Source: Ruegeria marina
GTDB lineage: Bacteria; Pseudomonadota; Alphaproteobacteria; Rhodobacterales; Rhodobacteraceae
Length of the DNA: 64,000 bases
Direction of reading: 5' to 3'
Assembly: GCF_900101475.1 (NCBI RefSeq)
Contig: NZ_FMZV01000002.1
Location: forward strand, 124,001-188,000
Below the pieces are notes generated by a model. It searched no databases, was not told where the DNA came from, and saw only the letters and a program-made list of their open reading frames with translations. The translations under genes and the position numbers were made by a program. Positions 1 to 64,000 of the stretch are shown in pieces. Position 1 is the stretch's first letter, and each line of letters opens with the position of its first letter.

Positions 1-3
1 ACC

Positions 4-702
4 ATGTTCAGTCGCATTCTGACCAGCGCGTTGTTCGCTGGTGCTGCAGCGGGGCTGATCGCGGCCCTGCTGCAGTTCGCATTCGTGCAGCCCGTTCTGC
101 TGCACGCTGAACTCTATGAAACCGGAGAGCTGGTGCATTTCGGAGCTGAGGCTGTCAGTGCCCATCCAGATCTGCCCGGTATCTTTGCCGATCCGATGCG
201 CGACGGGCTGACCCTGGTCTTTGCCATGCTGACCTACACCGGCTACGCGCTGGTCATGGTGGCTCTGATGTCGATGGCTGAACGTATGGGCCACGAGGTC
301 AATGCCCGTTCCGGCCTGCTCTGGGGCATGGCGGGCTTCATTGCCTTTCACTTCGCCCCGGGGCTGAGCCTCGCGCCCGAAGTGCCGGGCGTGGCCTATT
401 CGGACATCACCGGGCGCCAGATCTGGTGGACCGCAACCGTGGCGGCAACCGGTGTCGCGATGTGGCTCATCGCCTTCGGCGGCAACCTGCTGGCCTATGG
501 CGCGGCGGTGGTGCTGCTGCTGGCCCCGCACCTGGTCGGTGCACCGGAGCCCGACAGCTTCACCGGACCGGTCCCCACCGAACTGGGAGCGCTGTTCGCA
601 GCCCGCGCCTTTGGCGTCGGCATGGCGGCCTGGGTCTTGCTGGGATGCTTCGCCGGGTACTTCTGGCAGACCGAGGGCAAGCGCGCAGACGCGCACGCCT
701 GA
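4..702 (+). CDS. cbtA: Cobalt transporter subunit CbtA
   Basis: A 232-residue integral membrane protein of the CbtA family, a predicted cobalt transporter subunit that normally works with the small His-rich CbtB to feed cobalamin synthesis. About five hydrophobic segments are visible, near residues 5-27, 70-90, 103-120, 145-180 and 200-222. The first helix is followed by the family-typical stretch FVQPVLLHAELYE, with His and Glu that could bind metal. The gene begins at the window edge, so any cbtB or cobalamin riboswitch upstream cannot be seen. A hairpin with a T-run follows the stop codon. The family call is confident; substrate rests on family knowledge. Confidence 0.88.
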   Translation: MFSRILTSALFAGAAAGLIAALLQFAFVQPVLLHAELYETGELVHFGAEAVSAHPDLPGIFADPMRDGLTLVFAMLTYTGYALVMVALMSMAERMGHEVNARSGLLWGMAGFIAFHFAPGLSLAPEVPGVAYSDITGRQIWWTATVAATGVAMWLIAFGGNLLAYGAAVVLLLAPHLVGAPEPDSFTGPVPTELGALFAARAFGVGMAAWVLLGCFAGYFWQTEGKRADAHA

Positions 703-721
703 GCCGTTCATCGGCGCTTTG

Positions 722-749
722 CCCCGCTGGCACCGCCGGCGGGGTTTTT
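722..749 (+). terminator. Rho-independent terminator after cbtA
   Basis: Stem CCCCGC (722-727) pairs with GCGGGG (739-744) and is followed at once by five T. It lies between the cbtA stop and the ribosome binding site of the next gene, so it would end or attenuate cbtA transcription before the His-rich gene. Confidence 0.6.
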
Positions 750-772
750 CCATTCTTCACGAGGAGACAGCG

Positions 773-1267
773 ATGTCCCGTTCTCTCGCGTTGTTCGCCA
801 TTGGCCTGGTGTTCGGCGCCGGCGCCGGTTTCGTCACGGCGGGCGCCTATGGTATCAGCTTCGACGGACACGACCACGGCGACCCGGCCCATCATGGTGG
901 CGATCATTACGAGGTTGCCGCCCATCAGCACGGCACAGCCGTGAACCTGCCCGCCGGGCCCGATGCGCCCGGGCTTGAGGTTCAACTGTTCAAGGATCCA
1001 ATGGCCGGATGGAACCTGCATGTAGAGCCGTCGAATTTCCGCTTTGCGCCGGCAAATGCCTCGGCCACGGATTACCCCGGCGAGGGTCACGCCCATGTCT
1101 ACGTGAACGGCGTGAAACTTGCTCGGCTTTATGGCGAGTGGATGCATATCGCCGAATTGCCCAAGGGCCAGGTCGAGGTCAAAGTCTCGCTCACCACAAA
1201 CAGCCACGGCGCCCTGACCGTCGAAGGCAGACCCGTCGAGGCGGAAGTGAGCGTCGAGATCGAATAA
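773..1267 (+). CDS. His-rich membrane-anchored periplasmic protein, probable metal binder
   Basis: A 164-residue protein of unrecognised family. Residues 4-24 form one hydrophobic segment (anchor or signal peptide). A His/Asp-rich stretch follows at residues 33-53 with seven histidines, and the globular part contains GEGHAHVYVNG and GEWMHI, giving further possible metal ligands. The start at 773 is chosen because GAGGAG precedes it by seven bases; the frame stays open further upstream but overlaps cbtA. Position next to cbtA suggests periplasmic capture or delivery of cobalt or another divalent metal. This is inference from composition and neighbourhood; a role in copper or nickel handling is equally possible. 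Confidence 0.75.
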   Translation: MSRSLALFAIGLVFGAGAGFVTAGAYGISFDGHDHGDPAHHGGDHYEVAAHQHGTAVNLPAGPDAPGLEVQLFKDPMAGWNLHVEPSNFRFAPANASATDYPGEGHAHVYVNGVKLARLYGEWMHIAELPKGQVEVKVSLTTNSHGALTVEGRPVEAEVSVEIE

Positions 1268-1478
1268 TCCGGCAGGTCTTGACCCATTGACCGGCAAGGT
1301 CCGGCGGCTGCGCCCAACGGCAACATCATGGCGGCCCTGAACAATACACCCGTGACAGAGGGGGCCGTCGTCGCGATTCGCTTTCAGAAAGTGCCTGGGT
1401 TCAATCGGTTCAACTCGGTCGTGGATCCTGCTCCGGTGGCCGCTGTTCTCGAGACGGAGAATGTCCCGTTACCTGAGT

Positions 1479-1829
1479 TCAACCCGTCACGGCCGGCAGG
1501 CGTGCCCTGAGGCACAGACGGAGACGGCCGCAAACGCGGGCGTCTTCGATCCAGCCCAAGGGGCTGTCCAGATAGGCGCGGCAGGTCGCCGCGATATCTG
1601 TCGCATCGGTCACCGGGTCCAGACCCGAGAACACGTAGCTCGCCCGCCCCGCGCCCTGAAGGGCCATCGCGACAGGCGCCTCGCAGGCGCCGAAACAGGC
1701 GTGTTCGGACAGGTCCACCAAATGGGTCAGTCCGACCCGGCAAAGCGCGTCCGACACTGCCCGCAGCTCCTCTCCCTGATCGCGCTCGCCCAAGCAGCTG
1801 GAACACAGGGAAAGCCGGATCTCTGTCAT
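1479..1829 (-). CDS. DUF1636 family [2Fe-2S]-like metal-binding protein
   Basis: A 116-residue protein matching DUF1636, a family often found beside cobalt transport and cobalamin genes. Four cysteines lie in a thioredoxin-like ferredoxin pattern: C9-x2-C12 and C45-x3-C49. The family-typical VAMALQ, YVFSGLDP and GWIEDARVCGRLRLCLRARLP segments are present. The start at 1829 follows AAGAGAG. It is convergent with the His-rich gene and separated by about 210 bp in which I see no gene. Probable cytoplasmic role in cobalt or corrinoid metabolism, or redox sensing; exact function unknown. Confidence 0.75.
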   Translation of the reverse strand: MTEIRLSLCSSCLGERDQGEELRAVSDALCRVGLTHLVDLSEHACFGACEAPVAMALQGAGRASYVFSGLDPVTDATDIAATCRAYLDSPLGWIEDARVCGRLRLCLRARLPAVTG

Positions 1830-1941
1830 GACACTCTCTTTTTCATCATCGCAGGTGTGCTGGATGCGGCCTGCGCTGACAAGCCCCCATACCGCAATCC
1901 AGCGCTCTTCCTTCTGAAATCCCAATCGGGAACCGGCACCG

Positions 1942-3483
1942 CTACAGAACGACCTCGATGAGGTTTGGCCCGTCCTCCGCGAATCCTCGGCCCAGCGCCA
2001 GTGCAAAGTCTTCCGCCCGGTCCACGCGGCAGGCTGGCACCCCAAGGCTGCCCGCCTGCGCGACCCAGTCGATGACGGGGCGTTCCAGGCTCAGCATGTC
2101 CAGCGCCCGCGGGCCGGGGTTCATCACTCCGACGCCCGACAACTCGCCCAGCAGGATGCGGTAGCTACGGTTGGCCCAGATCACCACGGTGATGTCGAGC
2201 GCCTCGCGCGCCATGGTCCACAGCGCCTGCGGCATGTACAGGGCCGAGCCGTCGCCGGTCAGTGTCAACACCTTGCGGTCCGGGCAGGCAATGGCGGCGC
2301 CGATGGCGGCGGCCAGGCTGTATCCGATCGAACCGCCGCAGTTGTTGATCCAGGTGTGCGGCGCGGCTCCCAGGGTCGCGCCATGAAAGGCGCGGCCCGT
2401 CGTCACTGATTCGTCGAGCACGATGGCCCCCTCGGGAATGCACTGGCCCAGTGCGGCGGCGACCGTTTCGGGGGTACAGGGGCCAGTGACGCGCGCAGGC
2501 GGCCCTGCCTGTGCTCGCACCGGCACGGCGTCCGCACCGCCCACCGCCTGTTCAAGCGCCGCCAGCGCGCCGTCGAGATCGGCGGCCCAGTCAGCCAGCG
2601 CGATGATCTCGGCCTCGGGGTGCGTCAGGACCGCGGGCTTGCCCGGATAGGCGAAGAACCCGATCGGCGGCCGCGCGCCCACCAACACGACGCGGCGGAA
2701 CCGCGCCAGCGTCTCCAGCGCGGCGTCGATCGGATAGGGGACGCGCGCCACCGGCACCCGGCCCGCGCCACGCTCCATCCGGGCATTGGCCCATTCCGAC
2801 AAAAGCGCACAGCCCGTGGCGGCGGCAATCCTGCCGGCGCGATCCAGGTTTTCCACGGTCAGCGCCTCGCCGCCCAGCAGCAACAGGCTGTCCGGCCCCG
2901 ACAGCGCCGCCGCGGCCCGGTCCAGCATGTCAGAGGCCACCGGAGCCCGCGCCGGTACCGGCAAGGCAGACGCCACTTGCCCACCCGGCGTCCAGGCGGT
3001 GTCCGACGGCAGGACCAGCGTAGCCACCTGACCCGGCGCACAGCGCGCGGCCTGCACCGCGCGGGCGGCATCCCGCCCGACATCCGCGGCCGAGAGCGAG
3101 GTTTCGACCCAGTGCGACACCGGCCGCGCTAGCCCTTCGATATCCGCGGTCAACGGCGCATCGATCGCCAGATGGCTTGCCGCGTGCTGGCCCACGATGT
3201 TGACGATGCCAGACCCGGCCTTCTTGGCGTTGTGCAGGTTCGATATGCCGTTGGCGAGGCCCGGCCCCAGGTGCAGCAGCGTCGTCGCCGGTTTGCGGGC
3301 CATCCGGTAGTAGCCATCCGCCGCCCCGGTCGCGACCCCTTCGAACAGCGCCAGCACCGAGCGCATACCCGGCACCTGATCGAGCGCCGCCACGAAATGC
3401 ATCTCGGATGTTCCGGGATTGGTGAAACAGGTATCGACGCCGCTTGCCAGCAGGGTTCGCACAAGGCTTTCGGCTCCGTTCAT
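1942..3483 (-). CDS. Thiamine pyrophosphate-dependent enzyme, acetolactate synthase/benzoylformate decarboxylase-like
   Basis: A 513-residue TPP enzyme with the three-domain layout of the ALS/POX family: N-terminal pyrimidine-binding domain with the cofactor-activating Glu at residue 48 (LFEGVATGAADGY), a central domain, and a C-terminal TPP domain with GDGSALY followed by an Asn (ANRSY). Length is short for a true acetolactate synthase and no regulatory subunit gene is nearby, so a decarboxylase or lyase on another 2-oxo acid is more likely. The start at 3483 is preferred over a GTG three codons earlier because GAGG lies eight bases upstream of the ATG. It is divergent from a second TPP enzyme. 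Substrate unknown. Confidence 0.8.
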   Translation of the reverse strand: MNGAESLVRTLLASGVDTCFTNPGTSEMHFVAALDQVPGMRSVLALFEGVATGAADGYYRMARKPATTLLHLGPGLANGISNLHNAKKAGSGIVNIVGQHAASHLAIDAPLTADIEGLARPVSHWVETSLSAADVGRDAARAVQAARCAPGQVATLVLPSDTAWTPGGQVASALPVPARAPVASDMLDRAAAALSGPDSLLLLGGEALTVENLDRAGRIAAATGCALLSEWANARMERGAGRVPVARVPYPIDAALETLARFRRVVLVGARPPIGFFAYPGKPAVLTHPEAEIIALADWAADLDGALAALEQAVGGADAVPVRAQAGPPARVTGPCTPETVAAALGQCIPEGAIVLDESVTTGRAFHGATLGAAPHTWINNCGGSIGYSLAAAIGAAIACPDRKVLTLTGDGSALYMPQALWTMAREALDITVVIWANRSYRILLGELSGVGVMNPGPRALDMLSLERPVIDWVAQAGSLGVPACRVDRAEDFALALGRGFAEDGPNLIEVVL

Positions 3484-3790
3484 CTCTGTCACCTCGTTCT
3501 TTGGTGCTTTGCGGCGAGCCTAGGCGCACGGGGGCGCGCCGTAAACGGGGAAGGCGAACCTGACCGGCCCCTGAGCGCACCTTCTGGCATCAAGGGCCGG
3601 GCAAGGGATAGAAACCGCCATGGGCCTGACCATCGCTGTCCTGCCCGTCTCCGCCGCCGGACTCGATGCGCTTTTTACCTCGGTCACGGCAGCGGAAATT
3701 GCCTCACAGTGACGTGATACCCCTTGCGTCCGGGCGCGCGCTCCGCAATCTCGGCCACAAGCGACGCTGACCCGCACCGGAGTTCCTGAC
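3484..3790. other. Intergenic region between divergent TPP-enzyme genes
   Basis: About 307 bp separates the two divergent genes and must carry both promoters. No convincing sigma70 boxes, palindromic operator or RNA hairpin stood out. A 30-codon open frame at 3620-3712 on the plus strand lacks a ribosome binding site and is not called. GGAG just before 3791 serves the right-hand gene. Confidence 0.5.
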
Positions 3791-5410
3791 ATGGCCGACC
3801 CCCTTCCCCGCGCTGCCGACTTGGTGGCCCGGCGACTTCATGAGGCGGGGTGCCGCCATGCCTTCGGCATGCCGGGCGGCGAGGTTCTGACCCTGGTCGA
3901 CGCGCTGGAGAAGGCGGGCATCGCCTTTCACCTGGCCAAGCACGAAAACGCGGCGGGGTTCATGGCCGAGGGCGTGCACCATCGCGACGGGGCGCCCGCA
4001 GTCCTGGTGGCGACGCTGGGCCCCGGCGCGATGAACGGCGTCAACGTGGTGGCCAACGCGCTTCAGGACCGGGTGCCGATGATCGTGCTCACCGGCTGCG
4101 TGGACGAGGACGAGGCGCTGACCTACACCCATCAGGTGCTGGACCATGCGCAGGTGTTCCGCCCGATCACCAAGGGGAGCTTCCGGCTGACCGCCGACGG
4201 GGCCGACATCGTGGCGGACAAGGCAGTGTCGCTGGCCACCCAGCCCCGCCCCGGGCCGGTTCATATCGACGTACCGATCAGCGTGGCCGATGCGCCCGTG
4301 CACGAGGTCCGTCGCAGGCGGCTGTCTCCGGCAGCCCCGGTGGCGCCCGTGGGCACCAGCCTGGAGCGCGCCCGCCGCTGGGTGTCCGAGGCACAGCGCC
4401 CGCTGGCGGTGATCGGGCTGGACGTGCTGACGGACAACAGCAAATCCGTGCTGCAAGCCTTTGTCGAACATTTCAACATTCCCTTTGTCACCACCTACAA
4501 GGCCAAGGGGGTTCTGTCCGAGGATCACCCTCTGTGCCTGGGCGGCGCCGGCCTGTCGCCGCTGGCCGACCGCCACCTGCTGCCGCTGGTCGAGGCCGCC
4601 GACCTGATCCTGTGCCTGGGCTATGACCCGATCGAGATGCGCCCCGGATGGCGCGAGGCCTGGGATCCGCAGGCCAAGCGGGTGATCGACATCGCGGCTG
4701 TGGCGAACGACCACTACATGCATCAGGCCGGGCTGAACATCGTGGCCGATACCGGAGCGACGCTGGAGGCGATCGCGCGCGGCAACCCGGCCCGCATGAC
4801 CTGGCCCGGAGGCGAGCCCGGGCGGGTACGCGCGGCACTGGCGCGGGCCTTTCCCATGGATGACGACTGGGGTCCGGCGGGCGTGATCGCCGAGGCGCGC
4901 GCGGTGCTGCCCCCCGCGACCCTGGCCACCGCCGACAGCGGCGCCCACCGCATCCTGCTGAGTCAGATGTGGACCTGCACCGAGCCGCGCGGACTGATCC
5001 AGTCCTCGGGCCTGTGTACCATGGGATGCGCGGTGCCGGTGGCCGTGGGTCTGAAGATCGCCGCGCCTGACCGCCCCGTGATCAGCTTCTCGGGCGATGC
5101 GGGCTTCCTGATGGTGGCGGGCGAACTGGCGACCGTGGCCGAATTGGGCGGCAACCCCATCTTCCTCGTCTTTGTCGATGCCAGCCTTGCCCTGATCGAG
5201 CTGAAACAGCGCGGGCGGCAGATGGCGAACCGCGGTGTGGATTTTGGGCATCACGACTTTGCCGCCATCGGACGCGCCTTTGGCGGCCATGGCCACACCG
5301 TGCGCAACCGGGCAGAATTGCGCGCGGCGCTGGAACAGGCGCTGACGGCGGACCGGTTCACCGTGATCGCCGCCGAGATCGAACGTGGAGGCTATGATGG
5401 CCGTATCTGA
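3791..5410 (+). CDS. Thiamine pyrophosphate-dependent enzyme, acetolactate synthase-like
   Basis: A 539-residue TPP enzyme of the ALS/oxalyl-CoA decarboxylase superfamily. The catalytic Glu is residue 52 (KHENAAGFMAEG). The C-terminal TPP/Mg motif starts near residue 434 (GDAGFLMVAGELAT) and ends in VDASLALIELKQ, as in many ALS-like proteins. The stop overlaps the start of a family III CoA-transferase, so the two are translationally coupled. Such pairing recalls oxalyl-CoA decarboxylase with formyl-CoA transferase, but this protein looks closer to ALS-like enzymes. It may act on a 2-oxo acid or a 2-hydroxyacyl-CoA made by its partner. Substrate is inference; family membership is firm. Confidence 0.82.
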   Translation: MADPLPRAADLVARRLHEAGCRHAFGMPGGEVLTLVDALEKAGIAFHLAKHENAAGFMAEGVHHRDGAPAVLVATLGPGAMNGVNVVANALQDRVPMIVLTGCVDEDEALTYTHQVLDHAQVFRPITKGSFRLTADGADIVADKAVSLATQPRPGPVHIDVPISVADAPVHEVRRRRLSPAAPVAPVGTSLERARRWVSEAQRPLAVIGLDVLTDNSKSVLQAFVEHFNIPFVTTYKAKGVLSEDHPLCLGGAGLSPLADRHLLPLVEAADLILCLGYDPIEMRPGWREAWDPQAKRVIDIAAVANDHYMHQAGLNIVADTGATLEAIARGNPARMTWPGGEPGRVRAALARAFPMDDDWGPAGVIAEARAVLPPATLATADSGAHRILLSQMWTCTEPRGLIQSSGLCTMGCAVPVAVGLKIAAPDRPVISFSGDAGFLMVAGELATVAELGGNPIFLVFVDASLALIELKQRGRQMANRGVDFGHHDFAAIGRAFGGHGHTVRNRAELRAALEQALTADRFTVIAAEIERGGYDGRI

Positions 5411-6590
5411 GACCCCGCAAGGTCCGTTGAGCGGCGTCCGCGTCCTGGACCTGAGCCGCATCCTGGCCGGACCCACCTGCACCCAGTTGCTGGGCGACCT
5501 GGGCGCAAACGTGATCAAGATCGAGAACCCGGCCTCGGGTGGCGACGACACCCGGCAATGGGGACCGCCCTACGTGATGGATGCCGAAGGCAACCAGACC
5601 GACCTGAGCGCCTATTTCATGGCCGCAAACCGCAACAAGCTTTCCGTCGCGCTGGACATCGCCACGCCCGAGGGGCAGGCCGAGATCCGGCGGCTGGCGG
5701 GTCATGCGGATATCCTGATCGAGAATTTCAAGCCCGGCGGGCTGGCCAGGTACGGGCTGGACTATGCCAGCCTTTCGAAGACGTTTCCGGGTCTGGTATA
5801 TTGTTCGATCTCGGGGTTCGGGCAGACCGGGCCAAACGCTTCGAAACCGGGGTATGACCTGCTGGCGCAGGGGTTTGGTGGCATCATGTCGCTGACCGGC
5901 GAGCCCGAGGGCGCACCGATGAAGGTCGGTGTGGGCATCGCCGATGTTATGTGCGGCATGTACGCCACCGTCGGCATTCTGGCGGCGCTGCGCCACAAGG
6001 ACCGCACGGGCGAGGGCCAGCATGTCGAACTCGCGCTGGTCGATGCGCAGATCGCCTGGATGATCAACGAGGGCGTAAACTACCTCAACAGCGGCAAGGT
6101 CCCTGAACGGCGCGGCAACGCGCATCCGAACATCATGCCCTACGATGTCTACCAGACCTCGGACGGGCATTTGGTGCTGGCGGTGGGCAACGACAGCCAG
6201 TTCCGGCGCTACTGCGGATTTCTGGACCTCGCGCATCTTGCCGAGGACCCACACTTTGCCACCAATCAGGCCCGATTGCAGAATCGAGCGGCGCTGGACG
6301 CCGTCCTGCGTCCCGCGATGGCGGCGCGCAGCACCGCCGAGGTGATTGCAGGGCTTGAGGCGCAGAAGGTGACGGTTGGCCCGGTTCAGACGCTGGACCA
6401 GGTGTTCGCCAGCGAGCAGGTGGCGGCACGTCAGATGCAGATTGATATGCAATCGGAAGCGGGCCCGGTGCATCTGATCGGCAATCCCCTCAAACTGTCG
6501 CGGACACCCGCAACCTATCGGAAAGCACCTCCGCGCTTCGGCGCGGACACACAAAGGGTGCTATCTGCGGAAGATCCGTTCACGGACTGA
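5397..6590 (+). CDS. CaiB/BaiF family III CoA-transferase
   Basis: A 397-residue family III CoA-transferase, moving CoA between carboxylic acids. The family start VRVLDLSRILAGPTCTQLLGDLGANVIKIE is clear, and the nucleophilic Asp is residue 183 in GVGIADVMCGMYA. HPNIMPYDVYQTSDGHLVLAVGN is also typical. The start at 5397 is chosen from two adjacent ATG codons because GGAGG lies five bases upstream; 5394 is nearly as good. It overlaps the TPP-enzyme gene by 14 bp, implying joint expression. A terminator follows. Acyl donor and acceptor cannot be read from sequence; formyl/oxalyl, succinyl and other short acids are possible. Confidence 0.88.
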   Translation: MAVSETPQGPLSGVRVLDLSRILAGPTCTQLLGDLGANVIKIENPASGGDDTRQWGPPYVMDAEGNQTDLSAYFMAANRNKLSVALDIATPEGQAEIRRLAGHADILIENFKPGGLARYGLDYASLSKTFPGLVYCSISGFGQTGPNASKPGYDLLAQGFGGIMSLTGEPEGAPMKVGVGIADVMCGMYATVGILAALRHKDRTGEGQHVELALVDAQIAWMINEGVNYLNSGKVPERRGNAHPNIMPYDVYQTSDGHLVLAVGNDSQFRRYCGFLDLAHLAEDPHFATNQARLQNRAALDAVLRPAMAARSTAEVIAGLEAQKVTVGPVQTLDQVFASEQVAARQMQIDMQSEAGPVHLIGNPLKLSRTPATYRKAPPRFGADTQRVLSAEDPFTD

Positions 6591-6617
6591 AACATCACTG
6601 TGCCGTGGGCGGTAAAT

Positions 6618-6649
6618 TGCTGAAACATAGGGCAGTTTCGGCAGCTTTT
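6618..6649 (+). terminator. Rho-independent terminator after the CoA-transferase gene
   Basis: TGCTGAAAC (6618-6626) pairs with GTTTCGGCA (6635-6643) with one G-U pair across an eight-base loop, then GCTTTT. It lies shortly after the CoA-transferase stop and before the TPR gene. Confidence 0.55.
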
Positions 6650-6768
6650 CCCTCATTTCCCACACACTTTGCATCACCAATTCGCGAGCGGCGTCGATCC
6701 TGATACCGGGCTCAAATAGAGTTTGCACAAGCGCGTTGCGCCATCCCTAGCAAACGAATGGACCCGGT

Positions 6769-8130
6769 ATGAAAGAAGATGTTTTCGGCCAGATGAACAG
6801 CCTGCACCGCGCGGAGAGCGCCGCGGCTTGGAATGGCGTGCTTCTGGGGTTCATGGCCCATGCGGCCAGCACCCCGCAGCATCTGGCCCGCGTCTTGGAA
6901 CTGGAGCCTGATTTTGCACTGGGACATGCTCTCAAGGGGCTGTTCATGCTGCTTCTGGGCCGGAACGAGATGGTCCCGGTGGCCGCTGACGCGCTGATCG
7001 CTGCCGACAAGGCGACCCCGGCCACCAGGCGCGAGCGCCACTTCATCGAGGCACTGCGCCACTGGCTGGGCGGCAGCCCGAGCCTGGCGGTACAGGAGTT
7101 CGAAGCGGTGCTGCGCGACCATCCGGAGGATTCGCTGGCGATGAAACTCAGCCACGCGACGCGGTTCATGCTGGGTGACGCGGCCGGCATGCGCCGCTCG
7201 ATCGAACGGGTGATGCCCGCTTATGCCCCCGATCACCCCGGTCGCGGTTACCTTTTGGGCTGCCATTCCTTCGCGCTGGAGGAAACCGGCGCCTACGAAA
7301 AGGCCGAGATCGCCGGCCGGCAGGCGCTGTGGATGGTGTCCGACGATGCCTGGGGCCTGCATGCCATCGCCCATGTCCATGAAATGAAAGGACAATCCGC
7401 ACAGGGCCTGGAATGGCTTGCAGGGCGCGAGGCGGCCTGGGCACATTGTAACAACTTTCGCTATCACGTGTGGTGGCACAAGGCGCTTATGCATCTGGAC
7501 CAAGGCCAGACTGATCAAGTAATTGATCTCTACGATTCAGCGATTCGCAAGGAAAAGACAGACGACTATCGTGATATCTCGAACGCCACCTCGCTGCTGT
7601 CGCGGCTCGAGCTTGAAGGCGTAAATGTCGGAAGCCGCTGGGAAGAACTGGCCGACCTGAGTGCCGCGCGCACCGAAGACGGAAGCCTGATCTTCGCAGA
7701 CCTGCATTACCTGCTGGCCCTGACCGGGGACGCCCGGAAAGACGCCACCTCGCGAATGCTGCAGCGGATCAAACGCGATGCAGACATGGCCGGATGCGAC
7801 ATCACCCGTCGCATGGCCAATCCCGGACTGGACGCCGCGCTGGGGCTCGAAGCCTTTGGCGAAGGGGACCATGGACGTGCCTTCGACCACTTGCTCGCCG
7901 CACGCGGCAGCATGCAACTGGCCGGCGGCAGCCATGCCCAGCGCGACGTGTTCGAACGGATCACCATAGATGCCGGGCTGCGCGCCGGCCGCCTGGACGC
8001 GGTGGAACGCGTGCTGGACGACCGCCGTGCAAAACGGGGTGGACACGAAGACAATTTTGCCCTTGCCCGCCGGGCCTTGATCGAGGCGGGACGTGGAGAA
8101 CGCGACATTCGCAGCGTTCCAGCCGAATGA
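6769..8130 (+). CDS. TPR protein of the TTC38-like family
   Basis: A 453-residue alpha-helical repeat protein resembling the tetratricopeptide repeat protein 38 family found in bacteria and animals. It has no signal peptide or membrane segment, so it should be cytoplasmic. Recognisable family stretches are the N-terminal region on aging-in-repeat Ala/Leu helices, then ALHAIAHVHEMKGQ-like text (here WGLHAIAHVHEMKGQ) and NNFRYHVWWHKALMHLDQG, giving a His/Trp-rich centre near residues 200-245. It ends 25 bp before opgC, so it could be the first gene of that operon. Biochemical function of the family is not known to me. Confidence 0.72.
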   Translation: MKEDVFGQMNSLHRAESAAAWNGVLLGFMAHAASTPQHLARVLELEPDFALGHALKGLFMLLLGRNEMVPVAADALIAADKATPATRRERHFIEALRHWLGGSPSLAVQEFEAVLRDHPEDSLAMKLSHATRFMLGDAAGMRRSIERVMPAYAPDHPGRGYLLGCHSFALEETGAYEKAEIAGRQALWMVSDDAWGLHAIAHVHEMKGQSAQGLEWLAGREAAWAHCNNFRYHVWWHKALMHLDQGQTDQVIDLYDSAIRKEKTDDYRDISNATSLLSRLELEGVNVGSRWEELADLSAARTEDGSLIFADLHYLLALTGDARKDATSRMLQRIKRDADMAGCDITRRMANPGLDAALGLEAFGEGDHGRAFDHLLAARGSMQLAGGSHAQRDVFERITIDAGLRAGRLDAVERVLDDRRAKRGGHEDNFALARRALIEAGRGERDIRSVPAE

Positions 8131-8155
8131 CGTGACTGAGAAGGACCAAAGACGC

Positions 8156-9373
8156 ATGGCGACCACTTCGCCCGCATCGGATTTTGCACCGGCCACGGCA
8201 CGCGCCGCGGCCCCCGCTACCACGCGCGACCTGCGGCTCGATTTCTACCGCGGGCTCGCGATGTTCATCATCCTGATTGCGCATATCAGCGACAACCCCT
8301 GGGCCAACTGGATTCCCGCGCGGTTCGGGTTCTCGGACGCAACCGAGATCTTCGTGTTCTGTTCCGGCATGGCCTCGGCCATCGCCTTTGGAGGCGCCTT
8401 CCTGAAAAAGGGCTGGCCGATGGGCAGCGCGCGCGTCGTCTTTCGCATCTGGCAGGTTTACTGGGCGCATATCGGCCTGTTCTTCTTTACCGCGATGTGC
8501 ATGGCGGCGCTGGACCTGTCGGCGCTGTTCGAACAGAGCTATGTCGACGCGCTGAACCTCCAGCATTTCTTCGACGATCCAATTCCGCAGATCGTGGGCT
8601 TGTTTACGCTCACCTACGTTCCCAACTACTTCGACATCCTGCCGATGTATCTGGTGGTTCTGGCGATGATGCCGCTCATGATGGGGCTCAGACAGCTCGG
8701 GTTCTGGGCAATGGCGCTGGCCTCGGTCCTGATCTGGGCCGTGGCGCAGACAGGCGCACTCGCCCTGCCCGCCGAGCCCTGGTCGGATCGGCAGTGGTTC
8801 TTCAACCCGTTCGGCTGGCAGTTGCTGTTCTTTACCGGCTTTGCCTTCATGCGCGGCTGGATCCCCGCCCCGCCGGTGAACAGGACGCTGGTCTGGGCGG
8901 CGGTTCTGTTCGTGGTGCTGTCCGCGCCCTTCGGGGCCTGGAAAGTATTCCTCTGGGTCGAGGCCTGGAACCCCTTCGTGGCCGAGCAGATCCGCGCAAC
9001 CTATCCGCTTACCGCAGAAATCCGCGACAAGACCGATTTCGGCCTGTTGCGTTATGTGCATTTCCTGTCGCTGGCCTATCTCGGCTGGGTGCTGGCCGGT
9101 GACAAGGGTGTTAACCTGCTGCCTTCGGGTGACGGCGGATTTGCACAGCTTTGGCAACAACTCCTGAACGTGATCGTCAAGGTCGGCCAGCAATCCTTGG
9201 CGGTCTTTGTCTTCTCGATGGCCGTGGCGCGTCTTCTGGGCGTGCTTCTCGACATCTGGGGCCGCGACCCGCTTCCCGTTCTGATCGTGAATATCTTTGG
9301 CTTCATCCTGATTTCCGGCGTCGCCTACACCGCCGCCTGGTTCAAATCTCATCCCTGGAAAACTCGGAAATGA
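8156..9373 (+). CDS. opgC: OpgC family glucan succinyl/acyltransferase
   Basis: A 405-residue polytopic inner-membrane protein of the OpgC family, which adds succinyl groups to osmoregulated periplasmic glucans. About ten hydrophobic helices are visible. The N-terminal LRLDFYRGLAMFIILIAHI resembles membrane acyltransferases of the Acyl_transf_3/OpgC class. ATG 8156 is preferred because the frame before it overlaps the TPR gene and AAGGA lies ten bases upstream. The stop overlaps the ATG of opgG by 4 bp. The shared cluster with opgG and opgH supports the role; the residue conferring acyl specificity cannot be judged. Confidence 0.87.
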   Translation: MATTSPASDFAPATARAAAPATTRDLRLDFYRGLAMFIILIAHISDNPWANWIPARFGFSDATEIFVFCSGMASAIAFGGAFLKKGWPMGSARVVFRIWQVYWAHIGLFFFTAMCMAALDLSALFEQSYVDALNLQHFFDDPIPQIVGLFTLTYVPNYFDILPMYLVVLAMMPLMMGLRQLGFWAMALASVLIWAVAQTGALALPAEPWSDRQWFFNPFGWQLLFFTGFAFMRGWIPAPPVNRTLVWAAVLFVVLSAPFGAWKVFLWVEAWNPFVAEQIRATYPLTAEIRDKTDFGLLRYVHFLSLAYLGWVLAGDKGVNLLPSGDGGFAQLWQQLLNVIVKVGQQSLAVFVFSMAVARLLGVLLDIWGRDPLPVLIVNIFGFILISGVAYTAAWFKSHPWKTRK

Positions 9374-10869
9374 CCCTTTCGCGCCGTTCCTTCCTGGCTT
9401 CGGTCTCCCTTCTCGCCCTTGCACCCGGCGCATTTGCCGCCACTCCTGCCGAACCGTTCGACCGCGAGATGGTCAAGGCGATGGCCCGTGACCTGGCCAG
9501 CCGCGACTACCAGATGCGGGCGGATGTGCCCGACGCCTGGAAGGCGCTGACCTACGAGCAATACCGCTCGATCCGCTTCCGGATCGACCATGGACTCTGG
9601 GCCGGCACCGAGACGCCGTTCAGCGTGGATTTCTTCGCGCCCGGTCTCTATTTCCCGCGCGCGGTGCAGATCCATTCGGTCGAGAACGGCATGTCCCGGC
9701 TGGTCGGTTTCGATCTCTCGATGTTCGACAAGGGTCCCGAGGTCCCGACCCTGCCCGCCGACGAGAACCTCGGCTTTTCCGGGCTGCGGCTGCGCACTGA
9801 AATGCACCGCCCCGGCGAAACCGACGAGTTCTGCGTCTTCCAGGGCGCGAGTTACTTCCGCGCCATCGGCCTGTACGAGAATTACGGCCTGTCGGCGCGG
9901 GGACTGGCGCTCAAGACCGGCGACCCCGATGGCGAGGAATTCCCCGAATTCATCCGCTTCTGGCTGGAACGCCCGGCGCCAGGGCAACGCAACATGATCG
10001 TGCATGCGCTGATGGACAGCCCTTCGGTCACCGGTGCCTACCGGTTCGACATCACCGCAGGTGAGGATTGCGTGATGGAGGTGGAGGCGACGCTATTCCC
10101 GCGCGAGGAGCTGACCCATGCAGGGCTGGGCGCGCTGACCTCGATGTTCCTGTTCGACGCGTCGAACCACATGCGCTTCGACGATTTCCGCCCCGCCGTG
10201 CACGACAGCAACGGTCTGTTGATCCGCAATGGCGCGGGCGAGGTGATCTGGCGGCCGCTGGCCAATCCGCGCGCGCTTCAGGTGTCGTCCTTCGTCGACC
10301 AGACCCCGCGCGGCTTCGGGCTGATGCAGCGGGCGCGGGCGTTTTCCGATTTCGCCGATCTCGAAGCCAACTATCACCGCCGGCCGGGCCTGTGGGTCAA
10401 GCCGATGGGGGACTGGGGCAAGGGGGCCGTGACACTGGTCGAGATCCCCGCCGACCAGGAAATCTATGACAATATCGTCGCTTACTGGCGTCCGGCGCAG
10501 CCCTATGCGGCGGGCAGCGAGGTTTCGCTCGCCTATCGGCTGACCTGGGGCGAGGAACCCTATCGCACGCCGCTGCCCCGGGTGATCCGGACCGCAATGG
10601 GGGAAAACACCTTTGGCGAGGGCCGGCTGGTGGTCATCGACTTCGAGGCCAGCCCGCTGTTCGACGATCTGGAAACGCTCGAGGCGGTGGTTCAGTCGCC
10701 CCATGCCGGGACTGCGCCGCCGATCCTGCAACGCAACCCGGATACCGGCGGCGCCCGGCTGGCGTTTTCCTTTGTCCCGGAGGGAGAAGGGCCGGTTGAG
10801 TTGCGTGCGGAGTTGCGCCGCGACAACGAACCTGCCTCCGAAGTCTGGCTTTACAGGTGGACCGCGTGA
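9370..10869 (+). CDS. opgG: Periplasmic glucan biosynthesis protein OpgG/OpgD (MdoG family)
   Basis: A 499-residue exported protein of the MdoG/OpgG/OpgD family, needed in the periplasm to build the branched beta-glucan backbone made by OpgH. The N terminus has a twin-arginine-like motif (LSRRSFLAS) and a hydrophobic stretch ending in AFA around residue 23, so export may be by Tat, as for OpgD. FDREMVKAMARDLASRDYQ opens the mature domain. Length fits the family (about 500). The start overlaps the opgC stop and its own stop overlaps the opgH start. I use the symbol opgG for the family; opgD is the alternative because of the Tat signal. Confidence 0.88.
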   Translation: MTLSRRSFLASVSLLALAPGAFAATPAEPFDREMVKAMARDLASRDYQMRADVPDAWKALTYEQYRSIRFRIDHGLWAGTETPFSVDFFAPGLYFPRAVQIHSVENGMSRLVGFDLSMFDKGPEVPTLPADENLGFSGLRLRTEMHRPGETDEFCVFQGASYFRAIGLYENYGLSARGLALKTGDPDGEEFPEFIRFWLERPAPGQRNMIVHALMDSPSVTGAYRFDITAGEDCVMEVEATLFPREELTHAGLGALTSMFLFDASNHMRFDDFRPAVHDSNGLLIRNGAGEVIWRPLANPRALQVSSFVDQTPRGFGLMQRARAFSDFADLEANYHRRPGLWVKPMGDWGKGAVTLVEIPADQEIYDNIVAYWRPAQPYAAGSEVSLAYRLTWGEEPYRTPLPRVIRTAMGENTFGEGRLVVIDFEASPLFDDLETLEAVVQSPHAGTAPPILQRNPDTGGARLAFSFVPEGEGPVELRAELRRDNEPASEVWLYRWTA

Positions 10870-12740
10870 TGAGACCCGAGTTGCGGATCATGCCGGAGCC
10901 TGCGCCCCTGCCGATGGTGGCACAGGATTTCAATGCCCGGTTTCACGATGTGCAGGCTCCGCAGGAGCGGGAAATACAGGGGGTCGCCCTGTGGAGGGTA
11001 CTGGCGTTTTCGCCTGCGATGGCGGCAACGCTGGGCCTGGTCTGGCTCATGGGAGACTGGTTCTCGGACAGCGGGATATCCGTGATCGAAGGCATCCTGC
11101 TGGCGCTGATCGCTTTCAACTTCTTCTGGATCGCCTTTGCGGTCAGCACCGTGGTGCTGGGCATGCTGTCTCTGTCCCGGCAGGCGCCGCGCGTCCGCGA
11201 ACACAAGGCACAGCGCCTGCGGGTCGCCTTGTTGATGCCCGTCTACAACGAGGTCCCCTGGTACGTGCTGGGCAACGCCCGCACGATGCTCGAGGAACTC
11301 AAGGCGCGCGGTGGGCAGCATGAATACGCCATGTTCATCCTGTCCGACACCCGCGACGACGATATCGCGGCACAGGAACAGGCCAGCGTCGAGGCGCTGC
11401 GCACCACGCTTGCGCCCGACCTGGCGCTCTATTACCGCCGCCGGGAACAGAACACCGACCGCAAGGTCGGCAACATCGCCGACTGGGTCAGCACTTGGGG
11501 TGGGGCCTGGGACGCGATGCTGGTGCTCGATGCCGACAGCCTGATGACCGGCCGCGCCATTGCCCGGCTCACGGACGCGCTGGCCCGCGACCCGGCCGCC
11601 GGGCTGATCCAGAGCTTTCCGCAACTCATCGGCGCGCAATCGGTCTTTGCCCGGATGCAGCAATTCGCCAATGGCGTCTATGGCGCCGCCTTTGCCGAGG
11701 GCATGGCCCGCTGGTGCGGGCAGGAGGGCAACTATTGGGGCCATAACGCGATCATCCGCACGGCGGCCTTCGCCAATTGCGCGGGCCTGCCGAAACTGCG
11801 GTCGATCACGGGCCGCGAAAAGCTGATCATGAGCCACGATTTCGTCGAGGCGGGCCTCTTGCGCCGGGCCGGCTGGTCGGTGCGTTTCCTGCCGCGTATC
11901 CGGGGCTCTTATGAAGAGACTCCGCCCACCCTGATCGACCATGTGCTGCGCGACCGCCGCTGGTGCCAGGGCAACCTGCAACACCTGAACCTGCTCACGG
12001 CGCGCGGCTTCCGCTCGATCTCGCGGTTTCACATGTTCCACGGCGCGATCGGGTACCTGATGTCGCCGATCTGGTTCGCGCTTCTGGTGATGTGGGCGCT
12101 GATCGGCCATGGCGAAGGCGGCTCGGTCCTGCACTATTTCAGCCCCGAGAACCCGCTGTTCCCGCAATGGCCGGAAATGACCGAAGGCCGCCATGTCGTG
12201 ATCATCGTCGTCATGTACGCCATGCTGCTTCTGCCCAAACTGCTGGGGATCGTGGCCCTGCCGCTGAGCGGTGCGCGCTATTCCGATTTCGGCGGCGCGG
12301 GGCGTTTCCTGCTGTCCTTCCTGTCCGAGGTGATCCTGTCGATCCTCTATGCCCCAATCCTGATGGTTCAGCAGATGGTTGCGGTATTCCGCACGGTGCT
12401 GGGCATCCAGAAGGGCTGGTCGCCACAGGCCCGCGACGGCGGCTCCTATGGTCTGGCGACGCTGGTCACCTGCCATGCGCTGGAAACCGTGAGCGGGCTG
12501 GCGCTGAGCGCCGGGATCGCGCTGGGGCTGGTGTCGGTCTGGCTGGCGCCCATCGCGCTCAGCCTGGCGCTGGCGGTACCGCTGTCGGCCTTGTCGGGGG
12601 TTTCCGCGGGGGCAGCCCGGCGGCTGATCGGGATGCGCGAGGAATACCGCGAACCGGCGATCACCCGCGCCGCGCGATCTTACCGGACCGAGCTGAAATC
12701 CCTGCTGGAACGCGGCACCACCGCACATCCGGCCGAATGA
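10869..12740 (+). CDS. opgH: Glucan biosynthesis glucosyltransferase OpgH
   Basis: A 623-residue inner-membrane family 2 glycosyltransferase that polymerises UDP-glucose into periplasmic glucan. Two helices near residues 40-100 precede the cytoplasmic catalytic domain, which shows MPVYNE, VLDADS (metal-binding DAD), HDFVE and DRRWCQGN (the QxxRW-like acceptor motif). Several C-terminal helices complete the pore. It is shorter than the E. coli protein (about 850 residues), lacking much of the terminal extensions, which is usual in alphaproteobacteria. ATG 10869 overlaps the opgG stop by one base; an in-frame GTG at 10857 is less likely. It is the last gene of opgCGH. Confidence 0.93.
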   Translation: MRPELRIMPEPAPLPMVAQDFNARFHDVQAPQEREIQGVALWRVLAFSPAMAATLGLVWLMGDWFSDSGISVIEGILLALIAFNFFWIAFAVSTVVLGMLSLSRQAPRVREHKAQRLRVALLMPVYNEVPWYVLGNARTMLEELKARGGQHEYAMFILSDTRDDDIAAQEQASVEALRTTLAPDLALYYRRREQNTDRKVGNIADWVSTWGGAWDAMLVLDADSLMTGRAIARLTDALARDPAAGLIQSFPQLIGAQSVFARMQQFANGVYGAAFAEGMARWCGQEGNYWGHNAIIRTAAFANCAGLPKLRSITGREKLIMSHDFVEAGLLRRAGWSVRFLPRIRGSYEETPPTLIDHVLRDRRWCQGNLQHLNLLTARGFRSISRFHMFHGAIGYLMSPIWFALLVMWALIGHGEGGSVLHYFSPENPLFPQWPEMTEGRHVVIIVVMYAMLLLPKLLGIVALPLSGARYSDFGGAGRFLLSFLSEVILSILYAPILMVQQMVAVFRTVLGIQKGWSPQARDGGSYGLATLVTCHALETVSGLALSAGIALGLVSVWLAPIALSLALAVPLSALSGVSAGAARRLIGMREEYREPAITRAARSYRTELKSLLERGTTAHPAE

Positions 12741-12756
12741 TGCCGGCGCCGGGCGA

Positions 12757-13581
12757 TCAGTGGTCGCCCAGCGCTTCGTACCAATCCACCATCATGTCGG
12801 CCCAGCCTTCGGGCACCATGTGCCCGCCGGGGAACAGCGCGAATTCGATCACGCCGCCGGGATCGCAACTGGCCCAGAGCCGGCGGTGAAACGGACCGGT
12901 GACGGAAAAGCTGTCAGGCTTGTGGTCGACGCACCCGTTGGCGAGACGCCAGATTTCCAGCCCGGCAAGAATATCGCCCTGCTGGAAACGACCGCCACCG
13001 AGGATCCTGCCTTCGAGCGGTACGACAGGGTCGCTCCACCCATGCGTATGCAACAGCCGCACCGGCCCGTTGCAGGCTTCGGGGTCCGGGCGCCAGAAAC
13101 CGCCCGATACCGGCACATATGCGGAATAGGCTTGGGACATGGCGCAGGCCAGGTAGTTCACCATGAAAGCCCCCGCCGAAAATCCGCCCAGCACCACCCG
13201 TTCGCGGTCGAGCCCGAAACGGGCAACCGCGTCTTCGGTCGCGGCACGCAGAAAGGCGGCCTCGTCTCGCCCTTCCCAGCCGGGAAAGAAGTTCCAGCTG
13301 CGTTTTCCGCTGCCGCCCGGCAGCATGTCGCCATCGGGGGCCAGCACCGCCCAGCCGCGCGCCAGCAGCGGCGCAACAAGTTGCTGGTTGCTGATCGGGC
13401 CTGCCCCTTCCCCGCCATGACCGTGCAGGAAAACCAGGACCGGAGGTCGTTCGGCCCGAGGCAGGACGATGTGATAGGTTCCTCCCTCTACCCTGCAAGG
13501 GCCGGGTTCACCCGCGCAGTCAGCTGAAACCACCGAAGCCGAGCCAACGAAAGCCAGCGCGGCCAATATGCTCCGGATCAT
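12757..13581 (-). CDS. Secreted PHB depolymerase/feruloyl esterase-like alpha/beta hydrolase
   Basis: A 274-residue secreted hydrolase resembling LpqC/polyhydroxybutyrate depolymerase-type esterases. A signal peptide covers about residues 1-20 (MIRSILAALAFVGSASVVSA). The oxyanion segment VFLHGHGGEG, nucleophile elbow GGFSAGAF, acid HGWSDPVV and final His in FPGGHMVPEG form a complete catalytic set. Its ATG overlaps the stop of the upstream rhodanese gene by 4 bp, so the two form an operon. It is convergent with opgH with 16 bp between. The true substrate could be an ester of polysaccharide or a short polyester; not resolvable here. Confidence 0.8.
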   Translation of the reverse strand: MIRSILAALAFVGSASVVSADCAGEPGPCRVEGGTYHIVLPRAERPPVLVFLHGHGGEGAGPISNQQLVAPLLARGWAVLAPDGDMLPGGSGKRSWNFFPGWEGRDEAAFLRAATEDAVARFGLDRERVVLGGFSAGAFMVNYLACAMSQAYSAYVPVSGGFWRPDPEACNGPVRLLHTHGWSDPVVPLEGRILGGGRFQQGDILAGLEIWRLANGCVDHKPDSFSVTGPFHRRLWASCDPGGVIEFALFPGGHMVPEGWADMMVDWYEALGDH

Positions 13582-14042
13582 GAGTTGCTCTCCGCATAAG
13601 CCGTCACGGGAAGTTTCGACCACACCCAGCCCGGCCCTGCGCGTGAGCCCAGCATGCCTTCGGGCACATCGATGACATTGCCGAAGCCCGCATCACTCAA
13701 CCGGTTGGCCAGACGGGCAGAGCGCACGCCGCGTGCGCAGATCAGGGCGATCCGGCGGGTCCGGTCGCCCTCGGCCAGTTCGGTCAGGGCCTGAATGAAA
13801 TCCGGGCGCCGCATGTCGAGAGGATACGCGCCCTCGCCAATCCCGGTTGCACGCCACTCTTCCGGACGCCGGATGTCGATCAGCAGAACCTCGCCCGCTG
13901 TCGCTTGAACATGGGCCTCGGATACGGTCAGCGCGCTGCCGGCAAAATCCTGGGGCGTCAGAAGATATTGCCTGACAGCAAAACCGACAGCCAGCGCGGC
14001 CAGCAGGCCAAGCCCAATCCGGCGCCAGACTCCCTGTGACAT
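13578..14042 (-). CDS. Membrane-anchored rhodanese-like protein
   Basis: A 154-residue protein with an N-terminal hydrophobic anchor (about residues 9-28) followed by one rhodanese domain. Conserved signs are VLLIDIRRPEEWRATG, and the active Cys at residue 102 in ICARGVRSARLANRL. The domain should face the periplasm if the anchor is a simple signal anchor. The start has AGGAGG four bases upstream. It is coupled to the secreted esterase gene. Rhodaneses of this kind may transfer sulfane sulfur or simply bind it; the short active loop gives no substrate clue. Confidence 0.85.
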   Translation of the reverse strand: MSQGVWRRIGLGLLAALAVGFAVRQYLLTPQDFAGSALTVSEAHVQATAGEVLLIDIRRPEEWRATGIGEGAYPLDMRRPDFIQALTELAEGDRTRRIALICARGVRSARLANRLSDAGFGNVIDVPEGMLGSRAGPGWVWSKLPVTAYAESNS

Positions 14043-14281
14043 TTACCCTCCTGCACCGATGCTGTTGCTCCGCGCCTCCAGACAGGCTCTAGCACGTCTG
14101 GCCGAGCACCGCCTGCGCAGAACGGGCCGCTGTCGATCAACAATTCGTCAATCGGAAAGGCATGTTACATTCTGTCGCAACGAATCTCTGCCGTTTGCAA
14201 CCTTGCAATACGGGAAGAGGACATAAATTATCGCTGCAAAGCGACATAAACAAAAAAAGACCAGCAGCGGAGAGTTCGACA

Positions 14282-17170
14282 GTGTCCCTATTCCTGATCG
14301 CCGCCCTGCCCTTTCTCGGGGCGATCTTTCCGGGTCTGCTGATCCGGGCAGGGCGCAATGCGTCTGCCTCGGCAGCGGGTCTGGCAAGTTTCCTGGCCTT
14401 CACAGGGCTGATGATCCACGCCCCCGCCGTGTTGCGTGGAGAGGTGGTGACCGCGCGGTTCGACTGGCTGCCCGGCCTCGGGTTGAACGCCAACTTCATG
14501 CTGGATGGTCTGGGGTTCCTGTTTGCGACGCTGATCCTGGGGATCGGCATGCTGATCATCCTCTATGCCCGGTTCTACCTGTCCCGGCAGGATCCGATGG
14601 GGCAGTTCTATACCTATCTCCTGCTGTTCCAGGGCGCGATGGTGGGCATCGTTCTTTCGGACAACATCCTGTTGTTGCTTGTATTCTGGGAACTGACCTC
14701 GCTCAGTTCCTTCCTGCTGATCGGGTATTGGAAACACCTTCCCGAAGGCCGCCAGGGTGCGCGCATGGCGCTGGCTGTGACCGGGTCGGGCGGGCTGGCG
14801 ATGATCGCGGGCATGCTGATCCTGGGCCATATCGTGGGGTCCTATGACCTGAGCGTGATCCTCCAGAACAAGGAACTCATCCAGTCCTCGCCCTGGTACG
14901 TGCCGGCGCTGATACTGATCCTTCTGGGGTGCTTCACCAAATCGGCGCAGTTTCCCTTCCATTTCTGGCTGCCGCACGCGATGGCCGCGCCGACGCCTGT
15001 GTCGGCCTATCTGCATTCTGCAACCATGGTGAAGGCGGGGATTTTCCTGATGGCGCGGATGTGGCCGGTGCTGTCGGGCACGCCGGAATGGTTCTATATC
15101 GTTGCCACGACCGGGCTGGTCACCATGGTGGTGGGCGCGGTCATTGCGCTGTTCAAGGATGATCTCAAGGCGCTGCTGGCCTTTTCGACCGTCAGCCATC
15201 TGGGGCTGATCACGATGCTGCTGGGCTTTGGCACCAAGGTCGCGGCGGTCGCGGCGATGTTCCACATCGTCAACCACGCCACGTTCAAGGCGGCCCTGTT
15301 CATGAGCGCGGGCATCGTGGACCACGAAACCGGCACGCGCGACATCAAGCGGCTGGGCGGGTTGCGCCAGCTGATGCCCATCACCTTCGGGATTGCAACG
15401 ATCGCGGCCCTTTCGATGGCGGGCATTCCACCGCTGAACGGGTTTCTCAGCAAGGAAATGATGCTGGAGGAAGCCTTTCACACCGCCTGGCTTGACAGTC
15501 ATGTCGTGATACCCGCCCTGGCCGTATTTGCCGCGCTGTTCTCGGCGGCCTATTCCTTCCGCTACATTTCGCATGTGTTCCTGGGGTCCGAGCGGCAGGA
15601 TTACCCGCATCACCCGCATGACCCAGGTCCCGGCCTGTGGCTGTCACCCGCAATTCTGGTCGTGCTGGTGGTGGTGATCGGGCTCAACTCCGCCACTGTG
15701 GCCGGCCCGCTGGTCAGCGCCTCGGCGCAGGCGGTCATCGGCGGTGAACTGCCCTATTTCAAGCTGAAGCTCTGGCATGGGTTCACCCCGGCGCTCTACA
15801 TGTCGATCGTCGCGGTGCTGGGCGGCGCTGTACTGCTGGGGCTGCACAAGCATCTGGAGCGTTTCTGGAACGCTCTGCCGCGGCCCGAGGCCAAGGTCAT
15901 CTTCGATGCGGTGATCGACGTCCTGACCAGCCTGTCTCGTTTCGTCACCGACGGGCTGCACAACGGCATCATCAGCCGCTATGCGGCGATCATGGTCACC
16001 TTTACCGTCGGGATCGGCTACTACGCCTATGCGACCGGAAGCATCGGAGTGGCGACCCGCGTGCCGCTTGACGCGCCGATCATCCCGATCATCGGATGGA
16101 TCTGCCTTGTCGGCGCGACGCTTGCGATCATGTGGTTCCACCGCAACCGGTTGTTGTCGCTGGTGCTGATCGGCGTGGTCGGGCTGATCGTGTCGATGGC
16201 CTTCAACTATCTCTCGGCCCCGGATCTGGCGCTGACCCAGATCTCGGTCGAGGTGGTGACGATGATCCTGTTGCTCCTGTCGCTGAACTTCATGCCGACG
16301 GAAACGCCGGTCGACAGCACCAAGGCGCGCAAGCTTCGGGATGCCGCGATCTCGATCGTGGCCGGGATTGGCGCCGGCGGGCTGATCTATGCGCTGATGC
16401 TGCGCGATTTCGCCTTTCCCACGATCTCGGCCTATCATCTGGAGAATTCCTACAAGGGGGGAGGCGGCACCAACGTCGTCAACGTGATCCTGGTGGACTT
16501 CCGCGGCTTCGATACGTTCGGAGAGATCATCGTGCTGGGCATCGCCGCCCTTGTGATCTTTGCTCTGGCGGAGTCGGTTCTGTCGAGCAACGTCCGTGCC
16601 TATCTCCTGAACCGCAAGCCGCACTGGCCGCAGTCGGGCGATGCGCACCCGCTGATGATGGTGGTCGTGACGCGGGTGATGATGCCGATCGCGCTGATGG
16701 TCGGGGCCTATATCTTCTTCCGGGGCCACAACCAGCCTGGCGGCGGTTTCATCGCGGGCCTCGTTGTCGCCATCGCCTTCCTGATGCAGTACATGGCCAG
16801 CGGCTATACCTGGGCGATCGAGCGGCAGCGGTTCTATTACCATGCCACCATCGGCTGGGGCGTGCTGATCGCGGCAGCCACCGGTCTGGGTGCCTGGTTC
16901 AACGACATGCCCTTCCTGACCAGCGATTTCGGCTATCTGCACTGGCCGCCACTGGAAGAGTTCGAATGGGCCACCGCGATGCTGTTCGATACCGGCGTGT
17001 TCCTTGCCGTCCTTGGGGCGGTATTGCTGGCGCTCGACAGCCTGTCGCGCTTCGCCTGGCAACCCGGCATTCAGCAGGAATATCCGATGGACATCAACCC
17101 GCAGCGCGACACGCCCCCGGTTCCGGGGACCGGACCCGAGACAGTGGCCCGGGCAGGAAAGGAGACCTGA
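14282..17170 (+). CDS. mnhA: Mrp/Mnh Na+/H+ antiporter subunit A with fused subunit B domain
   Basis: A 962-residue, very hydrophobic protein that forms the main proton channel of the multi-subunit Mrp antiporter. The MrpA core shows FPFHFWLPHAMAAPTPVSAYLHSATMVKAG, with the conserved Lys and His of complex-I-like antiporters. An MbhD/MbhE-like middle region follows, and from about residue 788 a complete MrpB domain (TRVMMPIALMVGAYIFFRGHNQPGGGFIAGL). This A+B fusion is the normal alphaproteobacterial (Pha) form. I choose GTG 14282, preceded by GGAGAG, because the frame before it is hydrophilic and unlike the family; ATG 14162 is possible but less likely. First gene of the operon. Confidence 0.93.
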   Translation: MSLFLIAALPFLGAIFPGLLIRAGRNASASAAGLASFLAFTGLMIHAPAVLRGEVVTARFDWLPGLGLNANFMLDGLGFLFATLILGIGMLIILYARFYLSRQDPMGQFYTYLLLFQGAMVGIVLSDNILLLLVFWELTSLSSFLLIGYWKHLPEGRQGARMALAVTGSGGLAMIAGMLILGHIVGSYDLSVILQNKELIQSSPWYVPALILILLGCFTKSAQFPFHFWLPHAMAAPTPVSAYLHSATMVKAGIFLMARMWPVLSGTPEWFYIVATTGLVTMVVGAVIALFKDDLKALLAFSTVSHLGLITMLLGFGTKVAAVAAMFHIVNHATFKAALFMSAGIVDHETGTRDIKRLGGLRQLMPITFGIATIAALSMAGIPPLNGFLSKEMMLEEAFHTAWLDSHVVIPALAVFAALFSAAYSFRYISHVFLGSERQDYPHHPHDPGPGLWLSPAILVVLVVVIGLNSATVAGPLVSASAQAVIGGELPYFKLKLWHGFTPALYMSIVAVLGGAVLLGLHKHLERFWNALPRPEAKVIFDAVIDVLTSLSRFVTDGLHNGIISRYAAIMVTFTVGIGYYAYATGSIGVATRVPLDAPIIPIIGWICLVGATLAIMWFHRNRLLSLVLIGVVGLIVSMAFNYLSAPDLALTQISVEVVTMILLLLSLNFMPTETPVDSTKARKLRDAAISIVAGIGAGGLIYALMLRDFAFPTISAYHLENSYKGGGGTNVVNVILVDFRGFDTFGEIIVLGIAALVIFALAESVLSSNVRAYLLNRKPHWPQSGDAHPLMMVVVTRVMMPIALMVGAYIFFRGHNQPGGGFIAGLVVAIAFLMQYMASGYTWAIERQRFYYHATIGWGVLIAAATGLGAWFNDMPFLTSDFGYLHWPPLEEFEWATAMLFDTGVFLAVLGAVLLALDSLSRFAWQPGIQQEYPMDINPQRDTPPVPGTGPETVARAGKET

Positions 17171-17171
17171 T

Positions 17172-17534
17172 ATGGAAGCGCTGCTTGCCTCTGCCGTGGG
17201 CGTCCTGACCGCCGCTGGCGTCTTTCTGATCCTCCGCCGTCGGACCTTCCCGGTCATTCTCGGCCTGTCGCTGCTGACATATGCGGTCAACGCCTTCCTC
17301 TTCGCCACGGGACGGCTGGCGCTGAACTCGCCGCCGGTGCTGAACAAATATGCCGAGGTCGCCTATACCGACCCGCTGCCGCAGGCACTGGTGCTGACCG
17401 CCATCGTGATTTCCTTCGGAATGACGGCGGTGATCGTGATGATCGCGCTCGGCGCCTATCTTTCGTCCAGGGACGACCGCATCGACATGAAGGCGCATGA
17501 CAGCGTCGACGCAGCGCCGGGAGAGGACGCATGA
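17172..17534 (+). CDS. mnhC: Mrp/Mnh antiporter subunit C (NuoK-like)
   Basis: A 120-residue membrane protein with three helices, homologous to NuoK of complex I. The family feature LRRRTFPVILGLSLLTYAVNAFLFATG and the second helix TDPLPQALVLTAIVISFGMTAVIVMIAL are intact. It starts one base after the mnhA stop and overlaps mnhD by 4 bp. Together with subunits A and D it forms the ion-translocating part of the antiporter. Confidence 0.93.
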   Translation: MEALLASAVGVLTAAGVFLILRRRTFPVILGLSLLTYAVNAFLFATGRLALNSPPVLNKYAEVAYTDPLPQALVLTAIVISFGMTAVIVMIALGAYLSSRDDRIDMKAHDSVDAAPGEDA

Positions 17535-19078
17535 ACCACTGGATCATCGCCCCGATCGTTCTGCCGGCGCTGCTGGCGCCGTTCATTATCATGGTGCTGC
17601 GCTATCACCTTGAACTGCAACGCATCTTCTCGGTGGCGGGTACCGTCGGGCTGGTCGGAATCGCGCTGATCCTGACCGCACAGGCCGCAGGCGGCGAGAT
17701 ACAGGTCTATGAGCTGGGCAACTGGCCTGCGCCCTTCGGCATCGTGCTGGTACTCGACCGGCTGGCGGCACTCATGGTTCTGCTGACATCGCTTCTGGCG
17801 CTGGCGGTGGTGCTTTATGTTCTGGGTTCGGGCTGGGACAAGCGCGGGCGGCATTTCCACCCACTGTTCCAGTTCCAGCTGATGGGCGTATGCGGCGCCT
17901 TCCTGACCGGGGACGCCTTCAACCTCTTCGTCTTTTTCGAAGTGCTGCTGATCGCCTCTTATGGGCTGATGATCCACGGTGGCGGCCCGGTCCGGTTCAA
18001 GGCCGGGGTGCAATATGTCACCTACAACCTGCTTGGCTCGACCCTGTTCCTCTTCGCGCTCGGCACGCTCTATGCTGTCACCGGGACGCTGAACATGGCC
18101 GATCTGGCGGCGCGGGTGGCTGAGCTGCCCGCCGAGGACACCGCCCTGCTTCGGGTGGGCGCGGTGCTGCTGCTTTTGGTCTTCTGCATCAAGGCCGCGG
18201 TTCTGCCCCTGCACTTCTGGCTCCCCGCCAGTTATGCCAATGCGCCGCTGCCGGTGGCCGCGCTCTTTGCGATCATGACCAAGGTCGGCGCCTACTCGAT
18301 CATTCGGATGTATACGCTGGCCTTTGGTCCCGACGTCGCGATAACCCGGGGGCTTGCGGGGGACTGGCTGCTGCCTGCCGCTCTGGTCACGCTTGCCATC
18401 GGCGCGGTCGGTATTCTCGGTTCCCGTCACATCGCACGGATGGTCGCCTTTTCCGCCATCGCCTCGATGGGCACGCTGCTGATCGCGGTGTCGCTGTTCA
18501 CGCCACAGGCCACGGCCGCGGCGCTCTACTACGCCGTACATTCGACGCTGGCCGCCGGGCTCATGTTCCTTATTGCCGACCTGGTGATGGAGCGTCAGGG
18601 GGGACGTATTGCTGGAATGACACCGATGCCGCAAAGCGGGCTGATCGCCACGCTCTATTTCATCGGGGCCATCGCGCTGGCCGGCATGCCGCCGTTGTCG
18701 GGCTTTGTCGGCAAGCTTCTGGTGATGGACGCCGCGCGCGACGCGGGAGATTTCGCGGCGATCTGGGCGGTCATCCTGGTCAGTTCCTTGGTGACGATCA
18801 TCGGCCTGGCCCGCGCCGGGTCGCTGATCTTCTGGCAAAGCCACGATGCCCGGCACAATACCGAGCCGGACCCGGAAAACGTGGACAAGGTCGAACATCA
18901 ACCGTCGCCCGAACCTATGCCGGGCCTTGCCTTCTGCGCGGTCTTCGGCCTGGTCGCAGGGCTGGTCGGGCTGACCCTGTTTGCCGGACCGCTGATGGAA
19001 TACACCGCCTCGATGGCTGAACAGCTCTATGCGCCGCAACACTATATCGACGCGGTTCTGGAGGGAGACAAGAAATGA
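17531..19078 (+). CDS. mnhD: Mrp/Mnh antiporter subunit D (NuoN/M-like)
   Basis: A 515-residue protein of the complex-I antiporter-like family, with about fourteen helices. The conserved AAVLPLHFWLPASYANAPLPVAALFAIMTKVGAYSIIRM carries the channel Lys and His residues. Length matches MrpD (about 500). A hydrophilic segment near residues 440-465 (DARHNTEPDPENVDKVEHQ) links late helices. It overlaps both neighbours by 4 bp, showing coupled translation within mnhACDEFG. Confidence 0.94.
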   Translation: MNHWIIAPIVLPALLAPFIIMVLRYHLELQRIFSVAGTVGLVGIALILTAQAAGGEIQVYELGNWPAPFGIVLVLDRLAALMVLLTSLLALAVVLYVLGSGWDKRGRHFHPLFQFQLMGVCGAFLTGDAFNLFVFFEVLLIASYGLMIHGGGPVRFKAGVQYVTYNLLGSTLFLFALGTLYAVTGTLNMADLAARVAELPAEDTALLRVGAVLLLLVFCIKAAVLPLHFWLPASYANAPLPVAALFAIMTKVGAYSIIRMYTLAFGPDVAITRGLAGDWLLPAALVTLAIGAVGILGSRHIARMVAFSAIASMGTLLIAVSLFTPQATAAALYYAVHSTLAAGLMFLIADLVMERQGGRIAGMTPMPQSGLIATLYFIGAIALAGMPPLSGFVGKLLVMDAARDAGDFAAIWAVILVSSLVTIIGLARAGSLIFWQSHDARHNTEPDPENVDKVEHQPSPEPMPGLAFCAVFGLVAGLVGLTLFAGPLMEYTASMAEQLYAPQHYIDAVLEGDKK

Positions 19079-19572
19079 AACTGTTGCGCAGGGTCTTTCC
19101 CCACCCGCACCTTACCCTTCTGCTCACCGTCGTCTGGGTGCTCCTGGCAAACGCGCCCTCGCTGAACTCGGTAGTGTTCGGGCTGATCCTCGGGATCGTG
19201 ATCCCGTTCATCACACAGCCTTACTGGCCGGATCGGCCGGTCCTGCGCAACTGGCCGATGGTGGTTGAATACATATTCGTGGTCTTGTGGGATATCGTGT
19301 TGGCGAATGTCACGGTGGCGCGGATAATCCTGTTCAAACGCGATGCGGACAGGCAGCCCAACTGGGTCTGTATCCCGCTGGACTTGCGCAGCCCCGAAGC
19401 GATCACCGTGCTCGCCGGCACCATCACGATGACGCCCGGCACCGTAACTTGCGACCTGTCCGCAAAAGGCCACAACCTGCTGGTGCATTGCCTCGACGCC
19501 CCCGACCCGGACGCGGTGCGTGACGACATCAAGAACCGCTACGAGCGCCGTCTGAAGGAGATTTTCGAATGA
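19075..19572 (+). CDS. mnhE: Mrp/Mnh antiporter subunit E
   Basis: A 165-residue MrpE family protein. Two or three N-terminal helices (residues 15-55 and 60-80) precede a soluble C-terminal domain with the typical ITVLAGTITMTPGTVTCDLSAKGHNLLVHCLD. It is part of the hydrophilic rim of the complex in solved Mrp structures. It overlaps mnhD and mnhF by 4 bp at each end. Confidence 0.93.
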   Translation: MKLLRRVFPHPHLTLLLTVVWVLLANAPSLNSVVFGLILGIVIPFITQPYWPDRPVLRNWPMVVEYIFVVLWDIVLANVTVARIILFKRDADRQPNWVCIPLDLRSPEAITVLAGTITMTPGTVTCDLSAKGHNLLVHCLDAPDPDAVRDDIKNRYERRLKEIFE

Positions 19573-19841
19573 TCATGGACTACGCGATCTACTTCACCTT
19601 CGCCTGTTTCGGGGCGTCCGTCATGATGTGCCTTTGGCGGATCATCACCTCCGATGGGGTCGGCACTCGGGTGCTGGCGCTTGACACGATGGTGATCAAC
19701 ACCATTGCCCTCATGGTTCTCTACGGGCTGCTGCTGGGCACCGAGATATTCTTCGAAGCGGCCATGATCATCGCCATGTTGGGCTTTGTCTCGACCGTGG
19801 CCTATGCGCGGTTCATGCTGCGTGGCAACATCATCGAGTGA
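19569..19841 (+). CDS. mnhF: Mrp/Mnh antiporter subunit F
   Basis: A 90-residue MrpF family protein with three predicted helices. The conserved Asp region GVGTRVLALDTMVINTIALMVLYG, thought to bear on cation transport, is intact. It overlaps mnhE by 4 bp and ends seven bases before mnhG. Confidence 0.93.
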   Translation: MIMDYAIYFTFACFGASVMMCLWRIITSDGVGTRVLALDTMVINTIALMVLYGLLLGTEIFFEAAMIIAMLGFVSTVAYARFMLRGNIIE

Positions 19842-19848
19842 GGGCGCC

Positions 19849-20235
19849 ATGACCGAGTTCTGGGAAATCGTCATCGCCTTCTTCCTGATCGTATCAGGCA
19901 TCTTCGGCTTTGTCGGCTCGTTCGGCATGATCAAGCTCAAGGATCCGATGTCTCGCCTGCACGCGCCGACCAAGGCGACCACCCTGGGGGTGGGCGGCGT
20001 GCTGATCGCCTCGATCCTGCATGCTCTGGCGCTGGAACTCCGGCCGTCGCTGCACGAGTTGCTGATCACGCTGTTTCTGTTCCTCACGGCGCCGGTTACG
20101 GCCCTGTTCATTGCCAAATGGCACATACACCGCCATGAAACGCCGGACAGCCTGCCCCCGGCAGGCGAGGATGGCAAATGGGCGACCCATGCGGTAGAGC
20201 CGGAAAAAGACATACCCGACCACACGGCGACCTGA
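19849..20235 (+). CDS. mnhG: Mrp/Mnh antiporter subunit G
   Basis: A 128-residue MrpG family protein: three helices and a hydrophilic tail after residue 90. The family motif FGMIKLKDPMSRLHAPTKATTLGVGGVL is complete. ATG 19849 is preferred because it follows the mnhF stop and a GAGGGC; the frame open before it lies inside mnhF. It ends four bases before selD, so readthrough from the antiporter operon into selD is likely unless a separate promoter exists. Confidence 0.93.
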   Translation: MTEFWEIVIAFFLIVSGIFGFVGSFGMIKLKDPMSRLHAPTKATTLGVGGVLIASILHALALELRPSLHELLITLFLFLTAPVTALFIAKWHIHRHETPDSLPPAGEDGKWATHAVEPEKDIPDHTAT

Positions 20236-20239
20236 ACAG

Positions 20240-22399
20240 ATGCACACTCCCCCCCTGCCTCGCACCCGCGACCTTGTTCTGATCGGGGGCGGGCACACCC
20301 ATGCGCTGGTGCTGCGCAAATGGGGGATGATGCCGCTGGCCGGGGTCCGGATGACGGTCATCAACCCCGGTCCGACAGCGCCCTATTCCGGCATGCTGCC
20401 CGGTTTCGTGGCGGGCCATTACGCGCGCAGCGATCTGGATATCGACCTTGTGCAACTGGCCAGGTTCGCCGGGGCGCGGTTCGTCCTGGGCGAAGTGCAG
20501 GGCATCGACCCCATACGCCGCGAGGTGCTGGTGCCGGGGCGCCCGCCGTTGGCCTTTGACATTGCCTCGGTCAATGTCGGCATCACCTCGGCCATGCCCG
20601 ATTTGCCCGGATTTTCCGAACATGGCGTACCTGCCAAGCCGCTTGGAGCCTTTGCCGCGCGTTGGGCCGAGTATCTGGACGGCGAAGGCCCGGCGCAGGT
20701 GGCGGTGATCGGCGGCGGTGTGGCCGGGGCTGAACTGGTGATGGCGATGGCTCATGCCCTGCGCGCCCGCAACCGCACGGCCGAAGTGGCGCTGATCGAC
20801 AATCTCCGGGTTCTGGGCGCCATGGGCGACAAGTCGGCCGCACGAGTGCGGCAAGCCATGGCAAACCTTGGCGTGACCCTGGTCGAGGGGACGGAGATCG
20901 CGCAGGTGCGAGCGGAGGGGGTCGAACTGGCCGATGGCCGGATGATCCCGGCCCGGTTCGTAACCGGCGCCGCTGGGGCACGTCCCTATCCGTGGATGGC
21001 CGACAGCGGCCTGGCCACCCATGACGGGTTCATCGCCGTCGATGCGTGTCTGCAAACCAGCGATCCGGCCATCTTCGCCGCTGGCGACTGCGCCCACCTG
21101 TTGGACAGCCCCCGGCCCAAGGCAGGCGTCTACGCCGTGCGCGAGGCGCCAGTGCTCTATGACAACCTGCGCGCCGCGCTCGGCGCGGGATCCCTGCGCC
21201 CCTATCGGCCACAGAAGGATTATCTGAAGCTGATCTCTCTGGGCGGCAAGGCGGCGCTGGCCGAGAAATGGGGCATGGTGTTCTCGGGCTCGATGATGTG
21301 GCGATGGAAGGATCGGATCGACACAAAATTCATGGACCGGTTCCGCGATCTGCCGCGCATGGGCCAGCCCGCATTGCCAGAGATCCATGCGCAGGGATTG
21401 GTCGAAGCCATGGGCGACAAGCCGCTCTGCGGCGGCTGCGGCGCCAAGGTCGGGCGGGCAGCGCTGCGCGCCGCGCTGGCGCCTCTGCCCGGAGCCTCGC
21501 GAGATGACGTGAAACCCCTGCCCGGCGACGATGCGGCGCTGCTGATCACCGGCGGCGTACGGCAGGTGATGACCTCGGACCATCTGCGCGGGCTGACCGA
21601 GGATCCGGTGCTGATGACCCGGATCGCGGCGCATCACGCGCTGGGCGATATCTGGGCGATGGGCGCCGCGCCGCAGGCCGCGACGGCGACGGTGATCCTG
21701 CCGCGCCTCTCGCCCGAATTGCAGCAACGCAGCCTGACCGAGATCATGGCCGCAGCGACGGAGGTGATGCGCGCCGCCGGGGCCGAGATCGTCGGCGGGC
21801 ATTCGTCGGTCGGGGACGAACTGACAATCGGATTTACTCTGACCGGGCTGTGCACGCGCGATCCGATCACGCTGGCGGGCGGCCGGGCGGGCGACGCTCT
21901 GATCCTGACCAAGCCGCTGGGCAGCGGCGTGCTGATGGCTGCCGAAATGGCGGGACAGGCACCGGGCGCCGATGTGACCGCGGCCCTTGACTGGATGACG
22001 CAAGCGCAAGGCAAGGCCGCGCAGATCCTGTCGGGCGCGCATGCGATGACGGATGTGACAGGTTTCGGTCTTGCCGGGCATCTGCATGGTATCTGCGAGA
22101 TGTCAGGCACAGGCGCCGAAATCGACCTCGAGGCGGTGCCGGTGATGCAGGGCGCATCGGAACTGTCGCAGGCGGGGGTACGCTCGTCGATCTTCGGTGA
22201 GAACCGGATGCTGGTGCCTGAACTGCCGGCAACCGGGAAGGCGGCGCTGCTCTTCGATCCGCAGACCTCGGGCGGGTTGCTGGCGGCGGTGGCGGCGCAG
22301 GACGCGACTGCGATCCTCGGGCAATTGCGGGAGGCCGGCTATCCGGCGGCCATCATCGGCCGGCTGACCGAAGCGCCGGGCCTGCGACTGGCGTCCTGA
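20240..22399 (+). CDS. selD: Selenide, water dikinase SelD with N-terminal FAD/NAD-dependent oxidoreductase domain
   Basis: A 719-residue two-domain protein. Residues 1-370 form a pyridine-nucleotide-disulfide/NDH-2-like flavoprotein with two dinucleotide folds (LVLIGGGHTHALVLRKWG; VAVIGGGVAGAELVMAMA) and the FAD-binding end IFAAGDCAHL. Residues 395-715 form SelD, which makes selenophosphate from ATP and selenide; the active pair is C400 and K403 in GGCGAKVG, Cys rather than selenocysteine. DDAALL, SDHLRG and ADVTAALDW-type segments are family-like. The flavoprotein half may reduce selenium compounds for the kinase half (inference from fusion). Convergent with selU. Confidence 0.92.
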   Translation: MHTPPLPRTRDLVLIGGGHTHALVLRKWGMMPLAGVRMTVINPGPTAPYSGMLPGFVAGHYARSDLDIDLVQLARFAGARFVLGEVQGIDPIRREVLVPGRPPLAFDIASVNVGITSAMPDLPGFSEHGVPAKPLGAFAARWAEYLDGEGPAQVAVIGGGVAGAELVMAMAHALRARNRTAEVALIDNLRVLGAMGDKSAARVRQAMANLGVTLVEGTEIAQVRAEGVELADGRMIPARFVTGAAGARPYPWMADSGLATHDGFIAVDACLQTSDPAIFAAGDCAHLLDSPRPKAGVYAVREAPVLYDNLRAALGAGSLRPYRPQKDYLKLISLGGKAALAEKWGMVFSGSMMWRWKDRIDTKFMDRFRDLPRMGQPALPEIHAQGLVEAMGDKPLCGGCGAKVGRAALRAALAPLPGASRDDVKPLPGDDAALLITGGVRQVMTSDHLRGLTEDPVLMTRIAAHHALGDIWAMGAAPQAATATVILPRLSPELQQRSLTEIMAAATEVMRAAGAEIVGGHSSVGDELTIGFTLTGLCTRDPITLAGGRAGDALILTKPLGSGVLMAAEMAGQAPGADVTAALDWMTQAQGKAAQILSGAHAMTDVTGFGLAGHLHGICEMSGTGAEIDLEAVPVMQGASELSQAGVRSSIFGENRMLVPELPATGKAALLFDPQTSGGLLAAVAAQDATAILGQLREAGYPAAIIGRLTEAPGLRLAS

Positions 22400-22400
22400 A

Positions 22401-22462
22401 AGGGGCGCTGCCCCACTTGGCCTGCCGCCAATTCACCCCGGAGTATTTGCAAAAAGATGAAG
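22401..22462 (+). repeat. Dispersed GAGTATTT repeat, copy 1
   Basis: A composite element in the 69 bp between convergent selD and selU. It starts with the palindrome GGGGCGCTGCCCC (22402-22414) and ends with CCCCGGAGTATTTGC then AAAAAGATGAAG. The same arrangement recurs at 51281-51338, and the GAGTATTT to ATGAAG core recurs at three other sites. It could act as a bidirectional transcription end or be a non-mobile intergenic repeat. Confidence 0.7.
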
Positions 22463-22468
22463 GGCCGA

Positions 22469-23536
22469 TCAGCGGTCGGACATCACGAATTTTTCCAGAA
22501 CCCCGACAACTTCTGAGGCGGCGTGGGCGATGCCTTCGGAGTCGAGCGAGGCAGCGGCGATCGTCGCCAACTGGCCGGGCGCATGCGCGCGGCGGGATTT
22601 CAGGTAGGCGGGATCATAATGCTGCTGCATCAGAGCGCGTGTGACGCCCGCCTTGTCACCGGCGGCGATCAGCTGCAACCAGCCGTCGACCACCTCGTGG
22701 CCGCGATGATAACGCAGCGGATCGAGCCGGGCGGACAGGGTATCGGCATCCGACAATATGTCGTCATAGGCCGCCGTCAGATAGGCGGTGCGCGCGTCGA
22801 TCGGAGCCTCGATCTCAATTCGGGGCGCGGCGCAGAGCGCCGACCAGAGGCTCGGCGGCAGGATCCGCTCTCCGATCTTGGAGCTTTCCGCCTCGACCAC
22901 CACCGGGCGGGCGGGATCGAGCGCGCAGAGCGCCGCCGCCAGCCGGGATTCGAAAGCCTTCTGGCTGGGCTGCCCTCCCGGACGGCCGCCCAGCAACGAG
23001 CCCCGGTGGTTGGCAAGCGCCTCGAGATCCAGCACTTGCACGTCATGGGCCGGCAAATGGCCCAGGATTTCCGTTTTTGCGGTGCCGGTGAACCCGTCGA
23101 GCGCCACCAGCCGGTGCGGCAGCGGGTCGTCATAGAGGTAGCGGTTCACCAGCCGGCGGTAGGTGCGATAGCCACCGGCGATCACCTCGGCGCGCCAGCC
23201 GATCTGTTGCAGCATCCAGGTGAAGGCGCCAGAGCGCTGGCCGCCGCGCCAGCAATAGACCAGCGGACGCCAGCCGCCATCGTGGTGGCTGAGGCTTTGT
23301 TCCACATGATTGGCGGCATTTCGGAACACCAGCGCCGCACCCAGCTTGCGCGCGAGAAACGGGCTCTGCTGCTTGTACATGGTGCCGACACGCGCGCGTT
23401 CGTCATTGTCCAGCACCGGCAGGTTGATCGCGCCGGGCAGATGATCCTCGGCAAATTCAGCCGGGCTGCGGACGTCGATCACGGTGTCGTAGCCGTGCGC
23501 GTAGAGCTGGGGAAGCGTGGTGAATTCGAGAGCCAT
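22469..23536 (-). CDS. selU: tRNA 2-selenouridine synthase SelU/MnmH
   Basis: A 355-residue protein that replaces sulfur with selenium at the wobble uridine of certain tRNAs, using selenophosphate. The N-terminal rhodanese domain has its active Cys at residue 95 (LVYCWRGGQRSGAFTW). A P-loop (GFTGTAKT) near residues 145-152 starts the second domain, and AESSKIGERILPPSLW is typical. ATG 23536 is preferred; a GTG two codons earlier is possible. Facing selD across a short repeat, it makes one selenium module. No selA or selB is in the window, so selenoprotein synthesis cannot be judged. Confidence 0.93.
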   Translation of the reverse strand: MALEFTTLPQLYAHGYDTVIDVRSPAEFAEDHLPGAINLPVLDNDERARVGTMYKQQSPFLARKLGAALVFRNAANHVEQSLSHHDGGWRPLVYCWRGGQRSGAFTWMLQQIGWRAEVIAGGYRTYRRLVNRYLYDDPLPHRLVALDGFTGTAKTEILGHLPAHDVQVLDLEALANHRGSLLGGRPGGQPSQKAFESRLAAALCALDPARPVVVEAESSKIGERILPPSLWSALCAAPRIEIEAPIDARTAYLTAAYDDILSDADTLSARLDPLRYHRGHEVVDGWLQLIAAGDKAGVTRALMQQHYDPAYLKSRRAHAPGQLATIAAASLDSEGIAHAASEVVGVLEKFVMSDR

Positions 23537-23573
23537 ATCCACCGTTTAACGCGCTTTGTACAAATCCGAAAGG

Positions 23574-24239
23574 TCAGGTCGAGATGGGCTCGATCAACTG
23601 CGGGCCGCTGGCGCGATTGGAATTGACCTCAACCCCAACCCTATGAAACTGCAAAATTTCTTCTGCCGCAGGCTGCATCAGCCGGGCCGCGCCATGTCCC
23701 GCCTCGCCCAGCCAGAGCGGCCAGTCGGCGGGTTCGAGAATCAGCGGCATGCGGTGGTGGATCTGCGCCATGTTCCGATTGGCGGCGGTAGTGACGATGG
23801 CGCAGGTGGGGCGGCGTTCCTCGCCTTCGCCCCAGTCCTGCCAGATGCCAGCGAAGGCGATGGGCGCGCCGTCGCGGCGATAGATGTACCAGGGAAGGCG
23901 TTTGCCATCCTCGTCCTTGGTCCATTCATAGAAACCGCTGGCCGGGATCAGGCAGCGGCGGTGGCGGCAGGCGTCGCGAAAGGCGGGTTTCTCGGCCAGG
24001 GTCTCGGCGCGGGCATTGATCAGCAGAGGGCCCGAATTGACCGTTTTGTACCAGTGCGGAAGGAAGGACCAGACGTTTTGTACAAGCTCCCGCGCGCCCT
24101 GGGCCGCGCGGATGACATGCACCTGGTTGGTTGGGCAGACGTTGTAATTGGGAACCGGAGGCAGGTCGTTGGCGGGGCGCGCCTGGAACAGGCGCGCCAT
24201 CGCGTCGGTGGGCAGAGTGATAGCAAAACGTCCGCACAT
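23574..24239 (-). CDS. SRAP domain protein (YedK/HMCES family)
   Basis: A 221-residue SOS-response-associated protein of the SRAP family, which forms a DNA-protein crosslink with abasic sites in single-stranded DNA. The catalytic Cys is residue 2 (MCGRF) and becomes N-terminal after Met removal. Other key residues are present: N75/R77 in INARAET, E105 in SGFYEW and H162 in HHRMPLIL. The start is fixed by this MCGRF. It follows the GST gene by ten bases and is probably cotranscribed. No LexA box was evident in the short gap. Confidence 0.92.
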   Translation of the reverse strand: MCGRFAITLPTDAMARLFQARPANDLPPVPNYNVCPTNQVHVIRAAQGARELVQNVWSFLPHWYKTVNSGPLLINARAETLAEKPAFRDACRHRRCLIPASGFYEWTKDEDGKRLPWYIYRRDGAPIAFAGIWQDWGEGEERRPTCAIVTTAANRNMAQIHHRMPLILEPADWPLWLGEAGHGAARLMQPAAEEILQFHRVGVEVNSNRASGPQLIEPIST

Positions 24240-24249
24240 GAACGCCAGA

Positions 24250-24879
24250 TTACGAGGCCGCCTGCACCTTGGCCAGCGTCGCCTGAACGATGCCTTCGGC
24301 GGATTGCCAGGCAGGCAGCGCCTCGACCGCGGCGATCCAGCGCTGGATATTGGAGAAGCCGTCCAGCGGATAGTGGCACTGCGCGCGCAGGCTGAGGATG
24401 CAGGCAACCGAGATGTCGGCCAGCGTCACCCCGTCGCCCACCAGCCAGTTGCGCCCGGCCAGATGGGTGTCGAGCACGGTCCCGAATTTGGCGGCCTGCG
24501 TGGTGGCGGTGTCGAGATCGGCATCCATCTGGCCAAAGATATGGCGGCTGATGAAGGGCGAGAGCGCGGGTGTCCAATGGGCGGTCTCCCAATATTGCCA
24601 GCGCAGGATGTCATAGCGGTTGTCGGATTTCGGCCAAAGTGCGGTGTCGGTCTCGGCGCAGAGCCGCGCCATGATTGCGTTCGACTCCCAGAGCGTACTG
24701 CCGTCAGCATATTCAAGCACTGGCACCTTGGCATTGGGATTGAGGGCAACAAAGCCGGGGGCGTACTGCTCGCCGGTGGCGAGGTTGACCATTTCAAGCG
24801 GCAGGTCCAGGCCCAGATGGGAATTGACCACAAGCACTTTGCGAGAGTTCGGAGACGGGGGAAAGACATGCAGTTTCAT
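24250..24879 (-). CDS. Glutathione S-transferase family protein
   Basis: A 209-residue cytosolic GST with an N-terminal thioredoxin-like domain (residues 1-80, with the glutathione-binding VPVLEYADGSTLWESNAIMARL) and an all-helical C-terminal domain (GRNWLVGDGVTLADISVACIL). The Ser in SPNSRKV near residue 9-12 is the likely activating residue. AGGTG lies before the ATG. It is the first gene of a pair with the SRAP gene. Substrate unknown; detoxification or a specific catabolic step are both possible. Confidence 0.88.
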   Translation of the reverse strand: MKLHVFPPSPNSRKVLVVNSHLGLDLPLEMVNLATGEQYAPGFVALNPNAKVPVLEYADGSTLWESNAIMARLCAETDTALWPKSDNRYDILRWQYWETAHWTPALSPFISRHIFGQMDADLDTATTQAAKFGTVLDTHLAGRNWLVGDGVTLADISVACILSLRAQCHYPLDGFSNIQRWIAAVEALPAWQSAEGIVQATLAKVQAAS

Positions 24880-25021
24880 GAAGCACCTATTATTTAACTC
24901 TTTTGTTAAATAACCTATTGCCCCGCCCTACGTCAACCCGCTTGTCCCCCAGGCGCGGCCATTGCGGCCCCGCGTCTTCCACCGTAAACCTGTGCCCATC
25001 CCGCATCAGAGGCAGGTTTCG

Positions 25022-26758
25022 ATGCAGAACGACTTCACTCAGGCGCTGCGCGCCGTTCAGGGCGGCGATTTCCGCAGCGCGCAGCGGCTGGCCCGCAAGG
25101 GGCTAAAGGCTGACAAGGCGCATCCCGGCTGGATGAACATCGCCGGGATCGCCGAATGCGGCATGGGGCGGCCCAAGGCGGGGCTGCCGCATTTCCAGCT
25201 GGCGCTGAAACTGGCCCCCGATTTCCACGATGCGCGGCGCAACCTGGCGCAGACCCTGCTGCTGCTCGGACGGGCAGAGGAGGCGGCGGGGCAGCTTCAC
25301 CGGCTGACCGACGCGAACGCGCAGGACGACGGCGCCTGGGCGCTGCTGGCACAGGCCGAGATGGCGCGGGGCGAAGGCGCGGCAGCGATGGCGGCCGCCG
25401 GACAGCTGATCGCGCTGCATCCAGGCCAGGCGCGCGGCTATCTGCTCAGGGCGCGGCTCTTGGGGCAGATGGGCGACGAGGCGGCGGCGCTGGCCGATCT
25501 GGAACGGGCGGCAGAGCTGGAACCGGGCAATGTCGAGGCGCAGATCGCGCTTTCGCTACCGCTGGCGCGGGCCGACCGGCCCGATGCGGCGCGCGCGGCG
25601 GCGGAGCGGGCGGTGGAACTGGCCCCGGGCCATGTTCCGGCGCGGCTGGCGCTGGCGATGCGGCTGGTGGAACAGGGACAGACCGAGGCGGCAAAGGAAC
25701 AGTACCGGGCGGTGCTGAAAATCGCGCCGGGACAGCCCGAGGCACTGGAGCAACTGGCGCAGATCAACTCGGGCGCGGAAAACGCGATGCTGGCCCCGCA
25801 GGTGCTGGCGGCGCTGAAGAGCGCCGACGACAATGGACCGGCCAAGGGGCAGTTGCATTTTGCGCTAGCCCGGATTGCCGGGCAAGAAGGCGACGAGGAC
25901 GGGTTTGCCAAACACCTGACCCGCGCCAATGCGGCGATGGCGCGGCTCATGCCCTATGACTCCGGGGCCGACACGCGGCTGAGCGAGGCGCTGATGGCGC
26001 GGTTTGGGCCCGGCGCGGAAGGCGACGGGCCGGGCGACGGTGTGGCGCCGGTCTATGTGCTGGGCCTGCCGCGCTCGGGTACCTCGCTGACCGAGGCGAT
26101 GCTCGGCGCGCATCCTGCGGTGCACCCCTTGGGCGAGAGGATCGCGCCGGGGCGCCTGCTGGCGCCGCTGATCGACGGCGGGCTGCCGTTTGATGCCGGA
26201 GCCCGGGCGGCGTTCCGGCAGGGCGAGGCCGAGAGCCTGCCCGCCCTGCCCGACGGCACCCGGTTCTATACCGACAAGATGCCCGAGAATTACCGGCTGG
26301 CGGGGTTCCTCTTGGCGGCGCGGGCGGATGCGCGGGTGATCCACCTGCGGCGCGACCCGCGCGATGTGGCGCTGTCGCTGTGGCAGGCGCATCTGGCGGG
26401 GTCGGCGCTGAACTATGCCTATGATTTGCGGGCCATGGCGCATCGGTTCAACCTTTACGCCCGGATGATGACGCATTGGCATGCGGCGTTTCCGGGTCGG
26501 ATCCTGGATCTGGCATATGAGGATCTGGTGGCCGATGTGGAGGGCGCCAGCCGCCGGCTGGCGGCGCATCTGGGGCTGGACTGGGTGCCCGAGATGGCGC
26601 GGCCCGATCAGGCGGCGGGGCAGGTGCTGACGCTGAGCGCCAGCCAGTTGCGCCAGCCGGTGCATGCGCGCTCGGTCGGGAAATGGCGCCAGCACGAGGC
26701 CATGCTGGCGCCGTTCATTGCGGGGCTCGATCCCCGGCTCTGGCCCGGGCTGGGCTGA
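25022..26758 (+). CDS. TPR-containing sulfotransferase family protein
   Basis: A 578-residue protein with about seven TPR units in residues 1-300 and a PAPS-dependent sulfotransferase-like domain in residues 340-575. The 5'-phosphosulfate loop is visible as VLGLPRSGTSLTEAMLGAHP and the 3'-phosphate motif as VIHLRRDPRDVALS. Such proteins are common in marine alphaproteobacteria. ATG 25022 is chosen because it begins the TPR domain and follows AGGCAGG. Acceptor unknown: a lipid, polysaccharide or protein are all possible. Very high GC and Ala/Leu/Arg content here reflect the helical repeats. Confidence 0.87.
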   Translation: MQNDFTQALRAVQGGDFRSAQRLARKGLKADKAHPGWMNIAGIAECGMGRPKAGLPHFQLALKLAPDFHDARRNLAQTLLLLGRAEEAAGQLHRLTDANAQDDGAWALLAQAEMARGEGAAAMAAAGQLIALHPGQARGYLLRARLLGQMGDEAAALADLERAAELEPGNVEAQIALSLPLARADRPDAARAAAERAVELAPGHVPARLALAMRLVEQGQTEAAKEQYRAVLKIAPGQPEALEQLAQINSGAENAMLAPQVLAALKSADDNGPAKGQLHFALARIAGQEGDEDGFAKHLTRANAAMARLMPYDSGADTRLSEALMARFGPGAEGDGPGDGVAPVYVLGLPRSGTSLTEAMLGAHPAVHPLGERIAPGRLLAPLIDGGLPFDAGARAAFRQGEAESLPALPDGTRFYTDKMPENYRLAGFLLAARADARVIHLRRDPRDVALSLWQAHLAGSALNYAYDLRAMAHRFNLYARMMTHWHAAFPGRILDLAYEDLVADVEGASRRLAAHLGLDWVPEMARPDQAAGQVLTLSASQLRQPVHARSVGKWRQHEAMLAPFIAGLDPRLWPGLG

Positions 26759-26773
26759 GCCGGGGGCTGCCGG

Positions 26774-28348
26774 TCACTTCCTGACGATGCGCCCGTCGAG
26801 ATAGGGCTGATAGGGCGCGTTGGCGGCGAGGTACTCGGCGGTCACGTCGGCGAGGTCGGGACCATAGTCATAGGCGTTCTTGTCGTCGCCCGAGAACATC
26901 GCGTAGCCGTCGCCACCGTTGCGGACATAGTTGTTGGTCACCACAAGGTAAGTTCCTTCCGGGTCGATCGGCACGAAACCGTCCTCGCTGGCGACCATGA
27001 CCTCGACGATGCGGCTGCCGGGGGCTTGGGTGCTGTCCCAGGTGTAGGTCAGGCCCGAGACCTGCGGGAAGCGGCCCGCCCCGTCCTCGACCTGGCTGAC
27101 GCCGTTTTCCAGCGCCTCGACGATCAGGGCGCCGGTGGCCTCGAAGGTCGAGAGCGTGTTCTGGAAGGGCAGCACGGTCAGCACCTCGCCCATGGTCACG
27201 TCGCCCGCGTCGATCGAGGCGCGCAGCCCGCCCGAATTGGCGATGGCGATGGTGACGCCCTGATCGGCAACGCGGTCGAGCATGGCATCGGCCACGAGGT
27301 TGCCCATCTGGCATTCCTGTACCCGGCAGACATCGCGATTGCCCTCGATGGCTTCGGCAGCACTGGCCACGACCTTGTTGCGGATCTCCTCCAGCGGAAC
27401 TGCCAATTCCTGGATGCGGGCGACGGTGGCGGCGTCCTCGGACACGGCGGCATCCATGATCAGCGGCTCGCCCACCGCCTCGGTCACGTTTCCGGCGTCG
27501 TCAAAGGTGACGTTCAGTTCGCCCAGAAACTTGCCATAGGCATAGGCCTGCACGATCTGCACGCCGTTGACCACGGTCGGATAGGGGCCGGCGGCGTTGT
27601 CGGCGCTGTTCGACAGGTAGGTGTTGGAATGGCCGCCGACGATCACGTCGACACCGGTGGTCTCGGCTGCAATGTGCTGGTCGGTGCCATAGCCCGAGTG
27701 GCTGAGCACGATGATCTTGTTCACCCCTTCGGCGGTCAGACGGTCGACCTCGGCCTGTACCGCCGGCACCGGGTCGGAGAAGGTGACGTTGGGGCCGGGG
27801 CTGGCAAGTTCATGCGTATCCTCGGGCGTCAGACCGATGAGGCCGATTTTCTCTCCGCCCTTCTCGATCACCGTCGATTTCAACAGCTTGGTGGCCAACA
27901 GTTCCTCGGCGCTGAAATCGGCGTTCGACATCAACACGGGAAAGTTCACCGCGTCCATGAAGCCGCGCAGCACCTCGGGGCCGTCGTCGAATTCGTGGTT
28001 GCCGACGGTCATGGCGTCATAGCCAAGCTTGTTCATGAACTCGGCCGCGGCCTTGCCCTTGTAATAGGTGTAGAACAGCGTGCCCTGGAACTGGTCGCCG
28101 CCATCCACCAGAATCGAGTTTCCCGCGCGGGCGCGGGCGGCCTCGACCGCAGTCACCAGGCGGGCGGTGCCGCCGAAGCATTTGCCCTCGGTATTGTCCT
28201 CGGGCTTGCAGCCGCTGTCGTATTTGCTGATCGGTTCGAACCGGGCGTGGAAATCGTTGGTGTGCAGAATGGTCAGCTTGTATTCGGCGGCGGCCATGCC
28301 GGCCATCAGGCCCAGCGCCGCGACCGAAGTCAGAAAACGGGTGATCAT
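26774..28348 (-). CDS. Secreted 5'-nucleotidase/2',3'-cyclic phosphodiesterase family protein
   Basis: A 524-residue periplasmic enzyme of the UshA/CpdB family releasing phosphate from nucleotides. Residues 1-21 are a signal peptide. The metallophosphoesterase domain carries the metal ligands in TNDFHARFEP, DGGDQFQG, GNHEFDDG, LSHSGYGTD and GGHSNTYL. The C-terminal substrate domain follows from about residue 335 (NSGGLRASIDAGDVTMGEVLTVLPF). GGGAG lies six bases before ATG 28348. It stands alone, convergent with the sulfotransferase. A role in phosphorus or nucleoside scavenging is likely and would supply the nucleoside salvage operon further on. Confidence 0.92.
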   Translation of the reverse strand: MITRFLTSVAALGLMAGMAAAEYKLTILHTNDFHARFEPISKYDSGCKPEDNTEGKCFGGTARLVTAVEAARARAGNSILVDGGDQFQGTLFYTYYKGKAAAEFMNKLGYDAMTVGNHEFDDGPEVLRGFMDAVNFPVLMSNADFSAEELLATKLLKSTVIEKGGEKIGLIGLTPEDTHELASPGPNVTFSDPVPAVQAEVDRLTAEGVNKIIVLSHSGYGTDQHIAAETTGVDVIVGGHSNTYLSNSADNAAGPYPTVVNGVQIVQAYAYGKFLGELNVTFDDAGNVTEAVGEPLIMDAAVSEDAATVARIQELAVPLEEIRNKVVASAAEAIEGNRDVCRVQECQMGNLVADAMLDRVADQGVTIAIANSGGLRASIDAGDVTMGEVLTVLPFQNTLSTFEATGALIVEALENGVSQVEDGAGRFPQVSGLTYTWDSTQAPGSRIVEVMVASEDGFVPIDPEGTYLVVTNNYVRNGGDGYAMFSGDDKNAYDYGPDLADVTAEYLAANAPYQPYLDGRIVRK

Positions 28349-28464
28349 CGAATTGCTCCCTGTTGTTATTGCCGCAGATGGTGCGCCCAGTCGTGGCACG
28401 AGTCAAAGCTCTCGTAAGGGAAATGACGCTTGATTCCGACGGTTGCCCGAGGCATCACCGGCGC

Positions 28465-28803
28465 ATGCTGATCTACAAGATTTTCCGGGCCGACGAATGG
28501 GCGGCACTAGAGCGTGACGGGCAGAGCGCCGGGGCGCCGGTGGACCTGGCCGACGGGTTCGTGCATTTCTCGACCGCCGCGCAGGCGGCCGAAACGGCGG
28601 CCAAGCATTTCGCCGGAGCCGAGGGGCTGGTCCTGCTGGCCTGCGAGGCGGACACCATGGGCGCGGCGCTGAAATGGGAAGTGTCGCGTGGCGGCGCATT
28701 GTTCCCGCATTTGTACCGTGAATTGCGGCTGTCAGATGTGGTCTGGTCCCGTCCGCTGCCGCTGGAGGGCGGCGCGCATCAATTCCCGCAGGAGATGACA
28801 TGA
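28465..28803 (+). CDS. DUF952 family protein
   Basis: A 112-residue protein of family DUF952, whose fold resembles ADP-ribosyltransferase-like domains. The family features IYKIFRADEWAALERDG, DGFVHFSTAAQAAETAAKHF and FPHLYREL are present. Function is not established. It starts a run of four genes that overlap by 4 bp each (DUF952, DUF1330, pyrD, ArsC-like), so it is probably cotranscribed with pyrD. ATG 28465 matches the family start. Confidence 0.85.
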   Translation: MLIYKIFRADEWAALERDGQSAGAPVDLADGFVHFSTAAQAAETAAKHFAGAEGLVLLACEADTMGAALKWEVSRGGALFPHLYRELRLSDVVWSRPLPLEGGAHQFPQEMT

Positions 28804-29231
28804 CCGGTTACATCGACCCCGACCGCGCCCAGTTCGAGGCGTTCAAGGCGCTGGAGCGCGACCACCCGATCGAGATGCTGAACCTGGTGAAATTTCGCGA
28901 GCGCGCCGCCTACCCGCAAGGGCACGCGCTGGCTGGTACCGGGCTGAGCGGGGCGGAGGCCTATCGCAACTACGGCCGCGAAACCGCGCCGGTCATCGCG
29001 CGGCTGGGCGCAGCCATCGTCTGGCGCGGCACGTTCCAGACCGTGTTGATCGGGCCGGAGGGCGAGGTCTGGGACGAGATGTTCATCGCCCGCTATCCCA
29101 ACGCGCATGCGTTCCTGGAAATGGTGACTGACCCCGCCTACCGGCAGGCGGTGATCCACCGGCAGGCGGCGGTCGAGACCTCGCGCCTGATCCGGACCAA
29201 ACCGGCCGCGGGAGGCACGAGCTTCGGATGA
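28800..29231 (+). CDS. DUF1330 family protein
   Basis: A 143-residue protein of DUF1330, a ferredoxin-like dimeric alpha-beta barrel family. The typical [28 protein letters not shown] and [25 protein letters not shown] are clear. No catalytic role is known. Its ATG overlaps the DUF952 stop and its stop overlaps the pyrD start, both by 4 bp, so expression is coupled to pyrimidine synthesis. Confidence 0.85.
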
Positions 29232-30286
29232 AGGTGATCGAGAAACTGGGGCTCGGCGCCCTGCACCGGCTGGACCCGGAAACCGCGCACGGGCTGTCGA
29301 TCAAGGCGCTGAAGGCGGGGCTGGTGCCCCTGCCCGGCCCGATCACATCCCCCCGGCTGTGGACGCAGGTGGCGGGGCTGGACCTGCCCAACCCGGTGGG
29401 GCTGGCCGCCGGGTTCGACAAGAATGCCGAGGCGCTGGCGCCGCTGGCGCGCTCGGGCTTCGGCTTCATCGAGGTTGGGGCCGCCACGCCGCGACCGCAG
29501 CCCGGCAACCCGCGCCCGCGCCTGTTCCGGCTGACCGAGGATCGTGCCGCGATCAACCGCTTCGGCTTCAACAACGAAGGCATGGAGGCGATTGCCGCGC
29601 GGCTGGCCAAGCGGCCGCGTGATGCCGTGATCGGCCTCAATCTGGGGGCCAACAAGGACAGCACCGACCGGCCGGGCGATTTTGCCCGCGTGCTGGAACA
29701 TTGCGCGGCGCATCTGGATTTCGCGACGGTGAATGTCAGCTCGCCCAACACCGAGAAGCTGCGCGATCTTCAGGGCCGCGCGGCGCTGACGGCGCTGCTC
29801 TCTGGCGTGATCGAGACGCGTGATGCGCTGGACCGCCCGATTCCGGTGTTCCTGAAGATCGCGCCGGACCTGAACGAGGCCGAGATCGGGGATATCGCCG
29901 CCGTGGCGCGCGACACCGGCATCGACGCCGTGATCGCCACCAATACCACCCTGTCGCGCGAGGGACTGAGGAGCGCCCACAAGGGCGAGACGGGCGGATT
30001 GTCAGGCGCGCCCCTGTTCGAGAAGTCGACCCGCGTTCTGGCGCGCTTGTCGGTATTGATGCAGGGCGAGATTCCGCTGATCGGGGTCGGCGGTGTCAGT
30101 AGCGCCGAAGACGCCTATGCCAAGATCCGCGCCGGCGCCTCGGCGGTGCAATTCTATACCGCGATGGTCTATGGCGGGCTGTCACTGGCGGGTGAGATCG
30201 CGCGGGGGCTGGACGCGCTCCTGGCGCGGGACGGATTCGCCTCGGTCGCCGAGGCGGTGGGAACCGGGAGAGAGGATTGGCTGTGA
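29228..30286 (+). CDS. pyrD: Dihydroorotate dehydrogenase (quinone), class 2
   Basis: A 352-residue FMN enzyme that oxidises dihydroorotate to orotate with transfer of electrons to quinone, the fourth step of pyrimidine synthesis. Class 2 features are the N-terminal helical extension (residues 1-45) for membrane attachment, [16 protein letters not shown], the catalytic Ser near residue 171 in [15 protein letters not shown], and the FMN-phosphate site [32 protein letters not shown]. It is the third of four overlapping genes. Confidence 0.96.
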
Positions 30287-30627
30287 TCGAATACTGGCAC
30301 AATCCGCGCTGCTCGAAGTCGCGGCAGGGTCTGGCGTTGCTTGAAGAGCGCGGTGCCGAGATCGAGGTGCGGCGCTATCTGGAGGAGGCGCCGAGCCTTG
30401 CAGAATTGGGCGCGGCACAGGCGGCACTGGGGGTTTCGGCCGCAGCTATGATGCGCACAGGCGAGGCGCGGTTCAAGGAACTGGGCCTCAGCAAGAGCGA
30501 CCCCGACGCGGTGCTGCTGGCCGCCATGGCGGAAAACCCGGTGCTGATCGAACGCCCACTGGCGATCAAGGGAGAACGGGCGGTGATCGGGCGGCCACCC
30601 GAGGATCTGCTCAGCCTGCTGGACTGA
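30283..30627 (+). CDS. ArsC family (glutaredoxin-dependent arsenate reductase-like) protein
   Basis: A 114-residue ArsC/Spx-fold protein. The redox Cys is residue 10 in [14 protein letters not shown], and the C-terminal [26 protein letters not shown] holds the arginine found in ArsC and YfgD proteins. GTG 30283 is chosen over a TTG two codons earlier: it overlaps the pyrD stop and has AGAGGA six bases upstream. No ars regulator or efflux gene is nearby, so a general thiol-redox role is as likely as arsenate reduction. It overlaps the convergent MATE gene by 17 bp. Confidence 0.85.
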
Positions 30628-31945
30628 TGACCGCCGCGCGTTCAAGCGCAGGATAGCGCAGGCCCAGCGTGATGCCGCGCGCGATGAAGGAGATCGTCAG
30701 CGCCATCCACAGGCCGTGATTGCCGAAGGGGCCGATCAGCAGCCAGACGGCCGCAAAGTAGATCGCCGCCGACACCGCCATCATGTTGCGCATGTCCCCC
30801 GAGCGGGTGGCGCCGATGAAGATGCCGTCGAACATCACCAGCGCCAGGATCAACAGCGGCGCCGCCACCATCCACGGCAGGTAGCCGCGCGCCGCCGCCT
30901 GCACCGCCGGATCCTTGGTCATCACCTCGATCAGCCATGGCCCCAGCGTCCAGAAGACGCCCGCCATAAGAACGGCCAGCACGAACCCCCAGAGGCTGGT
31001 CATCCAGGCCGCACGCCTGAGCCGGGCCACCGCGCCCGCTCCAAAAGCCTGACCCACCAGCGATTCGGCGGCAAAGGCAAAGCCGTCGAGCGCATAGCCG
31101 GTGATATGCACGAATTGCAGCAGCACCTGGTTGGCGGCCAGCTTCACGTCGCCGAACCGGCCGCCGAGCAACAGGAAGCTGACAAAGATCGCCTGGAGCA
31201 GCATCGAACGGATCAGGATGTCGGTATTGACCACCGCCATGCGGCGCAGGCGGGCGGCCTCGAACACCCGCGCCCAATCGCGCCAGCGCGGGTTTCGGAA
31301 AGCGTCGCGGCAGAGCCAAAGGCCAAAGGCGAGCCCGGTCCATTCAGCCAGGAAGGTGGCAAACGCGACCCCGTTGACGCCCCAGCCAAGCCCCAGGACG
31401 AACCAAACGTCCAGCCCGATGTTCAGCCCGTTCATCCACAATTGCAGCACCAGCACCGCACGCGTCCGCTCCAGGGCGATCAGCCAGCCGGTGATACCGT
31501 AGATGGCGATGGCGGCGGGGGCCGACCAGATGCGGATCGACATGTAGCCGCGCGCCAGCGTTTCGACCTCGGCACTGGCCGGGCTGATCGCCATCGCGCC
31601 CCAGTAGATCGGTAGTTGCAACAGAATGAGCGCGACGCCGCCCGCCACGCCGATCATCAGCGAGCGGGTCAGCAGTGCCGCGACCTCCCCCTCGTGCCCT
31701 GCCCCGTGCGCCTGCGCGGTGAGCCCGGCAGTGCCCATGCGCAGAAAGCCGAAGATCCAGTAAATCGCCGACAGGATGATCGCGCCGACGCCCACGGCGG
31801 CGATGGGCGCGGCCTGGGGGATCTGACCCACAACAGCGGTATCCACCGCGCCGAGAATCGGTACGGTCATGTTGGCCAGCATGATCGGCACGGCGATCTT
31901 CAGCACCCGCGCATGGGTGATCGGGGCCGCGGTGTCGCCGCTCAC
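30611..31945 (-). CDS. MATE family efflux transporter (DinF-like)
   Basis: A 444-residue polytopic protein with twelve helices, of the DinF branch of MATE drug/sodium or proton antiporters. The opening HARVLKIAVPIMLANMTVPILGAVDTAVVG is typical, as is a repeated half-structure (second half from about residue 235). GTG 31945 is preferred, with AGG eight bases upstream; a TTG at 31954 overlapping the upstream stop is the alternative. It is the last gene after two thioesterase genes. Substrate unknown. Confidence 0.88.
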   Translation of the reverse strand: MSGDTAAPITHARVLKIAVPIMLANMTVPILGAVDTAVVGQIPQAAPIAAVGVGAIILSAIYWIFGFLRMGTAGLTAQAHGAGHEGEVAALLTRSLMIGVAGGVALILLQLPIYWGAMAISPASAEVETLARGYMSIRIWSAPAAIAIYGITGWLIALERTRAVLVLQLWMNGLNIGLDVWFVLGLGWGVNGVAFATFLAEWTGLAFGLWLCRDAFRNPRWRDWARVFEAARLRRMAVVNTDILIRSMLLQAIFVSFLLLGGRFGDVKLAANQVLLQFVHITGYALDGFAFAAESLVGQAFGAGAVARLRRAAWMTSLWGFVLAVLMAGVFWTLGPWLIEVMTKDPAVQAAARGYLPWMVAAPLLILALVMFDGIFIGATRSGDMRNMMAVSAAIYFAAVWLLIGPFGNHGLWMALTISFIARGITLGLRYPALERAAVISPAG

Positions 31946-31950
31946 CTGCG

Positions 31951-32469
31951 TCAACCTGCGGGCGTCGGATCCTGCGGCATCAGGAAATGCCCGCTCCCCT
32001 GCGCATAGAGCTTGTCATGATGGTCTTGCCAGGCCTCGACCCGGACCGAGGCATAGCGCCGCCCCGCCCGGCTGATCGTGGCACGCGCGTAGGCATCGCG
32101 CGGCAGGCCCGAACGCAGGTAGTCGATGGTGAAGTCGATGGTCTTGGGAAATCTGACCGTTTCGCCGTTCAGGATATCCTCGGGCGCCAGATCGCCGCTT
32201 TCGATCCGTTCGAACAGGTGCGACCAGCTGAGCGTAATGACTGCCGTCACCTCCAGAAACGCGGCCGTCACCCCGCCATGTATGGCAGGCAGGAACGGGT
32301 TGCCGATCAACTTGTCGTCAAAGTTCAGCACCCCGGTCAGCTCGTCACCCCGCCGGTCGAAAGTGATTCCGAGAAAGCGGATATAGGGCACGCCGCTGAC
32401 CAGTGCGTTCAGCGCGGCATCGCGGCGCTGCTTGACGACCTGCATGGGTTCGGGGCGTTTGCGGGTCAT
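31951..32469 (-). CDS. PaaI-type hotdog thioesterase
   Basis: A 172-residue hotdog-fold protein of the PaaI/YdiI acyl-CoA thioesterase group. The substrate-site segment PAIHGGVTAAFLEVTAVITLSW corresponds to the HGG(V/A)xxxLx(E/D) signature, and RTIDFTIDYLRSG-like text (KTIDFTIDYLRSGLPRDAYARATI) follows. ATG 32469 overlaps the stop of the neighbouring thioesterase by one base. The two are divergent paralogues in tandem, followed by a MATE exporter. Acyl specificity unknown. Confidence 0.86.
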   Translation of the reverse strand: MTRKRPEPMQVVKQRRDAALNALVSGVPYIRFLGITFDRRGDELTGVLNFDDKLIGNPFLPAIHGGVTAAFLEVTAVITLSWSHLFERIESGDLAPEDILNGETVRFPKTIDFTIDYLRSGLPRDAYARATISRAGRRYASVRVEAWQDHHDKLYAQGSGHFLMPQDPTPAG

Positions 32470-32888
32470 CAGCGCCCCTCCACGGTGAAGGAACCGGCGG
32501 CGGTGGCCACCGGCCGGTCGGTGTCGTCGTCGGTGGCCACCGCGCGCACGAAGGCGACGTTGCGGGTGATATGATAGCAGGTGGCGCGGGTAGTGATCGA
32601 CTGGCCCGGCGTTGCCGCGCGCATGTAGTCGATCCTGAGGTCGATCGTCGCAGTACCGCCGGGGGCCGCCGGGTGGCTCATCACCGCCGCACCGCAACAG
32701 GTGTCCATCATCGCCGAGACCGCGCCGCCATGGATGACGCCGGTGCGCGGATCGCCCACCAGGTCGGCATTGTAGGGCATGGTGATTTCCGCCTCGCCCT
32801 GGCCGATATGGGTCAGATCGAGTCCCAGCGCCTTGGCGTGCGGAATCGCCTGAATGAATTGCCGGGCGAATTTAGCCTTGTCGTTCAT
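32469..32888 (-). CDS. PaaI-type hotdog thioesterase
   Basis: A 139-residue hotdog thioesterase. TGVIHGGAVSAMMDTCCGAAVMSH is the active-site helix with the nucleophile/base Asp, and ATIDLRIDYMRAATPGQSITTRATCYHITRNVAFVRA completes the fold. It is the first gene of a minus-strand operon and is divergent from a MerR-type regulator 117 bp away, so it is a plausible target of that regulator. It would hydrolyse acyl-CoA thioesters in the cytoplasm. Confidence 0.88.
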   Translation of the reverse strand: MNDKAKFARQFIQAIPHAKALGLDLTHIGQGEAEITMPYNADLVGDPRTGVIHGGAVSAMMDTCCGAAVMSHPAAPGGTATIDLRIDYMRAATPGQSITTRATCYHITRNVAFVRAVATDDDTDRPVATAAGSFTVEGR

Positions 32889-32972
32889 CGTGCCTTCGTC
32901 CTGCCTTGCGTCTGTTCCTTTATGATCAGCCCGCAGCACAAAGGGCAAGACCGGCTGTTGCGCTGAAATTCA

Positions 32973-32987
32973 CAACCCCCTAGGTTG
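32973..32987. promoter_or_regulatory. Candidate operator between thioesterase and MerR genes
   Basis: CAACC (32973-32977) and GGTTG (32983-32987) form a perfect inverted repeat with a five-base spacer, in the divergent promoter region just before the first MerR-type gene. Its size and place fit a dimeric MerR regulator site; which protein binds is inference. Confidence 0.45.
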
Positions 32988-33005
32988 CGATCGAGGAGAT
33001 TAGCC

Positions 33006-33374
33006 ATGACCGACACGCGTTTGTCATTCAAGGAGATGTGCGCCGAGTTCGACGTGACCCCGCGCACCCTGAGATATTACGAGTATATCGAGCTCCTGCA
33101 GCCCGACCGCGAAGGCCGCGCGCGCTATTACGGGGCCCGCGAACGCGCCCGAATGAAGCTGATCATGCGCGGCCGCAGATTCGGTTTTCCGCTGGAGGAA
33201 ATCCGCCAGTGGCTGCTGATCTACGAAGACGAAGGCAACGAGGCGCAGATGGCCGCCTTTGTCGAGATGGCCGACCGGCAGATGAACGAATTGCGCCAGC
33301 AGCAGATGCAGCTGGAAGAAGCCATGACCGAATTGCAGCAACTGCGCGACCAGACGGCGCACAGCCTGGGATGA
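33006..33374 (+). CDS. MerR family transcriptional regulator (first of two)
   Basis: A 122-residue MerR-type regulator. The winged helix-turn-helix spans residues 7-70 ([31 protein letters not shown]), and residues 75-118 form a Gln-rich dimerising coiled coil. No cysteine ligand pattern for metals is present, so an acyl-CoA or other small effector, or none, is more likely. It strongly resembles the second MerR gene at 33845. Adjacent beta-oxidation genes suggest both control fatty acid or acyl-CoA metabolism, as LiuR-type MerR proteins do. Confidence 0.9.
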   Translation: MTDTRLSFKEMCAEFDVTPRTLRYYEYIELLQPDREGRARYYGARERARMKLIMRGRRFGFPLEEIRQWLLIYEDEGNEAQMAAFVEMADRQMNELRQQQMQLEEAMTELQQLRDQTAHSLG

Positions 33375-33489
33375 ATTTGCGGTGAAATTCTCGTGATCGG
33401 GGCAACCCGGCGTTGATCGCGCCGGGCCAGGACTGCAAGCTGTGCCCGTTACTGGGCCGGCCTGTCGGCCCGACGTTCGGAGCAGCCTG

Positions 33490-33684
33490 ATGACCGCCCC
33501 CTGCCGAATATTTCTTCTTGTCTTGTCCCTTGTCGGGCTTTCGGCCTGTGACGTTGGCCCCAACGGCTATGGAACGGCTCCACCTGGCGTTTCCCAAGCG
33601 GACTGGGACCGTCAGGTCGAAGCAGAACGCAAGGCTAAACGCGCCTTGTACCAAGGGCCGCGCGGCGGAGCCACGGGACGCTGA
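33490..33684 (+). CDS. Small lipoprotein
   Basis: A 64-residue predicted lipoprotein. Residues 6-19 are hydrophobic and end in the lipobox LSAC with the lipid-bearing Cys at residue 20; about 44 hydrophilic residues follow (DWDRQVEAERKAKRALYQGP). It sits between the two MerR genes and is followed by a strong hairpin. The family is not known to me. A frame open further upstream has no better start. Confidence 0.62.
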   Translation: MTAPCRIFLLVLSLVGLSACDVGPNGYGTAPPGVSQADWDRQVEAERKAKRALYQGPRGGATGR

Positions 33685-33725
33685 ACAGCCGCACCCGGTC
33701 TCTCTCATCATCTTTCGGATTGATC

Positions 33726-33751
33726 CCACGTCACGAAGAAAAGTGACGTGG
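33726..33751 (+). terminator. Hairpin after the small lipoprotein gene
   Basis: CCACGTCAC (33726-33734) and GTGACGTGG (33743-33751) pair perfectly over nine bases with an A-rich eight-base loop, followed by CGTTT. It may end lipoprotein transcription; the T-run is short, so an operator or mRNA-stability role is possible. Confidence 0.5.
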
Positions 33752-33754
33752 CGT

Positions 33755-33774
33755 TTGAGTTACGTAAACGTCAA
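33755..33774 (+). promoter_or_regulatory. Candidate LiuR-like MerR operator/promoter before the second MerR gene
   Basis: TTACGTAAACGTCAA at 33760-33774 contains the inverted core ACGT-AA-ACGT. It resembles the operator reported for LiuR, a MerR regulator of branched-chain amino acid and fatty acid degradation. A TTGAGT at 33755-33760 could be the -35 box, so the palindrome would lie in the -35/-10 spacer, as is usual for MerR proteins. It probably controls the second MerR gene and perhaps the acyl-CoA dehydrogenase downstream. Confidence 0.5.
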
Positions 33775-33844
33775 CTTGATGTTGTAAAGGACGGGCAAGC
33801 TGACCAACTGGACCTCATGACGCCAGCGACGAGAGTTTGAAACG

Positions 33845-34246
33845 ATGACCGATGACCTCATGTCGATCCGCGAGATGTGCGACGCCTATGACGTGACGCC
33901 CCGCACGCTGCGGTTCTACGAAGCCAAGGAATTGCTGTTCCCGATCCGGGAAGGCCAGAAACGCCTGTTCACCAAGCGCGACCGCGCACGGCTGAAGCTG
34001 ATCCTGCGCGGCAAGCGCTTCGGCTTCAGCCTGGAACAGATCCGGCAGCTGCTGGACCTGTATCACATCGGCGACCAGCAGCACATGCAGCTGAGCCGCA
34101 CCTATGACATCGCCCGCGAGCGGCTGGCCGATCTGGAAGCCCAGCGCGACGAGCTGACCGAGGCGATCGAAGACCTCAGGGAGCAGCTACGCTGGGGCGA
34201 AAAGGTGATTGCCTCGATGAAAGACGCCAAGAAGGCGGCGGAATAA
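33845..34246 (+). CDS. MerR family transcriptional regulator (second of two)
   Basis: A 133-residue MerR-type regulator. Residues 6-70 form the winged helix ([30 protein letters not shown]), with a recognition helix almost identical to that of the 33006 gene ([10 protein letters not shown]), and residues 75-125 a coiled coil rich in Glu and Arg. It ends 48 bp before the acyl-CoA dehydrogenase gene on the same strand and is probably cotranscribed. It is a good candidate regulator of the beta-oxidation cluster; its own promoter carries an ACGT-AA-ACGT palindrome. Confidence 0.9.
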
Positions 34247-34293
34247 CCCGACCCTTCTCCGACATCAGACCCACGACTTCAGGGAGCCGTTAC

Positions 34294-36075
34294 ATGCCCA
34301 TCTACAATGCCCCGACCAAGGACGCGCAGTTCATCCTGCACGAGATGCTGCGCATCTCGGAAACCGACGTGCCCGGCTATGCCGAACTGGACCCCGAGTT
34401 CACCGGCGCCGTGCTGGAGGAAGCCGGCAAGATCGCCTCGAACGTGCTGCACCCGCTGAACGCGGTGGGCGATACCGAGGGCTGCCGGCTGGAAAACGGC
34501 GTGGTCTATACGCCGACCGGGTTCAAGGACGCCTTTGAGCAGGTAAAGGCAGGCGGCTGGCCCGGGCTCGACATGCCCGAGGAATACGGTGGCCAGAACA
34601 TGCCCTATGTGATCGGCACCGCGGTGGGCGAGATGTTCTCGGCCTCGAACCAGGCTTTCACCATGTACCAGGGCCTGACCCATGGCGCGGCCTCGGCAAT
34701 CCTGGCGCATGGGACGGAGGAGCAGAAGGAGACCTATCTGCCCAAGATGGTGTCCTGTGAATGGACCGGCACCATGAACCTGACCGAACCGCATTGCGGC
34801 ACCGACCTGGGCCTGATGCGCACCAAGGCAGAACCGCAAGCGGACGGCTCCTACAAGATCACCGGGCAGAAGATCTTCATCTCGTCGGGCGATCACGACA
34901 TGGCCGACAATATCGTGCACCTGGTGCTGGCCAAGATCGTGGGCGGCCCCGAAGGCATCAAGGGCGTGTCGCTGTTCATTGTGCCCAAGTTCATGGTGAA
35001 CGAGGACGGGTCGCCGGGCGCGCGCAACGCCGTGTCGGTCGGCAAGATCGAGGAGAAGATGGGCATCCACGGCAACTCGACCTGCGTGATGAACTATGAC
35101 GGCGCCACCGGCTGGCTGCTGGGCGAGGAGCACAAGGGCATGCGCGCCATGTTCACCATGATGAACGAGGCCCGGCTGGGCGTCGGCATGCAGGGCCTGG
35201 CACAGGCCGATGCCGCCTATCAGAACGCGCTGGAATACGCCAAGGACCGGCTGCAGGGCCGCGACGTAACCGGGGTCAAGAACCCTGATGGCCCGGCCGA
35301 CCCGCTGATCGTGCATCCCGACATCCGCCGCAACCTGATGGATCAGAAGAGCTTCACCGAGGGCGCCCGCGCCTTCATCCTGTGGGGCGCGACGATGATC
35401 GACCGCGCCCATCGCGCGGGCGACAAGGACGCAGACGGGCTGGTCTCGCTCTTGACCCCGGTGATCAAGGGCTTCCTGACCGATCAGGGCTACGACATGA
35501 CCGTGCAGGCCCAGCAGGTCTATGGCGGCCATGGCTACATCGAGGAATGGGGCATGTCGCAATACACCCGCGACGCCCGCATCGCGATGATCTACGAAGG
35601 CGCCAACGGCGTGCAGGCGCTGGACCTGGTGGGCCGCAAGCTGGCCCAGGACGGCGGCAAGCACGTGATGGCCTTCTTCGAAATGGTCAAGACCTTCTGC
35701 AAGGACAGCGCGGGCCAGGACGAGGCCTATGACAAGGCTTTCATCGAACCGCTGAAGGCCGCATCGAAGGACTTGCAGGCGGCCGGCATGTATTTCATGC
35801 AGCAGGGCATGAAGAACCCCAACAACGCGCTGTCGGGCTCCTATGATTTCATGCACATGTTCGGCCATGTTTGCCTGGGCCTGATGTGGGCGCGGATGGC
35901 GCGGACGGCGCAGGCGGCACTGGACGCCGGCGCCTCGGACAGGGCATTCTACGAGACCAAGATCGCCACCGGCCGCTATTACATGGCGCGCCGCCTGCCC
36001 GCCACCGCGATGCACCTGGCGCGCATCCAGTCCGGCGCGGACACGGTGATGGCGCTGGAGGCCGCGAATTTCTGA
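34294..36075 (+). CDS. Acyl-CoA dehydrogenase, long form with C-terminal domain
   Basis: A 593-residue FAD enzyme of beta-oxidation, longer than the usual 380-400 residues because of an extra C-terminal helical domain, as in FadE5/AcdH-like proteins. The FAD and substrate signature [17 protein letters not shown] is clear, and the catalytic base is E435 in [19 protein letters not shown]. It would pass electrons to ETF. A well-formed hairpin lies just after the stop. It heads the acdH-like, small gene, GST, fadA, fadB series. Confidence 0.93.
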
Positions 36076-36081
36076 GCCGAT

Positions 36082-36103
36082 GGGTGGGCAGGACGGCCCA
36101 CCC
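36082..36103 (+). other. Hairpin between acyl-CoA dehydrogenase and small gene
   Basis: GGGTGGGC (36082-36089) pairs perfectly with GCCCACCC (36096-36103) across six bases. No T-run follows, so it is more likely a partial stop or an mRNA 3' stabiliser than a full terminator. Confidence 0.45.
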
Positions 36104-36129
36104 TGCACCGCCCCGAGAGGAGTTCCGCT

Positions 36130-36342
36130 ATGCCCAAACGCTTTCGCCTGACCCGACGTCTCAACATTGCCATGACAGAAGACGGGTACCGGCGCCTGAA
36201 GTCCTTCAGCAAGGAGGCCGGTCTCGACGAGGGCGAGGCGCTGTCTTTCCTGTTCGAGAATTTCAACAGCGTGACCAACGAGGAGAACCTGATCCACCGG
36301 CTGCGGCTGTTCAACGCCGAACTGGAGGACCGCAAGCGATAG
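36130..36342 (+). CDS. Small 70-residue protein, possible ribbon-helix-helix fold
   Basis: A 70-residue basic protein with AGGAG well placed before the ATG. I do not recognise a family. The order strand (RRLNIAMTE), helix (DGYRRLKSFSKEAG), turn (LDEG), helix (EALSFLFENF) looks like a ribbon-helix-helix DNA-binding unit, with the strand near residues 9-17, followed by a charged tail. It lies inside the beta-oxidation cluster. No toxin partner is next to it. DNA binding is inference from pattern only. Confidence 0.68.
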   Translation: MPKRFRLTRRLNIAMTEDGYRRLKSFSKEAGLDEGEALSFLFENFNSVTNEENLIHRLRLFNAELEDRKR

Positions 36343-36352
36343 AAGACGCCTT

Positions 36353-36380
36353 CGGCGAGAGTATTTGCAGCGAAATGAAG
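36353..36380 (+). repeat. Dispersed GAGTATTT repeat, copy 2
   Basis: GAGTATTTGCAGCGAAATGA followed by AG, starting at 36359 and directly after the small 70-residue gene. It matches the core of copies 1 and 4, and faces copy 3 in inverted orientation. Confidence 0.7.
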
Positions 36381-36533
36381 ACGATGGACGTCCACCCCGC
36401 CATCCGGCCCGACCGCCAGGCGGAACGCGGGCGGGACGGCGAGGCTTCACTTCGCACGGACATCGGCTCTCCAGCCTGTACCGTAGCCGGAAACAAAACA
36501 GTTTAATCTTAATGCCCGGTAAAGAAGCCCTTG

Positions 36534-36585
36534 CTTCATTTCGCCGGAAATACTCCACGGGGGTGCGGGGGTGTGAAACCCCCGC
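36534..36585 (-). repeat. Dispersed GAGTATTT repeat, copy 3 (inverted)
   Basis: Read on the minus strand the core is GGAGTATTTCCGGCGAAATG then AAG (36556-36534). Next to it GCGGGGG (36565-36571) and CCCCCGC (36579-36585) form a seven-base hairpin, equivalent to the G/C palindrome of copies 1 and 4. With copy 2 it brackets 153 bp that contain no supported gene. Confidence 0.7.
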
Positions 36586-36612
36586 TCCGACACTGGCCAA
36601 AGGGAGGCTGCG

Positions 36613-37251
36613 ATGACGATGAAACTCTACTGCTTCGGAGAAAGCGGGAATTCCTACAAGGCGGCGCTGGCGCTGCAACTTTCGGGCCTCGACTGGGAGC
36701 CTGTTTTCGTCGACTTCTTCAAAGGCGAGACCCGCACGCCCGAATACCGCGCCACCGTCAACGAGATGGGCGAGGCGCCGGTGCTGGTGGATGGCGATTT
36801 CCGCACCAGCCAGTCGGGCTGCATCCAGGCTTATGTCACCGAAAAATCAGGGCGTTTCGGCGGCGCCACTCGCGACGAGAACTATGACATCCTGCGCTGG
36901 GTGCTGTGGGACAACCACAAGCTCAGCTCGATGGCCGGGCTCACCCGGTTCCTGATGAACTTCCTGCCCGAGGACAAGCGCCCGCAAGAGGTCATCGCCT
37001 TCAACCAGGGTCGGCTGAAGGCCGCCTATGCCACGCTGAACGCGCATCTCGACGGCCGCGACTGGATCGTGGGCGATGGCATCAGCAATGCCGATCTGAG
37101 TTGCTGTGGCTATCTCTACTATCCCGAGCCATTCGGTTTCGACCGTGCCGAATGGCCCCATATCGACGCCTGGCTGAACCGCATCGCCGCCCTGCCCGGC
37201 TGGAAACATCCCTATGACCTGATGCCCGGCAACCCGTCGGATCGCGCTTGA
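36613..37251 (+). CDS. Glutathione S-transferase family protein
   Basis: A 212-residue GST: thioredoxin-like N-terminal half (GEAPVLVDGDFRTSQSGCIQAYVTEKSG) and helical C-terminal half (GRDWIVGDGISNADLSCCGYLYY). A Ser near residue 10-12 (SGNSYKAALAL) is the likely activating residue. GGGAGG lies five bases before ATG 36613. It sits between the acyl-CoA dehydrogenase and thiolase genes, which hints at detoxifying reactive enals or aldehydes from lipid oxidation; that is inference. It differs clearly from the GST at 24250. Confidence 0.88.
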   Translation: MTMKLYCFGESGNSYKAALALQLSGLDWEPVFVDFFKGETRTPEYRATVNEMGEAPVLVDGDFRTSQSGCIQAYVTEKSGRFGGATRDENYDILRWVLWDNHKLSSMAGLTRFLMNFLPEDKRPQEVIAFNQGRLKAAYATLNAHLDGRDWIVGDGISNADLSCCGYLYYPEPFGFDRAEWPHIDAWLNRIAALPGWKHPYDLMPGNPSDRA

Positions 37252-37360
37252 CGGAACGTCGCCCCGCACCGCGCGGCGTGTCGCCGTCACGTTACTCTTG
37301 ATCCGACTCACGGCCCGACACCAGTTCGGGCAGAATGACAGACCTGCAGAGGACCACACC

Positions 37361-38572
37361 ATGACCGAAGCTTACATTTATGACGCCCTGCGCACCCCGC
37401 GCGGCAAGGGCCGCAAGGACGGCGCGCTGCACGAGGTTACCTCGGTACGCCTGTCCGCGCTCACGCTGAATGCACTGAAGGAGCGCAACAACCTCGAAGG
37501 CCACGCGGTCGAGGACGTGATCTGGGGCAATGTCACACAGGTGATGGAACAGGGAGGATGCCTGGCGCGGACTGCGGTTCTGGCCTCGGACCTCGACCAG
37601 TCGATCCCAGGACTGGCGATCAACCGCTTCTGCGCCTCGGGTATGGAGGCGGTCAACCTGGCCGCCAACCAGGTCAAGGGCGGCGCGGGCGATGCCTATA
37701 TCGCCGGCGGGGTCGAGATGATGGGCCGGGTGGCCATGGGCAGCGACGGCGCGGCGATCGCCGTCGATCCCAGCGTGGCGATGGAGACGTATTTCGTGCC
37801 GCAGGGCATTTCGGCCGACATCATCGCAACCGAATACGGCTTTACCCGCGACCAGGCCGATGCACTGGCGGTGGAGTCGCAGCGCCGCGCCGCCGAGGCC
37901 TGGAAGGACGGCCGTTTCGACAAGTCGGTGATTACCGTGCGCGACCAGAACGGATTGCCGATCCTCGACCGTGACGAATACATGCGTCCCGGCACCGACA
38001 TGCAGTCGCTGGGCGCTCTGACCCCGTCGTTCCAGATGATGGGCGAACAGATGCCCGGTTTCGACAAGGTGGCGCTGCTGAAATACCCGCATCTGGAGCG
38101 GATCAGCCACATCCACCATGCCGGCAACTCCTCGGGCATCGTGGACGGCGCCGCCGCCGTGCTGATCGGCAACAAGGCATTCGGCGAGAAATACGGGCTG
38201 AAGCCGCGCGCGCGCATCCGGGCGACCGCAAAGATCGGCACCGATCCGACCATCATGCTGACCGGCCCGGTGCCGGTGACCGAGAAGATCCTGGCCGACA
38301 ACGGCATGAAGATCTCGGACCTTGACCTGTTCGAAGTGAACGAGGCTTTTGCCTCCGTCGTGTTGCGGTTCCAGCAGGCGTTCGATGTCGACCCCGCGCT
38401 GGTCAACGTCAACGGCGGCTCGATCGCCATGGGCCACCCGCTGGGCGCCACCGGCGCGATCATCATCGGCACCCTGCTGGACGAACTGGAGCGGCGCGAC
38501 CTGGAAACCGGTCTGGCCACGCTCTGCATTGCGTCCGGCATGGGCGCGGCCACCATCATCGAACGCGTGTAA
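37361..38572 (+). CDS. fadA: Acetyl-CoA C-acyltransferase (3-ketoacyl-CoA thiolase)
   Basis: A 403-residue thiolase that cleaves 3-ketoacyl-CoA with CoA, the last step of beta-oxidation. The acylated Cys is residue 91 (NRFCASGMEAVNLA), the His is in NVNGGSIAMGHPLGATGA and the second Cys in LCIASGMGAA. The start follows GCAGAGGA. Eleven bases separate it from fadB, with which it should form the trifunctional complex. The order fadA-fadB is typical for alphaproteobacteria. Confidence 0.93.
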   Translation: MTEAYIYDALRTPRGKGRKDGALHEVTSVRLSALTLNALKERNNLEGHAVEDVIWGNVTQVMEQGGCLARTAVLASDLDQSIPGLAINRFCASGMEAVNLAANQVKGGAGDAYIAGGVEMMGRVAMGSDGAAIAVDPSVAMETYFVPQGISADIIATEYGFTRDQADALAVESQRRAAEAWKDGRFDKSVITVRDQNGLPILDRDEYMRPGTDMQSLGALTPSFQMMGEQMPGFDKVALLKYPHLERISHIHHAGNSSGIVDGAAAVLIGNKAFGEKYGLKPRARIRATAKIGTDPTIMLTGPVPVTEKILADNGMKISDLDLFEVNEAFASVVLRFQQAFDVDPALVNVNGGSIAMGHPLGATGAIIIGTLLDELERRDLETGLATLCIASGMGAATIIERV

Positions 38573-38583
38573 GGAGAGAACAC

Positions 38584-40785
38584 ATGGCTGATTTCAAATA
38601 CTCCGTAGACGCGGACGGCGTCGCCTTCATCACCTGGGACGCCGAAGGCAAATCCATGAACGTGATGACCCGCGAGGCATTCGAGCTGGTTGACGGGCTG
38701 GTCGATCAGGCGCTGGCGGACGACGCGGTAAAGGGCATCGTGATCACCAGTGGCAAGTCCGACTTTGCCGGGGGCATGGACCTGAACACGCTCGCGGTGA
38801 TCCGCGAGGAAGCGGGCGACAATCCGGCCCAGGGCCTGTTTGACTTTGTCATGGGCGGCCACCGCATCCTGCGCAAGCTGGAACTGGCGGGCATGGATGC
38901 CAAGACCAAGAAGGGCGGCAAGCCGGTCGCCTGCGCCATCAACGGCACCTGCGCCGGGATCGGCACCGAGATTGCGCTGGCCTGTCATCACCGGGTGATG
39001 ACCAGCAATCCCAAGGCCAAGATCGGCCTGCCCGAGATCCTGCTGGGCATCTTCCCCGGCGGCGGCGGCACCATCCGCTATTCCCGCATGGTGGGCGCCA
39101 TGGCGGCGGCCCCGGTCCTGCTCGAGGGCAAGATGATGGACCCGGCCAAGGCCAAGAGCGCGCAGCTGGTCGACGCGGTGTCGGACGATCCGGTCGCCGC
39201 AGCCAAGGAATGGGTGCTGAACGCCAAGGATGCCGACCTGGTCAAACCCTGGGACGCCAAGGGCTACAAGATGCCGGGCGGCGCGCCCTATCACCCGGCG
39301 GGCTTCATGACCTTTGTCGGCGCGGCCGCCATGGTCAACGGCAAGACCCAAGGCGCCTTCCCTGCCCCAAAGGCGCTCTTGAGCGCGATCTACGAGGGCG
39401 CGCTGGTCGACTTCGACACCGCGCTGCGCATCGAAGCACGCTGGTTCACCCATGTGCTGATGAACCCCTCCTCCTCTGCCATGATCCGCAGCCTCTTCAT
39501 CAACAAGCAGGCGCTGGAAAAGGGCGCGGTGCGGCCCAAGGACATCCCCGACCAGCGCGTGAAGAAGCTGGGCGTACTGGGCGCCGGCATGATGGGCGCG
39601 GGCATCGCGCTGGTCAGCGCGCAGGCAGGCATGGAGGTCGTGCTGATCGACCGTGACCAGGCCGCTGCCGACAAGGGCAAGGCCTATACCGAAGCTTACC
39701 TCGACAAGGGGATGAAGCGCGGCAAGGTCACCGCCGAGAAGAAAGAGGCGATGCTGGGCCTGATCACCGCCACCCCGGATCTGGACGCGCTGAAAGGCTG
39801 CGACCTGATCATCGAGGCGGTGTTCGAGGATCCGGGCGTGAAGGCCGAGATGACCCAGAAGGTCGAGGCGATCATCCCCGAGGATTGCATCTTTGCCTCC
39901 AACACCTCGACCCTGCCGATAACCGGGCTCGCCAAGGCGAGCATGCGGCCCGAGCAGTTCATCGGCATCCACTTCTTCTCGCCGGTCGAGAAGATGCTGC
40001 TGGTCGAGATCATCAAGGGCAAGGAAACCGGTGATCGGGCCGTGGCCAAGGCGCTGGATTACGTCCGCCAGATCCGCAAGACCCCGATCGTGGTCAACGA
40101 CGCGCGCTTCTTCTACTGCAACCGCTGCATCATCCCCTATATCAACGAGGGCCTGCGCATGATTACCGAAGGCGTCGCCATGCCGCTGATCGACCATGCG
40201 GCGCAGCAACTGGGCTTCCCTGTGGGGCCGATCCAGCTCAACGATGAAACCTCGATCGACCTGGGCGCCAAGATTGCACGGGCGACCAAGGCGGCGATGG
40301 GCGATGCCTATCCCGACAGCCCGGCGGACGATCTGATCTTCTGGATGGAGGAACAGGGGCGTCTTGGGCGCAAGGCGAATGCGGGCTTCTTCGACTATGA
40401 CGAGAAAGGCAAGCGCACCGGCTACTGGAAAGGCATGCAGGACAAGTACCCGCTGGCCGAAGAGCAACCCGACCTGATCGAGGTCCAGGAACGGCTGATG
40501 TTCGCGCAGGTGCTGGAAGCGGTGCGCGCGCTGGAGGAAGGCGTGTTGGAAGACATCCGCGAAGGCGATGTGGGCGCCATCCTGGCCTGGGGTTTTGCCC
40601 CCTGGTCGGGTGGCCCGCTCAGCTGGCTCGACATCATCGGCACGCCTTATGCGGCCGAACGCTGTGACCAGTTGGCGGCGAAATATGGCGAACGCTTCAC
40701 CTGCCCGCCACTGCTGCGCGAGATGGCCGACAAGGGCCAGACCTTCTACGGGCGGTTCAACCCCGAGGCACAATCGGCGGCCTGA
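38584..40785 (+). CDS. fadB: Multifunctional enoyl-CoA hydratase/3-hydroxyacyl-CoA dehydrogenase
   Basis: A 733-residue two-part enzyme. The N-terminal crotonase domain (about 1-190) has INGTCAGIGTEIALACHHRV and a Glu in GLPEILLGIFPGGGGT. The dehydrogenase part begins near residue 320 with the NAD loop LGVLGAGMMGAGIALVSAQ, continues with SNTSTLPITGLA and HFFSPVEKM, and ends with two C-terminal 3HCDH domains. Length fits FadB/FadJ. Start has AAGGAGAG upstream. A strong terminator closes the cluster after it. Confidence 0.95.
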   Translation: MADFKYSVDADGVAFITWDAEGKSMNVMTREAFELVDGLVDQALADDAVKGIVITSGKSDFAGGMDLNTLAVIREEAGDNPAQGLFDFVMGGHRILRKLELAGMDAKTKKGGKPVACAINGTCAGIGTEIALACHHRVMTSNPKAKIGLPEILLGIFPGGGGTIRYSRMVGAMAAAPVLLEGKMMDPAKAKSAQLVDAVSDDPVAAAKEWVLNAKDADLVKPWDAKGYKMPGGAPYHPAGFMTFVGAAAMVNGKTQGAFPAPKALLSAIYEGALVDFDTALRIEARWFTHVLMNPSSSAMIRSLFINKQALEKGAVRPKDIPDQRVKKLGVLGAGMMGAGIALVSAQAGMEVVLIDRDQAAADKGKAYTEAYLDKGMKRGKVTAEKKEAMLGLITATPDLDALKGCDLIIEAVFEDPGVKAEMTQKVEAIIPEDCIFASNTSTLPITGLAKASMRPEQFIGIHFFSPVEKMLLVEIIKGKETGDRAVAKALDYVRQIRKTPIVVNDARFFYCNRCIIPYINEGLRMITEGVAMPLIDHAAQQLGFPVGPIQLNDETSIDLGAKIARATKAAMGDAYPDSPADDLIFWMEEQGRLGRKANAGFFDYDEKGKRTGYWKGMQDKYPLAEEQPDLIEVQERLMFAQVLEAVRALEEGVLEDIREGDVGAILAWGFAPWSGGPLSWLDIIGTPYAAERCDQLAAKYGERFTCPPLLREMADKGQTFYGRFNPEAQSAA

Positions 40786-40805
40786 TCCGGTAGAATGACA
40801 AGGAC

Positions 40806-40836
40806 AACCGGCGCTCCCGCAAGGGGGCGCCGGTTT
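40806..40836 (+). terminator. Rho-independent terminator after fadB
   Basis: AACCGGCGC (40806-40814) pairs with GCGCCGGTT (40827-40835) and ends in TTT. It lies 20 bp after the fadB stop and before the convergent rhodanese-HigA gene, so it may serve both strands. Confidence 0.65.
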
Positions 40837-40877
40837 GCGTTCGGTGGACCAGGGCCGCGCGGCGGAATTCCGATCCG

Positions 40878-41537
40878 CTACAGGGAGGCGGTGCGCGGCG
40901 TGATCTGCTGGCGGATCTGTTCGCCCACCGAATGGCGCGCGCGCTCCATGTCATGTTCCAGCTGCAAGCGGATCCAGAAATCGCCGGCGGTGCTGAAATA
41001 GCGGGCCAGCCGCAACGAGGCCTCGACCCCGACCGGAGAGGTCCCGGCAAGCAGGTCGTTCACACGCCCTTCGAGCAGGCCGGTGGCCTGTGCCAGTTCG
41101 CGGGGGGATATTCCGAGCGGGTCGAGGTATTCCTCCTGCAAGACCCGACCCGGCGGCGGGCACATGTAAACGGGTTTGGGCTTTTCCACGTCCGGCGGCA
41201 GGATCTGCACTTCGGTGGCGAAACCGGCGGCCTTCCATGCCTCGATCCCGCCTTCCATGTGGACGATGTCCTGATGCCCTTCCTTCAGCAGCATCTTGCC
41301 CGCCGCCTCCGACCGTTTTCCGACCGCGCAATGCAGCACGACCTTTTTCTCGGGAACCGACGGAAACAGCTCGGGATCGAAGCTCGACAAGGGCAGCAGC
41401 AGGGCGCCCGAGATATGTTCCACCTCGTATTCCGAGGTTTCGCGGACATCGACCAGCAGGATCTCGTCGTTGTCCAGCCAGGTCCTGACCTGCCTGGCAT
41501 CGGCAGCGGCAACTGCGGCTTTCGCGGTTTCGGTCAC
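40878..41537 (-). CDS. Rhodanese domain fused to HigA-like XRE antitoxin domain
   Basis: A 219-residue fusion. Residues 15-112 are a rhodanese domain with active Cys at residue 70 (VVLHCAVGKRSEAA). After a Pro-rich linker (ILPPDVEKPKP), residues 127-207 match the HigA antitoxin type of helix-turn-helix: GRVLQEEYLDPLGISPRELA, GLLEGRVNDLLAGTSPV and ASLRLARYFSTAGDFWIRLQ. GTG 41537 is chosen because AGGGAG lies seven bases upstream. No higB toxin is adjacent, so this is not a normal toxin-antitoxin pair. It may be a sulfur-responsive DNA-binding protein; that is inference. Confidence 0.85.
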   Translation of the reverse strand: MTETAKAAVAAADARQVRTWLDNDEILLVDVRETSEYEVEHISGALLLPLSSFDPELFPSVPEKKVVLHCAVGKRSEAAGKMLLKEGHQDIVHMEGGIEAWKAAGFATEVQILPPDVEKPKPVYMCPPPGRVLQEEYLDPLGISPRELAQATGLLEGRVNDLLAGTSPVGVEASLRLARYFSTAGDFWIRLQLEHDMERARHSVGEQIRQQITPRTASL

Positions 41538-41723
41538 TTTGGCACTCCCTGCGCAACAATCCGGCGCAGGTTTGCGATGTGCATGCGCCCCGTTACGGGA
41601 TGCCATCGGTCGCCCGGCCGGTCAACATGTCCTGCGGGCCATGCCCTGCCTTGCATTTACGGCGGGCGCAATCCCGGCGTTTTCCGGCAGTGGCGGTGCG
41701 TCGCACGATGCGGCGGGCCGGGG

Positions 41724-42446
41724 TCAGTCGAACGGGTTGGGCGCCATGGGGCGGCCGGGACGCACCGGCCCCTTTGGCAGGCCCGGCACATCGGCCGGAT
41801 CGCACCCCAGCGCGCCGATATCGTCGTCGTCGATCAGGCAGTTTACCAGGAACTGCGCGGCGGGCCCTTCCAGCACCTCATAGGTCCGAGGCTGACCTGC
41901 GCCGACCACGTCCAGCAACTGGCGCGGCTGTGGACAATACGCCAGCAACCCGCCTTCGACATAGATCACCTCGTCCTGCCGGAAGGCGAGCGTGGTCACT
42001 TCGAACCTGCTGCCGAGAGAGTCGGGGGCGATTCCGCGAAACCCGCGCAGATAGCGGGCGGGGATAACTGCGTAGGGGTCGCCATGGGTATCCAGCGCCG
42101 CATCGCACTCGATCAGCATCCCCTGCTCAGGCATCAGCCAGATGTCGCGCCGATTGAAAAGCGCCCCTTCGGGTACGCGAACGGGACTGTACCGCGCAGA
42201 TGGCCCGGTGTCGGGTACGATCATCCTTTCACGCTGGATATCCATGATGGGCTGCATCGCGTTGTCGAAGGTCAGTACCCTGTCGCCGACCTTGAGTTGT
42301 TCCACGGGCTTCCAGCCCAGCGTCGAGGCGATGCAGGTACCCGCCAGAAACCCCGATTGCCCGGTGATGAGCAGCCCTTCGAAGGCTGCCATGGACTCTA
42401 CTGTCGCCGGGCTGTCACCCGGCCTCTTCGTTTTCCATCCGAACAC
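41724..42446 (-). CDS. Hint domain protein (Hedgehog/intein type)
   Basis: About 240 residues with a Hint domain of the type common in Rhodobacteraceae. The fold begins at GFLAGTCIASTLGWKPVEQLKVGDRVLTFDN, where the Cys after GT is the expected nucleophile, and continues to a His/Cys-poor end. No extein-like C-terminal partner is obvious, so this is not a simple intein. The start is uncertain: GTG 42446 has AGGA about nine bases upstream, ATG 42392 has no good site, and the frame stays open to 42614. A well-placed AAAGGA and ATG at about 42508 lie in another frame. Confidence 0.68.
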   Translation of the reverse strand: MFGWKTKRPGDSPATVESMAAFEGLLITGQSGFLAGTCIASTLGWKPVEQLKVGDRVLTFDNAMQPIMDIQRERMIVPDTGPSARYSPVRVPEGALFNRRDIWLMPEQGMLIECDAALDTHGDPYAVIPARYLRGFRGIAPDSLGSRFEVTTLAFRQDEVIYVEGGLLAYCPQPRQLLDVVGAGQPRTYEVLEGPAAQFLVNCLIDDDDIGALGCDPADVPGLPKGPVRPGRPMAPNPFD

Positions 42447-42634
42447 GCGCGCCCATCCTCGTTGTGGCAGCAGCAAGATCTTCGCTTGCCGGATTAACCA
42501 TGTTGTCCTTTCAGAAAACGCGACTCGAAGGACCTTATAGGGACGCCAACGGGGCAAGAGTCGGGCATTGTCCCCTGCTCTACGGCAATGCGCCACACAA
42601 CCAGGGATTGACATCCATCGGGAAACACCCCCGC

Positions 42635-43282
42635 TCAGCCGAATTCGTACCCGAAGCGCGCGATATCCTCGGCACAGGCCCGCCCCAGCGCGGCCGCGCT
42701 GTCACTGGTGTAAAGCCTGCGATAATCCGCCACCCGGTCCGAGCGGTTCTCATGCGGGAGGGCAAGCCTGAACCCCAGATGCCGTTCCAGCGGCGCGAGA
42801 TCCTCGGAGAGATGTTCCAGCCGGATATAGGCCGCGCAGTATTCGACCCCGTCGGCCCGGCGCATGTAGCTGGCCGCCGGGCTGGCGGCAAAGGAAGCAA
42901 GCGTGGCCGGGTCCGTCACGAACCGGTCGAACGGAACCTGCCTCGCCAGATGTACCGCCGGGTGGTCGAACCCCTGATCGCGCAGCCAGTGGTAATAGCT
43001 GACAGCCCGGTCCCAGGGGTTGCGGACCAGGGTGAACGCGAAAAGCCCCGACAGAACGTCGGGGGCAATCAGCCCGTCGATATCGGCCAGCGTCGAATGT
43101 TTCCAGAGCCGTCCCCGCGCCTGCGCCCCCCTGAGCCTGCCGCGCCGCCGGCGCGCCTTGGGCGTGTCACCGATGAGTATGTCATCCTTCATCGCCCGCG
43201 CCTCCAGCGCGAGGGCAAGCGAAGTTCCCCCCGTCTTGGGGATATGCACGAAGATATAGCCGCGGCCAGGCGAGATGATCAT
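42635..43282 (-). CDS. Sulfotransferase family 2 protein
   Basis: A 215-residue protein of the Sulfotransfer_2-type family. The PAPS 5'-phosphosulfate loop is YIFVHIPKTGGTSLALAL near residues 9-26 and the 3'-phosphate motif is FTLVRNPWDRAVSYYHWL near residues 80-100. It may sulfate a surface polysaccharide or glycolipid. It stands alone between the Hint gene and the EamA transporter. It is unrelated in architecture to the TPR-sulfotransferase at 25022. Confidence 0.87.
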   Translation of the reverse strand: MIISPGRGYIFVHIPKTGGTSLALALEARAMKDDILIGDTPKARRRRGRLRGAQARGRLWKHSTLADIDGLIAPDVLSGLFAFTLVRNPWDRAVSYYHWLRDQGFDHPAVHLARQVPFDRFVTDPATLASFAASPAASYMRRADGVEYCAAYIRLEHLSEDLAPLERHLGFRLALPHENRSDRVADYRRLYTSDSAAALGRACAEDIARFGYEFG

Positions 43283-43313
43283 GACGCCACGCTAGCGGGG
43301 TGGACTGTGCCGC

Positions 43314-44222
43314 TCAACCCGATCGGAGCGCGATGATCGCGCCGGCAACCACAATGAGACCGATACCGGCGATCTGCAAGGGACCGAGGCCGATGCCGAA
43401 GACGACCCAGGCGAACAGCGGGCCGAAGATCATCACCGAGAACTCGAAGACCGAGACATAAGAGGGTTCGCCCAGTTGATAGGCCTTGATCAGCATGAAG
43501 ACGGCTGTGGCCGAGCCGACCGCCTGCATCGTCACCCAGGGCAGCGCGTCAGTCATCGGCCAGACCCAGCCACGGGTGACGAAACCCGCCGCGCCGTCCG
43601 CCGGTGTGGCGGGGAACAGCGCCAGCCAGCCAAGCCCGGCCAGCCCGGTCAGCCCCAGCATCGTGACCATCGCCGCCAGCAGCGCGGCAGTGCTTTCCTG
43701 CGCGCATTTCGCCCGCGTCACCACCGCGCCCAGCGCATAGAAGAAACCGCCCGCAACCGGCACCAGGATGGTTGCGTCGAAAGTCGCCGGGTCGGGTTGC
43801 AGCACAAGAAGGATGCCCGCGAAGCCGGTCATAACCGCAACGATGCGCCACGGGCCGATCCGCTGGCGCAATCCGAAAGCGGCAATCAGCAGCACGAAGA
43901 TGGGCGATGTGAACAGGCCCGCCAGCGCCTCGGCGATCGACATCAGGGACAGCGCACTGAAATAGAACAGCATCGCCACGGTCAGGAACAGGCTGCGCAG
44001 CCCCACCCAGCCCAGGTTGCGCGGCCGCATCGAGCCCAGCCCCAGCACCGACATCAGCGCCACCAGCGGCAGCATCAGCACCGCACGGGTGAAATGGAAC
44101 TGCCACAGGCCGATGGTTTCGGCCAGCCGGATGACATAGTTGTCGATGATGCCGATGATCGCCATCGCGGCCACCATCAGTACGGCGGCGGCAATCGGCG
44201 CGGAGGGAGTTTCTGCCTGCAT
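43314..44222 (-). CDS. EamA/DMT superfamily transporter
   Basis: A 302-residue membrane protein with ten helices in two EamA repeats, typical of drug/metabolite exporters (RhaT/YdcZ-like). The first half includes NYVIRLAETIGLWQFHFTRAVLMLPLVAL, and AEALAGLFTSPIFVLLIAAFGLRQRIG starts a late part of it. ATG 44222 is preferred to a TTG two codons before. Substrate unknown; amino acids or nucleosides are common in the family. It is divergent from the M48-like gene. Confidence 0.87.
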   Translation of the reverse strand: MQAETPSAPIAAAVLMVAAMAIIGIIDNYVIRLAETIGLWQFHFTRAVLMLPLVALMSVLGLGSMRPRNLGWVGLRSLFLTVAMLFYFSALSLMSIAEALAGLFTSPIFVLLIAAFGLRQRIGPWRIVAVMTGFAGILLVLQPDPATFDATILVPVAGGFFYALGAVVTRAKCAQESTAALLAAMVTMLGLTGLAGLGWLALFPATPADGAAGFVTRGWVWPMTDALPWVTMQAVGSATAVFMLIKAYQLGEPSYVSVFEFSVMIFGPLFAWVVFGIGLGPLQIAGIGLIVVAGAIIALRSG

Positions 44223-44281
44223 TACCAAGGTTTAGCCACCAGTTACCCAGATGACTTGCCAACCAGCGACATCGGGTCCGG

Positions 44282-44299
44282 GTTTCCGACCCCGGAAAC
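44282..44299. promoter_or_regulatory. Inverted repeat between EamA and M48-like genes
   Basis: GTTTCCG (44282-44288) and CGGAAAC (44293-44299) form a perfect seven-base inverted repeat with a four-base loop, in the 153-bp divergent promoter region. It could be an operator or a hairpin; no T-run follows. Confidence 0.35.
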
Positions 44300-44375
44300 G
44301 GCGCAAGGCGTTTGAAGCCGCCGCGGCATCTGTGTACTCTGTGGAAAAACCAAAGACGAGCAAGCCGACCCCCGC

Positions 44376-45389
44376 ATGACAGCCCTCAAGCAATACGAGC
44401 GGATCGAAGCCACCGGGCTTTGGCGACCGACACCCGAGGATCAGCGCCGTGAGGTGTTGGTATCCATCGGCGAGGCCACGCTGACGATCTCGGATTTCAA
44501 CGACCGGGCGCTGACGCATTGGTCGCTGGCGGCGCTCGAACGGCGCAATCCCGGAGAATATCCTGCACTCTATCATCCCGATGGCGATCCGGGGGAAACG
44601 CTGGAACTGGCGGAAACGGAAACCACGATGATCGAGGCCATCGACCGGTTGCAACGCGCCATCGACAACGCGCGCCCGCATCCGGGACGGATCCGCTGGA
44701 TATCGGTCGCCCTCGTCGCCGCTGCGGTGCTCGGGGTCCTGACCTTGTGGTTGCCCGGCGCGATGCGGCGGCACGTGGTTTCCGTCGTTCCGGATATCAA
44801 GCGACAGGAAATCGGCCGCTCGGTGCTTGGGAGGGTCGAACGGGTGACTGGACGGACATGCGCGGCCGAGGACACGGACCAAATCCTGTCCCGCCTGGCC
44901 CAGCGGACCGGTGTGCGGCGTCTCGTTGTGGTGCCAGGCGGCCTGGCCGACAGCCTGTACCTGCCCGGCGGCATCGTGGTGCTGAACCACACCTTGATCG
45001 AGGATTTCGAAGACAGTTCGGTGGTCGCCGGTTTTGTCCTCGCGGAGCGGGCCCGCGCGCTGGCACAGGATCCGCTGGACGAATTGTTGTACCATGCGGG
45101 GTCAACGGCCTCTTTCAGGTTGTTGACCACCGGCGGGCTCACACCCGAGATCCTGGACAGCTATGCCGAACGTGTCCTTGCCGAACCCCGCCCGGATGTC
45201 TCAGACGAGGATCTGCTGGCCATCTTTTCTCAGGCAGCGATCCCTTCATCGCCCTATGCATACGCCCGCGACATCACCGGCGAGGCGGTTCTGGGTCTGA
45301 TCGAGGCCGACCCGATGACAGGGCGGACACTGGAGCCGGTTCTGGCCGACCGCGACTGGGTCCGGTTGCAGGGGATTTGCGGCAGTTGA
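44376..45389 (+). CDS. Membrane protein resembling M48 peptidase but lacking HExxH
   Basis: A 337-residue protein with a cytoplasmic N-terminal part, one membrane helix near residues 107-126, and an outer domain. Residues 195-228 (LPGGIVVLNHTLIEDF then VVAGFVLAERARAL) align in pattern with the M48 region LPGGxVxVxxxLL...LAAVLAHELGHV, but the metal motif HExxH is replaced by AERARA. It therefore looks like a non-catalytic relative, perhaps a regulator or chaperone. I know no name for it. Ribosome binding site is weak; start taken from domain layout. Confidence 0.7.
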   Translation: MTALKQYERIEATGLWRPTPEDQRREVLVSIGEATLTISDFNDRALTHWSLAALERRNPGEYPALYHPDGDPGETLELAETETTMIEAIDRLQRAIDNARPHPGRIRWISVALVAAAVLGVLTLWLPGAMRRHVVSVVPDIKRQEIGRSVLGRVERVTGRTCAAEDTDQILSRLAQRTGVRRLVVVPGGLADSLYLPGGIVVLNHTLIEDFEDSSVVAGFVLAERARALAQDPLDELLYHAGSTASFRLLTTGGLTPEILDSYAERVLAEPRPDVSDEDLLAIFSQAAIPSSPYAYARDITGEAVLGLIEADPMTGRTLEPVLADRDWVRLQGICGS

Positions 45390-45435
45390 GGAAACGCCTC
45401 AGCCGCGAGGCAAGAACCCCGGCGGCAGCCGTCGC

Positions 45436-46581
45436 TCAGCGGCTAGGACGTTTCGACACCGACGCTGCCGGGTAACGCGCGTCTGGCGCGTTGCGCGTCG
45501 AAAGGCGCAGGTGCATCGGTGGTTTGGCAATATCCCGGTAGGACCGTTCCGAATGGATTACGGTTATCGTGCGGGGCGCCGTTTCCACAGGCAACAGTTT
45601 GCGCGGCAGGTCGTCGGACCAGAGCGCATTCATCTGCGCATCGCCTTCAACGGTGCGAACCCCGCGCATCGGGTTCAGGCGGTCGTCCCCGCGCTGAACG
45701 GCCCGAAAGCCATTGGGAGTGACATAGGTGTTCGTGACGATAGCGGGGCGAAGGGTTCTTTCCGCACGATACGGGTTCAGTCGATCGTCTGTCCAGACGC
45801 TACGATAGCCGGCAGGTATCACGACATTTGTCGTGTTCTGACGATTGTCATGCACATGTTTCGGAACGATGCGGGTTTCCAGCGAAACCGGAACGCCTGT
45901 CTTGCCACTGCTGCCCGAAGAACTCTTGCGCAAAGGGCCATATGTGATCGGAGGTTCCGCCTGAGGGCCGCATCGGGCACCGGTCTGGTTGATATACTGC
46001 TGGCTGAGCGGCGAGGCGTCCGGGCAGATCGCGGTGTCGGGCCGCGTCGCCACGGGTGCGATTGTACCGGGCTTCGACGGAGTCGGGGCGGCCGCAGCGA
46101 CCGGTGCCACCGGAACCGGGCGGGCCGTCGTTGTCCGGGTCGTCGGAACGGTGACAGGCATTGCCACGGCCGGTTTGGGTGCCGCCTTGGGCGCTGACGC
46201 AGCGGCAGTGCGAACTGGCGGCTGAGCCGCGGTTGCCTTCGGTGCCGGGGTGGACGGGGTGGACACGGCAGGCTGATCAAGCGTGATCAGTTCCGGCCCT
46301 GCCGGTTGCGGTGCCGTCGTGGTCGCTCCGGCGACCTCCGTCGGCTGATACCCGCACAACTGCTTGCGCTGCCGGGAAACACGCGGCACCCAGGTAACCA
46401 GCCCGTCAACTCCCGCACGAATGTAGATGCAGCCACGGCTGTCGACATACTGCTTGCCGGTGAAGGATGCCGGCGGAAACTCTGCCGGGGGGCTCGGGTT
46501 GCGCAGCGTCTGGGCATTCAGCGCCGACAACCCCAGGCTGCATCCGATCACGGAAAAGGCAATAATTCTTGTAAACCTCAT
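45436..46581 (-). CDS. Secreted Pro/Ala-rich protein of unknown function
   Basis: A 381-residue protein with a signal peptide (about residues 1-23, ending SALNAQ). A small N-terminal domain (GKQYVDSRGCIYIRAGVDGLVTWVPRVS then RKQLCGYQ) has two Cys. A low-complexity Ala/Pro/Thr linker covers about residues 80-180. The C-terminal part (from about 190) carries repeated DDRLNP segments (TDDRLNPYRAERT, GDDRLNPMRGVRT). Similar roseobacter proteins are usually called hypothetical or SPOR-like, but I see no clear SPOR domain. Start 46581 fits the signal peptide. Confidence 0.7.
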   Translation of the reverse strand: MRFTRIIAFSVIGCSLGLSALNAQTLRNPSPPAEFPPASFTGKQYVDSRGCIYIRAGVDGLVTWVPRVSRQRKQLCGYQPTEVAGATTTAPQPAGPELITLDQPAVSTPSTPAPKATAAQPPVRTAAASAPKAAPKPAVAMPVTVPTTRTTTARPVPVAPVAAAAPTPSKPGTIAPVATRPDTAICPDASPLSQQYINQTGARCGPQAEPPITYGPLRKSSSGSSGKTGVPVSLETRIVPKHVHDNRQNTTNVVIPAGYRSVWTDDRLNPYRAERTLRPAIVTNTYVTPNGFRAVQRGDDRLNPMRGVRTVEGDAQMNALWSDDLPRKLLPVETAPRTITVIHSERSYRDIAKPPMHLRLSTRNAPDARYPAASVSKRPSR

Positions 46582-46658
46582 GATCGCCCCCACAAGATGT
46601 GGAGGAAGTGTGGCGCAAATCACGCAGAGAGTAAAGCCGCAGATGCCGCGATTTGGCC

Positions 46659-47291
46659 TTATTTCGTGCCAAACAAGCGGTCCCCGGCATCTCCCAGACC
46701 CGGCATGATGTAACCTTTGGAATTCAACCCGCGGTCAACTGCTGCGGTCACGATGGGCACGTCGGGATGCGCCTCCTTCATGCGGGCGACGCCCTCCGGA
46801 GCGGCCAGCAGGCAAAGGAAGCGGATGTCGGTGGCGCCCGCCTTTTTCAGCAGGTCGATGGCGGCGGCAGAACTGTTGCCGGTGGCCAGCATCGGATCGA
46901 CCACAATCACCAGCCGGTCGTTCAGCCCTTCGGGCACCTTGAAATAGTATTGCACCGGTTGCAGCGTCTTCTCGTCACGGTAGAGGCCCACGAAACCGAC
47001 CCGCGCCGAGGGGACCAGTTCGAGCACCCCGTCGAGCATGCCGTTGCCCGCCCGCAGGATCGACACCAGCGCCAGTTTCTTGCCGGCCAGAATGGGGGCG
47101 TCCATCTCCTCCAGCGGGGTTTCGATGCCGCGCGTCGTCAGCGGCAGTTCGCGGGTGATCTCATAGGCCAGCAAGAGCGTGATCTCGCGCAGGAGCTGGC
47201 GGAACGAGGCGGTGGAGGTGCCCTTGTCCCGCATGAGCGTCAGCTTGTGCTGAACCAGGGGATGATCGACGATGGTCAGGTGTTCGCTCAT
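46659..47291 (-). CDS. upp: Uracil phosphoribosyltransferase
   Basis: A 210-residue enzyme converting uracil and PRPP to UMP. The PRPP loop [23 protein letters not shown] and the uracil-binding [23 protein letters not shown] are complete. ATG overlaps the add stop by 4 bp and GGAGA lies upstream. It is the last gene of cdd-deoA-deoB-add-upp, consuming the uracil released by deoA. Confidence 0.95.
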
Positions 47292-48289
47292 GATGTCTCC
47301 AGTCTCTTTGCAACCCGGCTCCGGGTGTCTTGATCGCAGAATGCCGCGCCGAGCGCATTTGCGTTCAGCTCGGCGAAATCCCCCGCCCCCCAGCCAAAGG
47401 CCCGGGACAGCATCTCGTACTCGCGCCGCATCGTGGTGTGAAAGAACGGCGGGTCGTCTGTGGATACGGTAACACGGACTCCTGCATCGCGCAGCCGCGC
47501 AATGGGATGGGCCGCGAAGGACGGATAGAGGCCCAGCACCACGTTGGAACCGGGGCAGACCTCGAGCGTGACGCCGCGGTCAGCCAGTTCATGCAGGAGG
47601 TCCGGATCCTCGATGGCGCGCACGCCATGGCCGATGCGCTCGACCCCCAGCACCCGCACCGCGTCGCGCACGCTGTCGGGGCCGCCGAATTCTCCGGCAT
47701 GAGTGGTAAGCCTGAGCCCCGCCTCGCGGGCGCAGTCGAAGGACCAGGCATAGTCGCCCTGCCGGCCCACGCTTTCGTTGCCGCCCATGCCGAAACCCAC
47801 GATCCAGTCGCCCGCGGTTTCGGCGGCGCAGCGGGCGGCGCGCCGGGCCTGTTCCGGGCCGAAATGGCGCACACAGGTGACAACGCCGCGCAGGGTGATG
47901 CCCAGTTTCGCCTCGGCTGCGTCCGCCGCATCGCGGATGGCGGCCAGGTAATCGCGCCAGGCCGCGACATCGCCGCCGCCACAGAAATCGGGGCTGAGGA
48001 AGGTTTCCGAATAGACAACCCCCTGTTCGGCGCTGTGTTCGAGGATCGCCCAGGTGAGGCGGCGGAACTCCTCGGGCCCGGTCAGCACGGTTGAGGCGGC
48101 CTCGTAGATGCTGAGGAAATGCGCGAAATCGCGGAAGTCGTAGGATCCGTCGGGCTTGAAGATGCCGCGCAGATCGATCCGTTTCTCATGCGCGAGCTGG
48201 CGGATCAGGGCGGGCGGAGCCGCACCCTCGTGGTGCAGATGCAACTCGACCTTGGGCAGGTCGGCGACGGAGGGCTCTTCTTCGTTCAC
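47288..48289 (-). CDS. add: Adenosine deaminase
   Basis: A 333-residue amidohydrolase converting adenosine to inosine. Metal ligands H17 and H19 are in [15 protein letters not shown] near residue 195 holds a further His and catalytic Glu, and RIGHG and STDDPPFF give the base and last Asp. The start is GTG with GGAGGAG six bases upstream; it overlaps deoB by 4 bp. An adenine-type amidohydrolase is possible, but the nucleoside context favours adenosine. Confidence 0.9.
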
Positions 48290-49497
48290 AGGAAACTCCT
48301 CCCCGGCCCCTGCGCCGGAATGCCCAGATGCGCCGCCACCGAGGCGGCGACATCGGCAAAGTTGACTTGTCCGATCTGCCCTGCCCCGCGCCCCGCAACC
48401 AGAACCGGCACCTGTTCGCGGGTGTGGTCGGTGCCGGTCCAGCTGGGATCATTGCCATGATCTGCGGTCAGCAGCATCAGGTCGCCGGGCCGCAGGCTTT
48501 GCAGGATTGCCCCGATTTCACGGTCAAACCACTCCAGCGCCCTTGCATATCCGCTTATATCGCGGCGATGGCCATAGAGGCTGTCGAATTCCACGAAATT
48601 GGCGAAGGTCAGGCTGCCCTCTTCGGCCTTGTCGACCAGCCGGGCGAGATGAGTCATCAGCTGGGCATCGGTTCCCTTGGCCACATCGTCGATCCCCTGC
48701 ATCGAGAAGATATCGCCGATCTTGCCCACCGCATGCACCCGGCGCCCCGCGTCCTGCGCCCAGTTGGTCAGCACCGGCGCGGGCGGGGTTATCGCGTAAT
48801 CCTTGCGGTTGGTGGTGCGAGTGAAGCCGGTCTCGGGCATGCCGGTGAAGGGCCGCGCGATCACCCGCCCCACCTTCATCGCGTGCAGGCGCGGGGCGAC
48901 GGCCTTGCAGAGCGCCAGCAGGCGGTCGAGACCGAAGGTTTCCTCATGCGCGGCGATCTGGAACACGCTGTCGGCAGAGGTGTAGCAGATGGGCTTGCCT
49001 GTCTGCATATGTTCGGCCCCATGACGATCGATGATCACCGTGCCCGAGGCGTGGCAATTGCCGAGGATACCGTCGCTGCCGGCGGCCTCGGCCACCGCCC
49101 GCACCAAGTCGGGCGGAAAGGTGGGGGTGGTGTCGGGGAAATAGTGCCAGTCCCAGGGCACCGGCAGGCCCGCCAGTTCCCAATGGCCCGAGGGCGTGTC
49201 CTTGCCCCGGCTGTGTTCGCGGGCGCAGCCCCAGTGCCCCGTCGGTTCCGCCGCCAGCCCGGGCGTGGCCGCACCCGAGGCGAGCCGGGTGGCGGCGCCC
49301 AGCCCCAGCGCATCGAGATTGGGCAGATGCAGCGGGCCGCTGCGCCCCTCCTCCGCGTCGCCGCGCGCGCAGGCCTGCGCGATATGGGCCAGCGTGTTGG
49401 CGCCGGTATCGGGACGGTTGCCGTTGAAGAACGTTTCCGCATCCGGCGCGCCGCCGATGCCCAGCGAATCCATCACCACCAGGAAGGCGCGGGTCAT
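48286..49497 (-). CDS. deoB: Phosphopentomutase
   Basis: A 403-residue alkaline-phosphatase-superfamily enzyme that interconverts ribose or deoxyribose 1- and 5-phosphates. Metal ligands appear in VVMDSLGIGGAPDA and TADHGNDPSWTGTDHTRE, with the phosphothreonine region GHWELAG upstream. ATG 49497 overlaps the deoA stop. The same frame stays open into deoA, but only this start begins the MTRAFLVVMDSLGIGG family N terminus. Confidence 0.95.
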   Translation of the reverse strand: MTRAFLVVMDSLGIGGAPDAETFFNGNRPDTGANTLAHIAQACARGDAEEGRSGPLHLPNLDALGLGAATRLASGAATPGLAAEPTGHWGCAREHSRGKDTPSGHWELAGLPVPWDWHYFPDTTPTFPPDLVRAVAEAAGSDGILGNCHASGTVIIDRHGAEHMQTGKPICYTSADSVFQIAAHEETFGLDRLLALCKAVAPRLHAMKVGRVIARPFTGMPETGFTRTTNRKDYAITPPAPVLTNWAQDAGRRVHAVGKIGDIFSMQGIDDVAKGTDAQLMTHLARLVDKAEEGSLTFANFVEFDSLYGHRRDISGYARALEWFDREIGAILQSLRPGDLMLLTADHGNDPSWTGTDHTREQVPVLVAGRGAGQIGQVNFADVAASVAAHLGIPAQGPGRSFL

Positions 49498-50804
49498 GCG
49501 GTGATCCTTTCGTGCACCAGCGGCGGCAGGTCGCCGGGCGCGTCCTCGATGACGATGGCGGCGCGCAACGCGGCTTCGGCGCGGGCGGCGGCCTCTTCCC
49601 GCGCGGCATGGATGGTGGCGAGCGGGGTTCCGGCGCTGACCCGCGTGCCAAGCCGGATCACCCGAGACAGGCCCACGGAAGGATCGACGACATCGCTTTC
49701 GACCTGCCGCCCGCCGCCCAGCGCCACCACGACGAGGCCCAGCGCCTCGCCGTCGATGGCGGTGACAAAGCCCGCCTCGCGGGCGGTGACCTCGCGGATG
49801 ACATTGGCCTCGGGCAGGAACCGCTGCCAGGTTTCGATGAAATGCACCGGCCCGCCGACGGCGGCGATCATGCGGCCGAAACGGTCGGCGGCGCGGCCAT
49901 CGACGATGAGGGCGCGCAGGCGGTCGGCGCCGGTTTCGGCGCTGTCGGCAAGCCCGGCCCCGGCCAGCAGCACGCCGCCCAGTTCGGCGGAAAGCTGCGC
50001 CAGCGGCGTGTCGGTGAGGCCGCCGGTCAGTACCCGCATGACCTCGGCCACCTCGAGCGCATTGCCGAGGCTGGGGGCCAGCGGCTGGTTCATGTCGGTG
50101 ATCAGCGCCGAGGTGCGGCAACCGGCAGCATTGGCGGTTTCGGTCAGGGCGCGGGCCAGCGCACCGGCCTCGGCCGGGGTCTTCATGAAGGCGCCGCTGC
50201 CCAGTTTCACGTCGAGCACCAGCGCGTCGAGACCGGCGGCCAGTTTCTTGGACAGGATCGAGGCGGTGATCAGGTCGAGGCTTTCGACCGTGGCGGTCAC
50301 GTCGCGGATGGCATAGAGCCGCTTGTCGGCGGGCGCGATCCGGGCGCTGGCGCTGACGATGGCGGCGCCCGTGTCGCGCACGATCTGCGCCAGCCGGTCG
50401 CTGCCGACCTGCGTGGTGACGCCGGGGATCGCCTCCATCTTGTCGAGCGTTCCGCCGGTATGGCCCAGCCCCCGGCCCGAGATCATCGGCACATAGGCGC
50501 CGCATTCGGCCAGCGCCGGCGCCAGCACCAGGCTGACGCAATCGCCCACCCCGCCGGTGGAATGCTTGTCGATCACCGGCCCGTCGAGATCCCAGTCCAG
50601 CACATCGCCGGAATCGCGCATGGCCAGCGTCAGCGCCGCGCGCCCCTCGGCCCCAAGCCCGCCCATGCAGACGGCCATGGCAAAGGCGCCGGCCTGCGCG
50701 TCGCTGACCGCAGAATCCGCAAGACCCTGCGCGAACCAGCGCAATTCCTCGGCCGACGGCGTCTCGTGCCTGCGCAGCCGGGCGATGATGGCGCGGGCAT
50801 CCAT
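49494..50804 (-). CDS. deoA: Thymidine phosphorylase
   Basis: A 436-residue enzyme splitting thymidine or deoxyuridine with phosphate. KHSTGGVGDCVSLVLAPALAECG is the phosphate-binding segment, and SGRGLGHTGGTLDKMEAIPG is the family signature. Four bases separate it from the cdd stop and it overlaps deoB by 4 bp. It acts after cytidine deaminase in pyrimidine nucleoside salvage. Confidence 0.96.
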   Translation of the reverse strand: MDARAIIARLRRHETPSAEELRWFAQGLADSAVSDAQAGAFAMAVCMGGLGAEGRAALTLAMRDSGDVLDWDLDGPVIDKHSTGGVGDCVSLVLAPALAECGAYVPMISGRGLGHTGGTLDKMEAIPGVTTQVGSDRLAQIVRDTGAAIVSASARIAPADKRLYAIRDVTATVESLDLITASILSKKLAAGLDALVLDVKLGSGAFMKTPAEAGALARALTETANAAGCRTSALITDMNQPLAPSLGNALEVAEVMRVLTGGLTDTPLAQLSAELGGVLLAGAGLADSAETGADRLRALIVDGRAADRFGRMIAAVGGPVHFIETWQRFLPEANVIREVTAREAGFVTAIDGEALGLVVVALGGGRQVESDVVDPSVGLSRVIRLGTRVSAGTPLATIHAAREEAAARAEAALRAAIVIEDAPGDLPPLVHERITA

Positions 50805-50808
50805 CGCC

Positions 50809-51201
50809 TCAGTCCGTCTCCATATGCGCCGCCCCGAAGGCCCCCGGCAGCAGGTCGGAAATGGTCATGCGTTTTTCCACGCCGGCGGTATTGGCCATGG
50901 TCACCACCACATCCCCCGCGCCGAATTCCGCCAGTTTCTGCCGGCAGCCACCGCAGGGCGGCACCGGCGACGGGCTGTCGGCCACGACATAGACCTCGGT
51001 CAGGCGGGTTTCCCCGGCCGCCACCATCACCGCGATGGCACCAGCCTCGGCGCAGGTGCCCTCGGGCGAGGCGATATTCTCGACATTGCAGCCGGCATAG
51101 ACCGCGCCGGAGGCGGCGCGGATGGCGGCGCCGACCTTGAAGCGGGAATAGGGCGCATGGGCGTTTTCGCGAACGGACAAGGCGGCGTCTTTCAGGCTCA
51201 T
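50809..51201 (-). CDS. cdd: Cytidine deaminase
   Basis: A 130-residue zinc enzyme deaminating cytidine and deoxycytidine. The catalytic zinc site is GCNVENIASPEGTCAEAGAI (Cys-Ala-Glu) and PCGGCRQKLAEF. Length fits the homotetrameric type. It is the first gene of the nucleoside salvage operon. The promoter should lie in the 140 bp upstream, which also contains repeat copy 4. Confidence 0.93.
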   Translation of the reverse strand: MSLKDAALSVRENAHAPYSRFKVGAAIRAASGAVYAGCNVENIASPEGTCAEAGAIAVMVAAGETRLTEVYVVADSPSPVPPCGGCRQKLAEFGAGDVVVTMANTAGVEKRMTISDLLPGAFGAAHMETD

Positions 51202-51280
51202 GGCGATTCCCCGTTTTTGATCATCTGGTCAGAAAGGCATATCCGATCCCGCAGCGCCGCGCGAGAAGAACCGCGGGGAA

Positions 51281-51338
51281 AGGGGGCGCTGCCCCCGTCC
51301 TGCGGACTCCCCCGGAGTATTTTCGGCGAAATGAAGCG
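51281..51338 (+). repeat. Dispersed GAGTATTT repeat, copy 4
   Basis: Full-length form: palindrome GGGGGC-GCT-GCCCCC (51284-51298), then CCCCCGGAGTATTTTCGG and CGAAATGAAG. The layout and spacing match copy 1. It lies between the cupin gene end and the cdd start, in the probable cdd promoter region. Confidence 0.75.
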
Positions 51339-51341
51339 GCT

Positions 51342-52427
51342 TCAGCCCAGCGTGGTGGTGAAGGTTCCGGGCAGCGTGACCTCGAGCAGCTCGATATCGT
51401 CGGACGGGTCGGACAGGCAGGTGCGCATGCCGGGCGGGATGACGAAGGCGTCGCCCTGTTCCAGCGGAAAGGGATCGCGGCCTTCGCCCATCAGCGTCAC
51501 GCGGCCCTGCATCACGAAGGTGAACAGGATGTCAGTGTCATGCGCGGCCCATTGCGGCGCGCCCTGCCCCCGGCGCACCACCTGCACCCCGGCGACGCCC
51601 CCGGTGTTGGCGGCGATGGTGGTGTCGCGGCAGACATATCCCGGCAGGCGGAAAGGCACCCATTCGGCCCCTGCGGCGCGATTGTAGACGAAGCGCTGTC
51701 CCTGCCATTCGCGCTCGGGACGCAGATGCGCGGTGGGCAGGGTCATCTCGTGGTCGATCTCGGTAATATGCTCGGCGGGCACGCCGATCTCGATCACCTG
51801 CACGTTGTCGGAGGCTTCGAGCACCCGGTGGCGGATCTCGGGCGGCTGGATGAAGCAGTCGCCGGGCGTCAGGCGCATCTTGTCGCCCTGATCCTCGTAG
51901 ACCACGTCGACCCAGCCGTGGATGCAGAAAATCAGCTGGAAGCCGACGCGGTGGAAATGCACCATGTCGGGCACCGGGCCGCCGTCGGGGATGCGGATAT
52001 GGCTGGCGATGATCGAGCCGCCCAGCCGCGAGGGCACCAGGTCGCGGTACTGCATGCCGGCGCGGCCGATGATCCAGGGCGCCTGGTCCTTGAGCCGGCG
52101 CACAACGAAGCTGTGCACGGTTTCCGGCATCACCAGCGGCGGGTTACGTTCCCCGATCTCGATGCGAGTGCCATTGGGCGCGGTCAGGCTGCGCTGGCCG
52201 CCGGCGAATCCGTCGGGATTGTCGGTCAGGATGCGCAGGGTGCCGGGCGCCTCGGGCGCGCCTTTTTCGATGCGCAGCCGCAGGCCATGGCCCGAGAACA
52301 CCGCGATGCGCGGATCGTCGGCAGGATAGATCATGTCCATTCGCATGCCCAGGACCTTGGTGTAGAAGGGGATATCGTTGCGCAACTCGTCCGTGGGCAG
52401 GCGCATTTCGGCAATCGTGTCGGTCAT
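51342..52427 (-). CDS. VOC (glyoxalase-like) domain fused to bicupin
   Basis: A 361-residue fusion. Residues 10-85 look like half a VOC/glyoxalase unit (LRNDIPFYTKVLGMRMDMIYP). Residues 120-230 form one cupin (MVHFHRVGFQLIFCIHGWVDVVYEDQG, GDCFIQPPEIRHRV) with His ligands, and residues 240-361 a second (LFTFVMQGRVTLMGEG, GDAFVIPPG). A GGAG precedes ATG 52427. It is divergent from maeB. It may be a dioxygenase, isomerase or sensor; no function is known to me. Metal-binding His residues are visible in the first cupin only. Confidence 0.78.
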   Translation of the reverse strand: MTDTIAEMRLPTDELRNDIPFYTKVLGMRMDMIYPADDPRIAVFSGHGLRLRIEKGAPEAPGTLRILTDNPDGFAGGQRSLTAPNGTRIEIGERNPPLVMPETVHSFVVRRLKDQAPWIIGRAGMQYRDLVPSRLGGSIIASHIRIPDGGPVPDMVHFHRVGFQLIFCIHGWVDVVYEDQGDKMRLTPGDCFIQPPEIRHRVLEASDNVQVIEIGVPAEHITEIDHEMTLPTAHLRPEREWQGQRFVYNRAAGAEWVPFRLPGYVCRDTTIAANTGGVAGVQVVRRGQGAPQWAAHDTDILFTFVMQGRVTLMGEGRDPFPLEQGDAFVIPPGMRTCLSDPSDDIELLEVTLPGTFTTTLG

Positions 52428-52530
52428 GTCTGGCTCCTCTTGGCCGGAGAGTGGCCGGGAGGCCCGCGATTTGCAAGAACCCGCCCGCGGCCTTGTCGCG
52501 CGAAATGCCCTGTTCCCTTGGGTCAAAAAA

Positions 52531-52552
52531 TAGTTTAACGCTAAACTAGTTT
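52531..52552. promoter_or_regulatory. Palindromic operator between VOC-bicupin gene and maeB
   Basis: TAGTTTA-ACGC-TAAACTA (52531-52548) is a perfect inverted repeat with a four-base spacer. It overlaps a second palindrome, AAACTAGTTT (52543-52552), so three TAGTTT-type half-sites lie side by side. It sits 22 bp before the maeB start and overlaps where its -10 should be, fitting a repressor of the MarR or similar dimeric type. Regulator not identified. Confidence 0.55.
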
Positions 52553-52573
52553 CCCGAGGAGGAATTTTCCGAG

Positions 52574-54847
<2,274 letters not shown>

Positions 54848-54889
54848 TTTAGCGGCCCAAGCGTCGGCCGCCAGGCAAGGGAGGCCGAG

Positions 54890-55279
54890 ATGAAGGGACA
54901 TTGCCATTGTGGCGCCGTGCGCTGGGAAAGCGACGGCGCCATTGCCTGGACCTGCTATTGCCATTGCACCGATTGCAGGCGCAACTGCGCATCGCCGGTC
55001 ACCGCGTTTTTCGGCCTGCCGCATGACTCGGTGCGCTGGCAGGGCGACGCGCCGCGGATCTACACCTCGTCCGAGGGGGTGGAGCGGCTTTTCTGCGGCA
55101 CCTGCGGCACCCAGATGGCTTATCGCAATGCGCGGGACACGGTGAACATCCACCTGTACACGGCAACGCTGGAGGACCCGGCCAGCCTGCCGCCCCGGTT
55201 CCATGTCTTTCATGCCGACCATCTGCCGTGGCTCAACATTCAGGACAGCCTGCCCCGTTATGCCGGGACATCCGGCTAG
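54890..55279 (+). CDS. GFA/CENP-V family zinc protein
   Basis: A 129-residue protein of the glutathione-dependent formaldehyde-activating (GFA) family. Zinc ligands are in GHCHCGAVRW, CYCHCTDCRR and FCGTCGTQM, seven to eight cysteines in all. Many relatives have no proven activity on formaldehyde. It has GGGAGG upstream and lies 42 bp after maeB, so it could share its transcript. Downstream is the TTTGCA array of prpE. Confidence 0.88.
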   Translation: MKGHCHCGAVRWESDGAIAWTCYCHCTDCRRNCASPVTAFFGLPHDSVRWQGDAPRIYTSSEGVERLFCGTCGTQMAYRNARDTVNIHLYTATLEDPASLPPRFHVFHADHLPWLNIQDSLPRYAGTSG

Positions 55280-55300
55280 AAACGGAGCCCGCCGCGCCCG

Positions 55301-55416
55301 AAATTTGCATTGCGGATATTTGCAGTTTTGCAAAGATCGCAAACTTTTCCCCATGAAGGCGGCACGAAGGGTGTTTTGCAAAAATTTGCAGAGCATGATC
55401 CGCCAAAGCTGCAAAG
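55301..55416 (+). promoter_or_regulatory. Cluster of TTTGCA/TGCAAA sites, probable PccR/ScfR-type operator of prpE
   Basis: Within 116 bp there are TTTGCA or TGCAAA hexamers at 55304, 55319, 55327/55329 (full TTTGCAAA), 55375/55377 (full TTTGCAAA), 55385 and 55410, plus CGCAAA near 55338. Neighbouring copies are mostly 8-15 bp apart, and TTTTGCAAAAATTTGCA at 55374-55390 is a close double site. PccR, the short-chain acyl-CoA regulator of propionyl-CoA genes in Rhodobacter sphaeroides, is known to recognise paired TTTGCAAA. The target prpE fits. Confidence 0.68.
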
Positions 55417-55511
55417 TTCTTGCGGTAATCTGACGCGACGTCCACCCGGTGGCTTGCCCGGTGGCGCGGCTGCGCCTAACACACGTGCCAGCCGAACGCG
55501 AGGAGGATGCC

Positions 55512-57401
55512 ATGGCATATCAGGACATATACGAGAGCTGGAAGAGCGATCCCGAAGCCTTCTGGCTGGAGGCCGCAAAGGCCATAGACTGGGTCGAGGC
55601 GCCCAAGCGCGCGCTGGATGACAGCAACGCGCCGCTCTACGAATGGTTCACCGACGCCCGGGTGAACACCTGCTGGAACGCGGTCGATCGCCATGTCGAA
55701 TCCGGCCGGGGCGAGCAGATCGCGATCATCTACGACAGCCCGATCACCCAGACCAAGCGGCAGATCTCGTATGTCGAGCTGCGCAACCGCGTGGCCATGC
55801 TGGCGGGTGCGTTGCGCGCCAAGGGCGTCGAAAAGGGCGACCGCGTCATCATCTACATGCCGATGATCCCCGAGGCGCTGGAAGCAATGCTGGCCTGCGC
55901 CCGGCTGGGGGCAATCCATTCGGTGGTGTTCGGCGGATTTGCCGCCAACGAACTGGCGGTGCGTATCGACGACGCCAAGCCCAAGGCGATCATCGCCGCC
56001 TCCTGCGGGCTGGAGCCGGGCCGCGTGGTGCATTACAAGCCCCTCCTCGACGGCGCCATCGACATGGCCAAGCACAAACCCGAGTTCTGCGTGATCTTCC
56101 AGCGCGAGCAGGAAGTCGCCAAACTGGTCGAGGGCCGCGATTATAACTGGCACGGGTTCCAGTATGGTGTCGAACCGGCCGAATGCGTTCCGGTCGAAGG
56201 CAACCACCCGGCCTATATCCTCTACACCTCCGGCACCACCGGCGCGCCCAAGGGCGTAGTGCGCCCCACCGCGGGCCATCTGGTGGCGCTGAACTGGACG
56301 ATGAAGAACATCTACAACGTCGATCCGGGCGATGTGTTCTGGGCGGCCTCGGACGTGGGCTGGGTCGTGGGGCATTCCTATATCTGTTATGGCCCGCTGA
56401 TCCACGGCAACACGACCATCGTGTTCGAAGGCAAGCCCGTGGGCACCCCAGACGCCGGCACCTTCTGGCGGGTCATTTCCGAGCACAAGGTCAAGAGCTT
56501 CTTCACCGCGCCCACCGCGATCCGCGCCGTCAAGCGCGAGGATCCAAAGGGAGAGATGCTGGCGAATTACGACCTGAGCTGCCTCAAGGCGCTGTACCTC
56601 GCGGGCGAACGCGCCGATCCCGACACCATCGTCTGGGCGCAGAAGGCGTTGGGCGTGCCGGTCATCGACCACTGGTGGCAGACCGAGACCGGCTGGACCA
56701 TCGCCGGCAACCCGCTGGGGATAGAGGAACTGCCGACCAAGCTGGGCTCGCCCGCCAAGCCGATGCCGGGCTATGACGTGCAGATCCTCGACGAGGGCGG
56801 CAATCCGCTGCCCGCAGGCGAGTTGGGGGCCATCGCGGTCAAGCTGCCGCTGCCGCCGGGCACCCTGCCGACGCTCTGGAACGCCGAGGCGCGGTTCAGG
56901 AAATCCTACCTGGAGCATTTCCCCGGCTATTACGAGACCGGCGATGCCGGGATGATCGACGAGGACGGCTATCTCTATATCATGGCCCGCACCGATGACG
57001 TGATCAACGTCGCTGGCCACCGCCTGTCGACCGGCGGCATGGAAGAGGTTCTGGCCAGCCACGAGGACGTGGCCGAATGCGCCGTCATCGGGGTGAGCGA
57101 CGATCTCAAGGGCCAGATGCCGCTGGGTTTCCTCTGCCTCAACAAGGGCTGCAACCGCGACCATGCCGACGTGGTCAAGGAAGTGGTCAGGCTGGTGCGC
57201 GACAAGATCGGCCCGGTGGCCGCGTTCAAGCTGGCGGTCGTGGTCGACCGCCTGCCCAAGACCCGGTCAGGCAAGATCCTGCGCGGCACCATGGTCTCGA
57301 TCGCTGACGGCAAGGACTACAAGATGCCCGCCACCATCGACGATCCGGCGATCCTGGACGAGATCCGGGCGGCGCTGCAAACGCTGGGCTACGCGAAGTG
57401 A
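55512..57401 (+). CDS. prpE: Propionyl-CoA synthetase
   Basis: A 629-residue AMP-forming acyl-CoA synthetase that activates propionate. The N terminus (YQDIYESWKSDPEAFWLEAAKAIDW) is the ACAS_N domain. ATP signatures are ILYTSGTTGAPKGVVRPTAGH and the core DHWWQTETGWTIAGNPLG, typical of PrpE rather than Acs. The catalytic and acetylatable Lys is in KTRSGKILRGTM near residue 596. AGGAGG lies five bases before the ATG. An array of TTTGCA sites upstream suggests control by a propionyl-CoA responsive regulator. Confidence 0.94.
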   Translation: MAYQDIYESWKSDPEAFWLEAAKAIDWVEAPKRALDDSNAPLYEWFTDARVNTCWNAVDRHVESGRGEQIAIIYDSPITQTKRQISYVELRNRVAMLAGALRAKGVEKGDRVIIYMPMIPEALEAMLACARLGAIHSVVFGGFAANELAVRIDDAKPKAIIAASCGLEPGRVVHYKPLLDGAIDMAKHKPEFCVIFQREQEVAKLVEGRDYNWHGFQYGVEPAECVPVEGNHPAYILYTSGTTGAPKGVVRPTAGHLVALNWTMKNIYNVDPGDVFWAASDVGWVVGHSYICYGPLIHGNTTIVFEGKPVGTPDAGTFWRVISEHKVKSFFTAPTAIRAVKREDPKGEMLANYDLSCLKALYLAGERADPDTIVWAQKALGVPVIDHWWQTETGWTIAGNPLGIEELPTKLGSPAKPMPGYDVQILDEGGNPLPAGELGAIAVKLPLPPGTLPTLWNAEARFRKSYLEHFPGYYETGDAGMIDEDGYLYIMARTDDVINVAGHRLSTGGMEEVLASHEDVAECAVIGVSDDLKGQMPLGFLCLNKGCNRDHADVVKEVVRLVRDKIGPVAAFKLAVVVDRLPKTRSGKILRGTMVSIADGKDYKMPATIDDPAILDEIRAALQTLGYAK

Positions 57402-57410
57402 CCGGCAGGG

Positions 57411-58220
57411 TCAGCTTGCCGTGATGACATAGCCCTGCATCTTTGCCTCGACCGCGCCCGCCCCGTAGCGGGCGCGAATCTCTTCTGTCGCGGCCTCGAC
57501 GATTCGTTTGACCATGGCCTCGCCATGCGGGGCGATCTCGCCATACATCGGGGTGCCGCGCACATAGGCGATGGCCGGGTGCGACGGATCGGGCGCCCGG
57601 CTGACCGCTGTGACCTTGTCGATGTCGACATGGTCGAAACCCGCCTGTTGCAGCTCGGCCCGGATGCGTTCGGGATAGCCGTGCCCATGCGGCGTGCGGG
57701 TCAGGAAATGCGGCGGCGAGGCCGGCAGCAGGGTCGTGGCCACCTCGGTGACGAGCTGCGCGAATTCATTGTGCTCGATCCCGTCCCAGATGTTGAACAG
57801 GAACCGGCCGCCGGGTCGCAGCACCCGCCGCGCCTCGGCATAGCCGCGGACCCGGTCGGGAAAGAACATCGCCCCGAACTGGCAGCAGACCGCATCGAAG
57901 CTCTGGCCCGTGAAAGGCAGGTCGAGCGCATCGGCGGGTTGCCAGAGGATTCGCGCATCCTCGCCCTGCACCGCCCGTGCCCGGTCGAGCATCGGCGGAT
58001 TGAGGTCGGTCACGACATAGCGCGCATCCTCTGTCAGCAGCGGCGCCAGAGCGCGGGTAACGACCCCGCTGCCCGCCGCGGTTTCCAGAACATCCGCAAC
58101 CGGGTGGCTGGCAACGCGACGCGCGAGGTCTTCGGCGTAATGCGTGAAGATCAGCGGAACGAGATAGGTATCGTAAATGTCGGGTATATCACCGGCAAAG
58201 GCCGTGTCATTCGTGGTCAT
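57411..58220 (-). CDS. Class I SAM-dependent methyltransferase
   Basis: A 269-residue methyltransferase. Motif I is VLETAAGSGVVTRALAP near residues 45-60, motif II VVTDLNPPMLDRAR, and DAVCCQFGAMFFPDRVRGYAEARRVLRPGGRFLFNIWD covers motifs III and IV. The family resembles UbiE/Methyltransf_11 enzymes acting on small molecules. GGGAGGG lies upstream of the ATG. It is convergent with prpE by nine bases. Substrate unknown. Confidence 0.87.
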   Translation of the reverse strand: MTTNDTAFAGDIPDIYDTYLVPLIFTHYAEDLARRVASHPVADVLETAAGSGVVTRALAPLLTEDARYVVTDLNPPMLDRARAVQGEDARILWQPADALDLPFTGQSFDAVCCQFGAMFFPDRVRGYAEARRVLRPGGRFLFNIWDGIEHNEFAQLVTEVATTLLPASPPHFLTRTPHGHGYPERIRAELQQAGFDHVDIDKVTAVSRAPDPSHPAIAYVRGTPMYGEIAPHGEAMVKRIVEAATEEIRARYGAGAVEAKMQGYVITAS

Positions 58221-58564
58221 CGTACCCTCCCCCGAAATAGCCGCTTCAGCCTACCACAAAATCCGCTCCATTCGACCCTGAAAGTCTCTCCACCCGGATA
58301 CCGGGAACAAGCAATCGTGACGCCTGGAGCAGAACGCGGCGCGCACTTTGCTTTCTGCCCTGCCCCTTGTCGCGACCCAGGGGCAGGACAGAAAGGTCAC
58401 CGGAGACCCGGTCGACACCAGGTGTCATTACCCCGGCGTCATGGGCGGAGCCGAGCTTGACCGGCCCGAATACGTGAAGTGACCTCACGTCACCGGATTT
58501 CTCCACCATAGCCAACGGGCACCACCCCGCTTAACCTCGGGTCGGCGGCAAGGGAGGTCGAAGA
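58221..58564. other. Intergenic region with several inverted repeats
   Basis: About 344 bp lie between the divergent methyltransferase and amidase genes. I see no gene. The region must hold both promoters, and GGAGG just before 58565 serves the amidase. It contains a long imperfect hairpin (58351-58395), the perfect repeat GACACC-A-GGTGTC (58414-58426), and a CGTGA...TCACG repeat around 58470-58490. These could be operators or part of a folded leader RNA. Confidence 0.5.
58351..58395 (+). repeat. Long inverted repeat/hairpin
   Basis: CTTTCTG-C-CCTGCCCCT (58351-58367) faces AGGGGCAGG-A-CAGAAAG (58379-58395), 16 of 17 bases paired with an 11-base loop. No T-run follows on either strand. It lies about 170 bp before the amidase start. 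Confidence 0.6.
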
Positions 58565-59995
58565 ATGACTGAGGCAAGGCTTTGGCAACTGGATGCGCAT
58601 GAAATCGTCGCACGGACACGAACCGGCGATCTGAGCGCCGAACAGGCGGTCGGCGCGGCGATTGAGCGGATGGAGGCAGTCAACCCGGCGCTGAACGCGG
58701 TCGTGCAAAGCTGTGCGGATCAGGCGATGGACCGTGCCCGCGCCCTGGACAAGGCGCGCGCAGACGGCGCGGAACCGGGGCCGCTGTTCGGGGTGCCGGT
58801 GACCATCAAGGTCAATGTGGACCAGACCGGATTTGCTACCACCAACGGCGTCAGCGCCCTGAAAGACATGATCGCGCCCGACGACGCGCCGGTCGTGCGT
58901 AACCTGCAGGATGCGGGCGCGGTGGTGATCGGGCGCACCAATACGCCCGAGTTCTCGTTCCGCGCCGACACCGACAACCCGCTGCACGGGCGCACCCATA
59001 ACCCTTGGGGCCGGCATATCTCGCCCGGCGGATCCTCGGGCGGTGCCGGGGCCGCCGTCATGGCGGGCATCGGCGCGCTCGCGCATGGCAACGACATCGG
59101 CGGTTCGCTGCGGTTTCCGGCTGCGGCGAATGGCGCTGTCACGGTGAAACCGGGGCTGGGCCGGGTTCCGGCCTGGAATCCCAGCCAGAAGGCCGAGCGC
59201 GGAATGCTGGCGCAGTCCATGTCGGTCCAGGGCCTGATCACCCGCAGTGCCGCCGACCTGCACCTGTCGATGCCGAGCCTGATCGCCGCCGATCCGCGCG
59301 ACCCGTTCCACGTCCCCCTGCCCTGGCGCGGCGAAACGCCGGAGGGGCCAGTGCGCGTGGCCTTTACCAAGGCCACCTATGGTTATGACCTGCACCCCGA
59401 GGTGGATGCGGCACTGGACACGGCGCGCGATGCGCTGGCCGATGCCGGTTATCAGGTCGAGGAGATTGAAACGCCGGACGCCTTCGACGCGGGCCGCACG
59501 GGGTATCGCGCCCTGATGGGCGAGGTCTGGGCCCTGATGAAACCGGATGTCGAGGCCTATGGCTCGCAGACCGTGCGCGACATATTCGAGGTCTATTTCG
59601 CCGAATTCCCGCCTTACCACGGTACGGAACTCTTGCAGATGATGGCCAAACGCAGCCATTACGCCCGCGAATGGTCGCTTTTCCTGGACCGCTATCCGCT
59701 GGTGCTGAGCCCGTTCCTGCCACAACCCTTCTTCAAGCCAGATCGCGACACCGAGGGCGCCGAGGGCGTGCACGAGGTTCTGGGCGCAGCGGTCTGGTCC
59801 TATGCCATGAACTACATGGGTCTGCCGGCCGCATCCGTGCCTGCGCGCCTGGCGCTACTGCCTGGGGGGCCGCAGCCGATCAACGTGCAGATTACCGCGC
59901 GGCGCTGGCGCGAGGACATGGCGGTGGATGCCGCCGCCGCCATCGAGGCGCGGATCGGGCGCATGTGCACGCATCTCTGGCCACTGATGGGATGA
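58565..59995 (+). CDS. Amidase signature family hydrolase
   Basis: A 476-residue amidase with the full catalytic triad: Lys82 in VTIKVNV, cis-Ser157 in SPGGSSGGAGAA and nucleophile Ser181 in NDIGGSLRFPA, spaced 24 residues as in known family members. N and C-terminal helices are family-like, but it lacks the extra features of GatA, and no gatB or gatC is nearby. Probable role is hydrolysis of a small amide. GGAGG lies upstream. Substrate not predictable. Confidence 0.9.
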   Translation: MTEARLWQLDAHEIVARTRTGDLSAEQAVGAAIERMEAVNPALNAVVQSCADQAMDRARALDKARADGAEPGPLFGVPVTIKVNVDQTGFATTNGVSALKDMIAPDDAPVVRNLQDAGAVVIGRTNTPEFSFRADTDNPLHGRTHNPWGRHISPGGSSGGAGAAVMAGIGALAHGNDIGGSLRFPAAANGAVTVKPGLGRVPAWNPSQKAERGMLAQSMSVQGLITRSAADLHLSMPSLIAADPRDPFHVPLPWRGETPEGPVRVAFTKATYGYDLHPEVDAALDTARDALADAGYQVEEIETPDAFDAGRTGYRALMGEVWALMKPDVEAYGSQTVRDIFEVYFAEFPPYHGTELLQMMAKRSHYAREWSLFLDRYPLVLSPFLPQPFFKPDRDTEGAEGVHEVLGAAVWSYAMNYMGLPAASVPARLALLPGGPQPINVQITARRWREDMAVDAAAAIEARIGRMCTHLWPLMG

Positions 59996-60027
59996 ACGCT
60001 ATCTGCAAATCGGCGTTCAACAGAATT

Positions 60028-60060
60028 GACCCCGGACGCCAAGTCAAGCAGTCCGGGGTC
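60028..60060. terminator. Perfect 10-bp inverted repeat after the amidase gene
   Basis: GACCCCGGAC (60028-60037) and GTCCGGGGTC (60051-60060) pair perfectly across 13 bases. It lies 33 bp after the amidase stop and downstream of convergent nadK. No T-run follows, so it may be a two-way stop assisted by Rho, or a palindromic intergenic repeat. Confidence 0.5.
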
Positions 60061-60231
60061 ATACCGTACTAGAAAACACCCGTCGGCGACTGGTTGCGGA
60101 CGCAGGGCAACGCCTGCGCCCGCCTGCGAAACATGCATACTCGTCTGAAAACAATGCAAGGCGGCCACTCACCTCCACCATGCAAGTTGCACCGACGCCT
60201 TCGAGAGTGACAGAGTCTGTCAGGAATCGCC

Positions 60232-60247
60232 TGTGATCTTGATCACA
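60232..60247. promoter_or_regulatory. Crp/FNR-family-like palindrome
   Basis: TGTGATCTTGATCACA matches the TGTGA-N6-TCACA half-site pattern of Crp-type regulators exactly. It lies in the 285-bp gap between convergent amidase and nadK genes, where no known protein gene starts, so it could serve an unannotated transcript or be a chance match. Confidence 0.4.
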
Positions 60248-60280
60248 TAAGGACGAAAAAAATTTGTGAACGCCCGCAAC

Positions 60281-61042
60281 TCAGGTGAATTGCTCTGAGA
60301 TCAGCCGCTCTTCCAGCCCATGCCCGGGGTCAAAAAGAATGCGGTGGCGGATCGCGGGTTCCGAGCGGATCTCGACCCAGTCGATATCGGGGATCGAGGC
60401 GGAATCGGCGTCCGCCATGACCGGGCGCTTGTCGGCATCCACCACGTCGAACCGGACATGCGCCGTCTTGGGCAAAAGCGCGCCGCGCCAGCGTCGCGGT
60501 CGAAACGCCGCGATCGCCGTCAGGGCCAACACGTCCGAGCCGATCGGCAGGATCGGCCCGTGCGCCGAGTAATTATAGGCGGTCGATCCCGCCGGCGTGG
60601 ACAGAAGCGCCCCGTCGCAGACCAGTTCCGCCAGTCGCAACCGGCCATCCACCGTGATCCTGAGCTTGGCCGCCTGGGGACCGGCGCGCAGCAGCGACAC
60701 CTCGTTGATGGCCAGCGCGTTGTGAATCTTGCCGGACTGGTCCATTGCGGTCATCGACAACGGATTGATGATCTCTTCCTCGGCGGCTGCAAGCCGGTCC
60801 AGCAGGTCGGTCTCGGAATATTCGTTCATCAGAAAGCCGATGGTTCCGCGGTTCATCCCATAGACCGGGACGTCCAGATGCTGGGTGCCGTGCAGGGTGC
60901 GCAGCATGTACCCATCCCCGCCCAGTGCCACGATGACATCCGCGTCCCGCGGTGCGGCATTTCCATAACGGCCCACCAAAGCGGCGCGCGCGGTCTGGGC
61001 CACCGGCGCGTCGCTGGCCAGAAAGGCGATTCTCTTTGGCAT
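60281..61042 (-). CDS. nadK: NAD kinase
   Basis: A 253-residue ATP-NAD kinase making NADP. The catalytic loop is VALGGDGYMLRTLHG (GGDG at 41-44), followed by the NE/D motif ALAINEVSLLRAG and the conserved GALLSTPAGSTAYNYSAHGPILP. ATG 61042 gives the normal N terminus (MPKRIAFLASDAPVAQ) and length; the frame is open further upstream without family similarity. It is divergent from glyA. Confidence 0.94.
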   Translation of the reverse strand: MPKRIAFLASDAPVAQTARAALVGRYGNAAPRDADVIVALGGDGYMLRTLHGTQHLDVPVYGMNRGTIGFLMNEYSETDLLDRLAAAEEEIINPLSMTAMDQSGKIHNALAINEVSLLRAGPQAAKLRITVDGRLRLAELVCDGALLSTPAGSTAYNYSAHGPILPIGSDVLALTAIAAFRPRRWRGALLPKTAHVRFDVVDADKRPVMADADSASIPDIDWVEIRSEPAIRHRILFDPGHGLEERLISEQFT

Positions 61043-61162
61043 CAGATCAGGTTTCCGGTGCTGCGCATTCGGTTCCGAAACAATCATACCTTTCCGCCTT
61101 AGACCAGACTTGACGCCGCAGTTGGCCAATTCGTCGCTTTACAGCCTTTTGCGGACCGCCGG

Positions 61163-61176
61163 TTTCCTATAGGAAA
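61163..61176. promoter_or_regulatory. Palindrome before glyA
   Basis: TTTCCTATAGGAAA is a perfect 14-bp palindrome, 35 bp before the glyA start. It may be an operator, or its TATAGG may simply be a -10 box. No riboswitch was recognised. Confidence 0.35.
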
Positions 61177-61211
61177 TCCCGCAAATCGACCCCCAGCCAT
61201 GCGGAGCCCCC

Positions 61212-62507
61212 ATGAACGCCAATCTTCGTGACACCGGTTTCTTCACCCAGTCGCTGTCCGACCGCGACCCCGAACTCTTCGGCGCGATCACCCAGGAACT
61301 CGGCCGCCAGCGCGACGAGATCGAGCTGATCGCCAGCGAGAACATCGTCTCGGCCGCCGTGATGGAGGCGCAAGGCTCGGTGATGACGAACAAATATGCC
61401 GAAGGATACCCGGGACGCCGGTACTACGGCGGCTGCCAGTATGTGGACATCGCCGAGAACCTGGCGATCGAGCGGGCCAAGGAACTGTTCAACTGCGGAT
61501 TCGCCAATGTGCAGCCGAACTCGGGCAGCCAGGCCAACCAGGGCGTGTTCCAGGCGCTGATCAAGCCGGGCGACACCATCCTGGGCATGTCGCTGGATGC
61601 AGGCGGCCACCTGACCCATGGCGCCGCGCCGAACCAATCGGGCAAATGGTTCAACGCCATCCAGTATGGCGTGCGCAAGCAGGACAACATGCTGGATTAC
61701 GACCAGGTCGAGGCGCTGGCCAAGGAGCACCAGCCCAAGCTGATCATCGCCGGCGGCTCGGCCATTCCGCGGCAGATCGACTTTGCCCGCATGCGCGAGA
61801 TTGCCGACATGGTCGGGGCCTATCTGCACGTGGACATGGCGCATTTCGCGGGGCTGGTCGCCGCGGGCGAACATCCCTCGCCCTTCCCGCATGCACATGT
61901 GGCCACGACCACCACGCACAAGACCCTGCGCGGCCCGCGCGGCGGCATGATCCTGACCAATGACGAGGAGATCGCCAAGAAGATCAACTCGGCCATCTTC
62001 CCGGGCATCCAGGGCGGCCCGCTGATGCATGTGATCGCGGCCAAGGCGGTGGCTTTCGGCGAGGCGCTGCGGCCCGAGTTCAAGAGCTACATCAAGAACG
62101 TGATCAACAACGCCCAGGCGCTCAGCGACCAGCTGATCAAGGGCGGGCTCGACACCGTGACGCATGGCACCGACACCCATGTGGTGCTGGTCGACCTGCG
62201 CCCCAAAGGGGTGAAGGGCAATGCCACCGAAAAGGCGCTGGGGCGGGCCCATATCACCTGCAACAAGAACGGCGTGCCCTTCGACCCGGAAAAGCCGACC
62301 GTCACCAGCGGTATCCGCCTGGGCTCGCCCGCCGGAACCACCCGCGGCTTCGGCGAAGGTGAGTTCCGCCAGATCGCGGACTGGATCATCGAAGTGGTCG
62401 ACGGGCTGGCCGCAAACGGCGAGGACGGCAACAGCGCAGTCGAGGAAAAGGTAAAGGCCGAGGTCGCAGCGCTCTGCGCCCGCTTCCCGATCTACCCGAA
62501 CCTCTGA
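61212..62507 (+). CDS. glyA: Serine hydroxymethyltransferase
   Basis: A 431-residue PLP enzyme that converts serine and tetrahydrofolate to glycine and methylene-THF. The PLP Lys is residue 237 in [50 protein letters not shown] and [12 protein letters not shown]-like text (here [16 protein letters not shown]) are present. Length is typical. A strong terminator follows. Confidence 0.97.
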
Positions 62508-62533
62508 TCCGTTTCCCCGCAAACCGCCAGTCA

Positions 62534-62567
62534 AGCCGCCGCCGGACATATCCGGTGGCGGCTTTTT
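62534..62567 (+). terminator. Rho-independent terminator after glyA
   Basis: AGCCGCC-G-CCGGA (62534-62546) pairs with TCCGG-T-GGCGGCT (62551-62563) over a CATA loop, ending in TTTTT. It lies 27 bp after the glyA stop. This is the best terminator in the window. Confidence 0.85.
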
Positions 62568-62705
62568 CGGATCCGCCAGGCGGAAAGCGATCGAACGGCC
62601 CGGCACGGTCGGGAGGCGCACTCCCGCCCCCGGCGACTGCATCACGGATGCGCCCTCCGGTGTTGGGCCGGGCGCCGCGCTGATGCGCGGCGCTGTCAGC
62701 CCCGG

Positions 62706-63080
62706 TCAGATGATCTTGCGCCAGGCCAGAAAGGCCAGCAACAACACCGCGAAGACCAGGATGTTGAAGGCCAGCCCGCCCAGCATGCCCAGCCACCAGC
62801 CCTTGCGCCGGTCGGCAAGGTCGATCGAGCGCAGAAAGGTCTGCAGTTCTCCGGCAGCGGACAAAAGTTGCGGGCTGTTGAGCGTCAGGCGCAGTTTCGG
62901 GTGATCGACCATGTTCTCGACCCGCGCCAGGATCATGGCCCGGCGATAGACGCGCCGCGGCAGGCGATGCTTGGCCCGGCGCAACGCCTGGCGCAGAGTC
63001 TTGCCCCGCACGCCGAGACGTTCGCGCAGCAACGCGACGGTCACCGCGATCTGATCCTGTATCTGGTCGTTTCCTGTCAT
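62706..63080 (-). CDS. Small protein with C-terminal membrane helix
   Basis: A 124-residue protein of unknown family. Residues 1-95 are hydrophilic and basic (RGKTLRQALRRAKHRLPRRVYRRAM), predicted helical, and residues 99-120 form one membrane helix (MLGGLAFNILVFAVLLLAFLAW), so it is likely tail-anchored in the inner membrane. Similar proteins are conserved but unnamed in Rhodobacteraceae, as far as I recall. ATG 63080 is selected over weaker starts. Confidence 0.75.
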   Translation of the reverse strand: MTGNDQIQDQIAVTVALLRERLGVRGKTLRQALRRAKHRLPRRVYRRAMILARVENMVDHPKLRLTLNSPQLLSAAGELQTFLRSIDLADRRKGWWLGMLGGLAFNILVFAVLLLAFLAWRKII

Positions 63081-63168
63081 GTGACGTCCCCCGCCCGACA
63101 AACTATCCACTAACCTCACGGGTCACAATGGGGCTGGCCCCACCCTGCCCGACACGGTATCAGAACCC

Positions 63169-63927
63169 ATGTTGAACACGATCCTCCATGGCGCCCCAAC
63201 CGATTTTCCGCCCCTGCTCATCGCGCACGGGCTTTTCGGTTCCGGCCGCAACTGGGGCGTGATCGCGCGGCGCCTGGCCGATCAGCGGCAGGTCATTGCG
63301 GTAGACATGCGCAACCACGGCGACAGTCTCTGGTCCGACCGGCACGACTACCCGGCCATGGCTGACGATCTGGCGGAAATCATCGACGCCCACGGAGGGC
63401 AAGCGGATATCATCGGTCACTCGATGGGTGGCAAGGCCGCGATGATGCTGGCCCTGAACCACGGCGTGATGATCCGCCGCCTTGTGGTGGCCGATATCGC
63501 GCCGGTGACCTATACCCACACCCAGATGCCATTCATCGACGCCATGCGGGCGGTCGACCTGTCCCGCGTCGCTCGGCGGTCGGACGCCGAGGAGATGCTG
63601 GCCGAACAGGGCGTCGACAGGGCGTTGCAGAGCTTCTTCACCCAGTCGCTCGACGTGCAAGGCAAACGCTGGCGCCTGAACCTCGACGGGCTGGCCGCCA
63701 ACATGCCTGCGATCATGTCCTTTCCCGAAGCTTCCGGACATTGGACCGGGTCCGCCCTGTTCCTGACCGGCGCCAACTCAGACTATGTCCGCCCCGAACA
63801 CCGCGACCGCATCCGCGCGCTGTTCCCCGCAGCCCGCTTTGCCCGGATACCGGGGGCCGGTCACTGGCTGCACGCGGACAAGCCGCGCGAGTTCGAAGCC
63901 GCCGCGCGCGTCTTCCTGAATGCCTGA
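63169..63927 (+). CDS. Alpha/beta hydrolase (YbfF-like esterase)
   Basis: A 252-residue alpha/beta hydrolase of the YbfF/ABHD11-type group. HGLFGSGRNW holds the oxyanion region, DMRNHGDS is typical of this subfamily, the nucleophile is Ser85 in GHSMGGKAAMML and the final His is in GAGHWLHADKP. Acyl esters or thioesters are likely substrates. It is separated from its neighbours, and repeat copy 5 follows its end. Confidence 0.88.
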   Translation: MLNTILHGAPTDFPPLLIAHGLFGSGRNWGVIARRLADQRQVIAVDMRNHGDSLWSDRHDYPAMADDLAEIIDAHGGQADIIGHSMGGKAAMMLALNHGVMIRRLVVADIAPVTYTHTQMPFIDAMRAVDLSRVARRSDAEEMLAEQGVDRALQSFFTQSLDVQGKRWRLNLDGLAANMPAIMSFPEASGHWTGSALFLTGANSDYVRPEHRDRIRALFPAARFARIPGAGHWLHADKPREFEAAARVFLNA

Positions 63928-63959
63928 ACGCCTGAAGCCCTCGCCTGCGGCCGCATCTG

Positions 63960-63982
63960 CTTCTTTCTGGTCAAAAATACTC
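63960..63982 (-). repeat. Dispersed GAGTATTT repeat, copy 5 (inverted)
   Basis: On the minus strand it reads GAGTATTTTTGACCAGAAAG then AAG. It shares the GAGTATTT start and the AAG end with the other copies but differs in the middle. It lies 33 bp after the hydrolase gene, near the window end, so a full-length form cannot be checked. Confidence 0.55.
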
Positions 63983-64000
63983 ATTCGTGCCGCCATTGCC

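Follow-up and report, generated by a model that had tools for sequence, protein, structure and literature searches.

What is the function of the dense cluster of TTTGCA hexamers upstream of prpE, and which regulator would recognise it? In the window (the whole 64-kb stretch of DNA analysed here), we found TTTGCA at 55304, 55319, 55327, 55375 and 55385 on the forward strand and at 55329, 55377 and 55410 on the reverse strand, eight matches in total. These amount to six TTTGCA-type boxes (A, B, C, E, F and G) that extend over 112 bp at 55304-55415, because the two TTTGCAAA sequences at 55327-55334 and 55375-55382 are each their own reverse complement. The first-pass annotation had counted at least six TTTGCA/TGCAAA hexamers, two full palindromes among them, which we confirm. 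It had also rightly remarked that there are more copies than in a two-site operator: six boxes in two modules depart from the canonical ScfR operator, which consists of exactly two boxes or a single double one. Dinucleotide shuffling of 55296-55430 gave 0.90 matches on average and 7 at most, and none of the 5000 shuffles reached the 8 found in the native sequence. Across the whole window, the hexamer is not overrepresented (29 matches versus 23.9 expected). The array neighbours a gene for a GFA-domain protein (54890-55279), and a malic enzyme fused to a phosphotransacetylase-like domain is encoded at 52574-54847.

We compared the geometry of the boxes in 221 distinct prpE upstream sequences, 74 of which hold the exact C..E pair, and in 65 promoters chosen separately by E..G alone. 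Boxes C (55327-55334) and E (55375-55382), both perfect TTTGCAAA palindromes without strand, are separated in the 74 promoters by 47 (2 cases), 48 (28), 49 (39), 50 (2), 58 (2) or 59 bp (1), which places 67 of them at 48-49 bp; the step to 58-59 bp, with three cases only, corresponds to about one helical turn (~10 bp) more. Likewise, 64 of the 65 promoters chosen by E..G have a box like C (no more than one mismatch) located 47-50 or 57-60 bp upstream of E, and in the same set an exact TTTGCAAA was absent elsewhere between 9 and 140 bp upstream of E save once, at 70 bp. The promoter-proximal partner of E, box G (GCTGCAAA, 55408-55415, also strandless), starts 33 bp after E in the window and 32-33 bp after it in 61 of the 65 promoters (34 or 35 bp when measured from the start of E to the TGCAAA start of G, again in 61/65). 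Box F (TTTGCA, 55385-55390, forward strand) follows E by 10 bp, about one helical turn, and is exact at this position in 46 of the 65. Conservation is weaker for the two remaining boxes, both on the forward strand: B (TTTGCA, 55319-55324) lies 8 bp before C, where TTTGC[AG] is found in 21 of the 74 promoters, and the outermost box A (TTTGCA, 55304-55309) has its counterpart in 22 TTTGCA matches located 70-72 bp before E among the 65. Columns outside the boxes mostly carry little information in the 74 promoters.

The array had been described as lying directly before prpE. It is indeed upstream of this gene, but the wording is slightly loose, as 96 bp separate the end of the last box from the prpE ATG (55512), a gap that contains a predicted core promoter. 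The putative -35 (TTGCCC, 55454-55459) and putative -10 (TAACAC, 55477-55482, 17 bp after the -35 hexamer) of this promoter, both on the forward strand, would set the transcription start near 55489 and place G, E and C at about -78, -110 and -158, respectively. In 42 of the 65 promoters, the distance from the TGCAAA start of G to the start of a CTTG is exactly 43 bp, and where the E-G distance is 34 and not 35, the CTTG mostly shifts with G. The complete CTTGNN-N16-18-TANNNY arrangement was found in 17/65 promoters, whereas 200 shuffles gave 0.56 on average and never more than 4. An earlier suggestion of two overlapping promoters was not supported, since we observed only one conserved -35/-10-like pair, located downstream of the array. 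Directly after box G, a TTGCGATAATCTGAC-like stretch (55416-55435) is kept in many close relatives and matches none of the assigned promoter elements or boxes. A second promoter overlapping G at this stretch was considered and rejected: by eye there is no -35 located 17 bp before it in the profile of the 74 promoters, and the stretch is not universally kept.

In the 149 genomes of the family, the exact wide pair (two TTTGCAAA with 36-56 bases between) occurs at 65 places in 60 genomes. Forty-nine of these places fall within the 400 bp that precede prpE, and in 44 of the 49 the spacing is 48 or 49; the other 16 are found elsewhere. In the genome that harbours the array (G000; 4,991,917 bases), a pair of TTTGCAAA separated by 36-66 bases (44-74 bp from start to start) occurs once, at the prpE array, and the reversed control gave 0. 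Single boxes are common, with 31 genome matches of TTTTGCAAA and 11 in the reversed control. The strict pair TTTGCAAA-N20-29-TGCAAA has two sites in this genome and none in the reversed control: E..G before prpE, and C29:98382-98419, which ends 8 bases before the ATG of the ScfR gene pccR. No short-spaced TTTGCAAA-N0-30-TTTGCAAA pair was present in the genome, and the pair shared by the two genes consists of one full and one shortened box. The pccB promoter of the same genome holds degenerate boxes only (TTTGCA and TGCAAA, 34 bp apart), outside the strict pattern.

Twelve genomes were searched for the strict pair, five of the genus and seven of the family, the latter chosen as close and having the wide pair. 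With strands merged, they contain 33 sites, 27 of which are located at three genes: 11 at prpE (a count that is partly due to choice, because the seven genomes from outside the genus were picked for the wide pair, which does not affect the two other counts), 10 at pccR and 6 at pccB, the remaining 6 being elsewhere. The pccB and pccR sites were identified by tblastn or coordinates and the prpE positions were checked too; the six other sites were judged by open frames only. A single genome of the twelve (G141) is without a strict-pair site, its wide pair being present and the E..G match absent. The distance between the two boxes, start to start, is 32 bp at the six pccB sites of the relatives and 30 bp at pccR. 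We also observed near-identical TTTGCAAA-N22-(T/C)TGCAAA-type sites at G001:C1:4037, G001:C1:296553 and G002:C42:4043 (L323, L340 and L324, respectively), with no long open frames around them; the two G001 sites face opposite directions.

The first-pass annotation had called for a search for the PccR/ScfR gene, and the genome does hold such a gene, about 80 kb from the array and near a pccB-like gene. The case that it had named as a refutation, a genome devoid of ScfR-family regulators, does not apply. A PF09856 profile search returned three matches in G000, the best of which, above the cut-off, is a 466-residue protein (L004:8428-9828) composed of an HTH_3 domain, an IrrE-like domain and an ScfR C-terminus. 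Upstream of its gene, a PccB-like carboxyltransferase is encoded on the opposite strand, the two being separated by a Bcr/CflA-like MFS gene, and a biotin carboxylase/carrier protein is encoded further along. The nearest solved relative is M. tuberculosis PrpR (MtPrpR), which passages of PMC6765138 describe as a tetramer in which C-X2-C-X4-C and Cys363 coordinate a 4Fe-4S cluster and Phe155 sets ligand choice, R. sphaeroides PccR having Trp at this position. Our protein has Trp144 at the place of MtPrpR Phe155 (hand count on the alignment) and CRICERKTC at 431, and the Cys363 cysteine is kept; the Trp and C-X2-C-X4-C were also present in 29/29 further orthologs looked at. By its sequence, the protein is of the PccR type. 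At the Phe155 place, the alignment shows Glu and Gly in the two remaining ScfR proteins. The gene of the second one (G000:C35:38344-39762, L005:10344-11762) adjoins genes resembling those for 2-methylfumaryl-CoA isomerase, malate--CoA ligase beta, a CitE-like lyase and the aminotransferase BhcA, and its product possibly controls a different route of CoA-ester or glyoxylate metabolism. The third, diverged gene (G000:C14:135263-136561, L006:9263-10561) adjoins a large histidine-kinase-like frame.

The presumed target gene (55512-57401, forward strand) encodes a prpE-like acyl-CoA synthetase whose best NCBIfam match is propionate--CoA ligase. With 740 and 707 bits against the two propionate--CoA ligase models, it does not reach their curated equivalog cut-offs (955 and 827 bits, respectively), so propionate is a likely but not a certain substrate.

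The presence of an array was compared with that of a PccR ortholog in the 139 of 149 family genomes with usable prpE upstream DNA, 10 being left out with prpE unlisted or cut at its start. We defined an array as at least three hexamers in the 300 bp upstream of prpE, and a PccR ortholog as at least 50% identity, fragments included (G032 and G061, with no listed identity, were judged by E-value). Arrays were found in 57 of the 117 genomes with a PccR ortholog versus 1 of the 22 without (Fisher p 7.7e-5, shared ancestry ignored). Hexamer counts per upstream region are mostly 0-1 or 4-9, and only 2 of the 57 array genomes have exactly three, the threshold. The one exception, G032, has five hexamers and no detected PccR ortholog in a genome that is 86% complete; among the 22 genomes without an ortholog, 8 have only a more distant ScfR (E 1e-30 or better), G032 and G061 included. 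The array is also present in R. capsulatus SP108 (L034). The link between PccR and the array is nonetheless not general, because 60 of the 117 PccR genomes have a prpE with fewer than three hexamers, mostly none. The possibility that prpE is part of an operon in array-less genomes was tested by upstream open frames; the test is uninformative because chance frames are long in GC-rich genomes, and 27 of 56 genomes with the array came out as operonic, too. Altogether, the PccR-type gene, the same pair at pccR and, in relatives, at pccB, and the co-occurrence of array and PccR support well, in silico, the assignment to PccR/ScfR made from the window alone.

Considering all the above results, we propose, with a probability of roughly 0.72, that the array serves PccR as an expanded operator from which this regulator activates the downstream prpE. 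Boxes E/F and G would constitute a PccR pair, like those at pccB and pccR, held at a fixed distance from one sigma-70-type core promoter, and A, B and C would represent a second module 48-49 bp further up. PccR bound to propionyl-CoA would probably occupy each module as a multimer and stimulate prpE, the distal module adding cooperative binding through a second multimer at a fixed distance. Since PrpE makes the inducer, the proposed activation would amount to positive feedback at prpE, which PccB, as the consumer of the inducer, would balance. At its own gene, PccR probably acts as a repressor, because one box of the pccR promoter stands between the -35 and the -10. At pccB, the proximal box is located near -56 by our reading of the promoter, upstream of the -35, which is consistent with activation; G at prpE, near -78, would be further upstream, which is a point against the proposal. 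Passages of PMC10370305 describe PccR as activating and report that R. capsulatus SB1003 grew less well on propionate once pccR had been deleted.

The same protein might instead bind the array and mainly repress prpE, with the modules looping or coating the DNA to limit propionyl-CoA formation when propionyl-CoA is high or prior to induction. We consider this unlikely, even though repression appears to be within the range of PccR. Indeed, TTTGCAAA was found in the pccR promoters of all 30 best-matching PccR orthologs, and in 19 of these 30 it is nested between TTGNNN (-35) and TANNNY (-10), compared to 0.02 with shuffled flanks. Moreover, a rigid spacing that tolerates ~10 bp more would fit loop or cooperative repression, and propionyl-CoA accumulation is toxic in M. 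tuberculosis according to passages of PMC6765138. At prpE, however, all boxes are upstream of the conserved -35/-10-like pair, the usual position of an activator, and the distance from G to the -35 is fixed.

We give still less credit to the hypothesis that a different ScfR paralog (MccR- or RamB-like) or another regulator uses the array. The genome does encode the two further ScfR proteins, and ScfR relatives recognise similar boxes: passages of PMC6765138 report TTTGCAAA and TTTGCgAA for MtPrpR, and TTTGC(A/G)AA mapped to MtRamB sites. On the other hand, the second ScfR is without the Trp and clusters with the 2-methylfumaryl-CoA isomerase-like and BhcA-like genes, no second ScfR was detected at E 1e-30 in 46 of the 57 array genomes with PccR, one of the genomes (G056) has a single PF09856 match, and pccR and pccB are marked by the same pair. 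Finally, a functionless AT-rich intergenic patch with many TTTGCA by chance or composition is very unlikely. With 46% GC the region is indeed rather rich in AT, but the shuffles never reached its hexamer count, the same geometry recurs before prpE in the 49 cases from the 149 family genomes, and the spacers carry little information.

Returning to activation by PccR, the cooperative or looped binding that had been suggested for the array would fit the fixed C..E spacing. A point against the proposed operator is that C and E are about 4.6 turns from each other, so that the two modules would not share one face of the helix. A more specific version, which we put forward only tentatively and regard as somewhat doubtful, is a phase-locked two-module ScfR operator, in which two PccR multimers, kept at a distance of 48-49 bp or at one longer by about a helical turn, form a loop or a higher-order complex. 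This would confer switch-like positive feedback on prpE, with pccB and the self-repressing pccR having only simple pairs. The assembly of ScfR tetramers on DNA is represented by a schematic model only in passages of PMC6765138, and promoters with rigid spacing and helical-turn steps may serve as natural variants to study it. More broadly, the predicted PccR regulon would gain the propionate-activating enzyme in many genera of the family, placing one regulator over both the maker (PrpE) and the consumer (PccB) of its own inducer.

Carter and Alber are said to have described, in 2015, a PccR operator with paired TTTGCAAA-type boxes at pccB of Rhodobacter (Cereibacter) sphaeroides. That operator has in common with the array a PccR ortholog, propionyl-CoA genes and, reportedly, paired TTTGCAAA-type boxes, and the pair spacing at pccB of the relatives nearly equals the E..G spacing. 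Unlike that operator, the array has prpE as its target, six boxes in two modules and not one pair, and a second module at a fixed 48-49 bp. Among the papers listed by a literature search covering few subscription journals, none was seen to place prpE under PccR, and in PMC6023979 PccR appears in the reference list only. Two other operators are comparable. According to passages of PMC6765138, the MtPrpR operator of M. tuberculosis also combines adjacent TTTGCAAA and near-TTTGCAAA palindromes, a tetrameric ScfR regulator and propionate metabolism, but there the two palindromes are 1 bp apart and form a single 17 bp double site, whereas the array has doubles at 8 bp (B-C) and 10 bp (E-F) start to start, a third site and long fixed spacers. 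Similarly, the RamB operator of Paracoccus denitrificans, as described in passages of PMC10370305, has two near-identical ScfR boxes upstream of an activated operon; it differs from the six-box array by its 18 bp spacer, its position 82 bp upstream of the gene and its role in the glyoxylate cycle. In our sequence tests, the array thus resembles the known PccR/ScfR operator and differs from it in target and size.
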